This document shows positions 1-38,065 of a stretch of DNA of 38,065 nucleotides, piece after piece. The notes under the pieces are model-generated. The model worked only from the letters and a program-made list of their open reading frames with translations, had not been told where the DNA came from and made no database searches. This DNA is from an uncultured Microcaldota archaeon (GTDB lineage Archaea > Micrarchaeota > Micrarchaeia > Anstonellales > Bilamarchaeaceae): contig CAIKOA010000009.1 in assembly GCA_903828955.1 (NCBI GenBank), positions 1 through 38,065 of the forward strand, written 5' to 3'. Position numbers and translations under genes: made by a program. The first letter of the stretch is position 1. Every line of letters begins with the position of its first letter.

Positions 1-1
1 C

Positions 2-73
2 GAAAAACTCCACGAAACAATCCGGCAGGTTAGGGACGAGCCGGCGCAACTCAACTTAGCAGGGTTTTTCTAA
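2..73 (+). CDS. 3' end of an unidentified + strand gene (truncated by window edge)
   Basis: An open frame enters from the left edge and stops with TAA at 71-73, giving 23 residues that end in RDEPAQLNLAGFF. A strong GC hairpin followed by a T-run begins 13 bases later, as expected at a gene end. The tail is too short to identify. Because the hairpin looks like those at IS200/IS605 right ends, a TnpB-type gene is one guess, but no TnpB motif is visible. An open frame of this length occurs by chance about one time in three, so this is weak. Confidence 0.3.
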   Translation, partial: EKLHETIRQVRDEPAQLNLAGFF

Positions 74-85
74 ACGAGCCAAAAA

Positions 86-105
86 CCCCGCCCTTTAGGG
101 CGGGG
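86..105. terminator. Perfect GC hairpin, two-way terminator or IS200/IS605-type right end
   Basis: CCCCGCCCTTTAGGGCGGGG is an 8-bp perfect stem with a TTTA loop. It is flanked by AAAAA on the left (81-85) and TTTTT on the right (112-116), so it can terminate both the + strand gene ending at 73 and the - strand HNH gene ending at 115. Hairpins of this type also sit at the right end of many IS200/IS605 (TnpB) elements, so an element boundary is an alternative reading. Confidence 0.65.
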
Positions 106-114
106 ATAGAGTTT

Positions 115-822
115 TTATTCGTATTCCTTAGGCTTATCTTCGTGTTTTCTCATTTTTGCGTGATACAACAGATAATGTCTGGGAGGTTCGCCACGTTGCG
201 CCCTATCATGGCAGGTACTACAAGCGATCAGATTGTCCTGTTTATTGGATCCCCCTTCGCTTCTAGGGACTATATGGTGGACCTCTAGAGGAACCTGCTT
301 GTGGCAAAGTTCACATCTATCGCCAACTTTGTATCGCAGTGCGTCTATTTCACCCGGACTCAACGGCGGAACTTTCTCATATTTACCCTCCATAATCCTG
401 CGGTCTTTTTCAGTTTCTTCAGGAGGTTTTAGTATTCCCCCCAAACTCCCGAGCGTCGATCCCAATAATTCATAGACCGCCTGCGGAAATTTCCACACAA
501 CCAATCCGATTACTATGATTGTCCCCACCAGGATCAGAACCGTTTCTAAGACGTGAGCAAGCGCCCATTGATATAAGAAAAACAAGGCTATGACCAGAAA
601 AAACGTCAATATCGCGATGTCCCGAAACCATTTTTCCTGGTTGGTGAGAGGTTTTGTTCTTGCGCGAGACACAGTGTTAGGTGAAGCATATGGTAAGATT
701 GGCGCAATTCGGAGGGTTTGTTCTTTTACTAGTTCTCCAGTTATAGGATTTTCAGTGTATCCAACAGGAATCTTCCTGCCGCTAATTGGATTAACGTAAT
801 ACTCTTTCCTTCTTCTGCCCAT
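115..822 (-). CDS. Membrane-anchored HNH endonuclease-like protein
   Basis: Counting from the upstream Met at 846, two hydrophobic helices lie at about residues 76-96 and 99-119. A C-terminal HNH fold follows at about 175-220: a first CxxC (CELC), the LEVHHIVPRSEGG core with the HH pair, DNLIACSTCH with the second CxxC, and the closing His. HNH proteins are metal-dependent nucleases; the target is unknown. The start is placed at ATG 822 (MGRRRKEYY) because a TATA box at 845-852 overlaps the upstream ATG at 846 and would put the transcript start at about 822, giving a leaderless mRNA. The N-terminal 70 residues are basic and probably cytoplasmic. It lies beside a possible mobile-element end and a tRNA, an accessory setting. 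HNH call is firm; role unknown. Confidence 0.75.
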   Translation of the reverse strand: MGRRRKEYYVNPISGRKIPVGYTENPITGELVKEQTLRIAPILPYASPNTVSRARTKPLTNQEKWFRDIAILTFFLVIALFFLYQWALAHVLETVLILVGTIIVIGLVVWKFPQAVYELLGSTLGSLGGILKPPEETEKDRRIMEGKYEKVPPLSPGEIDALRYKVGDRCELCHKQVPLEVHHIVPRSEGGSNKQDNLIACSTCHDRAQRGEPPRHYLLYHAKMRKHEDKPKEYE

Positions 823-844
823 TTTAGCAATATTGAAAGTGTGC

Positions 845-852
845 ATATATAA
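845..852 (-). promoter_or_regulatory. TATA box of the HNH gene
   Basis: TTATATAT on the - strand, about 25 bases before ATG 822. The spacing decides the start: initiation at 846 would place the start codon inside the TATA box. Confidence 0.55.
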
Positions 853-929
853 CTTTTTCTAAAAAGTGGGGGGAATCAGGATTAACCTAAAACTAAACGG
901 CCGTTGGAACCTCTAAGGGTTTTTGGATA

Positions 930-968
930 CCCGTTTTTGCCGTTGGCTGACAGTAAGCCAAAAACGGG
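930..968 (-). terminator. Inverted repeat and T-run downstream of tRNA-Ser
   Basis: CCCGTTTTT (930-938) pairs with AAAAACGGG (960-968), and an inner TTGGCT/AGCCAA pair closes a second stem. It begins two bases past the tRNA 3' end. The first T5 on the - strand (960-964) would end the pre-tRNA. The rest of 853-929 holds nothing recognisable. Confidence 0.5.
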
Positions 969-969
969 A

Positions 970-1072
970 CGCGGAGAGGGAGATTTGAACTCCCGAGCCC
1001 GTGAGGGCATACGCTTCCTAGGAAAAGATTTCCTTTCCAGGCGTACGCGTTACCAGATTCTGCCATCTCCGC
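970..1072 (-). tRNA. tRNA-Ser(GGA) with a 19-base intron
   Basis: On the - strand the acceptor GCGGAGA pairs with TCTCCGC (7 bp) and the discriminator is G, as for serine. The anticodon stem is TACGC/GCGTA, the loop begins CTGGAA with anticodon GGA at 1036-1038, and an intron of about 19 bases (1016-1034) interrupts the loop at the canonical 37/38 site. After the anticodon arm come a long variable arm (GCCC-TCAC-GGGC) and a T arm (GGGAG-TTCAAAT-CTCCC). The class II variable arm excludes most other identities; leucine is argued against by anticodon and discriminator. CCA is not encoded. Splicing needs the archaeal endonuclease, which is not in this window. Confidence 0.88.
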
Positions 1073-1084
1073 ATAATTCGCAGC

Positions 1085-1093
1085 AATATATAG
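1085..1093 (-). promoter_or_regulatory. TATA box of tRNA-Ser
   Basis: CTATATATT on the - strand, about 15-20 bases before the mature tRNA 5' end and just after the cbf5 stop. It suggests the tRNA has its own promoter with little or no leader rather than relying on read-through from the ribosomal operon. Confidence 0.5.
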
Positions 1094-1110
1094 CCTGCAA
1101 TTTATTTTTA

Positions 1111-1983
1111 TTACTTCGCCTTCTTCCAGTGTATTCTCTCGCTCTTAACTATTTTTCCAGTTTCCTTCTCGTTCATTTCCGGCCCGTCAAAAAGCGCAGT
1201 TCCAACTCCTACGAAGTCCCCATCTTCCGAATAAATTGAAACCTTATCCCCTTTCTTGATTGTGGGCTCCGCAACCACAAGCCCAGGAGCCATCAATTGA
1301 GCTCCGGAGGCCAGGCTCTCAGGCACATTCTTCTTCACCACAACCCTCCTGAAATCCAAAAGCGTATCCACAGGCACAACGCATTTCCGCAAAAGTGTCT
1401 CGTCCCCCTTCTCTTTCCAGAGCCAGTACGCGTCCGCAAGCTCCTGCATTGTGTGCGTGGAGTTCTCATGAATGTGCCCGACCGCAACCCTTCTGAGCTC
1501 TTCCATAAACGCCTCGGTTCCTGCCGCCTTTCCCATATCTGCGCAAAGCGCCCGTATATAAGTTCCCGCATCCACGTCCGCGCGGAAAAGAACTTTTTTC
1601 CCGGAAATCTCAAGCGCTTTCAAGGAATACACGAACCTCTTCCTCTTCTTTTTCCTGACCGCGGAAATTTTCGGAGGTGTCTGTTCTATCTCACCAGTAA
1701 ACCTGGAAAAGAGCAATTCCACCTCAGTTGGGGAAAGTTCGCGCCTGAATTTGCAAATCCCCACATACACTTTCCGCTTTCCAGCAATATACTGCAATAA
1801 TTTAGTCGCACGCCCAAGAGCAACCGGAAGAACACCGGAAACATCAGGATCCAATGTCCCGGCGTGACCGCTGCGCGAAACATGCAGTATTTTCTTGACT
1901 AGCGCGGTAACCTCGTGGCTAATCAATCCCGGAGGCTTGTCTATTACCGCAACCCCTGAATCCAGAAGCTCGGAAATTTCCAT
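1111..1983 (-). CDS. cbf5: tRNA/rRNA pseudouridine synthase Cbf5 (dyskerin/TruB family)
   Basis: Cbf5 is the catalytic subunit of archaeal H/ACA RNPs, converting guide-selected uridines of rRNA to pseudouridine, and can act on tRNA U55. The N-terminal part has VIDKPPG and the catalytic loop HAGTLDPDVSGVLPVALGRA, whose Asp in TLD is the nucleophile. GTYIRALCADMG is a further family motif. The C-terminal 75 residues look like a PUA domain (VAEPTIKKGDKVSIY, then VGVGTALF). The start is ATG 1983, one base after the L14e stop; an upstream TTG at 2010 would overlap L14e. It is the last gene of the 31-gene block. At about 290 residues it is slightly shorter than most archaeal Cbf5. Confidence 0.93.
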   Translation of the reverse strand: MEISELLDSGVAVIDKPPGLISHEVTALVKKILHVSRSGHAGTLDPDVSGVLPVALGRATKLLQYIAGKRKVYVGICKFRRELSPTEVELLFSRFTGEIEQTPPKISAVRKKKRKRFVYSLKALEISGKKVLFRADVDAGTYIRALCADMGKAAGTEAFMEELRRVAVGHIHENSTHTMQELADAYWLWKEKGDETLLRKCVVPVDTLLDFRRVVVKKNVPESLASGAQLMAPGLVVAEPTIKKGDKVSIYSEDGDFVGVGTALFDGPEMNEKETGKIVKSERIHWKKAK

Positions 1984-1984
1984 T

Positions 1985-2158
1985 TTAAGCCTTGCGGGAG
2001 GTGGGCTCAAGGTGCCTGATGCTTGCCTTGCTTTCCTTCCCTTTGGAATTCTTTACCATCACAAAGTTAGCATCAATCACTTTAGAAATAACTACTTCTT
2101 CCCCAGAGTCCCTTCCGAATGTCTTTACGCAAACCCTTCCAACTTCAATTGCTGCCAT
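1985..2158 (-). CDS. rpl14e: Ribosomal protein L14e (short form)
   Basis: Large-subunit protein with a KOW-like fold: IEVGRVCVKTFGRDSGEEVVISKVID matches the L14e N-terminus. ATG 2158 is preferred because GGTGA lies five bases before it; the ATG at 2167 overlaps the Cmk stop (ATGA) but has no such site. The 57-residue product is shorter than the roughly 75-95 residues usual in archaea and lacks the extra C-terminal helix. It sits between cmk and cbf5, the usual archaeal order. Confidence 0.85.
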   Translation of the reverse strand: MAAIEVGRVCVKTFGRDSGEEVVISKVIDANFVMVKNSKGKESKASIRHLEPTSRKA

Positions 2159-2163
2159 AATCT

Positions 2164-2688
2164 TCACCGTTTTTTCATTCCCTTCTGCTTAAGCCCTTCA
2201 AGGGCAATCTTCACCATTTTCTCAGGGGTATAGAAACCCGCATTCAATGCAAGGTCGAACCCCTCGATATTGTATATGTCTATCCCATACAGTTTAAGGT
2301 ACCGCTCGCGGTTTTCCGAATCCCTTTTGCGGATGTGTTCAAGCGCAGCAGGAACTGAAATTCCATCCCGCACCGCAACCCTTTCCGCCCTGATTTTCTC
2401 CGGAACCATCACCCAAACCCGGTAATCCGCCTTGACCATCCACGGCCCGAGCCATGTGGTCACAACGCAATCACCCGAAGAGGAATCCTTCCGCAACGCA
2501 TCATCAAACTTCTTGTCTATATTGGGATCCGCCTTCGCCTTCTCCTGGAATTCCATCAGCGTCACCCCTTCAGCGGAAGCAAGGTCCTTGAAGGTCGGGC
2601 AGACAACCCGATACCCAAGTTCCTTTGCCAAAGCCATTCCGAAGGTGTTTTTCCCGCTTCCGGCAAGCCCGGAGACTGCGATTATCAT
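2164..2688 (-). CDS. cmk: Cytidylate kinase, archaeal type
   Basis: Phosphorylates CMP/dCMP with ATP in pyrimidine nucleotide recycling. A P-loop lies at residues 7-15 (GLAGSGKNT), followed by a helical lid rich in Arg/Lys (RAERVAVRDG, RKRDSENRERY). At 174 residues it has normal length for the archaeal family. It overlaps L34e upstream by four bases (ATGA). Its place between L34e and L14e is the standard archaeal order and supports the call over other P-loop kinases. Confidence 0.88.
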   Translation of the reverse strand: MIIAVSGLAGSGKNTFGMALAKELGYRVVCPTFKDLASAEGVTLMEFQEKAKADPNIDKKFDDALRKDSSSGDCVVTTWLGPWMVKADYRVWVMVPEKIRAERVAVRDGISVPAALEHIRKRDSENRERYLKLYGIDIYNIEGFDLALNAGFYTPEKMVKIALEGLKQKGMKKR

Positions 2689-3002
2689 TTTACGATCCCT
2701 TGCACATAACTCCTATAAATTATGTCCACATCCTCAAGGGTCTTTGCCTTGTCCTTCACGCGTGTGGCTTCAACCACCACGATGGACTGGCATGTCGGGC
2801 AGAGCATCCCTCCGAAAATCCTTCCCGGGCGTTTGGAGCTCTTCGGGCCCTTGCGCGTTACCGCGCGCAAAGCGCACTTGCAAATCGCGCAGCTTGCGCC
2901 GCCCTTCCCCTTCCTGTGGTAGTAATACTCCCTGGATTCCCCGGAAGGAACCCTTCTTTTTACCAGTCTTGCAGACGTAGACCTAGTTTTTGTTCCTTTC
3001 AT
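2685..3002 (-). CDS. rpl34e: Ribosomal protein L34e
   Basis: Large-subunit protein of archaea and eukaryotes. It is basic, with two zinc-binding pairs, CAICKC at about 37-42 and CPTC at about 68-71, and the characteristic RVPSG and RPFGG-like stretch (here RPGRIFGGMLC). Length 105 residues, normal. The gene begins 20 bases inside the 3' end of the DUF106 gene, an overlap longer than others in the block, so translational coupling is likely. Confidence 0.92.
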   Translation of the reverse strand: MKGTKTRSTSARLVKRRVPSGESREYYYHRKGKGGASCAICKCALRAVTRKGPKSSKRPGRIFGGMLCPTCQSIVVVEATRVKDKAKTLEDVDIIYRSYVQGIVK

Positions 3003-3789
3003 TCACATCACCTTTTTTGTTGCTGAATCCGTCCATGAGCCTGCCCATGAGGAGGCCGCTCAGGATGGATACGAGTATGAACCATATGTTTGCTCCGCTT
3101 AATGTTTTCACTTCAATTACCGGGATTGTAAAGGGAAGCGGCACATAGAACCAGGTTCCCGAGTTTGCAGTTGCAACGACCTTGTCCGCGTCCGTTGGGG
3201 CCGAAACGCAAATCTTCGCGCTTTCCCCCAAAGAATAAACATTCTTATCCGAATCTACATCCATCTTTTCTCCCATCGTGGTTGCATAAGGCTTGTGCTC
3301 CGCATTATCAACCCCGTACAAAATAACCGATCCGTTCTCTGCAACCGTATTCGGCCCGGAGAATGCCTTTACGTCCACAAGCCACGGCCCCGCAGTCCCG
3401 TTTCCAAAGGAAAGGTTTCCGCACCAGTCCGGGCTGCCATGGTAGAGCTGGAATTCAAAATCATCTTCCTTATTAGGGTCTATTGCCCCCAGCGCCCACA
3501 TGAACGCCAAAAATACAATGAGTATTACCCCCATCACTTTCAATTGCCCCATCATCATTCCGTTGAATTCGGGCATTACCTCATTCTGCTTCAACTGGAT
3601 TGCATCCATTCTCTTGTTATCCTTCTTCTTGAGCGCGTCCAGGTATTCCTTATTCAGCTCATTCAGCCTCTTCTGGATTTCCTTCATCCTCTTCATGTCC
3701 ACAAACTTGCCGCGTATGAACTGGCTTGCCACAGCATAAAGAATCCCGCAAAGGGTTACAATCCAGAAATAAAGCCAAACAGGAATCAT
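2983..3789 (-). CDS. DUF106/EMC3-family membrane insertase (archaeal YidC-like)
   Basis: Predicted membrane protein of the Oxa1/YidC/EMC3 group. A first membrane segment lies at about residues 4-24, then a charged coiled-coil at 30-65 (KEIQKRLNELNKEYLDALKK), a Met-rich stretch (GMMMGQLKVMG), a second segment at about 82-100 and a third at about 233-252. Between segments two and three sits an insert of about 130 residues, rich in beta-strand-like and charged sequence, predicted outside the cell. Archaeal members help insert membrane proteins and are typically encoded next to secY, as here (secY-adkA-this gene). The outer insert is large for the family. Confidence 0.82.
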   Translation of the reverse strand: MIPVWLYFWIVTLCGILYAVASQFIRGKFVDMKRMKEIQKRLNELNKEYLDALKKKDNKRMDAIQLKQNEVMPEFNGMMMGQLKVMGVILIVFLAFMWALGAIDPNKEDDFEFQLYHGSPDWCGNLSFGNGTAGPWLVDVKAFSGPNTVAENGSVILYGVDNAEHKPYATTMGEKMDVDSDKNVYSLGESAKICVSAPTDADKVVATANSGTWFYVPLPFTIPVIEVKTLSGANIWFILVSILSGLLMGRLMDGFSNKKGDVNERNKN

Positions 3790-3791
3790 CT

Positions 3792-4331
3792 TTAATCACG
3801 GATTATTTTCTGCAATTCCGCAGAAGCCTTCTCGGATTCCCCTTCCATATTGTAGATTATTTTCGCAGGGCAGCCCCTGTGCGCCGCATAGACTGCAAGA
3901 AGGGCCTTGTTTATCGCATCATGCTCTTTTAGTTCTTCGAGGGTTTCTTTGCGTATCCGCGTTGGGTCGTTTTCCCTCCTCCTAAAAATATCCTCAGGCT
4001 TCGCAGTCACAAGCACAAGCGCGTCCACATCAAGTTTTGCAAGAAGGTCGAACGGAAGCCCGGGCAAATATCCCTTGGGGGTTTTCACAGAGCAGTGCGT
4101 GTCCAGCACCACCATTCCCTTCTCATGGGAAAGAGTTTCCGCAACCTCCTTCTGCACCGTCCTCTGCTTCTCAACACTGAGCTTCCTTATTTCGTCCCTG
4201 TTTGAGACCCCGTACCTTTCCTTGGCAATGTCGAACATCAGCGTCCCGTAGTTGATTACGCGGACATTCTCCTTTAGCCCCTGGAGCACGGTCGTTTTCC
4301 CTGCCCCGGGAACTCCCATCACGATTATCAT
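3792..4331 (-). CDS. adkA: Adenylate kinase, archaeal AdkA type
   Basis: Catalyses ATP + AMP = 2 ADP. The P-loop MGVPGAGKTT begins five residues from the start chosen here; NYGTLMFDIA, VVLDTHCSVKTPKGYLPGLP and RRRENDPTRIR are conserved in the trimeric archaeal family. ATG 4331 is selected because it lies just after the SecY stop and gives the usual N-terminus (MIIVMGVPG); the frame stays open upstream to 4376 but would overlap secY. 179 residues, normal length. Standard neighbour of secY. Confidence 0.92.
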   Translation of the reverse strand: MIIVMGVPGAGKTTVLQGLKENVRVINYGTLMFDIAKERYGVSNRDEIRKLSVEKQRTVQKEVAETLSHEKGMVVLDTHCSVKTPKGYLPGLPFDLLAKLDVDALVLVTAKPEDIFRRRENDPTRIRKETLEELKEHDAINKALLAVYAAHRGCPAKIIYNMEGESEKASAELQKIIRD

Positions 4332-4332
4332 T

Positions 4333-5760
4333 TCAATCAGTCCCTGCAATCTGGCTGAGGAGCGGAGAGCTCTCAAGCATATGCTGCCTCTTCATCTGCA
4401 GATAAGTCCTGTAGAATATCCCCACCGTAAGGAGGATTCCTGTTCCGGTTCCGAGCGCTCCGCTGAGATCCGCAAGCCCTGCAACGAGCCCGACCCCGAA
4501 AGAACCGATGATTATTAACGGGGGTATGTACCGGTCCAGTATTTTCTCAAGCATGCGCGGGTCCGACCTCCACCCAGGAATCTGCATTCCAGACTTGGTG
4601 AGCTGCTCGACCATTCCCTTCGTATCCATGTTCGAGGTTTCTGCCCAGAAAATTCCGAACAGCACTGATATAAGCGACAGGAATAACACATATGTAATCG
4701 CATGCACCCATTCCGGAATTCCGAATATGGGAGTGACTCCATTAACTAAGAAATTCAGGTGGGCGACTGTGCCCGTGCCCGCTGCATAAATCGGTGTAAA
4801 GAGGTAAAGCAGCCCGTCCGTGAGCCTGTTGCTCGCATCCACATAACCTATCGCGGAAACAACATCAAACCCGTTCACATCATAGTGCAATCCCGCAAGC
4901 CCGACCGCAAAAAGCTGCAGGTTCATCAGCAATGCGCTCCCGAAAATAACAGGGATGTTTGAAAGGTAGAAGAGGTTCAGGGGCAGTTTAGGGGTCATTC
5001 CCCTCATTTTCTGGTAGGCAAGGGGAATCTCCACCTTTGCCCCTTCGCAGTAAGCACAGACCATCCATACTATTATCGTTACCACGAGGGGCGCCATCAC
5101 GAGCAATGCGGTCGGAATCGCTTCCGCGCCTCCCCCTGCAACCACTGCGAGCAGGCCAGTTTCTCCGAATATGAGCGCAATGGTGCCCCCAATTATCGAG
5201 AATGAGACTCCTGCAGCAATGAACAGGCTGATTCCGCTCCCGATTCCGTGCTTTGTGACCACTTCATCAAGGAAGAGTATTATCACTGAACCCATTGCAA
5301 TCTGGAATACCACTAGCGGCATGATGCCCACAGGCATTCCAGATGCCAGCAGCACCCTCCCGGTCATTACGTATATTGTTGCCTCAATGAATGCAATCAG
5401 GATTGCAAGCACTTTCTGGAGTTCCTGGAACTTCACCCGGTCCTGCGGGTCCTTTGGATTTAATGCGATTATTCCTGCCCCTGCAAAAAGCTGGAGGAAA
5501 ATTGAAGCCAATACAATGGGCCCAATTGAAGTGGTAAGAAGGCTTCCTACTTTGGAAGCGGTAATCATCTGCAGGAAGTCAAACTGGTTCCCCAAATCCT
5601 TTGCGCCAAAGGCGGTAACATTGTACATGAGGAAGAAAATGAACAATGCTGCCCCTGTCCACATCAGCCTCTCGTTCGTGCCCGGAGGCCTTGCAGGCGG
5701 CTTGATTTCCGGAAGCAGCTGCGCAATCCTGTGCCCGGTTTCTATTAAGAATCCACTCAT
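4333..5760 (-). CDS. secY: Protein translocase subunit SecY
   Basis: Pore-forming subunit of the archaeal SecYE-beta channel. The 475 residues hold about ten hydrophobic segments, starting near residue 33 (MWTGAALFIFFLMYNV). The plug region follows the first segment. A conserved loop around PLAYQKMRGMTPKLPLNLFYLSNIPVIF and the GTG-rich last segments are SecY-like. N-terminal RLMWTG matches archaeal SecY. It lies between L15 and adkA. SecE and Sec-beta are not in the window. Confidence 0.96.
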   Translation of the reverse strand: MSGFLIETGHRIAQLLPEIKPPARPPGTNERLMWTGAALFIFFLMYNVTAFGAKDLGNQFDFLQMITASKVGSLLTTSIGPIVLASIFLQLFAGAGIIALNPKDPQDRVKFQELQKVLAILIAFIEATIYVMTGRVLLASGMPVGIMPLVVFQIAMGSVIILFLDEVVTKHGIGSGISLFIAAGVSFSIIGGTIALIFGETGLLAVVAGGGAEAIPTALLVMAPLVVTIIVWMVCAYCEGAKVEIPLAYQKMRGMTPKLPLNLFYLSNIPVIFGSALLMNLQLFAVGLAGLHYDVNGFDVVSAIGYVDASNRLTDGLLYLFTPIYAAGTGTVAHLNFLVNGVTPIFGIPEWVHAITYVLFLSLISVLFGIFWAETSNMDTKGMVEQLTKSGMQIPGWRSDPRMLEKILDRYIPPLIIIGSFGVGLVAGLADLSGALGTGTGILLTVGIFYRTYLQMKRQHMLESSPLLSQIAGTD

Positions 5761-5773
5761 TATTTCACTCTAA

Positions 5774-6187
5774 TTATTCCCCGATGCGGGTTATGCTCCC
5801 GCCAGCCGCTTTTATTTTCTCTTCGGCCCTCTCGCTCCATGCGAGCGCCTTCACGTTCACTGCGTGCCTTATTTCGCCTGTGGCGAGCACCTTCCCTTCG
5901 AACTCTATGAAGGGCTTCCCTTCCTTGTTTTCCAGTTTGCCTTTCTGGGCTTTAGAATCAATCTCATAAAGGTGGAGTTCCGCCATCCGCGCCGACCTCC
6001 TCCTCATTCCCTTGCTTCCGAAGTGGTCCGGCTCATATGCGGTAATCCAGCTGAACTTGTGCTTGTGCAATCCCGCACCGCCGACCCCTCCCCTGTTTCC
6101 GGACCCACGCTTGTTCTTGACGTTCCCGGTTCCGCAGCTCCTTGTCCCGCGGAATTTACCAATGCTTTTCTTTTTTCTTCCTGGCAT
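5774..6187 (-). CDS. rpl15: Ribosomal protein L15
   Basis: Large-subunit protein. The basic glycine-rich N-terminus (RKKKSIGKFRGTRSCGTG, then RGSGNRGGVGGAGLHKHKFSW) matches archaeal L15/L27a, and the C-terminus closes the fold with KAAGGSITRIGE. The start is placed at ATG 6187 (MPGRKKK): the GTGAT Shine-Dalgarno-like string at 6196-6192 is four bases away and itself overlaps a decoy ATG at 6193. The frame continues to 6232, but those extra residues are not family-like. Confidence 0.92.
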   Translation of the reverse strand: MPGRKKKSIGKFRGTRSCGTGNVKNKRGSGNRGGVGGAGLHKHKFSWITAYEPDHFGSKGMRRRSARMAELHLYEIDSKAQKGKLENKEGKPFIEFEGKVLATGEIRHAVNVKALAWSERAEEKIKAAGGSITRIGE

Positions 6188-6240
6188 AAACATCACATCT
6201 TTCTGTGCAGATTCAATCCAAACCAAATCCACAAATAAAT

Positions 6241-6672
6241 CTACATCATCCTCTTGAGAAGCGAATCCATGCTCTCCCTTTTGCCCAAATCCCCTTCGGG
6301 CGCCGCCTTTTTAACGGTTTTGTAGCCCTTGCGCGGCGGGTGGAGCCTGAACACCGGGTCGACGAAGTTCCTGAGCTTCTCCTCATGCATTATCTTCGCT
6401 GCCGAGGACTTTATCTCCTCGTCTTCCATAATCTCATTCAGCATCCTTCCGCCCTTCTCGCCGCGTTTGTTTAGAAGCGCAATGAGAGTTTCCTCCTTTA
6501 GGGGCCCGAATGCAACGTAGTCCCTGCATACGTTCAGCATCCCCATGTTCTGGGGGGAATCCTCAATCACGACGCAATTATTGTTGCGCTCCAGATTGAG
6601 CATCCGTAACGTATTCGTAATCTTGGGGCTTACCTTCCTTCTTCCCCTTATCCTTACAACTGCGATTTTCAT
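6241..6672 (-). CDS. rpl30: Ribosomal protein L30 (L7e family)
   Basis: Large-subunit protein. N-terminal AVVRIRGRRKVSPKITNTLRMLNL is the L30 core that begins most archaeal homologues, and FRLHPPRKGYK near the end is typical of the archaeal long form. 143 residues, normal. Starts four bases inside the S5 stop, as in other operon pairs here. Confidence 0.93.
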   Translation of the reverse strand: MKIAVVRIRGRRKVSPKITNTLRMLNLERNNNCVVIEDSPQNMGMLNVCRDYVAFGPLKEETLIALLNKRGEKGGRMLNEIMEDEEIKSSAAKIMHEEKLRNFVDPVFRLHPPRKGYKTVKKAAPEGDLGKRESMDSLLKRMM

Positions 6673-7340
6673 ACCCTATCACCTGGCTGTGGCTTCATCC
6701 TGTTGATTGAATCCAGCGCCTCAATTGTTGCCATTGCGGTGTTGTAAATGTTCGAGGTGGAACCCTTTGAGGAGCTCCACACATCCTTAACCCCCGCAAT
6801 ACTGAGAACCTTCTTCACGACCGCGTTTGCCGCAAGGCCGAGTCCCTTTGGCGCGGGTTTGAGGATCACGATTGTGCTCCCGTATTTTCCTATGAGCTCC
6901 CTCGGAAGGGAGTGCGTCCCTCCGCACCTGCATTCCCATGAGCCGCATCCGGTCTTGATCGAAATCATGTGCTTCCTTGCATCCGTCATTGCCTGGTCGA
7001 TTGCCGGCTTCACTTCCTCGTTCTTTCCGACCCCGATTCCAATGTGGCCCCGTTTATCCCCGAGCACCACAACCACGCGGAACTGCATCTTCCTTCCGGA
7101 ATCAGTGCTCCTTTGCGTGGGCGTAACTAGCAGGGTGTCCGCATTCAACTCAGGAAGCAGCGCATCGATTATCTGCGGCTCCAGAATTGGCTTTCCCCGC
7201 TCAAGAATCTCTTCAAGAGTGGAAATTTCCTTGTTCTTCACCATTCTTCCAATTTCGGTCCTGGGAGTCCATGAACCAACGTCCAGCATCTGGACTTTCT
7301 CGTCCCCGGTCCTTTTAGCTTTCCTAACCCCTTTTGCCAT
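6669..7340 (-). CDS. rps5: Ribosomal protein S5
   Basis: Small-subunit protein at the mRNA entrance, involved in accuracy. The double-strand RNA-binding domain includes KMQFRVVVVLGDKRGHIGIGVGKNEEV, and the C-terminal domain has GSWECRCGGTHSLP and KPAPKGLGLAANAVVKKVLSIAGVKD. 223 residues, normal for archaea. Start ATG 7340 (MAKGVRKAKR) follows the L18 stop by four bases. Confidence 0.95.
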   Translation of the reverse strand: MAKGVRKAKRTGDEKVQMLDVGSWTPRTEIGRMVKNKEISTLEEILERGKPILEPQIIDALLPELNADTLLVTPTQRSTDSGRKMQFRVVVVLGDKRGHIGIGVGKNEEVKPAIDQAMTDARKHMISIKTGCGSWECRCGGTHSLPRELIGKYGSTIVILKPAPKGLGLAANAVVKKVLSIAGVKDVWSSSKGSTSNIYNTAMATIEALDSINRMKPQPGDRV

Positions 7341-7344
7341 TTAA

Positions 7345-7923
7345 TCAAACCTCTTTCTTGATGGCTTCCCTAGCCTTCTCAAACAGCTTAGTGAATTCCT
7401 TCGGGTCGAACCCTTCCTTTATATACGAAGAGAATTTCTTCCTGTATTCCGCATCCGGAAGGGATTTTGCAAACGCCTCGATGTGCGCGCCTTTCATCCG
7501 CTCCGCATCCACTATTCCTTCACCGTGCGGGCTAGCAAGCCCCGCGTCCACCGCGCCCATCTGCGCCGCAAACGGCAGCCCCCCTACAACCGAGGAAACG
7601 AGCCCAATATCGAGAACAAATTCCTTCACTCCCGCCTTTTTCCCAAGCAGCCCTGCATAGTACCCCGCAAGGTAAGCGGTCGGAAGGTTCCTTCTCGGAG
7701 CCCACTTGAATTTCTTCAGTTTTTCAGATGCCACAGATGCAAGCACCTTGTCCCCCGCAGGCTCGAACGCCACAAACTGCACAAGCACCTGCTTGTTGCT
7801 GCTGCGGACAACCATGCGCGGCATTTCTGATTTCACAAGCGCAAGGCGCTTCGCGTAGTTGGTAGCTTTCTCGCGCCTTCTCCTGAATGCGACCACATAA
7901 ACCGGCCCTTTTGCTTTTGCCAT
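7345..7923 (-). CDS. rpl18: Ribosomal protein L18
   Basis: 5S-rRNA-binding large-subunit protein. Recognised by VAFRRRREKATNYAKRLALVKS near the N-terminus and NLPTAYLAGYYAGLLGKKAG, FVLDIGL and the C-terminal DAEYRKKFSSYIKEGFDPKEF of archaeal L18/L5. 192 residues, usual length. Between L19e and S5, the normal archaeal position. Confidence 0.95.
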   Translation of the reverse strand: MAKAKGPVYVVAFRRRREKATNYAKRLALVKSEMPRMVVRSSNKQVLVQFVAFEPAGDKVLASVASEKLKKFKWAPRRNLPTAYLAGYYAGLLGKKAGVKEFVLDIGLVSSVVGGLPFAAQMGAVDAGLASPHGEGIVDAERMKGAHIEAFAKSLPDAEYRKKFSSYIKEGFDPKEFTKLFEKAREAIKKEV

Positions 7924-7927
7924 AACA

Positions 7928-8503
7928 TCACTTCTTTTCCTTCTTCTGCTCTGCCTTCTTCAGCGGCTTCCCCGCCCCTGCAGGAGCAGCTTTCTGCTGC
8001 TTTGCCGCCGCGGGCTTTGCTTCCTTTTTCGCAGGTGCAGCACTCCTCACAACCGAAGTCGCGGATGCAGCGCCTTCCTTTAGCATTCCATTGTCAACGA
8101 GGTAAATCCTGAGCGCGTTCTTTCCCTTGAACACCCCTCCCTTGATCTTGAGGTAGATTTCCCTCTTGAATTTCGGGGTCATGTCTCCGCTCTCAAGAAG
8201 CTCTGTAAGGTATTTCCGTTGCGAACGAACCTTCTCCATCCAGCCTTCCTTTGCGCCTTTCCTGGAGTATTTCGTCCCCCTCCTTCTCCCCCTCCCCTTC
8301 CTTTCCCTTCTCGGCTTAGTGCGGGGCCCCACATACGGAAGCGCATAAAGCACTCCCTCATCTATGAGCCCGCGGACATCTTCGCGAGTAAGCGCGTCCA
8401 TTGCGCGGGAAAATTCATCCGGCTTTATGCGCACCCTGTTCTCCCCTACTTTGAGGATGTCTGCCGCAAGCCGTTTTACCGTGATTGTCTGATTTACGCT
8501 CAT
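7928..8503 (-). CDS. rpl19e: Ribosomal protein L19e with Ala/Lys/Pro-rich tail
   Basis: Archaeal/eukaryotic large-subunit protein. The core (VKRLAADILKVGENRVRIKP, then SRKGAKEGWMEKVRSQRKYLTELLESGDMTP and YLKIKGGVFKGKNALRIYL) covers about residues 8-140. From about 148 to 191 the protein becomes a low-complexity tail of Ala, Lys, Pro and Gln ending KKAEQKKEKK, about 40 residues beyond the usual core. Similar tails occur on S3 and L22 in this same block. Confidence 0.94.
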   Translation of the reverse strand: MSVNQTITVKRLAADILKVGENRVRIKPDEFSRAMDALTREDVRGLIDEGVLYALPYVGPRTKPRRERKGRGRRRGTKYSRKGAKEGWMEKVRSQRKYLTELLESGDMTPKFKREIYLKIKGGVFKGKNALRIYLVDNGMLKEGAASATSVVRSAAPAKKEAKPAAAKQQKAAPAGAGKPLKKAEQKKEKK

Positions 8504-8919
8504 TGTGCCACCCCTTTGTTTTCATTCAGGACGCGGAGGTTCAATGCTTTCGCCCGTGCGGAGATTTCCGCCCTCTTGCGTTTTCCAACGCTCCCGCCAA
8601 TCCTTATGAGCACATCTTTCAGCCCCTCAAGCTCAGAAGGCGTGAACACACGCACCTCAGGGAACCCTAGCGGGTGCCTTCCCCTCGATTCGAAGGAATT
8701 CTTGTTCCCGACCCTCGGGCACTGCCCGAAGAAGGCCTTCCGTATCCTCTTCTTGTTGTCAACTCCCCTCGGCCTCCTCCACCTAGGCTTCACACTCTTC
8801 ATCCTGTGTTTCCCCAGTGAATTCGGCACGTAGAATGTCTTCTTCGCCTTCTTCACGAGCCTGATCTTTTTCATGCCTGTTGCCCTCTTTTTTGCTTCAA
8901 CCATCGTCATACGCCTCAT
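8500..8919 (-). CDS. rpl32e: Ribosomal protein L32e
   Basis: Large-subunit protein. The core KPRWRRPRGVDNKKRIRK followed by HPLGFPEVRVFTPSELEGL is the L32e signature. Its ATG at 8919 overlaps the L6 stop as ATGA. In-frame ATGs at 8910 and 8904 are alternatives; GAGG lies four bases before 8910. The N-terminal 40 residues are basic and poorly conserved, so the exact start is unsure. Confidence 0.92.
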   Translation of the reverse strand: MRRMTMVEAKKRATGMKKIRLVKKAKKTFYVPNSLGKHRMKSVKPRWRRPRGVDNKKRIRKAFFGQCPRVGNKNSFESRGRHPLGFPEVRVFTPSELEGLKDVLIRIGGSVGKRKRAEISARAKALNLRVLNENKGVAQ

Positions 8920-9422
8920 TCATCTACAAGGTATATTCCATCCTGGAAGACTCGGCAATCGTGGTTCCTTATCTTGGTCGCCTTCCTTATGTTCGCAACC
9001 GTCTGCCCCACATCTTCTATGTCCGGCCCGGAAACCGTAACGTCCTGGCCCTTTGCCTCCACCTTGGTGGCTCCCTGTATCTTCGTCTTCCTGTTCTTCT
9101 TCTCGCCCAGGAAGTTCTTGATTATGATGTCCTTCCCCTTAATTTCTACAGTCGCAGGGAAGTGCGCATACCGTATCTTCATAGTTCTATGGAAACCATC
9201 CGTTACTCCCTTAGCCATATTCACTATGTGCGCACGAACGGTATTTTCCATCTCATAGCGCTCCGTTTCCACGCGAATCGTATCCCCTTCCTGCTTTATC
9301 TCGAGCCTGCTTCCCTTGAAGTCCCTCTCCACAGTTCCCTTTGGCCCGCTAACTTTGACCTTCTTCCCGTTTATTGCGATTGTCACGCCCGCAGGCACTT
9401 TCATTTCCATCATCAGAACCAT
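8916..9422 (-). CDS. rpl6: Ribosomal protein L6
   Basis: Large-subunit protein near the sarcin-ricin loop and GTPase centre. Two repeated domains are visible: VTIAINGKKVKVSGPKGTVERDF in the first and KGKDIIIKNFLGEKK...VTVSGPDIEDVGQTVANI in the second. 168 residues from ATG 9422; ATGs at 9413, 9410 and 9404 are alternative starts, and GAGAGGA lies directly before 9422. Confidence 0.94.
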   Translation of the reverse strand: MVLMMEMKVPAGVTIAINGKKVKVSGPKGTVERDFKGSRLEIKQEGDTIRVETERYEMENTVRAHIVNMAKGVTDGFHRTMKIRYAHFPATVEIKGKDIIIKNFLGEKKNRKTKIQGATKVEAKGQDVTVSGPDIEDVGQTVANIRKATKIRNHDCRVFQDGIYLVDE

Positions 9423-9434
9423 TCCTCTCCTTAT

Positions 9435-9824
9435 TCAATACACAAACGCAAGCAGCTTTCCGCCCACCTGCATCTCCTGGGCTTCCTTGTTGGTCAGAAT
9501 GCCCTTTGGAGTGGAAACCACTATCAGCCCCACCCCTACCCCAGGGATGTAGTTCTGCTCAACGCGGGACCACTCGCTCTTCTTGACGGGCATGCGGGGC
9601 TTGATCACTCCGCAGTTGTTTATGAAACCGCCAAGGGCAACCTTGTAGTACCCTCCCTTCCCATCATCCACCATCTCGTAGCTCGTAACGTAACCGTTCT
9701 TCTTGAAAATCTCAAGAACGTTCTTCACAAGCCTGGATGCGCGCACCTTGCATTTCTGCATTCCTGCCATTTCGTGCGTCTTTATCGTGTTCATCGCGTC
9801 CCCTAAAAGGTCAACTGACATCAT
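9435..9824 (-). CDS. rps8: Ribosomal protein S8
   Basis: 16S-binding small-subunit protein and, in other prokaryotes, a translational autoregulator of the spc operon. SVDLLGDAMNTIKTHEMAGMQKC begins the archaeal form, and the C-terminal VGVGLIVVSTPKGILTNKEA contains the conserved STPxGI...A motif. Start ATG 9824 has GGGGTG just upstream; the next codon is also ATG (9821) and a GTG sits at 9830. Confidence 0.94.
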   Translation of the reverse strand: MMSVDLLGDAMNTIKTHEMAGMQKCKVRASRLVKNVLEIFKKNGYVTSYEMVDDGKGGYYKVALGGFINNCGVIKPRMPVKKSEWSRVEQNYIPGVGVGLIVVSTPKGILTNKEAQEMQVGGKLLAFVY

Positions 9825-9832
9825 CAACACCC

Positions 9833-9988
9833 CTAATATTTCCTGAAGCCGATGGATTCACCGACCTCGCGGAAGCATCTCCTGCAAATGTAGAGGCGAT
9901 ACTTCCGGATCACCGCTTTTGCGGTTCCGCATATCCTGCATTTTCTCGTTCCTTTTCCCTTGAATCTTGCTTCGAGCGGCATTTTCAT
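9833..9988 (-). CDS. rps14: Ribosomal protein S14, zinc-binding type
   Basis: A 51-residue gene, easily missed by length filters. Translation gives MKMPLEARFKGKGTRKCRIC at the start and ends ESIGFRKY. Zinc ligands are CRIC at 17-20 and CRRC at 35-38, and GFRKY is the conserved C-terminus. ATG 9988 has GGAGTGAT three bases upstream; ATG 9982 (MPLEARF) is possible. Between L5 and S8, the invariant spc position. Confidence 0.95.
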   Translation of the reverse strand: MKMPLEARFKGKGTRKCRICGTAKAVIRKYRLYICRRCFREVGESIGFRKY

Positions 9989-9992
9989 GAAA

Positions 9993-10517
9993 TCACTCCA
10001 TAGAAACATTCAGCTTGCTCTTTGCGTATTGCATCCCTTCTTCCTTGGTCACCACGTGGTTTTTCCCCACCGGTGCGAATGCGACCTTCCTTCTCGCAAC
10101 GCGCCCACCGCGCCGCCCGAGCGTTACGCAAACGTCAAATCCCATCATTCCAATTGAGGGGTCGTACTTTGCCCCCGGGAAATCAATGTATTCCTTTACC
10201 CCGAATGAGAAGTTCCCCCTGTTGTCAAAGTTCCCTTCCCTCAGCACCCTCTTCCTTGATGCCAGCGCCTTATCCAAAAAGGCAGTTGCCTTCTTTCCGC
10301 GCAGGGTAGTTTTTGCGCCAATAGGCATTCCCTTCCTTAATTTGAACGTCGGGTTGCGGTCGTGCGCCTTGGTTTCAATAGCCTTGCTCCCGCTTAGCCT
10401 CTCAATAAGGGACTTTGCGTGTTCAAGCCTTTCCCCAGGCTCCCCTATCCCAATGTTCATTGTGACCTTTTCAATTACGATTTCCCTCATCGGGTTCTCA
10501 GTAGATGCTGCCGCCAT
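9993..10517 (-). CDS. rpl5: Ribosomal protein L5
   Basis: 5S-rRNA-binding large-subunit protein. NPMREIVIEKVTMNIGIGEPGERLEHA and NPTFKLRKGMPIGAKTTLRG are family motifs, with NFSFGVKEYIDFPGAKYDP and LGRRGGRVARRK near the end. Start ATG 10517 (MAAASTENPM) follows the S4e stop and has GGTGAAT five bases upstream; the frame is open to 10550 but would overlap S4e. Confidence 0.95.
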   Translation of the reverse strand: MAAASTENPMREIVIEKVTMNIGIGEPGERLEHAKSLIERLSGSKAIETKAHDRNPTFKLRKGMPIGAKTTLRGKKATAFLDKALASRKRVLREGNFDNRGNFSFGVKEYIDFPGAKYDPSIGMMGFDVCVTLGRRGGRVARRKVAFAPVGKNHVVTKEEGMQYAKSKLNVSME

Positions 10518-10518
10518 T

Positions 10519-11214
10519 CTATTCACCCACCACAAAGAGGTACTGCGCAAGCGTCCTGTAGCTTCCTTCCTTCGTGCTTACAAGCGCCTCTGCAGGCCTC
10601 CCTTCGCTGTTAGGGAAAACCTCCTCAACCACCACGTGGTCCCCGGAGTGCTTTCCATCAGTGATTATGCATTTTGCGCCCTTTCCGAATTTCAGGAGCT
10701 TCTTCATCTTTCCCCCTGCCGCAACATCCAGGATGATCGAGTCCCCGACCTTCACATTGTTGTCCGCAAACAGGTTCCTCCCATCGTGGAGCGAAATGGA
10801 TATCTTCTTCCCCTTAAGCATTTTCTTTCCGGTAACTTTCAGGAGCTTCGAGCCGGCATCTTCCTTGTTCGCTTTCTCTGCAAAGAGCTTCCCTCTTTTT
10901 ACAATTATCTTATAGTAAAGGTTGGCTTCCGGCATTGCAACCACGTCCATCAGCCCGACCGGGAACTTCTCGTCTGTGCGAATCACTCCGTCCACAAGCA
11001 CTTTCCTCCCGTTCAGGATTGCCTTTGCCTCCCGTCTGTTCTGCACAATCCCGAGCATTTCACGGAGCAGCACGAGCAGAGGAATTCCTTTGATTGCCGG
11101 GTGTGTCCCCGGACCGGTGCTAACTATCCACACCTTGCTCTTCTTGTCATGGATCGGCATCGCTTTTGGCGCCGCCATCCGTTTAGTGTGCCCTTTCTGT
11201 CCTCTCTTAGCCAT
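10519..11214 (-). CDS. rps4e: Ribosomal protein S4e
   Basis: Archaeal/eukaryotic small-subunit protein with S4-like, central and KOW domains. N-terminal MAKRGQKGHTKRMAAP and HPAIKGIPLLVLLREMLGI, with the S4-like NRREAKAILNGRKVLVDG, are diagnostic. ATG 11214 has GGTGA six bases upstream, while the ATG at 11220 touches that site. 231 residues, normal length. Confidence 0.95.
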   Translation of the reverse strand: MAKRGQKGHTKRMAAPKAMPIHDKKSKVWIVSTGPGTHPAIKGIPLLVLLREMLGIVQNRREAKAILNGRKVLVDGVIRTDEKFPVGLMDVVAMPEANLYYKIIVKRGKLFAEKANKEDAGSKLLKVTGKKMLKGKKISISLHDGRNLFADNNVKVGDSIILDVAAGGKMKKLLKFGKGAKCIITDGKHSGDHVVVEEVFPNSEGRPAEALVSTKEGSYRTLAQYLFVVGE

Positions 11215-11216
11215 AT

Positions 11217-11564
11217 TCATTCACCTTTGAGGAGCTCTTTGCGGTACGAGCTCTCTTTTAACGCCGTCAGCTTCAGGTTTGAGGGCTGGAAAGGAATCGT
11301 GCTTTCCACTCCCCTCACATTCCTTCTTGTGACCCCTTCTAGGTAGACTACGCATTTTCCGTGGTGCACACTCTGCACCTTTGCGCTCTTCCCCTTCTGC
11401 GAGCCGCGCATGACCATTACGGTGTCCCCCTTGTTCACGAGGACCGCCCTCTTCTTCGTCTTGAGTGTTGCCTTCAATTCCTTTGCAAGGTGCACCCTGA
11501 GCATCCCCACTTTCGAGTGGAGCTTTCCCTGGTATTTTTTTCTTCTTTCCCTTCTCCTTTGCAT
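11217..11564 (-). CDS. rpl24: Ribosomal protein L24 (L26e type)
   Basis: Assembly-initiating large-subunit protein with a KOW motif (VNKGDTVMVMRGSQKGKSAKVQSV). The Arg/Lys-rich N-terminus (RRRERRKKYQGKLHSKVGMLRVHLAKEL) is the archaeal form. ATG 11564 is chosen; a GTTGATG string overlaps a second ATG at 11570, the same arrangement as before L15, and the frame extends to a TTG at 11573. Confidence 0.93.
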   Translation of the reverse strand: MQRRRERRKKYQGKLHSKVGMLRVHLAKELKATLKTKKRAVLVNKGDTVMVMRGSQKGKSAKVQSVHHGKCVVYLEGVTRRNVRGVESTIPFQPSNLKLTALKESSYRKELLKGE

Positions 11565-11580
11565 AAACATCAACCGCCGT

Positions 11581-11979
11581 CTATATCACTCCTGGGGCGA
11601 TCGCAGTGACCTTCGGGTACCGCTCGGCAACCTCTTTTGCCACCACTCCCTTGATTTCCGTTCCCACCGGGAGCCCGTCATCATTCACGAGCACGCACGC
11701 ATTGTCCTCAAAGCTTACGCGCAATCCGTTCGGCCTCCGGAATTCCTTCTTCTGCCTAATGATTACTGCCTTAACTTTCTTCTTGACCATTTCCGGCTTT
11801 CCCTTCTTCACTGCCGCAATAATCAGGCTGCCGATTCCCGCAGTCGGATTCCTGTTCCTTACCCCCTTGTACCCTTCCACCCCGATAATCTCGACGATTT
11901 TTGCCCCCGAGTTGTCGTGGCACGTTAGCCTTGACCCGAGCGTCAATGCCTTTGGAACGTTTGAACCAAGCCCTCTCAT
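11581..11979 (-). CDS. rpl14: Ribosomal protein L14
   Basis: Large-subunit interface protein. LTCHDNSGAKIVEIIGVEGYKGVRNRNPTAGIGSLIIAAVKKGKPEM is the conserved L14 body, and FEDNACVLVNDDGLPVGTEIKG follows. ATG 11979 (MRGLGSNVPK) has GGGTG six bases upstream and lies just after the S17 stop. 132 residues, normal. Confidence 0.95.
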   Translation of the reverse strand: MRGLGSNVPKALTLGSRLTCHDNSGAKIVEIIGVEGYKGVRNRNPTAGIGSLIIAAVKKGKPEMVKKKVKAVIIRQKKEFRRPNGLRVSFEDNACVLVNDDGLPVGTEIKGVVAKEVAERYPKVTAIAPGVI

Positions 11980-11980
11980 T

Positions 11981-12280
11981 TCAAGCACCCTCCTCCGCTT
12001 TCTTGATTATTTCAAGCACAATCCAGGACTTTGTCTTGCTGATTTTCCTGGTTTCCCCGATTCTTACGAGATCTCCGGTCTTTGCCCCGATTTCATCCGG
12101 GTTGTGGGCAGGAATCCTTGAGCGGCCCTTAGCCATCCTCTTATATTTGCCGATGCGCTTTACCACATCGCGCTCGACGATGACCGTCTTCTTGCTCTTG
12201 TCGCTCACTACCTTTCCCGTGAGCCTTCCGCCCCTCACCGCGAGCGGGCGTTTCTGCTTGTTGCCTGTGTTTTCCACCAT
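11981..12280 (-). CDS. rps17: Ribosomal protein S17
   Basis: Small-subunit OB-fold protein. LTGKVVSDKSKKTVIVERDVVKRIGKYKRM and HNPDEIGAKTGDLVRIGETRKISKTKSWIV are the archaeal S17/S11e signature. AGGTGATGATGGTG precedes the coding part, so ATG 12280, ATG 12283 and GTG 12277 are all close; 12280 is a compromise. About 99 residues. Confidence 0.94.
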   Translation of the reverse strand: MVENTGNKQKRPLAVRGGRLTGKVVSDKSKKTVIVERDVVKRIGKYKRMAKGRSRIPAHNPDEIGAKTGDLVRIGETRKISKTKSWIVLEIIKKAEEGA

Positions 12281-12286
12281 CATCAC

Positions 12287-12601
12287 CTATTCTCTTATTT
12301 TCTTTCCGATTTTTCTCGGCCGGTCTTCGGCCCTGAATGCAATTTCCTCTCCGGCTATTTTCCTTCCCCCTATTTCGAAAACGCACGGGATTTTCGGGAT
12401 TCTTTTTTCCCCCCGCACCGTTTCCACGAGAAAGGTGTGTTTTGTCTCATCGACGATTTTTCCCGAAATTCCGCGCAAAGGAGCGCCGGAACTTTCAAGG
12501 ACCACCAGCTTCTTGCCGATGAATTCGCCGATCAGGTTGAGCGGCCTCCGGGCCGCAGCCCTCGCCGTCTCGGTCCCTTCGCCGTCTCGGTGCCGCATCA
12601 T
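12287..12601 (-). CDS. rnp1: RNase P protein component 1 (p29/Pop4)
   Basis: Protein subunit of the tRNA 5'-processing ribozyme. The Sm-like core is LIGEFIGKKLVVLESSGAPLRGISGKIVDETKHTFLVET, followed by KRIPKIPCVFEI. Archaea place this gene between aIF1/L29 and S17, as here. The first 18 residues are low complexity, coded by a 12-base near-tandem repeat at about 12562-12591 (CGCCGTCTCGGT twice on the + strand). ATG 12601 overlaps the aIF1 stop as ATGA. Normal length, 104 residues. Confidence 0.92.
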   Translation of the reverse strand: MMRHRDGEGTETARAAARRPLNLIGEFIGKKLVVLESSGAPLRGISGKIVDETKHTFLVETVRGEKRIPKIPCVFEIGGRKIAGEEIAFRAEDRPRKIGKKIRE

Positions 12602-12903
12602 TCCACGTCTATGTTTTCCCCCGGGTACCCCATCTTGATCAAGATTGCCTTGATCTTCCTCTTGTGGTCCCCTTGGAGCACCACGCCGCCTTCTTTGCTG
12701 CTTCCGCCGCAGGCGAGCGCGCGCTTGAGCTCGGTTGCCGCTTCCGCGGCCCTGCCCTTGTCGATGCCCTCCACCACGGTCACAAGTTTCTTGAACTTTG
12801 CTTTTGTGGTGTACACCCGTATTTTCCTCACATCTTCCTTATCCAGGACCTCGCATACGCACAGGTCCTTTATCATTCCGCATTTTGCGCATATTTCTGC
12901 CAA
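12598..12903 (-). CDS. Translation initiation factor aIF1 (SUI1), TTG start
   Basis: aIF1 binds the 30S P-site region and rejects non-AUG or mismatched starts. N-terminal EICAKCGMIKDLCVCE carries the two Cys pairs of archaeal SUI1 proteins, and the body has RKIRVYTTKAKFKKLVTVVEGID, ALACGGSSKEGGVVLQGDHK and MGYPGENIDV. The family N-terminus is reached only from TTG 12903-12901, which has AGAGGG six bases upstream. The next ATG would remove the first Cys pair. There is no in-frame ATG nearby upstream. 101 residues, normal. The non-AUG start could allow self-regulation. Confidence 0.93.
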   Translation of the reverse strand: MAEICAKCGMIKDLCVCEVLDKEDVRKIRVYTTKAKFKKLVTVVEGIDKGRAAEAATELKRALACGGSSKEGGVVLQGDHKRKIKAILIKMGYPGENIDVE

Positions 12904-12917
12904 TTTTGTCCCTCTTT

Positions 12918-13100
12918 TTATTTCTTTTTCCTCTCGTTTGTGAGCGTGCTTATTCTTGCCATTGCCTTGCGGACTTCCCTGCTCTTTTTCGGGTTGTTCT
13001 CCATTCCGCCTTCAAGGAGCGCGAGGTTCAGCTCGTCCATCTTCCTTCCGAGCTCCGCATCCGTCATCTTCCGAAGTTCAGCGATTTTGTAGACTGCCAT
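12918..13100 (-). CDS. rpl29: Ribosomal protein L29
   Basis: Small helical large-subunit protein at the exit tunnel, near SRP and trigger sites. MAVYKIAELRKMTDAELGRKMDELNLALLEG and KKSREVRKAMARISTLTNERKKK are typical. ATG 13100 is used; a GTG at 13106 overlaps the S3 stop. 60 residues, normal. A 14-base gap to aIF1 follows. Confidence 0.92.
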   Translation of the reverse strand: MAVYKIAELRKMTDAELGRKMDELNLALLEGGMENNPKKSREVRKAMARISTLTNERKKK

Positions 13101-13102
13101 GT

Positions 13103-13861
13103 TCACACAACCCCTTGTGCCTTATCGGCAACATTCACTGCCGCATCTTTCGGCGGGCCCTGTACCTTTTCAACAGGCTGTGCAGGCGCTGCCGCCGCAG
13201 CAACCTCCGCTGCTTTTGCCGCCGCAGCCTTTGCCGCAACTGCGGCCGCCTTTGCCGCCGCAGCCTTCTCCATCGCCTCTTTCTTGTCCGGGAATATCGT
13301 CCCTGGAGGAGTAATCCTCACAAGCACCCCGATGATTCCGGATTTTGTATTTGCAGCAACGTGAGCTTCGCGCACAAGCCGTGCCGGTTCCCCGGATTTC
13401 GGGATGAACCCTTCCCCTACACGCAGGCTCTTTGCGCGCGCGCCCTTTGCGCCGATTTTTCCGGCCGCAACGATTTCCGCGCCGAGCGCCCCATTCCTTA
13501 TAATATCCTTAATTAAGAAGTGCAAAACCGCCCTTACTTTCTTTCCCATTTCAATATACTTCGCCGCCTTCTTTGCAACGAGCATGGGCTCCAGGTTCGG
13601 GTTCCTTACTTCAACCACGCTGATTTGCGGGTTCTCAAGCTTGAATTCCGTCTTGAGCGTCTCGGTAAGGGTGTTGATTGTCTTCCCTTTTTTCCCGATT
13701 ACCCGTCCAGGGTTGAGCACCTCGATTGCAATTCTCGTCACTATCGGGGTGCGCTGGATTTCAATGCTCGCAACCCCTGCCCTGTCGAGTTCCTTCTCGA
13801 GGTATTTCATTACCTTGTACTTTTCGATCTGATTATCAATAAATTTTGCCTCAATTGTCAT
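13103..13861 (-). CDS. rps3: Ribosomal protein S3 with Ala-rich tail
   Basis: Small-subunit head protein at the mRNA entry. The KH domain contains LNPGRVIGKKGKTINTLTETLK at about 50-71 with the GKKG loop, and the C-terminal domain has AKGARAKSLRVGEGFIPKSGEP and TKSGIIGVLVRITPPGTIFPD. From about residue 200 an Ala/Lys/Pro low-complexity tail of roughly 55 residues follows. ATG 13861 has GGTG five bases upstream; ATG 13864 overlaps the L22 stop. Confidence 0.95.
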   Translation of the reverse strand: MTIEAKFIDNQIEKYKVMKYLEKELDRAGVASIEIQRTPIVTRIAIEVLNPGRVIGKKGKTINTLTETLKTEFKLENPQISVVEVRNPNLEPMLVAKKAAKYIEMGKKVRAVLHFLIKDIIRNGALGAEIVAAGKIGAKGARAKSLRVGEGFIPKSGEPARLVREAHVAANTKSGIIGVLVRITPPGTIFPDKKEAMEKAAAAKAAAVAAKAAAAKAAEVAAAAAPAQPVEKVQGPPKDAAVNVADKAQGVV

Positions 13862-14670
13862 CATGCCACCTCTTTCTTCGGAGCGCTTGGCTTGCCAGCC
13901 GGAGCCGCAGCCTTTGCCGCCGGAGCGGCAGCCGCAGGCTTTGCAGATGCAGCCGGTGCCGCCTTCGCAGGCCCTTCAGTTTTCGGCTTTATCTCCTCCT
14001 TCTTCAGCGCCGGTGCAGGCGCTGCCTTTGGCGCAGCAGCCGGAGCCGCAGGAACTGCACGTGCAGTTGCCGGAGCACGCACTGGCGCATTTGCCGGAGC
14101 CACACTTGCTGGTGCAGGCGCTCCGCCCACTACCGCAGGAACTGGCGCAGCCGCCTTCTCCTCTTTCTTAGGAGCAGGAGCGGCTTTCGCTTTCTTCTTC
14201 ATCTCGTCCACGCGCGCCCTCTTTGCCTCGGCTTTCTCCCGGAGCACGATTTCGACGCGCGCGGTCTCCATCTTGGAAACGTTCCTTCTTCCCTTGGATG
14301 CGTAGCGCATAAAGATTCCCTTCTTGTTTGCGCATGCGTGCATCACGATGAGCTCCTCGCTGAGCCCCTTCTCTTTCGCATTTGCGATTGCGCTTTTGAG
14401 GCAGCCGAGGACGATTGCCGCTTCTTTTGCCGGCCATCTTCCCTTCTGCCCGCCGAGTTCCCTGCGGTGCCCCATCTTGGTGTTCCACGAGGGGTACTTT
14501 ATCGCCTGTTTCCCGACGCTTGCCTTCTCAAGGAAAGCAACTGCATTGTCTGCGCCCCTTCTCCGTATGTTGTAGCAGACCGCCGCAAGGTCCTTGTAGG
14601 AAGCGTTCACTCCCTCGACTCTTGCCTTCGCAACATCCGCTTCGTTTTCAACTTCGCACGAATAGCCCAT
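13861..14670 (-). CDS. rpl22: Ribosomal protein L22 with a long Ala/Pro-rich tail
   Basis: Large-subunit protein lining the exit tunnel. The archaeal core spans about residues 1-155 (ALKDL-like ASYKDLAAVCYNIRRRGAD, GRWPAKEAAIVLGCLKSAIANAKEKGL, HACANKKG, MRYASKGRRNVSKMETARVEIVL). A tail of about 110 residues, almost only Ala, Pro, Lys, Val and Glu, brings it to 269 residues against the usual 150-160. The tail would emerge from the ribosome surface and is probably disordered. The + strand open frame opposite it is a composition artefact. Confidence 0.94.
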   Translation of the reverse strand: MGYSCEVENEADVAKARVEGVNASYKDLAAVCYNIRRRGADNAVAFLEKASVGKQAIKYPSWNTKMGHRRELGGQKGRWPAKEAAIVLGCLKSAIANAKEKGLSEELIVMHACANKKGIFMRYASKGRRNVSKMETARVEIVLREKAEAKRARVDEMKKKAKAAPAPKKEEKAAAPVPAVVGGAPAPASVAPANAPVRAPATARAVPAAPAAAPKAAPAPALKKEEIKPKTEGPAKAAPAASAKPAAAAPAAKAAAPAGKPSAPKKEVA

Positions 14671-14679
14671 TTCATCACG

Positions 14680-15081
14680 TCATTTCAGCGGCACGAACTT
14701 GGAACCCCTTGTTGCCCCTACTCCGGGCCCGGAGTGCAGAACCCTTCCCGTGCTGTGGGAAAAGTCCCCAAGCCTCTTTCCGAGGTTTGTCACCGTTATC
14801 ACTACGTTTTTGTACTCTTTTCCATTGTATACCCCAAAAGTGAGCCCGAGCCATTCCGGAAGAATGACCGCATCGCGCACATGCGTCTTTATTGCCTTAG
14901 GCATGTGCCCCGCCTTCTTGAGCTTCCTGACTTTCTCAACAAGCTGCTTCAGCTTCGGATGCTGGTTTATCCTCTGGAGAGTCCTCCTTTCCCTTGAACA
15001 AATGAGGGGGAGGAATTCTTCCATCGTCATATCCCTGACCTGGCTCTCTTCGCGGCCCCTGAAAACTTCTTTTTTAGCCAT
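14680..15081 (-). CDS. rps19: Ribosomal protein S19
   Basis: Small-subunit head protein contacting the A-site tRNA and the central bridge. LPEWLGLTFGVYNGKEYKNVVIT and LGDFSHSTGRVLHSGPGVGATRGSKFVPLK are archaeal S19/S15e motifs. ATG 15081 (MAKKEVFRGR) has GGGTGA upstream; the frame stays open to 15222 only because it runs antiparallel in L2, whose residues it would overlap. 133 residues, normal. Confidence 0.95.
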   Translation of the reverse strand: MAKKEVFRGREESQVRDMTMEEFLPLICSRERRTLQRINQHPKLKQLVEKVRKLKKAGHMPKAIKTHVRDAVILPEWLGLTFGVYNGKEYKNVVITVTNLGKRLGDFSHSTGRVLHSGPGVGATRGSKFVPLK

Positions 15082-15088
15082 TTTCAAT

Positions 15089-15817
15089 TCACCCTTTGGT
15101 CCTCCTTCCGGTCCTGCTTGCGGCAATGTGCCCGACCTTTCCTCCAGGCGGAGTTCCCCTTGCGACGGTTGTCGGCTTACCAACGTGGTGCTGCTTTCCT
15201 CCGTGCGGGTGGTTGTATGCACTCATCTTAACTCCTCTCAGTTTCGGCCACTGCCTGTTCTTTGCCTTGTGCTTGTAGTGTGCGGTTCCCGCCTTCATGA
15301 GCGGCTTCTCGTTCTGCCCTCCGCCGTTCACAATGCCCACCTGGGCCCTGCATTCAGAAGACACCTCGATAATTTTCCTGCTCGGAAGCTTTATGGAAAC
15401 AACGCTTCCCTCTCTTGCAATCACGATTCCATATGTTCCAGGAGCGCGGACCAATTTCCCGCCGTCTCCCGGGCGCAGTTCAATATCATACACATACGTC
15501 CCTTCCGGGATCCGATAAAGCGGAAGCACATTTCCGAATGCAATCTTTGCCTGCACCCCGAGTTCCACGTAGTCTCCTACGCAAACCCCTTCTGGGGCAA
15601 GAAGGAATCCGCTCTCGTTATTGTCATACTTTACTTCCATAAGGAGCGCATTCCTTGCCGGGTCATCCACGAAGTCCAGAACCTGGCCCCGGATTACTCC
15701 CGTCTTCTCCACATCATCATAAGTCCTGTAGCAGAGGTTTACCTTGTACCTTGCCTTTGGTGAAAGATACCTTGGCGTTCCGCGCCCCCTCCTCTGTTGC
15801 TTAAGCCTTTTTCCCAT
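15089..15817 (-). CDS. rpl2: Ribosomal protein L2
   Basis: Large-subunit protein needed for subunit joining and the peptidyl-transferase centre. The C-terminal signature WPKLRGVKMSAYNHPHGGKQHHVGKPTTVARGTPPGGKVGHIAA includes the conserved HPHGG with the functional His. The OB and SH3-like domains occupy the rest. ATG 15817 is preceded by GGTGGGATGA. 242 residues, normal archaeal length. Confidence 0.96.
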   Translation of the reverse strand: MGKRLKQQRRGRGTPRYLSPKARYKVNLCYRTYDDVEKTGVIRGQVLDFVDDPARNALLMEVKYDNNESGFLLAPEGVCVGDYVELGVQAKIAFGNVLPLYRIPEGTYVYDIELRPGDGGKLVRAPGTYGIVIAREGSVVSIKLPSRKIIEVSSECRAQVGIVNGGGQNEKPLMKAGTAHYKHKAKNRQWPKLRGVKMSAYNHPHGGKQHHVGKPTTVARGTPPGGKVGHIAASRTGRRTKG

Positions 15818-15827
15818 TCATCCCACC

Positions 15828-16079
15828 TTACGCCATCTTGAGCTTCGCAGAAATGTCCTCTGCCTTCGAGCCCTTTGCAAGCTTCACGACCGCCCGCTTT
15901 CCTCCGCGTGCGCCCCGTTGCGTCCTTACGTCCGCAACCTTTACCTTGAAGAGCTTTTCAACTGCCGCCTTGATGTCCTTCTTCGTGGCGTTCTCGTCCA
16001 CCTTGAAGGTGATGCAGTTGTCGAACTCTATCTTCCCAATAGCCTTTTCCGTCTTTATCGGTTCTATGAGCACTGCCAT
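15828..16079 (-). CDS. rpl23: Ribosomal protein L23
   Basis: Tunnel-exit protein that docks SRP and chaperones. VLIEPIKTEKAIGKIEFDNCITFKVDENATKKDIKAAVEKLFKVKVADVRT is the conserved L23 fold. ATG 16079 gives the normal N-terminus; the frame also reaches a GTG at 16088 that overlaps the L4 stop. 83 residues. Confidence 0.94.
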   Translation of the reverse strand: MAVLIEPIKTEKAIGKIEFDNCITFKVDENATKKDIKAAVEKLFKVKVADVRTQRGARGGKRAVVKLAKGSKAEDISAKLKMA

Positions 16080-16084
16080 GTCAA

Positions 16085-16864
16085 TCACAACTCAGCAATC
16101 TTCTTCAATGCGGCTTCGGTGTAAATCGTAAGCCTGCCCGCGTGCGTTCCCGGCGCCAAGTCCTTTACGCGGAGCTTGTCGACGCTAACCACATCGACTC
16201 CCGCAAGGTTCCTTGCCGCGGAATTTATTTTTCCGCCCGCAACAACAATGAGCGCGCTCCTCGGGGTCTTTGTCCCGGACTTTCTCCTTCTCGTTCCGGT
16301 CCTCCTCTTCCTCCCCTCCTTTGCCCTTTCAAGGTCTGCGCCAACAAATTTACCCAGCGCCTTCACGACCTCGCTGGTCTTGCCCAATTTCTCAAAGGAA
16401 TCCTCGAAAACAATTGGCGCGACTCCTGAGTACTCATGCCCCCTCGCCTTAATGAGGGAAATGTCCGCGGTTGCCGCGATTGCGCTGACTAACGCCTTCC
16501 TGTATTCCTTCTTGTTCACATTCTCAATGAGCACTTTCTCCACTTTTGGCGGGTGAGCCCTCCTTCCTTTTACCGAAGAAGGTATTCTCCTTACCTTTCC
16601 CATCAGCCCCTTGGGGCGGATTTCACGGGGAAGCATTGCCTGCCCCCTGTTTTTCAGGGACCCATAGGATTCCTTCCTTCCTCTGTATTCGGCGGAAGTC
16701 TGGATTCCCGCAAAGGGATACGCCCCCTTGGGCTGGTATTCCCTGCTCTCGTCGCTGAGAACCGCCCTGCGGATGATCTCTTCCCTAACTTCCTCGTGGA
16801 ATTGCTTTGGGAGCTCAACCTGCCGCGCCGAGCTTCCGTCCAAAGAGTAGACATTCGTTTTCAT
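16085..16864 (-). CDS. rpl4: Ribosomal protein L4
   Basis: Tunnel protein, and in bacteria the autoregulator of the S10 operon. N-terminal NVYSLDGSSARQVELPKQF, YPFAGIQTSAEYRGRKESYGSLKNRGQAMLPREI, and the loop RRAHPPKVEKVLIENVNKKEYRKALVSAIAAT are archaeal L4. The basic KEGRKRRTGTRRRKSGTKTPRS segment contacts 23S rRNA. 259 residues, normal. AGGTGTGATGA precedes ATG 16864. Confidence 0.95.
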   Translation of the reverse strand: MKTNVYSLDGSSARQVELPKQFHEEVREEIIRRAVLSDESREYQPKGAYPFAGIQTSAEYRGRKESYGSLKNRGQAMLPREIRPKGLMGKVRRIPSSVKGRRAHPPKVEKVLIENVNKKEYRKALVSAIAATADISLIKARGHEYSGVAPIVFEDSFEKLGKTSEVVKALGKFVGADLERAKEGRKRRTGTRRRKSGTKTPRSALIVVAGGKINSAARNLAGVDVVSVDKLRVKDLAPGTHAGRLTIYTEAALKKIAEL

Positions 16865-16867
16865 TCA

Positions 16868-17818
16868 TCACACCTTTGATTCCTGGGAGACGTAAGTGAG
16901 CTTTGGCTCCTGCACCTTCTCCGGAGCCCTTGTTCCAAGGCGAATCCTGATCAGCCTCTTCACCGGCCCCGGCACCGAGCCCTTCACGAGCACGTAGCCG
17001 TTCCTTACAAAGCCATAATACGGAAATCCTCCCTTAGGATTTATTTCATCAACGTTATTTCCCACCTTCATAATTCGCTTGTTTGCTTCGGTCCGCTTAT
17101 GATAACCCATCTGCCCCGCCCTTCTTGCGGTGGAGAAGATATATGCCGGATGCCATTGCCCCAAAGTTCCCACATGCCTCCTGTGCCCGGTGGATTTCGG
17201 CCTCTGCAGGGAAACCCCGAACCTTTTAACCGGCCCCTGGAAACCCTTTCCTACGGTAATTGCGATCACGTCCACGTATTCGCCGGCCTTGAAGAGCTGG
17301 TCGACCGGGACTTCCTTCCCCAGGAATTTCTTCGCGTACTCGAGTTTTTCCTTTATTCCTGTGCCGCCGATTGGAATTTCCATCCGTTCAGGGTGCTTTT
17401 TCCCTATTCCGGTCTTGTCCGGCTGCACATAAACAAGCAGTGAAATCCTGTCTGCGTTTTCTTCGGTGAATTGGGCATTCGCCGTCTTCCGTTTTATTCC
17501 GAGTTTTCCGAGCACTGCCGCATCGTCCACCAGGGAATCCCCGATTCCGATGCCTTTTAGGTAGCCACGGATTCCATACGCGTAAAGCGGAGGAATCTCG
17601 ATTACCGTCACCGCGGTGGACACTTCCTGCCCCTTAGTGGGGCTCTCCGTATCGTCGATGAAACCTAAGTGCGTCATTCCTGCCTTGTACCCTGCCATCC
17701 CTAGGAGCCTGGCTTCTGCTGTTTCAGCCCAATGCGTAATGCTGGGCATCTGGCTTGCCGCCCTTTTCCTTGGATTGTATGCTAGCGAGCCCCTTCTGGG
17801 CCGTTGAAGATCCGTCAT
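16868..17818 (-). CDS. rpl3: Ribosomal protein L3, first gene of the block
   Basis: Large-subunit protein near the peptidyl-transferase centre. RPRRGSLAYNPRKRA begins the archaeal form; GKGFQGPVKRFGV and RRHVGTLGQWHPA, GQMGYHKRTEANKRIM, and the C-terminal VPGPVKRLIRIRLG are family motifs. ATG 17818 (MTDLQRP) has AGAGGT six bases upstream. ATG 17824 touches that site, and the frame continues to 17893 through the leader hairpin, which is unlikely to be coding. About 316 residues, normal. Confidence 0.94.
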   Translation of the reverse strand: MTDLQRPRRGSLAYNPRKRAASQMPSITHWAETAEARLLGMAGYKAGMTHLGFIDDTESPTKGQEVSTAVTVIEIPPLYAYGIRGYLKGIGIGDSLVDDAAVLGKLGIKRKTANAQFTEENADRISLLVYVQPDKTGIGKKHPERMEIPIGGTGIKEKLEYAKKFLGKEVPVDQLFKAGEYVDVIAITVGKGFQGPVKRFGVSLQRPKSTGHRRHVGTLGQWHPAYIFSTARRAGQMGYHKRTEANKRIMKVGNNVDEINPKGGFPYYGFVRNGYVLVKGSVPGPVKRLIRIRLGTRAPEKVQEPKLTYVSQESKV

Positions 17819-17833
17819 AGACATACCTCTTTT

Positions 17834-17863
17834 GCGTAGCCCTTCTCTAGATAGAAGGGACGC
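17834..17863 (-). promoter_or_regulatory. Stem-loop in the leader of the ribosomal block
   Basis: In the - strand mRNA, GCGT and CCCTTCT pair with AGAAGGG and ACGC around a six-base loop, a stem of 11 pairs interrupted by a two-base AG bulge. The stem ends about nine bases before the L3 Shine-Dalgarno site. No T-run follows, so it is not a terminator. A translational control site for the operon is a reasonable inference, with L3 or L4 as candidate ligands. Confidence 0.5.
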
Positions 17864-17900
17864 TATAGCTAAGAAGCAAAAGTGTTTATTCATCGAAGCC

Positions 17901-17908
17901 TTTAAAAA
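17901..17908 (-). promoter_or_regulatory. TATA box of the ribosomal block
   Basis: TTTTTAAA on the - strand, preceded by a purine-rich GAGAGG that could serve as BRE. Predicted transcript start at about 17879, giving a 60-base leader that includes the stem-loop. A second AT-rich candidate (ATATAATATAAA) lies at 17946-17957. Confidence 0.5.
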
Positions 17909-17983
17909 CCTCTCCTTATCCTCTTCGATTCCCTTTATCCTTTTGATTTATATTATATGAATTAGCCAATTTTTCACCTGATT

Positions 17984-18520
17984 CTAATCTATTCCTTCTC
18001 CACCAACTCTAAATGAGTTAAATAATGCGGAATAAAGCATACTGTTCTTCCCCCTCATCTCCTCAACCCTTTCCCTGGTCAAAAACACCACGTTCGCAGC
18101 AGGCACGTCCGCAATCGCCGCAAGCTCCACCCCGAGCCTTCTTGCCTCCCCTTCCTCCGGCACCTTCACCATCAGCACCCACGCATCCAGTTCCTCCCCT
18201 TCCACATTCGTCCCGTGCGTCCAGCTCCCGTACATCCCCATCCCCTTCACCCCGAAATTCCTTGAGAGGTAAGTGAAAGCAGGATACAGCCTCTCCGCAC
18301 TGAACAGGATTTTGAGCGCCCGCACCTCCGGATTCTCAAAATCCGGCCTTCCTTCCTTAAGCACCCCTTCTTCCCTGAGCGCCTTCATAAATAAGGAAAC
18401 CGACGCAGGGCTGAGCCCGCACTCCCGCGCAGCCGCCCTCACACCAACCATCTGCGAAGGATTTCCAAAGATTAACCTTAGGAGCTTCTTCCTTCCTTCG
18501 CTCGAGAGCAGGGTCTTCAT
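17984..18520 (-). CDS. wHTH protein with degenerate minimal-nucleotidyltransferase domain
   Basis: Residues 10-56 form a winged helix (VRAAARECGLSPASVSLFMKALREEGVL). A nucleotidyltransferase-like segment follows at about 90-120: MYGSWTHGTNVEGEELDAWVLMV. In active MNT enzymes the motif is GS...G then DxD; here the second Asp position appears to be Trp (DAW), so catalysis is doubtful. Such wHTH-NTase proteins are related to MNT antitoxins of HEPN/MNT pairs, but no HEPN partner is adjacent. A TATA box at 18541-18550 predicts a leaderless start at 18520. It may regulate the divergent purP; that is inference. Confidence 0.65.
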   Translation of the reverse strand: MKTLLSSEGRKKLLRLIFGNPSQMVGVRAAARECGLSPASVSLFMKALREEGVLKEGRPDFENPEVRALKILFSAERLYPAFTYLSRNFGVKGMGMYGSWTHGTNVEGEELDAWVLMVKVPEEGEARRLGVELAAIADVPAANVVFLTRERVEEMRGKNSMLYSALFNSFRVGGEGID

Positions 18521-18540
18521 GAAGGGCTAATAGTGTTTAG

Positions 18541-18550
18541 TTTATTTAAA
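18541..18550 (-). promoter_or_regulatory. TATA box of the wHTH-NTase gene
   Basis: TTTAAATAAA on the - strand, about 25 bases before ATG 18520. The rest of 18551-18620 is AT-rich with several TATA-like strings (CTATATTATACTATTAG at about 18571-18587) and no gene. Confidence 0.55.
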
Positions 18551-18621
18551 CATTTGGGTGCCTATAATACTCTATATTATACTATTAGTTAAGAGGCGCA
18601 TGCAATTCCTTGCCGCCACTC

Positions 18622-18629
18622 CATATATT
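18622..18629 (+). promoter_or_regulatory. TATA box of purP
   Basis: CATATATT, about 25 bases before a predicted start at about 18651, leaving an untranslated leader of eight bases or less before ATG 18659. Confidence 0.5.
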
Positions 18630-18658
18630 CTTTTATTCTTTTCCCCTCTAGTACTTAC

Positions 18659-19696
18659 ATGTTCGAGAAAGAAAAAATAGACGAAATAGTTTCTTCTTAT
18701 AAGGATTTCAAGATTGCAACGATTTGCTCGCACTCAGCGCTCCAGATCTTCCACGGCGCAAAGCAGGAAAAAATCAAGACAATCGGCATCTGCACCGAAA
18801 AAGTGCGCGAGCTCTACGAATCCTTCCCGCACGCGCGCCCCGATGAATTCATCATGGTCGAAGATTACTCGCAAATCCCGGTAAAGGAGCTCGTGGAAAA
18901 GCAGGCAATCCTCATCCCCCACGGCTCCCTTGTTGAATACACCGGGAAGAAAATCGACGATCTCGCAGTCCCGATTTTCGGGAACCGCGGCTCACTCTAT
19001 TATGAACGCAGCCGCGACAGGATGTTCGACTGGATGCACAAATCCGGATTGCGCACCCCGCGAATCCTGAAACCCGACGACATAGACGGCCCCGCAATCG
19101 TAAAGTTCCCTGGCGCAAAGGGCGGAAAGGGCTATATGGTGGTCCATTCCCCAGAGGAATACTACTCAAAGGTGGGGACCGGCGCAAAGACAATGGTGCA
19201 GGAATTCATCATAGGAGTGCGCGCATACGTCCATTATTTCCACTCCTTCATAGGGGACGCAGGCTTCAAAACCACCTATGGAAAAGTTGAAATGCTCGGC
19301 GTGGACAGAAGGATGGAATCCAACGCGGATGAGATCGCGCGCCAGCTCTCAGTGGGCGCAAAGGTCCCAATCTCCTTCACAGTAATGGGCAACCAATCCA
19401 TGGTTCTCCGCGAATCCCTTCTCCCCCAATACATGGATATGGGAAGGAACGTATGCAACAGCTCAAGGGATTTGTTCGGGGGAATCCACGGCCCCTTCTG
19501 CCTGGAAACAATCGTAACCGAAGACCTGGACGTTTTCGCATTCGAGATTTCCGCGCGCATTGTAGCAGGAACCAACCTGCTCAAATCTCCGTACGCAATA
19601 TATTCCCACGGATTCAATTTCACTACCGGCATGAGGATTGCGCGCGAGCTCAAGGATGCGCACAAAAAGAAGAAGCTGAAGGAAATCGTCTACTAG
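18659..19696 (+). CDS. purP: PurP, formylation enzyme of archaeal purine synthesis (FAICAR synthetase)
   Basis: PurP uses ATP and formate to formylate AICAR, replacing the folate-dependent PurH step in archaea. The ATP-grasp fold is shown by PAIVKFPGAKGGKGYMVV at about residues 144-161 and FAFEISARIVAGTN near 310. N-terminal IATICSHSALQIFHGAK is typical, as are RGSLYYERSRDRMFDWM and MDMGRNVCNSS. Length 345, normal. No other pur gene is in the window, so the gene stands alone. Its TAG stop shares the tetranucleotide CTAG with the stop of the convergent TrmB gene. Related PurP2 proteins of unclear role are an alternative. Confidence 0.88.
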   Translation: MFEKEKIDEIVSSYKDFKIATICSHSALQIFHGAKQEKIKTIGICTEKVRELYESFPHARPDEFIMVEDYSQIPVKELVEKQAILIPHGSLVEYTGKKIDDLAVPIFGNRGSLYYERSRDRMFDWMHKSGLRTPRILKPDDIDGPAIVKFPGAKGGKGYMVVHSPEEYYSKVGTGAKTMVQEFIIGVRAYVHYFHSFIGDAGFKTTYGKVEMLGVDRRMESNADEIARQLSVGAKVPISFTVMGNQSMVLRESLLPQYMDMGRNVCNSSRDLFGGIHGPFCLETIVTEDLDVFAFEISARIVAGTNLLKSPYAIYSHGFNFTTGMRIARELKDAHKKKKLKEIVY

Positions 19697-20460
19697 ATCT
19701 TCTTTGCGCTCTCCCACATCACTTCGAAGAAATTCCTGAAGTTGGTGGATACCGCCCTGTCCGTAATCGCAATCGTGAGTATATTGTCCGAGAAAAGCGG
19801 AATCATCACGTTGTCCCCGTAGATTTCCACCCACGCAGGCGAATTGTTTTTCGGCAGATACCTGCACTTGGTGTGCTTCAGCTTCTTTATCTCCTTCTGC
19901 AGGCGGGGAGCGTTGCTCTCGTTGAAAATGATTCTCAGCTTTATCGAGACCTCCTCCCTGCGCAAATCAAAATGCCGTATGTACCTCTGCAGCTCTTCGT
20001 TTTCAAACTGCACCGGAGAGCCGATCACCAGCATATCCCCGCCCTTAGGGAGCCTCGAGAAGAAGCTTTCCTTCACAAGCTTGTATCCATCGAAACCTTC
20101 CACAATTTTTATCCTCGTCTGCCCAGGGTGCATCGTGGTTATCTTCCCCATATAATCTATTGCATCCCCGAGCTCCTTCACCTTGTTGTTGTACAATCCC
20201 TTCAGCACCGAGCTTCCTGAAGAATAATACCTTCCCTTGTCGTCTTCCCTGGATATCTTAGAGACGAGGCCCATCGATACCAGCTTGCTGAGCGCATCAT
20301 AGGCCTTAGAGCGCGCAATGCGCAGCTCCTTTGAAACCTGCGCCGCGCCCGCTTCAGGGTTTGCAGAAACATAGATATATACGTCGGCTTCTGATTTGGA
20401 AAGCCCTATTGCGGAAAGGGCCGCAGCCATCTTTTCTCTTTCCATGCTGTTGTATTGCAT
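19693..20460 (-). CDS. TrmB-type transcription regulator
   Basis: A winged helix at about residues 14-75 (AIGLSKSEADVYIYVSANPEAGAAQVSKELRIARSKAYDALSKLVSMGLV) is the TrmB wHTH. The C-terminal 150 residues (IKIVEGFDGYKLVKESFFSRLPKG, MLVIGSP, then a beta-rich tail) resemble the TrmB effector/dimer domain but lack an obvious sugar-binding signature. ATG 20445 is an alternative start. Its promoter is shared with the divergent 44-residue gene, and a palindrome lies over the predicted transcript start, so autoregulation is likely. Ligand unknown. Confidence 0.8.
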   Translation of the reverse strand: MQYNSMEREKMAAALSAIGLSKSEADVYIYVSANPEAGAAQVSKELRIARSKAYDALSKLVSMGLVSKISREDDKGRYYSSGSSVLKGLYNNKVKELGDAIDYMGKITTMHPGQTRIKIVEGFDGYKLVKESFFSRLPKGGDMLVIGSPVQFENEELQRYIRHFDLRREEVSIKLRIIFNESNAPRLQKEIKKLKHTKCRYLPKNNSPAWVEIYGDNVMIPLFSDNILTIAITDRAVSTNFRNFFEVMWESAKKI

Positions 20461-20478
20461 GGAAAAGGATATAATGCC

Positions 20479-20497
20479 TGTCCTCCACTACAGGACA
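20479..20497. promoter_or_regulatory. Palindromic operator candidate
   Basis: TGTCCT and AGGACA separated by seven bases. A second overlapping dyad, CCTGT/ACAGG, occupies 20477-20494. It covers the predicted transcript start of the TrmB gene (about 20483) and lies just upstream of the TATA box for the + strand small gene. This is the expected place for a site that represses the regulator and modulates the small gene. Confidence 0.5.
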
Positions 20498-20504
20498 ACA
20501 AGCA

Positions 20505-20512
20505 TTTAAATA
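20505..20512. promoter_or_regulatory. Shared divergent TATA box
   Basis: TTTAAATA reads as a TATA box in both directions. It predicts starts at about 20533 (+, small gene) and about 20483 (-, TrmB gene). A weaker ATATAA at 20469-20474 is also present. Confidence 0.5.
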
Positions 20513-20545
20513 GGCTGAAACCGTTCAACTGTCAGGGGTGGAAAA

Positions 20546-20680
20546 ATGGACCTGGACAAGGTTGCGGAAAAGGTTTCGAAAAGGCTCGACTCATACGAGA
20601 AAACGAGCCATTCGGAAAAAACATATGGGGACAGTGCCCATAGGTACATGAGTTGGCATAACCCGAGCAAGCTCCCATAA
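20546..20680 (+). CDS. Small charged protein of 44 residues, unknown
   Basis: ATG 20546 has GGGGTG five bases upstream and a TATA box at 20505-20512. The stop is TAA at 20678-20680, and a strong terminator begins 20 bases later. The product begins MDLDKVAEKVSKRLDSYEKT and ends MSWHNPSKLP: a charged helix followed by a His/Tyr/Trp-containing tail, with no signal peptide or Cys. The complete expression unit (TATA, ribosome site, stop, terminator) argues that it is real. It is divergent from the TrmB-type regulator and may be its target. No family recognised. Confidence 0.6.
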   Translation: MDLDKVAEKVSKRLDSYEKTSHSEKTYGDSAHRYMSWHNPSKLP

Positions 20681-20699
20681 CCAAACAAAGCAGTGCCTA

Positions 20700-20757
20700 G
20701 GCGGGGGACAACCGGGAGAGATGGGGGAATGCCGGGCCCCCGCCCTTTCTTTTTTTG
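20700..20757 (+). terminator. Compound GC hairpin and T-run
   Basis: GGCGGGGG (20700-20707) pairs with CCCCCGCC (20737-20744), an inner CCGG/CCGG stem can form (20712-20715 with 20732-20735), and TTTCTTTTTTT follows. It ends the transcript of the 44-residue gene, which would be about 225 bases long. Confidence 0.75.
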
Positions 20758-20781
20758 CCGCTTTTTTCCTTGAGAACGATA

Positions 20782-20790
20782 TTTTTAAAT
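20782..20790 (+). promoter_or_regulatory. TATA box of infB
   Basis: TTTTTAAAT about 25 bases before ATG 20814, predicting a leaderless mRNA. This argues against the upstream in-frame start at 20721, which would begin inside the terminator. Confidence 0.6.
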
Positions 20791-20813
20791 TAATTCTAAT
20801 AAACTCCTCATCA

Positions 20814-22553
20814 ATGGTGCTCATACGTTCACCGATAGTCTGCGTGCTCGGGCACGTGGACCACGGGAAGACTACCCTTCTGGATAAGGTCAGGGGGAGC
20901 GCCGTCGCGGAAAAGGAAGCAGGAAAGATAACCCAGATGATAGGGGCAAGCTATCTCCCGCGGGATGCGCTCCTGCGCATTTCAGAGCCCGTCCGCCAGG
21001 TAATGAAATTCGACCTGATAGTGCCCGGGCTCCTCTTCATAGATACTCCCGGCCACGAGGCATTCACGAACCTGCGGGAGCGCGGCGGGTCAATTGCCGA
21101 CATATCCATTCTCGTAGTGGACGCAATGCAGGGAATCCAGCCGCAGACGGTAGAAAGCATCCGGATCCTAAAACAGTGCAAAACCCCATTCATAGTGGCT
21201 GTAAACAAAATCGACCTTATCCAGGGGTGGAAATCCCACAATACTTCCTCATTTCTCCAATCTTTTGCCCAGCAAATCCCGAAAACCCAGCAATCCGTGG
21301 ACCAGAAGCTCTACGAAGTGATGGGGCAGCTCTCCCAACACGGCTTTGATTCGGAGCGCTTTGACCACATGAAGGATTTCACGCGCCAGATCGCATTAGT
21401 TCCGATAAGCGCCCGCACAGGGGAAGGGCTTGCCGAATTGCTCCTTCTTTTGGCAGGGCTAAGCCAGAAATACATGGAAAAGCGCCTCCACATCACAGGG
21501 GACGTTGCAAAAGGCTCCATCCTTGAAGTGAAAGAAGAGAAAGGGATGGGCACCACCATTGATGTCGTCTTATATGACGGGATGCTCAGCCGCGGGGAAG
21601 AGATCGTCTTCCTTACCCAGGACGGCGTCCAGAAGACGCGCGTGCGCGCTCTCCTGGAACCCAACCTCCTGAAGTCTTCCCCTGAAAAATACATCCAGGT
21701 TGATCGCGTTGTTGCAGCCGCAGGGGTAAAAATAGTCGCCCCCGGCTTAGAGTCCGCAATTCCCGGCTCCCCATTCTCAAGCATCTACAACCTTATCTCG
21801 CAGAAAGCGGAAATGGAAAAGCACCTCAAGGCCGTCCTCGTCAATTCCGATGAAGATGGAGTAATAATTAAAGTGGATTCGCTCGGAAGCGCCGAAGCAA
21901 TCCTCTCCCTTTTCCACAAATACAAAATCCCGGTAAAAACCATCTCAATTGGGCCCATTACGCGCAAAGACATCCTTTCAGTGCACGCAGTCTACGAAAA
22001 GAACCGCTTCCGGGGAGCCCTCTTTGGCTTCAACGTCCGCGTTTTCGATGATGCTCGCATTGAAGCGCAGAAAGCAGGCACCCCCATAATCTGGAGCAAC
22101 ATCATCTACAAGCTTGTTGACGATTACGAGCAGTGGGTGAAGGACGAGAAGGTCCGCGAGAAGCACGAGCTTGAAACCTCGCTTCCCTGGCCCGCAAAGA
22201 TAAAAGTCCTCCCAGGCTTCTTCTTCCGCGCAAGCAAGCCCGCGGTTTTCGGAATTGAAGTCCTTCAAGGAAAACTGCGCAAGGGCGTTTCCCTCATGAA
22301 TGAAAAAGGGGAGCGCGTCGGGGAAGTGAAAAATATCCAGTCCGAAGGCAAGGCAATCGAAGAGGCTGAGGAGAATGCGAAGGTCGCGCTCTCTTCTGAT
22401 GAAATCGTCCTCAACAAGACAATTACTGAAGGCGAAACCCTCTACGTCTGCATGGGCAAGAAGCAGATTTTCACCTGGGAAGAGCAGCTTGACGCGCTTA
22501 CGGAAAACGAGAAGAAAGTTCTTGGTGAAATAAAGCACATTGTATTGTTCTGA
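20814..22553 (+). CDS. infB: Translation initiation factor aIF5B (IF2 family)
   Basis: GTPase that promotes subunit joining. From ATG 20814 (MVLIRSPIVCVLGHVDHGKTT) the G1 motif is GHVDHGKT, G3 is DTPGHEAFTNLRERGG, G4 is NKIDLI and G5 is SARTGEGL. Domains II and III follow (GTTIDVVLYDGML), then the long connecting helix (DDYEQWVKDEKVREKHEL) and domain IV (FFFRASKPAVFGIEVLQG). 579 residues, normal for archaea. No intein is present, although this gene carries one in many archaea. Convergent with the prenyl synthase gene 18 bases away. Confidence 0.96.
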   Translation: MVLIRSPIVCVLGHVDHGKTTLLDKVRGSAVAEKEAGKITQMIGASYLPRDALLRISEPVRQVMKFDLIVPGLLFIDTPGHEAFTNLRERGGSIADISILVVDAMQGIQPQTVESIRILKQCKTPFIVAVNKIDLIQGWKSHNTSSFLQSFAQQIPKTQQSVDQKLYEVMGQLSQHGFDSERFDHMKDFTRQIALVPISARTGEGLAELLLLLAGLSQKYMEKRLHITGDVAKGSILEVKEEKGMGTTIDVVLYDGMLSRGEEIVFLTQDGVQKTRVRALLEPNLLKSSPEKYIQVDRVVAAAGVKIVAPGLESAIPGSPFSSIYNLISQKAEMEKHLKAVLVNSDEDGVIIKVDSLGSAEAILSLFHKYKIPVKTISIGPITRKDILSVHAVYEKNRFRGALFGFNVRVFDDARIEAQKAGTPIIWSNIIYKLVDDYEQWVKDEKVREKHELETSLPWPAKIKVLPGFFFRASKPAVFGIEVLQGKLRKGVSLMNEKGERVGEVKNIQSEGKAIEEAEENAKVALSSDEIVLNKTITEGETLYVCMGKKQIFTWEEQLDALTENEKKVLGEIKHIVLF

Positions 22554-22571
22554 ATTGGATTAGCACCGATT

Positions 22572-23636
22572 CTACTTTCTCGCCTTGATTTCAAGAAGCG
22601 GGCTGTCTTCAGGCACCGGCACTTCCTTTCCCAGCGACTCGTAGAACCAGCCCACAAGCATCCTGTTGAATACTGAAAGAAGCATTGATTTTGCAAGTAT
22701 CGCATACACCTGCATCCTCGTTATCTTCACCTTCTTCGTATTGTCGAAGACCTCTTCGTTCCCGTAGCACTTTGCAAAGGATTCAATCGCCATGAAAAGC
22801 GGAATCGCGCACGCAATCCTAACCCTCACCGCATTCTTCGGGAGCGAAACAATATAGTACATCGCAGAGTGCAGGTATTTCAGCGCATCCTTTATCTGCT
22901 CCTTCAGGATTTTGATTGCTATTTTCCTGTTCTCCGGAAGGCACATCGTCTCATAGGTAAGGTGGTATTTCTGTATCAGCCTTTCAGGCCAGTACCTCCT
23001 TCCCTGCCGTATGTCTTTTGCGACATCCCTGAGTATGTTCACCTTCTGTAGCGCAAGCCCGAACATCTTTGCGTGCACCTTCAGTTTTCTCCTGAGTTTT
23101 GCGCTGATTATGTTGTTGTAGTAAAGCACGTCATTAATCAGGTATCCAACAACGCCTGCTACATAATAGCCGTACTTATTCTGGTCTTCGATTGTATAGA
23201 TGCTCCTGTTCAGGAATTCGTACATCCCATCCGCCATCACCTTTCCCCAGCGGAATATTGCCTTCCTTATTTTTTCCGGCTGCGCATAATATACCCTCAC
23301 AACGCGGTCATAATTCTCAAGCAATTCTTCCTCATAAGTGGCGTCTATTTCCTCAACCAGCTCATTCCTGCATTCGTTCACGAGCCCATCCCTGTATTCC
23401 TCTGGGGCCATTGAAAGAAGCACTTTTCCGAACATTTCCTTCTTTGTTTCTATGGATGCGCCGCAGTCCTCTACTGTATCTATAACTCTATAGAGAAGAT
23501 ATGCAACCATTATTTCCTCGTCTATGGGCTTTGGGAACATCTGGATGCAGAGAGCAAAGCTTCTGGACACCTTTGGAAGAACCTTCCAGCAGAATTTTTT
23601 ATCAACCCCGATTGCGGGGCCAGCATTTCCCTTCAT
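22572..23636 (-). CDS. Squalene/phytoene synthase family (trans-isoprenyl head-to-head) enzyme
   Basis: Members join two prenyl diphosphates head to head. The first Asp-rich motif is DTVED at residues 53-57, preceded by AYLLYRVID. The second is D204-VAKD208 in ALQKVNILRDVAKDIRQGRRYWP. SRSFALCIQ at 24-32 is also conserved. The spacing and the QxxNxxRD form agree with squalene synthase rather than phytoene synthase, but the substrate is inferred. The C-terminus contains a hydrophobic stretch (VYAILAKSMLLSVFNRMLVGW, about 320-340) that may hold it at the membrane. 354 residues. No carotenoid or other isoprenoid gene is adjacent. Confidence 0.85.
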   Translation of the reverse strand: MKGNAGPAIGVDKKFCWKVLPKVSRSFALCIQMFPKPIDEEIMVAYLLYRVIDTVEDCGASIETKKEMFGKVLLSMAPEEYRDGLVNECRNELVEEIDATYEEELLENYDRVVRVYYAQPEKIRKAIFRWGKVMADGMYEFLNRSIYTIEDQNKYGYYVAGVVGYLINDVLYYNNIISAKLRRKLKVHAKMFGLALQKVNILRDVAKDIRQGRRYWPERLIQKYHLTYETMCLPENRKIAIKILKEQIKDALKYLHSAMYYIVSLPKNAVRVRIACAIPLFMAIESFAKCYGNEEVFDNTKKVKITRMQVYAILAKSMLLSVFNRMLVGWFYESLGKEVPVPEDSPLLEIKARK

Positions 23637-23677
23637 CTAGACCAGAACACCCACTCTATTATCTATTCTTCCCAAAC

Positions 23678-23685
23678 TATAAAAA
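23678..23685. promoter_or_regulatory. TATA box between prenyl synthase and Spo0M-like genes
   Basis: TATAAAAA on the + strand, about 38 bases before ATG 23718. The reverse reading TTTTTATA lies about 42 bases before ATG 23636 of the - strand gene. Possibly used in both directions. Confidence 0.45.
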
Positions 23686-23717
23686 CATTGGTGCCGATTG
23701 CAGTTACTGGTGTTTTT

Positions 23718-24170
23718 ATGGTAATGGGCATAGGTGAAGGAAAAATAGACCTTGTTTTGGATTCAACCGCTGTGCAGTCCGGCGGAAAAATAACCGGAAA
23801 GCTGAAGCTAGAACTCAATTCGCCCACAAAAGCCAGGGAGCTCAGGGTTGAAGTGCTCGGAAAGCAATGGCAATCGCATACCGAATTCCGCGGAGGGAGG
23901 AGCCACCACACCCGCAGCCAGGTAATCGTCTACACCGACAAGAAAGTCCTTGGAAGTGCGGAAACATTTTCAACCAATGAATATCCATTCGAATTCGTTG
24001 CGCCTGCAGTTGAAAAGCCCCAGGCCTCCGAAGGGATAATGGGTGCAATAAGCGGCTTCGCAAAAGCGGTGGGAATGGGCCCAGCACCCATAGAATACTA
24101 CGTCAAGGGCACCCTTGATTTGGAGATGGCCTTCGACATAAACAAGGAAGTAAGGATTAATATTTCCTAA
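23718..24170 (+). CDS. Arrestin-fold (Spo0M-like) protein
   Basis: Beta-rich protein of about 150 residues. KIDLVLDSTAVQSGGKITGKLKLELNSPTKARELRVEVLGKQW matches the N-terminal arrestin-like domain of Spo0M/Vps26-type proteins, and YYVKGTLDLEMAFDINKEVRI the later strands. It lacks the C-terminal domain of full-length Spo0M (about 250 residues). GGTG lies five bases before ATG 23718; ATG 23724 is an alternative. No signal peptide, so cytoplasmic. Family call is moderate; function unknown. Confidence 0.6.
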   Translation: MVMGIGEGKIDLVLDSTAVQSGGKITGKLKLELNSPTKARELRVEVLGKQWQSHTEFRGGRSHHTRSQVIVYTDKKVLGSAETFSTNEYPFEFVAPAVEKPQASEGIMGAISGFAKAVGMGPAPIEYYVKGTLDLEMAFDINKEVRINIS

Positions 24171-24192
24171 TACGCATTTGAGCCTTGGATGC

Positions 24193-24200
24193 TATTTAAA
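24193..24200 (+). promoter_or_regulatory. TATA box of the C25 peptidase gene
   Basis: TATTTAAA, about 30 bases before ATG 24227. It indicates that transcription of the peptidase pair starts close to the start codon. Confidence 0.55.
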
Positions 24201-24226
24201 TCATTTAGTGTACAATATATTCTGGT

Positions 24227-25969
24227 ATGATTTTCAGGAGCCCCTTTCTTTTTAGCATTGCATTTCTTTTAGCCCTTTCTTCTCTCTCGCATGCTTCCGA
24301 GCCAGATAAATTGAATATGTCTGCCAAGCTGCAGGATCCCGTCATTTATAAGGACGCGTCTTTCGAGTCCCTTCTCGTAATCGATAAATTCTCGGGCCCA
24401 GAAGCGTTCAATGCTACTGTTAAATTATGTTCCCAGAATTTCATTTCGTTCGAAGCTTCTGAGCCCGGAGGCCCTGGAAGCTTGGGCGCCACGTTCTCCT
24501 ATGCAAGAGAAAACGACAATGGCATCTTTGATTGCATCATCATCAAGATAAATGCGGACGGCTGGGAAAACGGGGAACGGTATAGCGCCGCATTAAATGG
24601 AAAATTTGCAGATGATGATACGTTTATCTCCAAAATATCCCAAGTATGGGGTCCGGATTACTCAAACTATCTGGCTGCAGAGGATTACTCGCTGGGCATT
24701 AGCCAGGGCATTAAATCCGTATCAAAAACCGAAGGAAAGTTCTACCTGGCCCACAAGCCAGATACCCTGAATGGAAAAAAGGCGGTCGTGGTCTTTCCAT
24801 CAACGTGGTCCTGCCTAAAAGCGCACCAAAAACCGGGCTGCGACCTGATGGTGCACGCCTATGAGCTATCAAAGGCGCTTTATTTTGAAGGTTATGACGT
24901 CACGATGATGGACCTCGAGAATGTCTCAAACTGGGGGGATAGCAAGACAGGGAACATCACAGAGGCGTCCGGTTTCTTCCATAAAAAAATCTGGGAGAAC
25001 ATCTCTGAAAACGACGTCACCAAAGGAACCTATGTCGTGCTCCTCGGGTCAGAAGACATAGTCCCCCCTTGCGTATACGAAGACGATCTTGAAGGGGGAG
25101 AGGCTCTTTCGGACTATTGCTACGCTAGCCGCACCGGAGCGGGCCGGCCAGAAGCGGCGGTGAGCCGGATGATGCCGCTATATGACAACTGGGCCAACGT
25201 GTACGAGACTGGGGAGTACCACATACATAGGAACATGTCCGCGCCGTGTTTTGGCAAATCAGACTGTTTTCTTTCTGTCAGAATGAAAGACGTAAGCAAA
25301 GAGAATGTTTTTGCCGATTTTGATGGCAGCGAATATGTCCCCCCGCTGGATTCCCTGCCATTCCTGAGTTCGCTATTCAACAAGACGGAGTTCTTTTCAG
25401 CCTGCAAAAACATCTCCGTATTAGACGGAAAAGTGTCCTCTGTCCATAGCCCAATCCAGTTCTATTTCCTGCATTCTTCCCCGGAAAACACCAGGTGGTC
25501 AGATTCCGAAGGCAACCTGGTAATCTCTAATGGTTTCAGGACATATGCAAACCCGATAATATTCTCCTCCGCATGCTACGGTGGCGTCATGAGCGACCGT
25601 AACTCAATACCCTGGGGGGCAATGGGCGGCGCGCAATTCCCAGGGGCGTTCATAGGCGCGAAGTCCGTTTCTTATTTTGGAGGGGTGCCCGGACTCCCTG
25701 TGGGAAGTGATCTGTTGAGCCAAAAGTTCTATGAAAATCTGCGTAAAGGGGAAACTGCTGGCGAAGCCCTATTGCATGCAAAGCAGTGGCTCTATGATTA
25801 CGATTACAAAAAGCAGTCCCTTTCAAACGAAATCGTCGGGGTTTTTGATTATGCCTTCTTAGGGGACCGTGTGAGCAAGATGAACAAAAAAACAGTGTTT
25901 ATATTTGACATGTATGGAGACCCGACATTGTCGGCATGGGAAATATGTGGTGATTATGATGGACAATAA
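24227..25969 (+). CDS. Secreted C25 (gingipain-like) cysteine peptidase
   Basis: A signal peptide spans residues 1-23 (FRSPFLFSIAFLLALSSLSHAS). A beta-rich prodomain-like part follows to about 165. The caspase-like fold then shows KKAVVVFPSTW (184-194), VVLLGSEDIVPP (270-281), SRMMPL (313-318), YFLHSS with the candidate catalytic His416, NPIIFSSACYGG with candidate Cys450, GAFIGAKSVSYFGG, and GDPTLS at 564-569, the C25 hallmark. Gingipain-type peptidases cleave after Arg or Lys; specificity here is unknown. There is no C-terminal membrane anchor or sorting domain. The downstream gene overlaps its stop, implying one operon. Such a large secreted peptidase is notable in a small-genome archaeon. 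Confidence 0.75.
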   Translation: MIFRSPFLFSIAFLLALSSLSHASEPDKLNMSAKLQDPVIYKDASFESLLVIDKFSGPEAFNATVKLCSQNFISFEASEPGGPGSLGATFSYARENDNGIFDCIIIKINADGWENGERYSAALNGKFADDDTFISKISQVWGPDYSNYLAAEDYSLGISQGIKSVSKTEGKFYLAHKPDTLNGKKAVVVFPSTWSCLKAHQKPGCDLMVHAYELSKALYFEGYDVTMMDLENVSNWGDSKTGNITEASGFFHKKIWENISENDVTKGTYVVLLGSEDIVPPCVYEDDLEGGEALSDYCYASRTGAGRPEAAVSRMMPLYDNWANVYETGEYHIHRNMSAPCFGKSDCFLSVRMKDVSKENVFADFDGSEYVPPLDSLPFLSSLFNKTEFFSACKNISVLDGKVSSVHSPIQFYFLHSSPENTRWSDSEGNLVISNGFRTYANPIIFSSACYGGVMSDRNSIPWGAMGGAQFPGAFIGAKSVSYFGGVPGLPVGSDLLSQKFYENLRKGETAGEALLHAKQWLYDYDYKKQSLSNEIVGVFDYAFLGDRVSKMNKKTVFIFDMYGDPTLSAWEICGDYDGQ

Positions 25970-26393
25970 ATTGATATTTGCTGGTTTGGCGTTCTGTGCC
26001 GTAATGGCGTTTCTTGCCGTTGGTTTCGCATTCTTATTCTTGCCTGCAATCAATTCCTCTGCGAAGGGCATAGATCCTTCCAACCCCCAAAGCTTCGAGG
26101 CATTTCTTAAGGAAGAAGGAATAGCCCAGCCGGATTCTTCAGTAGAAATAAGGAATGTTGAAGAGGTCGGGCCGGGCATCACCCGCTTTGATTCCTACGA
26201 AACAACCTCTTCCGGCCTGGAGCATTACCGTTTTATACTGGTTGATAAGAACACTGGCGCATATTTTACGATTTCGCAGTATGTTACTTCGGCTAACCAC
26301 ACGGAAGAATATGGGCAAATCACGAGGGAGCAAGCCGCAAAAGACGCTGCGGAACACGAAGAAATCTGCGCTAGCCATCCAGAATTATGCTAA
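25959..26393 (+). CDS. Small single-pass membrane protein, partner of the C25 peptidase
   Basis: ATG 25959 has GGTGAT four bases upstream and overlaps the peptidase stop by 11 bases, so the two are translationally coupled. A membrane segment occupies residues 4-31 (KLIFAGLAFCAVMAFLAVGFAFLF). The remaining 110 residues face outside, contain a beta-rich part (ITRFDSYETTSSGLEHYRFILVDKNTGAYFTISQYV) and end EICASHPELC with two Cys. No family recognised. An inhibitor, chaperone or anchor for the peptidase is a guess based only on context. Confidence 0.7.
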   Translation: MDNKLIFAGLAFCAVMAFLAVGFAFLFLPAINSSAKGIDPSNPQSFEAFLKEEGIAQPDSSVEIRNVEEVGPGITRFDSYETTSSGLEHYRFILVDKNTGAYFTISQYVTSANHTEEYGQITREQAAKDAAEHEEICASHPELC

Positions 26394-26396
26394 AAC

Positions 26397-26414
26397 AAAA
26401 TAAACTTATTTTTT
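26397..26414. terminator. Two-way terminator between converging genes
   Basis: AAAATAAACTTATTTTTT is an AT-rich dyad between the + strand membrane protein and porB, which converge within 12 bases. T-runs appear on both strands. Confidence 0.45.
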
Positions 26415-27335
26415 AAGCGCGGCCAATCTTTCCTGGTCGCACTTTTCCTTCCAGAGCAGCGAATCCCATTTCTCATCAACCATTTTCTGGATTTGCGCAA
26501 TATCCTCAGGAGTGAGGTGCTTGAACCTCTTCTGCCCCTTCAGGTAGGTTTCCACCGGCTTCTTCTCCGGCTTCAAATTCATCTTCAGGAACCCGTTCTC
26601 AATCTCGTAAACCGGCCAAACGTGCGTATCCACTGCATCCTTAAGGTACTGCATGCTGAGCGACGGCTCCGTCCCCCACCCTGGCACGCAGGTCATCAAT
26701 ACATTGAGGAATTTCGGCCCCTTAATCGAAAGCGCCTTTTTCACCTTATTCTGCAAATCAATGTAGTGAGCGCTTGTAGAGGTAGCCGCATAGGGAATGC
26801 TGTGCGCCGCCACTATTTCAGTGAGCGGCTTCTTGTACTGCATCTTTCCCTTGAATACGCTTCCCACCTGCGAGGTGGTTGTATTCGCCTTCCAGGGAGT
26901 TGCCCCGCTCCTCTGCACACCCGTATTCATATAAGCTTCGTTGTCGTAGGAGATGTAGAGCGCATCGTGCCCCCTCTCCAGCATTCCGGACAGGTGCCCA
27001 AAACCGATATCATAACTTGCCCCATCTCCGGCAATTACAATCACTTTAGTATGGTCGTTCCCCTGCGCGCGGAGCGTCTCCACAACCCCTGCGGCAACCG
27101 GCGCCGTATTCTCGAAAAGGCAGTGGATGTACGGAACGCTCCAGGCGCTCCGCGGATACGCGGAAGTGAATATTTCCACGCACCCTGTCGCATTAACTAC
27201 AATCGTATCCGGTCCCGCTGCCCTTAAGATATGCCTGAGCCCTACGCTCACCCCGCACCCGGCGCACGCGGTGTGCCCGCTCTTGAAAAGTTCCTTGTTT
27301 TCCAATTCAGGATTTGTGCTGTTGGAAGCATTCAT
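26406..27335 (-). CDS. porB: Pyruvate/2-oxoacid:ferredoxin oxidoreductase beta subunit
   Basis: Thiamine-diphosphate subunit that oxidises pyruvate to acetyl-CoA with ferredoxin as acceptor. Iron-sulfur Cys are in HTACAGCG and ATGC near the N-terminus and MTCVPGWG near residue 215. The ThDP motif is GDGASYDIGFGHLSGMLERGHDALYISYDNEAYMNTG. ATG 27335 has AGGTGA upstream; the reading frame extends to a GTG at 27344 that lies inside that site. 309 residues, normal. Last gene of porGDAB. Specificity for pyruvate rather than other 2-oxoacids is inferred. Confidence 0.93.
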   Translation of the reverse strand: MNASNSTNPELENKELFKSGHTACAGCGVSVGLRHILRAAGPDTIVVNATGCVEIFTSAYPRSAWSVPYIHCLFENTAPVAAGVVETLRAQGNDHTKVIVIAGDGASYDIGFGHLSGMLERGHDALYISYDNEAYMNTGVQRSGATPWKANTTTSQVGSVFKGKMQYKKPLTEIVAAHSIPYAATSTSAHYIDLQNKVKKALSIKGPKFLNVLMTCVPGWGTEPSLSMQYLKDAVDTHVWPVYEIENGFLKMNLKPEKKPVETYLKGQKRFKHLTPEDIAQIQKMVDEKWDSLLWKEKCDQERLAALKK

Positions 27336-27344
27336 CTTATTCAC

Positions 27345-28490
27345 CTAGTCCCCCCACACGATTTGGAAAGGCTCCTTTTCCTTCTTAACCCGTGCAAGCA
27401 TCTCCATTATGTGCTCCACGGTCACGTCCTTTCCTCCGAGCCCTCCGGCAATCGAATAAACCTTCGTCTTCAATCCAGCTTCCCGGACCGCATTGGACAC
27501 ATCCGTGTACAGCGGCGGACTCGCCCCAAACCCGAGCGCCTTCTCGAACACAACAATTTTTTTCTTCCCAACAAACGCTTTCGCAACTTCAGCAGGGAAA
27601 GGCCTGTAGCATCTTATTCTTACAATCCCGACCTTCTTCCCCTTTGCGCGCATCTTATCCACTGCAAGCTCCGCATTCTCAATTATGCTTCCCATCGCCA
27701 CGAAAAGAATGTCTGCATCCTCTGCGTTAATCTCTTCCCAGAGCCCATTCCCATATCTCCTTCCGGAAACCGCTCCCCACGCTTCCATTTCCTTCTTCAC
27801 GTTCTCCTTTGCCTTGAGAATGTCCAGGTGCAAATCATCCCTGAACCCCTGATAATCCTTGGGCATCGCATACATTCCCATCGAAATCGGGTTCTGCGTA
27901 TCCAATTTATACTGTGCATTCCGTTTCGCAGGCAGATACTTCATTATTAGTTCTTTTTGCGGAACGTCAATCTGCTCCACAATGTGCGTTAAGTAGAATC
28001 CATCCATGCAAACCATCACCGGAAGAAGCGTATCCTCGGAAATCTTGAAAGCCTGCGGGACCGCATCCACCGCCTCCTGGTTGTTCTTGCAATATATTTG
28101 TATCCAGCCCGCATCCCTTTCGCTAATGGAATCCTGCTGGTCGTTCCAGATATTGAGCGGAGCGCTTACCGCCCGGTTCGCATTCACAATCACCATCGGC
28201 AATCTCATTCCAGAAGCCGCAAAAAGCACCTCATGCATAAGGAAAAGCCCCTGCGCATCCGTAGTTGTGAATACTCTTCCGCCCGCTGCGCTTCCCCCTA
28301 CAAGCATCGAGATTGCGGAGAACTCGCTCTCCACCGCAGTATAACTCTTGATTTGCCCGTCCGTGTACATTCTGTCCAGTTCCTCAGCAATATGTGTGGA
28401 AGGGGTAATCGGGAAGCACGCAACCAGGTCCGGCACGCAGTCCCTCACCACTTCCGCAACCGCAAAACTTCCTTCAATAGTTTTTCTCAT
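27345..28490 (-). CDS. porA: Pyruvate/2-oxoacid:ferredoxin oxidoreductase alpha subunit
   Basis: FPITPSTHIAEELDRMYTDG is the conserved alpha-subunit N-terminus, followed by AVESEFSAISMLVGGSAAGGRVFTTTDAQGLFLMHE and MPMVIVNANRAVSAPLNIWNDQQDSISERDAGWIQ. The C-terminal domain has VGIVRIRCYRPFP. Start 28490 (MRKTIEGSFA) is used; ATG 28493 directly precedes it. The frame is open to 28580 but would overlap porD. About 381 residues, normal. Confidence 0.94.
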   Translation of the reverse strand: MRKTIEGSFAVAEVVRDCVPDLVACFPITPSTHIAEELDRMYTDGQIKSYTAVESEFSAISMLVGGSAAGGRVFTTTDAQGLFLMHEVLFAASGMRLPMVIVNANRAVSAPLNIWNDQQDSISERDAGWIQIYCKNNQEAVDAVPQAFKISEDTLLPVMVCMDGFYLTHIVEQIDVPQKELIMKYLPAKRNAQYKLDTQNPISMGMYAMPKDYQGFRDDLHLDILKAKENVKKEMEAWGAVSGRRYGNGLWEEINAEDADILFVAMGSIIENAELAVDKMRAKGKKVGIVRIRCYRPFPAEVAKAFVGKKKIVVFEKALGFGASPPLYTDVSNAVREAGLKTKVYSIAGGLGGKDVTVEHIMEMLARVKKEKEPFQIVWGD

Positions 28491-28500
28491 CATTACCGCC

Positions 28501-28749
28501 TCACTTCTCCTCAGGCACCATCTTGATGCACTTAACCGGGCACACTTGTGCGCAAACCCCGCACCCCTTGCAATAATCATAATTCGGCTGCGCCCCCTTC
28601 TGTGTCACGAATATGCACCCGTCCGGGCAGTTCAAATGGCATTGGTTGCACTTAATGCATTTGGACTGGTCCACCTGCGGCCTCTCCGTCCTCCATCCGC
28701 CGGTCTTGTTCTCCATGCTGGTTCCGGGCTTTCCAAGTGGCATCTTCAT
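28501..28749 (-). CDS. porD: Pyruvate/2-oxoacid:ferredoxin oxidoreductase delta subunit (2x[4Fe-4S])
   Basis: Ferredoxin-like electron carrier of the complex. Two cluster motifs are visible: CIKCNQCHLNCP and CKGCGVCAQVCP. N-terminal GGWRTERPQVDQSKC is typical of PorD. ATG 28749 has GGTGA four bases upstream and overlaps the PorG stop; ATG 28752 and ATG 28743 are alternatives. About 82 residues. Confidence 0.94.
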   Translation of the reverse strand: MKMPLGKPGTSMENKTGGWRTERPQVDQSKCIKCNQCHLNCPDGCIFVTQKGAQPNYDYCKGCGVCAQVCPVKCIKMVPEEK

Positions 28750-29291
28750 CATTTCACCTGCGCATAGCATGCCTTGACGGCTTCAGCATTGCTCTTCCCT
28801 AATTTCTCCCCGAAGTGCTCCTCCACTTCCTTCACGAGCGTTTCCAGTTTCACAATTCCAGTAACCTTCACAAGCGCGCCCATCATCGCGGTGTTCACAA
28901 TGGGCTTTCCCAATTTCTCCATTGCAACCGCGGTCGCATCCACAGTATGGAATTTGAAGCATCTTCCTTTCTTCCCGCAGGCCTCGGTCGGGCCCAATTT
29001 AGTATTCATAAGTACGATTCCGCCCTTCTTCAATCCCGCAAGAACGTCCACGGTGTCCATAAGGCTCGGGTCCAGAATCACCACAACATCCGGCTCATAG
29101 AGCTCCTGGTGCAGTCTCACGCGCTCATCAGAAATCCTGCAATAGCTCTCCACAGGGGCGCCCCTCCTTTCCACCCCGAATTTCGGGAAGGCCTGCGACC
29201 ATTTTCCCTCCGCTCCCGCGGACTTCGAAAGCAGTTCCCCTCCGGTTACCGCCCCCTGCCCCCCTCTGCCGTGCAATCTTATCTCCAGCAT
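28749..29291 (-). CDS. porG: Pyruvate/2-oxoacid:ferredoxin oxidoreductase gamma subunit
   Basis: EIRLHGRGGQGAVTGGELLSKSA begins the gamma subunit, with FPKFGVERRGAPVESYCRIS and VVVILDPSLMDTVDV after it. 180 residues, normal. First gene of the por operon. ATG 29291 has AGGTGGA upstream, and a TATA box lies at 29334-29340. Confidence 0.94.
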   Translation of the reverse strand: MLEIRLHGRGGQGAVTGGELLSKSAGAEGKWSQAFPKFGVERRGAPVESYCRISDERVRLHQELYEPDVVVILDPSLMDTVDVLAGLKKGGIVLMNTKLGPTEACGKKGRCFKFHTVDATAVAMEKLGKPIVNTAMMGALVKVTGIVKLETLVKEVEEHFGEKLGKSNAEAVKACYAQVK

Positions 29292-29333
29292 GAATCCACC
29301 TATTCGCTTTATGTGGGGGTTTCAATGGGAATG

Positions 29334-29340
29334 ATTAAAA
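29334..29340 (-). promoter_or_regulatory. TATA box of the porGDAB operon
   Basis: TTTTAAT on the - strand, preceded by GAAGGG, about 45 bases before ATG 29291, so the leader is about 20 bases and includes the ribosome site. The remainder of 29345-29439 holds T-rich - strand sequence after the next gene's stop and no gene. Confidence 0.5.
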
Positions 29341-29439
29341 CCCTTCCCCGTAAAACTCCGTCAAAAAACGAACTAATTCAATAAAAAGCAGAAAGAAACG
29401 AGAATGAAAAGAAATAACGGATAATTAAGAAAAAGAAGT

Positions 29440-30099
29440 TTATTCCCTAACCGTTTTCCTTGCCCCGGCAATAGGGGAAACCGGATGAGCCGAGGGGAAT
29501 GCCTTCGGGTTCCCGCTCTGCCTTTTTATAAACGGCGACTCAATATTTGGCCTCCAGCTCCTGCGCGCGAATGTGTTCTCAACGCTCCTCTTAATGCGTG
29601 GGTCATCCTTTTCATTAAAAACAACAGAAGTCAGCAGCCTCTCAATGTTCTCCAGGGTATCCTTGCCAACGTCCCCTTCCCTGAACCTGCTCAACAGCTC
29701 TATCGCGGCATTCCGCGCCGCTCCTCCAATTAATGGCTCCGCGGCAATCTTGGAAAGTACGATCCCATTAGAATCATTCGCAACATGGAGGCATCTACTT
29801 ATCGTTTTCGCAGAAATCGCGGGATCAGCCTGGCTAAGCACCAAAACAAGGCCATCTGAAATCTTTGAAGCAACGGCCCCCACCGCCCCTTTCAAGAGGA
29901 GGCCTGCAAGCGCTTCGCAGGCTTCTTCCCTGGAATAGTTTCCGCCAACAAGAGTGTCTATGCCAGCAATTACCGCCTCTTCATTGCTGCTGCCAAGCTG
30001 CCTAAGAAGATTAGCGGGAATTCCGCCGTTTGAAGAAGCGCATCTATACCCCTCTCTGGGAACATCGCCTCCCGTAAGACTATATTTGCCAGAACTCAT
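29440..30099 (-). CDS. Predicted helical-repeat protein, cluster member 1
   Basis: No named family recognised. The body (about 25-170) is an array of amphipathic helices (LRQLGSSNEEAVIAGIDTLVGG, ALAGLLLKGAVGAVASKISDGLVLVL, AARNAAIELLSRFREGDVG) with the spacing of HEAT/ARM-like repeats. The C-terminal 45 residues are Pro/Arg/Ser-rich and probably disordered. Soluble; no signal peptide. A TATA box at 30141-30148 and GGTG before ATG 30099 mark an independent gene. It is the most downstream of five similar genes. Confidence 0.6.
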   Translation of the reverse strand: MSSGKYSLTGGDVPREGYRCASSNGGIPANLLRQLGSSNEEAVIAGIDTLVGGNYSREEACEALAGLLLKGAVGAVASKISDGLVLVLSQADPAISAKTISRCLHVANDSNGIVLSKIAAEPLIGGAARNAAIELLSRFREGDVGKDTLENIERLLTSVVFNEKDDPRIKRSVENTFARRSWRPNIESPFIKRQSGNPKAFPSAHPVSPIAGARKTVRE

Positions 30100-30140
30100 T
30101 TCCCCACACCAAACTCTATAGGTTTATTTGCACTAAAAAT

Positions 30141-30148
30141 ATTTATAC
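30141..30148 (-). promoter_or_regulatory. TATA box of cluster member 1
   Basis: GTATAAAT on the - strand, directly after the stop of cluster member 2, about 45 bases before ATG 30099. Confidence 0.5.
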
Positions 30149-31147
30149 TTATCGAGTCTTGAGCGGAGCCATCGGAGTCGGGTCCTTGCTCTCGAGCGGC
30201 TTTCTTCCATTCCCAGGCGCGATCGCTATCGGAGGCTTGCTCGAGTTCCAGTCAGGAAGCACATTCTGCATCGCCTTAAGGACTATCCGGTGCAAGACCG
30301 GGAATTCAGACTTAAGCGGAAGTACTCCATCCCTGACCCTCTCAATCTGTTTCCTATCCTTTGAGTTCTCAACAATCTTAATCAGCGCCATGGCAGCCCT
30401 TTCTTTCTCAAAAAGGCCCCCATCCTTCAATTGCATAAGGAATCCGGCAACAATGTCCATCCCTTCAGTTGGAATGTCCCTCGCCTTTATAACCGCGGCA
30501 GAATCCTTCCCCGGACCGGGCTCGGCCTCAATCGCAACCGTTTCGTCCCCTCTGCGTTCCTCAACATATATGTGGGGCCTGCCCTTCCCTTCCTTTCCGA
30601 ACCTCTCCTTTATCGCCTTCTTTACCTCTTCGCTTTCATTCGGGTGCATGAGCCTCTGCAAAAGCGCCATCTCGATGGTATCAATTGTCCCCGGCCTCAA
30701 TTCAACTCCGCGGAAGCCCGCGAGCATCTCAACCGCGAGTCTCCTAAGCTCGGCCTTGTATTCAAGACGGTCAAGCATCTTTACAAAAAATTTCGCGTTT
30801 GCCTCGGTTCTCCTTCCCAGCCTGTTTGTAAGTATCATCTGTGCATCCTCAAAATGAACCCCGTTCCTGAGTTTTTCCACGAGCGCATCCCCCGCCTTTT
30901 CCATAACCTCGTCGCTATGGGGGAACTGGAGGACCTCTGCAAGCTTGTCAACTACTTCGCTCGGGCGGTATTTGCGGCCCATTTGCTCTCCGCGCATTAT
31001 GTCTCCTATGCCCATGAGCACTTTTTCATTCTGCTCGCTGGAAAGCCGTTCAGCAATGATTCTGGAGATCTCTGCGAATTCAGGTACTGGCTGGCGCCCG
31101 CTCTTGTCTCCGTGGCCGTTACCAGGCTTATTTCCAAACAAACCCAT
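30149..31147 (-). CDS. Predicted HEAT-like helical-repeat protein, cluster member 2
   Basis: No named family recognised. The N-terminus MGLFGNKPGNGHGDKSGRQP is polar and likely flexible. Two helical-repeat blocks occur at about 23-180 (ISRIIAERLSSEQNEKVLMGIGDIMRG, LAEVLQFPHSDEVMEKAGDALVEKL, LRRLAVEMLAGFRGVEL) and about 225-300. An acidic linker (RRGDETVAIEAEPGPGKDSAAV) separates them. The last 35 residues are Pro-rich and end MAPLKTR. A TATA box at 31171-31180 predicts a leaderless start. 332 residues. Probably a scaffold; partners unknown. Confidence 0.62.
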   Translation of the reverse strand: MGLFGNKPGNGHGDKSGRQPVPEFAEISRIIAERLSSEQNEKVLMGIGDIMRGEQMGRKYRPSEVVDKLAEVLQFPHSDEVMEKAGDALVEKLRNGVHFEDAQMILTNRLGRRTEANAKFFVKMLDRLEYKAELRRLAVEMLAGFRGVELRPGTIDTIEMALLQRLMHPNESEEVKKAIKERFGKEGKGRPHIYVEERRGDETVAIEAEPGPGKDSAAVIKARDIPTEGMDIVAGFLMQLKDGGLFEKERAAMALIKIVENSKDRKQIERVRDGVLPLKSEFPVLHRIVLKAMQNVLPDWNSSKPPIAIAPGNGRKPLESKDPTPMAPLKTR

Positions 31148-31170
31148 GGTATTATTTATGCACGAACCAG

Positions 31171-31180
31171 TATTTAAATG
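31171..31180 (-). promoter_or_regulatory. TATA box of cluster member 2
   Basis: CATTTAAATA on the - strand, about 27 bases before ATG 31147. The same ten bases occur before cluster member 3 at 33111-33120. Confidence 0.6.
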
Positions 31181-31207
31181 TTTCTTTTAGTGGATTTGTG
31201 TGTATCC

Positions 31208-31723
31208 TTACTGTTTCCTCGCCACCTTGCCATATTTTGCATACGGCCTCGAGCTCGGGCTCTCCAATCTATAGAACACAACCTGGCTAATCCTCATCCC
31301 AGAGTGCAGCATTATCGGAAAGGGCGCATTGTTCACAATCTCGAAAACCTGGTGGTTGTCGCTCCCCGGCTGCACAACCGCGGAAGTAATGTGCACCGCA
31401 AGCCCCATCCTCGCATATCTGCTTCTCCCTTCCAATCTCCCCATTAACCCAGAAGAAAGCGTAATCTTCTCCACACTCACTCCCAGGCACATCTCGCCTG
31501 GGGCAAGCACGACCGAATCCGCCTTCACTTGCGAAGTCGCCGCATGAAAATCCACCTTGGAAAGGTCCACAACCTTCCCGAAGTACTTCTCTTTAAAGAA
31601 CCAGAATTTATTTCCAAGGCTCAAATCCACCGTAGCCTGGCCAAGCTGGTCCGGCTTGAAAGGTTTTATTTTCAATTCGCCGGTCTTCATCGCCTTCCTT
31701 ATGTCAACATCCGATAGAAGCAT
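31208..31723 (-). CDS. dcd: dCTP deaminase (dUTPase-fold)
   Basis: Converts dCTP to dUTP, or directly to dUMP in bifunctional archaeal members. N-terminal MLLSDVDIRKAMKTGELKIKPF and QATVDLSLGNKFWFF are typical. The active site region is GRLEGRSRYARMGLAVHITSAVVQPG followed by HQVFEIVN with the likely catalytic Glu. 171 residues, normal. A TATA box at 31748-31757 predicts a leaderless start. It interrupts the helical-repeat cluster but has its own promoter, so a functional link is not implied. Confidence 0.88.
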   Translation of the reverse strand: MLLSDVDIRKAMKTGELKIKPFKPDQLGQATVDLSLGNKFWFFKEKYFGKVVDLSKVDFHAATSQVKADSVVLAPGEMCLGVSVEKITLSSGLMGRLEGRSRYARMGLAVHITSAVVQPGSDNHQVFEIVNNAPFPIMLHSGMRISQVVFYRLESPSSRPYAKYGKVARKQ

Positions 31724-31747
31724 GGGAAATACTAAAACGAGAAACTT

Positions 31748-31757
31748 TATTTATGTT
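31748..31757 (-). promoter_or_regulatory. TATA box of dcd
   Basis: CATAAATAAA on the - strand, about 27 bases before ATG 31723; it overlaps the last codon of cluster member 3. Confidence 0.5.
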
Positions 31758-33087
31758 AGGGCTTCTTTGCAGGAGGCAAAGTGGACAGCGCTCCGGCAAT
31801 CCTCCCCTCACTATCAGCCATTGGAGGCACACGCGGAGTCATTCTCCAGGAAGGCTGGCCAGCCATTTTTCCCCCATCAGTGGAAAAAGGCATCTTCTTC
31901 AGCATCGCCCTTATCCTTCTCAGGTGGTGGCCGAACTCCTCCCCGCGCCCTGAAAGGAGTTTCTCAATATGCATCAGTTCTTTCCTGTCCCTTGTGGCAA
32001 GGGCAATCAATGCAAGCGCATCTGCCGCATCCTTCCTCTCTTCCTTCTTGGGGTTCTTCAGCCCGTTCGCCAGCTCCCTCACATCGCTTTTCAATGGGCT
32101 CTCCGCGGCAAGCGCGGGCTGGCTTTCCCTGTTCTCTTGCGGAACATCCGCATCAATGGTAGCCCTCCCTTCAGCCTGAGGCGTCAGGGTGTCAAATACG
32201 CCCCGCCCGCTCTGGAACTTCGCAGGCTTTGCGAGCAATCTTTCCCCAATTTTTTCAAATGCGGCCTCTGCCGCGGAAACGAGCTTCGGGTCTTCTTCGC
32301 TCGCGGCAAGCCCCACCAATGCCTTCTCCGAAATTGTATGCCTTCCGTTTTGCCCGATCCACTGCACTATATTGAGCTTAATTCCGGGGTCCTTCTCCTG
32401 CGCAAGGTGTTCGCAGAGGATCCTTTCAACGCTATTTTCAGAGTCCTCGCTCCAGAGCGAAATAAGCCCCAGGAGCGCCTGGTTGCGCAGATTGGGGGAC
32501 TCGTTTCCAAGCGAGGCCTGGAATAGCTCTATCGCACTTTCGTTTCCAAAGCTTGCAAGTTCCCGCATCGCCTTAATCCTGAGCGCCTCGTCTTTAGTCG
32601 CCGCTCCCGCAACGTTCCAGATCACCTCGAATTTATCAGAAGCATTTGAAATCCGCAGAAGCTCGAGAAGTTCATGGGAGTCTTCCGCGCCCGAATTGCG
32701 TATAAGTGCGGCTTTGGTCTCAATTCCCAAACTCTGGCTCACGAGCGCAAACTTCTTCACTTCCAGCGGAAGCGCATTCGCATTATTTGAAAGCAGGAGC
32801 ATTATTCCCTCCGCATTTTTTTCCGAACCGGAAAGCACGCGGCTAAGCATATCCATTTTCTCCTTTCCCTGCGCCTTAGCGATTATTTGCGCAGCCGCAT
32901 TCCTTGCAGCAGCATTCACCGGCTCCTCCCGCCCTTCCTTTTCAAGCACTTCAAGAAGCTCCCTCAACGCAACAAGGGACGGGTAATTCACAATCTGGAG
33001 CATGCGTGCTATTGCAATCCCTTCATTTTCACTGTGGATTCCATCAAGTATCAATAAGGGAATCTGCGGCGCAGATGAATCGTCCAT
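31756..33087 (-). CDS. Predicted HEAT-like helical-repeat protein, cluster member 3
   Basis: The largest of the group, 443 residues. Residues 1-290 form repeated helix pairs (LVALRELLEVLEKEG, NAAARNAAAQIIAKA, LRIKAMRELASFGNESAIELFQASLGNESPNLRNQALLGLISLW, ALVGLAASEEDPKLVSAAEAAFEKIGERLL), the HEAT pattern. A disordered acidic linker follows (about 300-335), then another helical block (SDVRELANGLKNPKKEERKDAADALALIALATRDRKELMHIEKLL), and a Pro/Lys tail ending TLPPAKKP. No signal peptide. A TATA box at 33111-33120 predicts a leaderless start at 33087. Function unknown. Confidence 0.65.
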   Translation of the reverse strand: MDDSSAPQIPLLILDGIHSENEGIAIARMLQIVNYPSLVALRELLEVLEKEGREEPVNAAARNAAAQIIAKAQGKEKMDMLSRVLSGSEKNAEGIMLLLSNNANALPLEVKKFALVSQSLGIETKAALIRNSGAEDSHELLELLRISNASDKFEVIWNVAGAATKDEALRIKAMRELASFGNESAIELFQASLGNESPNLRNQALLGLISLWSEDSENSVERILCEHLAQEKDPGIKLNIVQWIGQNGRHTISEKALVGLAASEEDPKLVSAAEAAFEKIGERLLAKPAKFQSGRGVFDTLTPQAEGRATIDADVPQENRESQPALAAESPLKSDVRELANGLKNPKKEERKDAADALALIALATRDRKELMHIEKLLSGRGEEFGHHLRRIRAMLKKMPFSTDGGKMAGQPSWRMTPRVPPMADSEGRIAGALSTLPPAKKP

Positions 33088-33110
33088 CTATTTATTTATG
33101 TTGGCAATAC

Positions 33111-33120
33111 TATTTAAATG
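33111..33120 (-). promoter_or_regulatory. TATA box of cluster member 3
   Basis: CATTTAAATA on the - strand, about 27 bases before ATG 33087. The interval 33121-33189 contains no gene. Confidence 0.6.
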
Positions 33121-33189
33121 TTTTTAAAAATGGATTTTAATGTTTAAACTCGGGAGCACCCTCCAGCCCTCTTTTGCGCTATTTAATTT

Positions 33190-33915
33190 CTACTTTTTCC
33201 CAGTGAACATCCTTGCAGTGGTATCCGGCCTCTCCACAGCAGCCCTTGGCGCAGCAAGCGGCGGCTTATTTAGCGCGCTTGGAATCCCCTTCGCATCATC
33301 GTCCGGGCACCGCAATCTCCCAAGATGCATCTTCACAAGAAGAAGCGCGGGGGAAATCCCGCCATTCCTTTCTGCGCAGACCTGCATCGCCGCATGGATT
33401 CCCGAGACAGCCTCCAGATTATCCAGCCTGCCCGCAATCTTTGCAAGCGCCATTGAAAACGAGTACCTTGCCCAGTATGCCTCTTCATTAAGGCCGGTGT
33501 ACATGCCGAAGAGAACCCTCTCGTCCCCCCGTTCCGCAAACACCTGCGCAACCTTAACTCTTATGTCCACTTCTTTATTGTTAAGAAGTTCAATAAGGGG
33601 AGGGATAATGTCCCGCGGGTCCTTAAGCACATCCTCGAATTCGCGGGGCCCCATCATCAGCCTCGCAAGAAGCTCGTTCTTCACCCCGAATTCCCCATTC
33701 AGGACGTCCGCGGCAAATTCCGCCTTTTTAAAATAATTGTCGGCCCCGCGCAAATAAGTGAAAACAACGTGCAGGCGCCTCTCTTCCGCATTTGCGGGCG
33801 GCCTGCTTGGGCGCGGGGCAGCAGAGCCTTTCCCGCCCCCCTCTTCAACAAAATTCCTTACCTGGCCCGTAAAATCCTCAGAATCATTTTCTACATTTCC
33901 CCAGATGGAACCCAT
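33190..33915 (-). CDS. Predicted HEAT-like helical-repeat protein, cluster member 4
   Basis: ATG 33915 (MGSIWGNVENDSEDF) is chosen because the TATA box at 33940-33948 predicts a transcript start at about 33918; the frame is open to 33966, across that TATA box. A flexible N-terminus of about 45 residues precedes helix pairs (KKAEFAADVLNGEFGVKNELLARLM, IIPPLIELLNNKEVDIRVKVAQVFAERGDERVLFGMYTGL, YSFSMALAKIAGRLDNLEAVSGIHAAMQVCAER). The IxxLIELLNNKEVDIRVKVAQVFAE repeat is clearly HEAT-like. A Pro/Ala/Arg tail ends ARMFTGKK. Function unknown. Confidence 0.62.
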   Translation of the reverse strand: MGSIWGNVENDSEDFTGQVRNFVEEGGGKGSAAPRPSRPPANAEERRLHVVFTYLRGADNYFKKAEFAADVLNGEFGVKNELLARLMMGPREFEDVLKDPRDIIPPLIELLNNKEVDIRVKVAQVFAERGDERVLFGMYTGLNEEAYWARYSFSMALAKIAGRLDNLEAVSGIHAAMQVCAERNGGISPALLLVKMHLGRLRCPDDDAKGIPSALNKPPLAAPRAAVERPDTTARMFTGKK

Positions 33916-33939
33916 GAAAACCATATATGGAGATAAATG

Positions 33940-33948
33940 TTTATAAAT
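33940..33948 (-). promoter_or_regulatory. TATA box of cluster member 4
   Basis: ATTTATAAA on the - strand, about 27 bases before ATG 33915. It sets the start and argues against the ATG-like codons at 33924 and 33966. Confidence 0.55.
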
Positions 33949-33979
33949 GGATTTCAACGCGGGCAATCCGGAGCCCGCT

Positions 33980-34735
33980 TTAGAGCCTGATTCTCAGCGG
34001 GCGCGCGTTCCCGATTTCCCCGAGAATTTCATTTCTCCCTTTGCTTCTTTCACGCGCCCCCCTGCGGCCGCGGAATCTCTTCTGTCCCTTTTTTTCCTGG
34101 CTTTCCCCCATGGCGTCTTGCAGCATTTCCGCCCAAGCCCTTGAGGTGCGCCTCAGCTCTCCGGCGCATTTCTCCAGATCTACTCTTGAAGTGCCCACGT
34201 CCTTTTGAAGACTCAGGCGGGAGATGCCATTCTGGAGCAGCCGGAGGTCGTTTTCATTGCGGGGCACCATCCTTTCAAGCCCCCGGCTCGCAGTCCTCAC
34301 AACCCCTGAGTAGTGGTCGCCCAGCGCATAGCAGAGGGTCGGGATAGTGCCCGGCTCGCAAATCTGGCCGAGCGCCCATGCGATGCTTTCCCTTGCCCAG
34401 GGGTGGGGCTCGCGCATAAACAGGGCCTTGAGGGGGCCTGCCGCGCATGCGTTTCCGATTTTCCCAAGCGCAGCCGCCGCCTTTGCCCTCACAAACCAGT
34501 CGCCGTCGCCCAGCTTCTTCAGGAGCAATGGGATTGCCTCGGCATGCCTCATGCGGCCGAACACCTCCGCAGCGCCCGCGCGGGCAAACGGGTTTTCGTC
34601 ATCAAGGAGAGGGAGGATGTGGGGGGCTACTTCCGCGCCAAGGGCAGAAAGCGAGACCACTCCCCTGTTCCATGAAGTGTCATCACCTGCATAGAAAAGC
34701 GAAATGCGTTCCCTTACCTTGTCCTCATCAAGCAT
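33980..34735 (-). CDS. HEAT-repeat protein, cluster member 5
   Basis: The clearest HEAT protein of the group. Four repeats are visible at about residues 25-165: VAPHILPLLDDENPFARAGAAEVFGRM, AIPLLLKKLGDGDWFVRAKAAAALGKI, AAGPLKALFMREPHPWARESIAWALGQI and TIPTLCYALGDHYSGVVRTASRGLERM, of the short E-Z/PBS-lyase type. The last 60 residues are very basic (KKGQKRFRGRRGARERSKGRNE) and could bind nucleic acid. ATG 34735 (MLDEDKV) has GGTG six bases upstream; a GTG at 34744 is less likely. Upstream AT-rich sequence (34770-34800) contains TATA candidates. Confidence 0.72.
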   Translation of the reverse strand: MLDEDKVRERISLFYAGDDTSWNRGVVSLSALGAEVAPHILPLLDDENPFARAGAAEVFGRMRHAEAIPLLLKKLGDGDWFVRAKAAAALGKIGNACAAGPLKALFMREPHPWARESIAWALGQICEPGTIPTLCYALGDHYSGVVRTASRGLERMVPRNENDLRLLQNGISRLSLQKDVGTSRVDLEKCAGELRRTSRAWAEMLQDAMGESQEKKGQKRFRGRRGARERSKGRNEILGEIGNARPLRIRL

Positions 34736-34839
34736 CGGCTGCACCGTGTTCTAAACTTAAATGTGGATATTTATTGTATAAAATGATTTTTAAACTATTC
34801 CTTTGCAAAGAAGAAAACCTGGAAAAAATAAGACGCCCC

Positions 34840-35184
34840 TTAGAGAAGCTTGAGTTTTCCGAGTACTTTATCTATCTCATTCTCTGCCGCAGGCCCGGCT
34901 CCAAATGCAGTAATTGTTCCCGGCTCCACCTGCGTATGCCCGGCATCGTGGATGAGCGCGGTTGGAATCCCGGCCCGCTTGCACTTCTCAAAATACTCCA
35001 TTAATTCCGCTTCAGAATTAACCTTAAGCGCAATCTTCTTCATTCCGCCCTCTGCCCATTCCGCCCTCTCTTCCTTATTTGAATTCAGATAAGCGCAAAT
35101 GGATGCGTGCGCTCCCTGCGCAACAAGCTTTCCCTTGCCCATTTTCAAATCAGAGCGCAAAACGATTGCCTGCTTGTATTCCAT
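34840..35184 (-). CDS. pth2: Peptidyl-tRNA hydrolase, Pth2 type
   Basis: Releases peptidyl-tRNA stalled from translation. YKQAIVLRSDLKMGKGKLVAQGAHAS is the conserved N-terminal motif, and TALIHDAGHTQVEPGTITAFGAGP holds the catalytic region with its Asp. 114 residues, normal. ATG 35184 is chosen because a TATA-like TTTTAATAA at about 35206-35214 predicts a leaderless start; the frame is open to 35205. Confidence 0.93.
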   Translation of the reverse strand: MEYKQAIVLRSDLKMGKGKLVAQGAHASICAYLNSNKEERAEWAEGGMKKIALKVNSEAELMEYFEKCKRAGIPTALIHDAGHTQVEPGTITAFGAGPAAENEIDKVLGKLKLL

Positions 35185-35248
35185 ATGCCAAATATGGAAA
35201 AGCAAATTATTAAAAGAAGCAGTAATGCCAACGCAACTTAATTTTTAG

Positions 35249-35276
35249 AAAATAAAAATAAAGAAAAAGGAAGAAT
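35249..35276 (-). terminator. Oligo-T terminator after the first Yip1-like gene
   Basis: Directly after the stop at 35277, the - strand reads CTTCCTTTTTCTTTATTTTT and continues T-rich with no hairpin, the usual archaeal form. Confidence 0.5.
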
Positions 35277-35951
35277 TTATGCTCCCGCGCCCGCAATCGC
35301 GCCTGCTGCGCCCACTCCGAGCGCAATCAGGATGATCCCGGCGATTATTGCAAGAATCATCGTGATTACTATTGCAGTCACGAACATCACGACTACGGTC
35401 ACGATTCCGCCCAGCATCTCAACCTTCTGCACAGCCCTTACAGCCACGTACATAAGGTAGAGCGACCAGAGGAAGAGCAGGATTGCAATGATCCCGTTCA
35501 GCATCCCAAGGAAAGGCAGGAGCCCGAAGACCAGGTTGAGCACCGCGGTGATAATCGTTATCGCGCCGGTGAAGAGCATCACAACATAGAATTGCTGCGG
35601 GAAGTTGCCCGTTCCCTTGAAGCCTGCCTTGGCCACAAAGCTACCAACCCACTGGATAACGTAGTTGGAGATGAGCGCCCAGATAAGCGTAAGGATTGAG
35701 CCGACCACGACCGCCACAATCATGAGCCCCCCGATAATGTTACCGCCAAAGAGTTTCATGAGCGGAGCAAGCGCCGCTGCGCTTGTTCCTATTGCAAGCC
35801 CAGCGCCAATGAGGGCAAGGAGGAAACTTACTACCCATGCGAACAGGATTACCATAATCGCGTCCTTCACGGTCCCCTTTTCCTTCTTGGCGAATTCTTC
35901 CACTTTACCAGGCAGAAGCGCCTGGAACATTTTTGCATATATCTCGAACAT
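35277..35951 (-). CDS. Yip1-like polytopic membrane protein (copy A)
   Basis: About 224 residues with roughly five membrane segments after a 35-residue amphipathic N-terminus (MFEIYAKMFQALLPGKVEEFAKKEKGTVKDA). The loop FVAKAGFKGTGNFPQQFYVVMLFTGAITII and the pattern of Gly-rich helices resemble Yip1-domain proteins. It shares about half its residues with the next gene. Start 35951 (MFEIYAKM) has GGTG six bases upstream. The C-terminus is a Gly/Ala membrane segment. Role unknown; archaeal Yip1 proteins are often clustered and may shape or organise membranes. Confidence 0.7.
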   Translation of the reverse strand: MFEIYAKMFQALLPGKVEEFAKKEKGTVKDAIMVILFAWVVSFLLALIGAGLAIGTSAAALAPLMKLFGGNIIGGLMIVAVVVGSILTLIWALISNYVIQWVGSFVAKAGFKGTGNFPQQFYVVMLFTGAITIITAVLNLVFGLLPFLGMLNGIIAILLFLWSLYLMYVAVRAVQKVEMLGGIVTVVVMFVTAIVITMILAIIAGIILIALGVGAAGAIAGAGA

Positions 35952-35988
35952 GCCATACACCTCTCTCATAAGCTATTTATTTTTATCG

Positions 35989-36013
35989 AAAAACCAAAAA
36001 ACACAAAAAAGGG
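35989..36013 (-). terminator. Oligo-T terminator after the second Yip1-like gene
   Basis: The - strand has three T-runs (TTTTTT, TTTTTT, TTTTT) directly after the stop at 36015, separated by GTG and GG. No hairpin. Confidence 0.55.
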
Positions 36014-36014
36014 C

Positions 36015-36683
36015 TCATAACCCCGCTACGGCGGATTCCGCCCCCGTGATTCCGAGCGCCCCTGCCAATATCCCCCCAATCACGACCGCAGCCATTGCAA
36101 CTGCCAATGCCAGCAAAAGCATTGCCACCATCGTAATAACCGCGCCCGCAGTTTCGACCTTTTGCACCGCCTTAATCGTAATATAAGTAAGGTAGAGCGA
36201 GTATAGGAAGAACAGCATGCTAACGATGCCCCCAATCGTCCCAAGGAAGGGCACAAGCCCGAGGGCGAACACTAGCAGCGAAGTAATTATCGTAATTGCG
36301 CCCCCAAAGAGCATCGCAATGTAGAATTGCTGAGGGAAGTTGCCCGTTCCCTTGAAGAAGCTCTTTGCAACCCAGCTTCCTGCAAAGTGGATGATATATC
36401 CTGTAACTATGGAAATCACCAGGCCGAGCACCTGAGTTATCAACAGCGCCAATATCATTATCCCTCCCACTACCGTTCCCCCGAAAATAGCGGCTGCCGG
36501 CTGGACTTCGGTGCCTGCGTTCCCCACTGCCAAAAAGATTCCTATGATTGCGAGTATCAACCCGACTATCCAGGAAAGAAAGATTGCCGTTATCCCTTTC
36601 TTCACGGTTCCCTTCTCTTTCTTTGCCATCTCCTCAATGTTCCCCGGCATCACTGCCTGGAACATTTTTGCATACAGTTCCAT
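36015..36683 (-). CDS. Yip1-like polytopic membrane protein (copy B)
   Basis: Paralogue of the gene at 35277: the motifs YAKMFQAVMPGNIEEMAKKEKGTVKK, FKGTGNFPQQFYIAMLFGGAITII, LVPFLGTIGGI, and YLTYITIKAVQKVE match nearly position for position. About 222 residues and five membrane segments. ATG 36683 or 36686, with GGGTGAGA upstream and a TATA-like AGTTAATAAC at 36724-36733. Each copy has its own terminator, so they are separate units produced by tandem duplication. Confidence 0.7.
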   Translation of the reverse strand: MELYAKMFQAVMPGNIEEMAKKEKGTVKKGITAIFLSWIVGLILAIIGIFLAVGNAGTEVQPAAAIFGGTVVGGIMILALLITQVLGLVISIVTGYIIHFAGSWVAKSFFKGTGNFPQQFYIAMLFGGAITIITSLLVFALGLVPFLGTIGGIVSMLFFLYSLYLTYITIKAVQKVETAGAVITMVAMLLLALAVAMAAVVIGGILAGALGITGAESAVAGL

Positions 36684-36723
36684 CATTGATCTCACCCACT
36701 TAGGCGCCCTTTCGGAGAAAAGG

Positions 36724-36733
36724 TTATTAACTC
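36724..36733 (-). promoter_or_regulatory. TATA box of Yip1-like copy B
   Basis: GAGTTAATAA on the - strand, about 45 bases before ATG 36683. The same ten bases on the + strand, TTATTAACTC, recur at 36858-36867 before nurA. Confidence 0.45.
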
Positions 36734-36741
36734 TTGCAGAG

Positions 36742-36760
36742 CCACCGGAAACCCACCCTC
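36742..36760. repeat. 19-base direct repeat, copy 1
   Basis: CCACCGGAAACCCACCCTC, identical to 36832-36850 and in the same orientation, 90 bases apart start to start. Confidence 0.85.
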
Positions 36761-36769
36761 GAGCCCTTC

Positions 36770-36785
36770 AGGGGGCGCCCCCCCT
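36770..36785. other. GC hairpin between the direct repeats
   Basis: AGGGGGCGCCCCCCCT folds into a six-pair stem. On the - strand the surrounding stretch (36770-36815) has three runs of five to seven G and could form a G-quadruplex. No T-run follows, so not a terminator. Confidence 0.5.
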
Positions 36786-36831
36786 AAAGTGCTTCACCCC
36801 CAGCAACCCCCCATGAATGTATTTGCTACGC

Positions 36832-36850
36832 CCACCGGAAACCCACCCTC
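36832..36850. repeat. 19-base direct repeat, copy 2
   Basis: Perfect copy of 36742-36760. It sits eight bases before the TATA-like TTATTAACTC preceding nurA, while copy 1 sits eight bases beyond the same string of the Yip1-like gene. Confidence 0.85.
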
Positions 36851-36857
36851 ATTATCT

Positions 36858-36867
36858 TTATTAACTC
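36858..36867 (+). promoter_or_regulatory. TATA-like element of nurA
   Basis: TTATTAACTC, about 35 bases before ATG 36896, with no Shine-Dalgarno site at the start codon. Leader about ten bases or none. Confidence 0.45.
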
Positions 36868-36895
36868 AATTATTCATTTCCTAGAATTAGATTAT

Positions 36896-37924
36896 ATGAT
36901 GGAAGAACTGAGGAAGGCGGCAGACCACATCCACAGGATTGAACAATCCCGTCGCGCGGAAGCCGAGAGCGTGCGCGCTGCCAATTCCCTTCCAAAGGAG
37001 GCGCTGGAAACCCAATTCACAATTCCGCTAAAGAGCGCAAAAATAAGGGGAAAGGTTTCCGCAGTTGATGGAGGGCTCCTTTCCTATGAAATGCACGGCG
37101 CGGATTTAATTATCGCGCGCGCAGTCTCCTCCACCTTCAATTACGGGGAGAATTCCGGAAAAGTCGAAGAATACGCATATTTCCCAAGGGCCTTCCCACA
37201 GCCATCCTACCGGGTTGAAACCGGCTTGGATGAGCGGGAAACCCTCTGGCACAAATCCTTAGTTCGCCTTGAATTCGAAATAAGCAACGCGTTCGATACC
37301 GCGAAAAAGGAAAAGCCGGGCTACCTTCTCCTTGATGGCTCAATCTGCCCGCTCATGTGCGACCGCCCGGCTGAAGAATCCCGCCTCTTTCCCCTCTACC
37401 TAGGCCTCCTGAACAAATACAAGGAGCTCTACGACTTCTGCACAGAAAACAATGTTGCATTAGTAGGAGTAATCAAGGATTCCCGCTCAAGAAGGCTTGT
37501 GGAGATGCTCGAACACCCCCTCTCAACCGGAATTTCGGATACGGTTTTCCTCCACCATTTCCTGAAAGAGAACGAACGCACCTTTGCATTCCGCTATTCC
37601 GATTCCCCGCAAAAGCACCACGTTCTCCGCGAACTCGGGAAATGGGGAGAAAAAATCTGCGCCCTCTATTCAAAACCCGTTAAAGGAGACCGCCCGATAA
37701 GGATGGAATTCTTAAACGGGCAGAAGCCCTTCTCAGAAATAGCGGATTTTATCTCAACGCTATCTGCAATAAACCGCTCCTACGCATACCCGGCCATTCT
37801 CATAGATGCGGATTTGCGCGCAGCGCTCGACCCGCAGGAGTTAGAGCGCGCAGTGAAATCCCTCTCTCTTTTTGCAGGCCCATCCCTATTGGATTTAAGG
37901 AGAAATTCGCGCCCATTCCGTTAA
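36896..37924 (+). CDS. nurA: NurA 5'-3' nuclease (DNA end resection)
   Basis: NurA works with the HerA ATPase to resect double-strand breaks. The first metal-binding motif is VSAVDGGLLSYEMHG with Asp58; Glu-containing LVRLEFEIS follows at about 122-130, and YLLLDGSI with Asp147 is the second motif. GVIKDSRSRRLVEM near 207 and the C-terminal AYPAILIDADLRAAL complete the domain. 342 residues, normal. ATG 36899 is an alternative start. No herA lies in the window, though the region beyond the right edge is unknown; in most archaea nurA is next to herA, mre11 and rad50, so a lone position is unusual. Confidence 0.88.
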   Translation: MMEELRKAADHIHRIEQSRRAEAESVRAANSLPKEALETQFTIPLKSAKIRGKVSAVDGGLLSYEMHGADLIIARAVSSTFNYGENSGKVEEYAYFPRAFPQPSYRVETGLDERETLWHKSLVRLEFEISNAFDTAKKEKPGYLLLDGSICPLMCDRPAEESRLFPLYLGLLNKYKELYDFCTENNVALVGVIKDSRSRRLVEMLEHPLSTGISDTVFLHHFLKENERTFAFRYSDSPQKHHVLRELGKWGEKICALYSKPVKGDRPIRMEFLNGQKPFSEIADFISTLSAINRSYAYPAILIDADLRAALDPQELERAVKSLSLFAGPSLLDLRRNSRPFR

Positions 37925-37952
37925 TTATTGTGAACACCCCCGAGAATACTGC

Positions 37953-37964
37953 CGGCTTAAGCCG
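37953..37964. other. Perfect 12-base palindrome downstream of nurA
   Basis: CGGCTTAAGCCG, 29 bases after the nurA stop. Possibly a weak terminator stem. The next 40 bases are AT-rich with a TATA-like TAATTTTCTAATTG (about 37982-37995). Confidence 0.4.
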
Positions 37965-38025
37965 AGCAGTTGAATCGGGCATAATTTTCTAATTGTTGAG
38001 AACTAGTTTTCGTTGGGTAGCGGGC

Positions 38026-38044
38026 GCGCCGCCTAGGGCGGCGC
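38026..38044. other. Strong GC stem-loop at the right edge, possible RNA gene start
   Basis: GCGCCGCC-TAG-GGCGGCGC is a perfect eight-pair stem, with a possible outer GGGT/ACCC pairing around it and a further CCTC-CGCGA-GAGG hairpin ending the window. Abrupt GC-rich sequence after an AT-rich stretch is how structured RNA genes look in archaea, but no known RNA is recognised from these 60 bases. Confidence 0.35.
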
Positions 38045-38065
38045 ACAACCCTCCGCGAGAGGACC

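Follow-up and report, generated by a model that had tools for sequence, protein, structure and literature searches.

A syntenic locus in one genus of Micrarchaeota encodes an alpha-solenoid family restricted to that genus

Introduction

The window analyzed here, i.e. the whole stretch of DNA under study, is a complete 38,065-base contig (C9) of a 1.22 Mb Micrarchaeota (DPANN) MAG that is 95.6% complete. It contains five genes, W1 to W5 (Table 1), whose closest described counterparts are the HEAT/ARM alpha-solenoids (PF13646, PF02985) such as alphaRep, MTH187 and YibA. Solenoid folds of this kind usually act as adaptors or scaffolds. W3, W4 and W5 share the paired-helix fold by sequence, and W2 resembles it by weak fold similarity. 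Unlike these families, W1 and W2 have no Pfam match, W2 to W4 carry a module of their own, the tails are disordered and basic, and the occurrence is confined to one genus.

Two further described systems touch on this locus. Class III nucleotidyl cyclases (PF00211) take part in Pycsar, and a cyclase gene of the window genome has the promoter type of W2, with a counterpart near the W genes in a relative. In contrast to Pycsar and similar defence systems, this cyclase has neither a PADLOC match nor a known paired effector, and HEAT proteins are not known to serve as Pycsar effectors. In the MoxR-vWA ternary conflict systems, HEAT repeats are reported to take the effector position of vWA proteins and to be fused to the vWA protein (Kaur et al. 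2020, PMC7159879). W1 to W4 are unrelated to these systems, whereas W5 resembles HEAT proteins from another species of the genus, whose genes stand beside those for a MoxR-type AAA+ ATPase and a VWA protein. In a large open-access library, where absence is no proof, we found no publication naming either Micrarchaeota or DPANN alongside HEAT repeats, and the word HEAT does not occur in the main text of a Micrarchaeota survey from 2025 (PMC12892359).

Results

Five minus-strand genes encode soluble proteins with basic tails

An earlier sequence-only reading of the window had described five minus-strand genes, interrupted only by dcd, for soluble HEAT-like proteins with disordered tails. The five open reading frames and their ATG starts were confirmed, and dcd is the sole interruption. 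For W4 the start at 33915 is also backed by aligned starts in relatives. Six species of the genus were compared, each by one genome, namely the window genome (G000) and G001 to G005; gene calls beyond the window came from a simple codon-usage script, and their start sites may be off. The maximum 19-residue hydropathy did not exceed 1.56 in any of the five window proteins, in agreement with their proposed solubility. Likewise, all five have basic tails (net charge +3 to +8), which are proline-rich in four of them.

The HEAT-like build was clear for W5 and W3, held for W4 through its family, and came down to weak ARM/HEAT matches for W2. The curated HEAT cut-off was passed by W3, W5 and the G001 orthologue of W4 but missed by W4 itself (0.018), W1 and W2, the last two having no match at all in the Pfam search. 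AF2 models were obtained for W2 and W4, each with four relatives, and predicted a tandem helix-pair solenoid for both. In the W4 model a disordered N-terminus is followed by an 11-helix HEAT core (aa 41-205, pLDDT 84-95) and a disordered tail. AlphaRep HEAT proteins headed its Foldseek matches, the best of them at E 7e-4. The W4 profile finds the HEAT structures alphaRep, YibA and MTH187 by sequence. Taken together, family profile, AF2 core and Foldseek leave the HEAT nature of W4 certain, even though W4 alone stays below threshold. For W2 a nine-helix solenoid (aa 22-190) was predicted, followed by a low-confidence disordered linker, a C-terminal four-helix module (aa 232-301 in the model) and a proline-rich basic tail; the ARM/HEAT solenoid matches in Foldseek were weak (best E 5e-3).

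Table 1. Coordinates of genes, predicted C-terminal modules and promoters at the W locus of the window
Feature	Position	Strand	Length	Description or evidence
W1	29440..30099	(-)	219 aa	fam2 HMM, E 2.6e-19
W2	30149..31147	(-)	332 aa	AF2 model; orthologues; no Pfam match
W2 C-terminal four-helix module, aa 230-302	30242..30460	(-)		Predicted to be common to W3 and W4
W2 promoter	31171..31203	(-)		ACAC box, 15 bases, BRE/TATA GAAACATTTAAATA; exact composite match
W3	31756..33087	(-)	443 aa	HEAT_2, 8e-9; W3-family solenoid with W2-type C-terminal module
W3 C-terminal four-helix module, aa 335-404	31876..32085	(-)		HMM/profile comparison
W3 promoter	33111..33143	(-)		One mismatch from ACAC-N15-RRAACATTTAAATA
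W4	33190..33915	(-)	241 aa	AF2, Foldseek; orthologues
W4 C-terminal module	33304..33525	(-)		Related to W2/W3 modules; hhalign 94.6%, E 6.6e-8
W4 promoter	33933..33949	(-)		CATTTATAAACATTTAT; kept in orthologues; differs from W2/W3 type
W5	33980..34735	(-)	251 aa	PF13646, 2e-21; canonical HEAT_2 protein, basic tail

W1 to W4 are related beyond generic HEAT similarity

The W2-family HMM finds W1, which covers the N-terminal solenoid of W2 alone and lacks the C-terminal module. W2 is the founder of this W1/W2 family, and W1 is a truncated paralogue of it. W3 is hit twice by the same HMM, at aa 4-115 and at aa 340-404 (2.8e-10). The segment in between (aa 155-286) matches the positional W3 orthologues, which themselves lack the C-terminal piece, and W3 therefore looks like a mosaic. 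When the HMM of the W2/W3 module was compared with W4 over the C-terminal approximately 70 residues, hhalign returned the high probability listed in Table 1, as opposed to only 35% with full-length profiles, all of these figures being single comparisons and not database E-values. Judged by these profiles, the C-terminal four-helix module, about 70 residues long, is common to W2, W3 and W4. The earlier proposal of an expanded lineage-specific family with a common architecture thus stands for W1 to W4, ancestry beyond generic HEAT being detected for W1, W2 and W3 and, through the C-terminal module, for W4. It does not extend to W5, for which no such ancestry was detected. The same reading had suggested that the members could assemble into one complex and that the very basic tail of W5 could bind nucleic acid.

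The locus is syntenic within the genus and its proteins diverge rapidly

Five of the six species have the order pth2-W4-W3-dcd-W2-porGDAB, either in full or partly, and the sixth lacks it. The cluster is indeed syntenic within the genus. G002 has pth2-W4-W3-dcd-(extra HEAT)-W2-porG and G001 has W4-W3-dcd-W2-porG. The order in G004 is W4-dcd-W2-porG without W3, and in G003 it is pth2-W4-W3 up to the contig end. None of W1 to W4 was found in G005, where other genes fill the few kilobases that separate porG from dcd. W1 is present at the locus in G000 only, and members are gained or lost from species to species. Orthologues of W2 were found in G001, G002 and G004 (27-32% identity) and those of W4, the best-conserved member, in G001 to G004 (36-50%). 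A search of 84 genomes of the order recovered the W2 family from four, each of them a member of this genus, and from none beyond it. A scan of 84,980 species for the W4 family returned four loci only, all of them in Micrarchaeota and corresponding to G001 to G004. W2, W3 and W4 form an alpha-solenoid family that is confined to this genus and encoded at a syntenic locus. Their identity across species is low (30%, 26% and 41%, respectively), compared to 73-78% for the neighbours dcd (78%), porG and NurA.

Other families of the order have a HEAT protein linked to dcd. Descent from it was considered and rejected; the orthologue of that protein in the window genome (C16:60278-61522) is unlinked to the W cluster. 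No Rfam element was detected at the locus.

W2 and W3 share a promoter type with a cyclase gene

The five genes had also been said to have near-identical promoters. This applies to W2 and W3, whose 60 upstream bases agree at 38 positions, compared to a background mean of 21 (SD 3). It does not apply to W1, W4 and W5, as all remaining pairs among W1 to W5 were at background level (17-27 of 60). Only 12 of 21,736 upstream pairs reach the level of W2/W3, and some of these are tandem paralogues. Throughout this genome the TATA box is TTTAWAWA (116 genes compared to about ten expected, with a peak near -30), and hence the TATA box alone is ordinary. Of 1,140 genes only four are preceded by CATTTAAATA; W2 and W3 are two of them, each with the element 33 bases ahead of its start. 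W1 has its own, different promoter.

Upstream of the BRE/TATA core an ACAC box occurs at a fixed spacing. Across the six genomes, exact matches to the composite of both elements, ACAC-N15-RRAACATTTAAATA, number seven. They are located before W2 in G000, G001, G002 and G004, before W3 in G001 and G003, and before the cyclase gene of the window genome described below (C21:7291-9609). Since the pattern was built from these promoters, it finds them by construction; the informative point is the lack of any other exact match. With up to two mismatches there were 17 matches, compared to one for the reversed control. Five of the weaker matches precede a conserved RNA-like sequence upstream of genes that we take to be rtcA-like from reading their sequence, and the core GAAACATTTAAATA alone is consequently not specific.

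Across species, the 60 upstream bases are on average 79% identical for W2, 72% for W3, 67% for W4 and 66% for dcd. The W2 and W3 promoters are thus better conserved than the proteins (79% versus 30% and 72% versus 26%), while the reverse is true for dcd (66% versus 78%).

The gene at C21:7291-9609 encodes a protein of 772 aa. It shares 58% identity with a protein of G002 in which a Guanylate_cyc domain was detected (4e-6). The cyclase similarity had first come to notice through the core promoter motif. The protein retains the conserved Asp, Asp and Asn-x3-Arg, which we take to be the class III cyclase positions. The cyclase promoter matches the composite exactly in G000 only and with two mismatches in G002. 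In G002 a HEAT gene (q), NurA, a Yip1-like gene and pth2 lie, in this order, between the cyclase gene and the W cluster, and in G003 a divergent cyclase-like gene occupies the same position. G003 and G004 encode such a divergent protein with a different promoter, and a cyclase of the G000/G002 kind was not found in G001 or G005. In the window genome the cyclase gene is on another contig than the W cluster, and the window reaches little further than NurA. No end overlap was found between the window and C27, the contig that carries the q-type HEAT gene. One exact promoter match and the neighbourhood in two relatives are suggestive of a link between the W genes and the cyclase.

Discussion

Our results describe a genuine lineage-specific module of a single genus. 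They support the view that lineage-specific alpha-solenoids with a common C-terminal module diversify fast under conserved expression signals. Promoters that are better conserved than their proteins invert the usual rule, which signals that expression is under selection while binding surfaces change. The locus offers a concrete set of genus-specific solenoids that occupy a syntenic site and have a docking-type module in common, two of them being tied to a nucleotidyl cyclase by a specific promoter.

We tentatively favour a reading in which W1 to W4 are cytoplasmic alpha-solenoid adaptors of this genus that are made together with the class III cyclase. Their function as adaptors or scaffolds would follow from the usual role of such folds. 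Through their four-helix module W2, W3 and W4 may dock onto a common partner or onto one another. Binding of fast-changing clients would fall to the variable N-terminal solenoids and the basic disordered tails. The ACAC-box promoters would yield cyclase and adaptors jointly as one signalling or assembly module. Several observations count against this. W1 and W4 use other promoters. The cyclase gene is on another contig in the window genome, its promoter match is exact in that genome only, the cyclase-like gene of G003 and G004 differs in its promoter, and no cyclase of this kind was found in either G001 or G005. Moreover, the GAAACATTTAAATA core also stands before the rtcA-linked element, and the composite was derived from the very promoters on which it was tested. 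That the locus amounts to an undescribed cyclic-nucleotide-linked adaptor system of DPANN archaea, in which a cyclase and interchangeable solenoids with one dedicated promoter type and a shared docking module serve changing partners, seems improbable to us.

It is less likely, but still to be taken seriously, that the W proteins are divergent HEAT/ARM proteins with unrelated roles, whose gene order was inherited vertically and whose shared promoter is merely a strong core promoter. HEAT proteins abound in the order, where 38 of 40 genomes encode them, the core genes surrounding the locus are likewise syntenic, and both the general TATA box and the occurrence of the GAAACATTTAAATA core before another conserved element fit this explanation. 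However, it leaves the shared module unexplained, as W1 to W4 have family-specific modules beyond generic HEAT. The upstream likeness of W2 and W3 clearly exceeds background, and the ACAC box at its fixed spacing has exact matches nowhere but in front of W2, W3 and the cyclase gene.

The gap in identity between the W proteins and dcd, porG and NurA, together with the gain or loss of members per species, could also reflect an arms race in host-archaeon contact or genetic conflict, with divergence, copy-number change and module shuffling as its traces. Most DPANN archaea are predicted or validated as host-dependent (PMC12892359). Nevertheless, we consider this explanation rather unlikely, since no transmembrane segment is evident and no export signal was seen in W1 to W5, and disordered tails diverge quickly without any conflict. 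No system-specific defence protein was matched in PADLOC-DB, where the hits of W3 and W5 were weak and to generic models that contain HEAT repeats, and no viral relative of W4 was found. A phospho-dependent signalling hub, in which FHA domains read threonine motifs of the disordered tails, is very improbable and largely refuted. An R-x-D-x-T pattern is kept in the W4 tails and D-x-T-V is often kept in the W2 linkers, but these tail motifs are no commoner than in shuffled tails genome-wide, and no FHA domain occurs in the six genomes of the genus.

W5, which had been counted as a family member, has no counterpart at the syntenic loci of the relatives, and its match is to a different HEAT system. 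An ordinary HEAT protein, it stands outside the W1-W4 family. Weak AAA matches to the MoxR of G005 are found in the window genome (1.5e-4) and none to the VWA protein of G005; the pair of MoxR ATPase and VWA protein is not in the window but is present in G005. There it is linked to an array of 12 HEAT genes, in contrast to the HEAT-vWA fusions described for the ternary systems (PMC7159879). An HMM of the C-terminal regions of this array finds W5 aa 131-231 (E 5e-12), a stretch that is partly generic HEAT. W5 would accordingly be a separate HEAT protein that landed beside W1 to W4.

Further genes and elements in the window and related genomes

In G005, a further species of the same genus, about 12 HEAT genes stand in tandem on contig C1 (L046:3162-19820), together with a MoxR-type AAA+ ATPase gene and a VWA protein gene. 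The starts and stops of the tandem HEAT genes overlap and a C-terminal W-x3-L...PPxRFR region is common to them; this MoxR/VWA/HEAT gene array is unusual. Among the family's other genera, the stretch after dcd (L152, L154, L155, L156, L158, L159, L161) encodes a membrane protein of approximately 210 aa and, convergently, a HEAT protein with a conserved non-HEAT C-terminal domain. The orthologue of this HEAT protein in the genome of the window (G000) lies at C16:60278-61522.

Additional features of the window, of G000 and of relatives (L, stretches of relatives' genomes)
Feature	Location	Remarks
Two Yip1-like membrane protein genes, side by side	window 35277-36686	PF04893, 1.8e-7 and 4e-6 (latter sub-threshold)
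Protein with peptidase C25 (gingipain-type) match at C-terminus	window 24317-25969	2e-10
Large class III nucleotidyl cyclase (Micrarchaeon)	G000:C21:7291-9609; L042:2054-4384	
Paralogous small proteins	G000:C30:114-1688; C35:44101-44550	signal-peptide-like starts
Lipoprotein-like ORF	G000:C20:3911-5371	contains a long low-complexity Asp-Ala-Asp-Gly repeat
Conserved RNA-like sequence	L174, L175, L176, L177, L183, ~position 1500-1610	5' of rtcA-like genes

The G000 cyclase promoter agrees exactly in the composite pattern with that of W2, a gene of the window for a predicted alpha-solenoid protein, and divergent relatives of the cyclase occur in G003 and G004 of the same genus and in genus g9. 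Promoters of the paralogous small-protein genes are near-identical to each other (41-48 of 60 bases). The RNA-like sequence, which reads TTGCGTATTTTGGGGAGGAA...TGGTCGCCTTGCCAGCCAGCGC and is possibly a non-coding RNA, lies under a GAAACATTTAAATA-type promoter.
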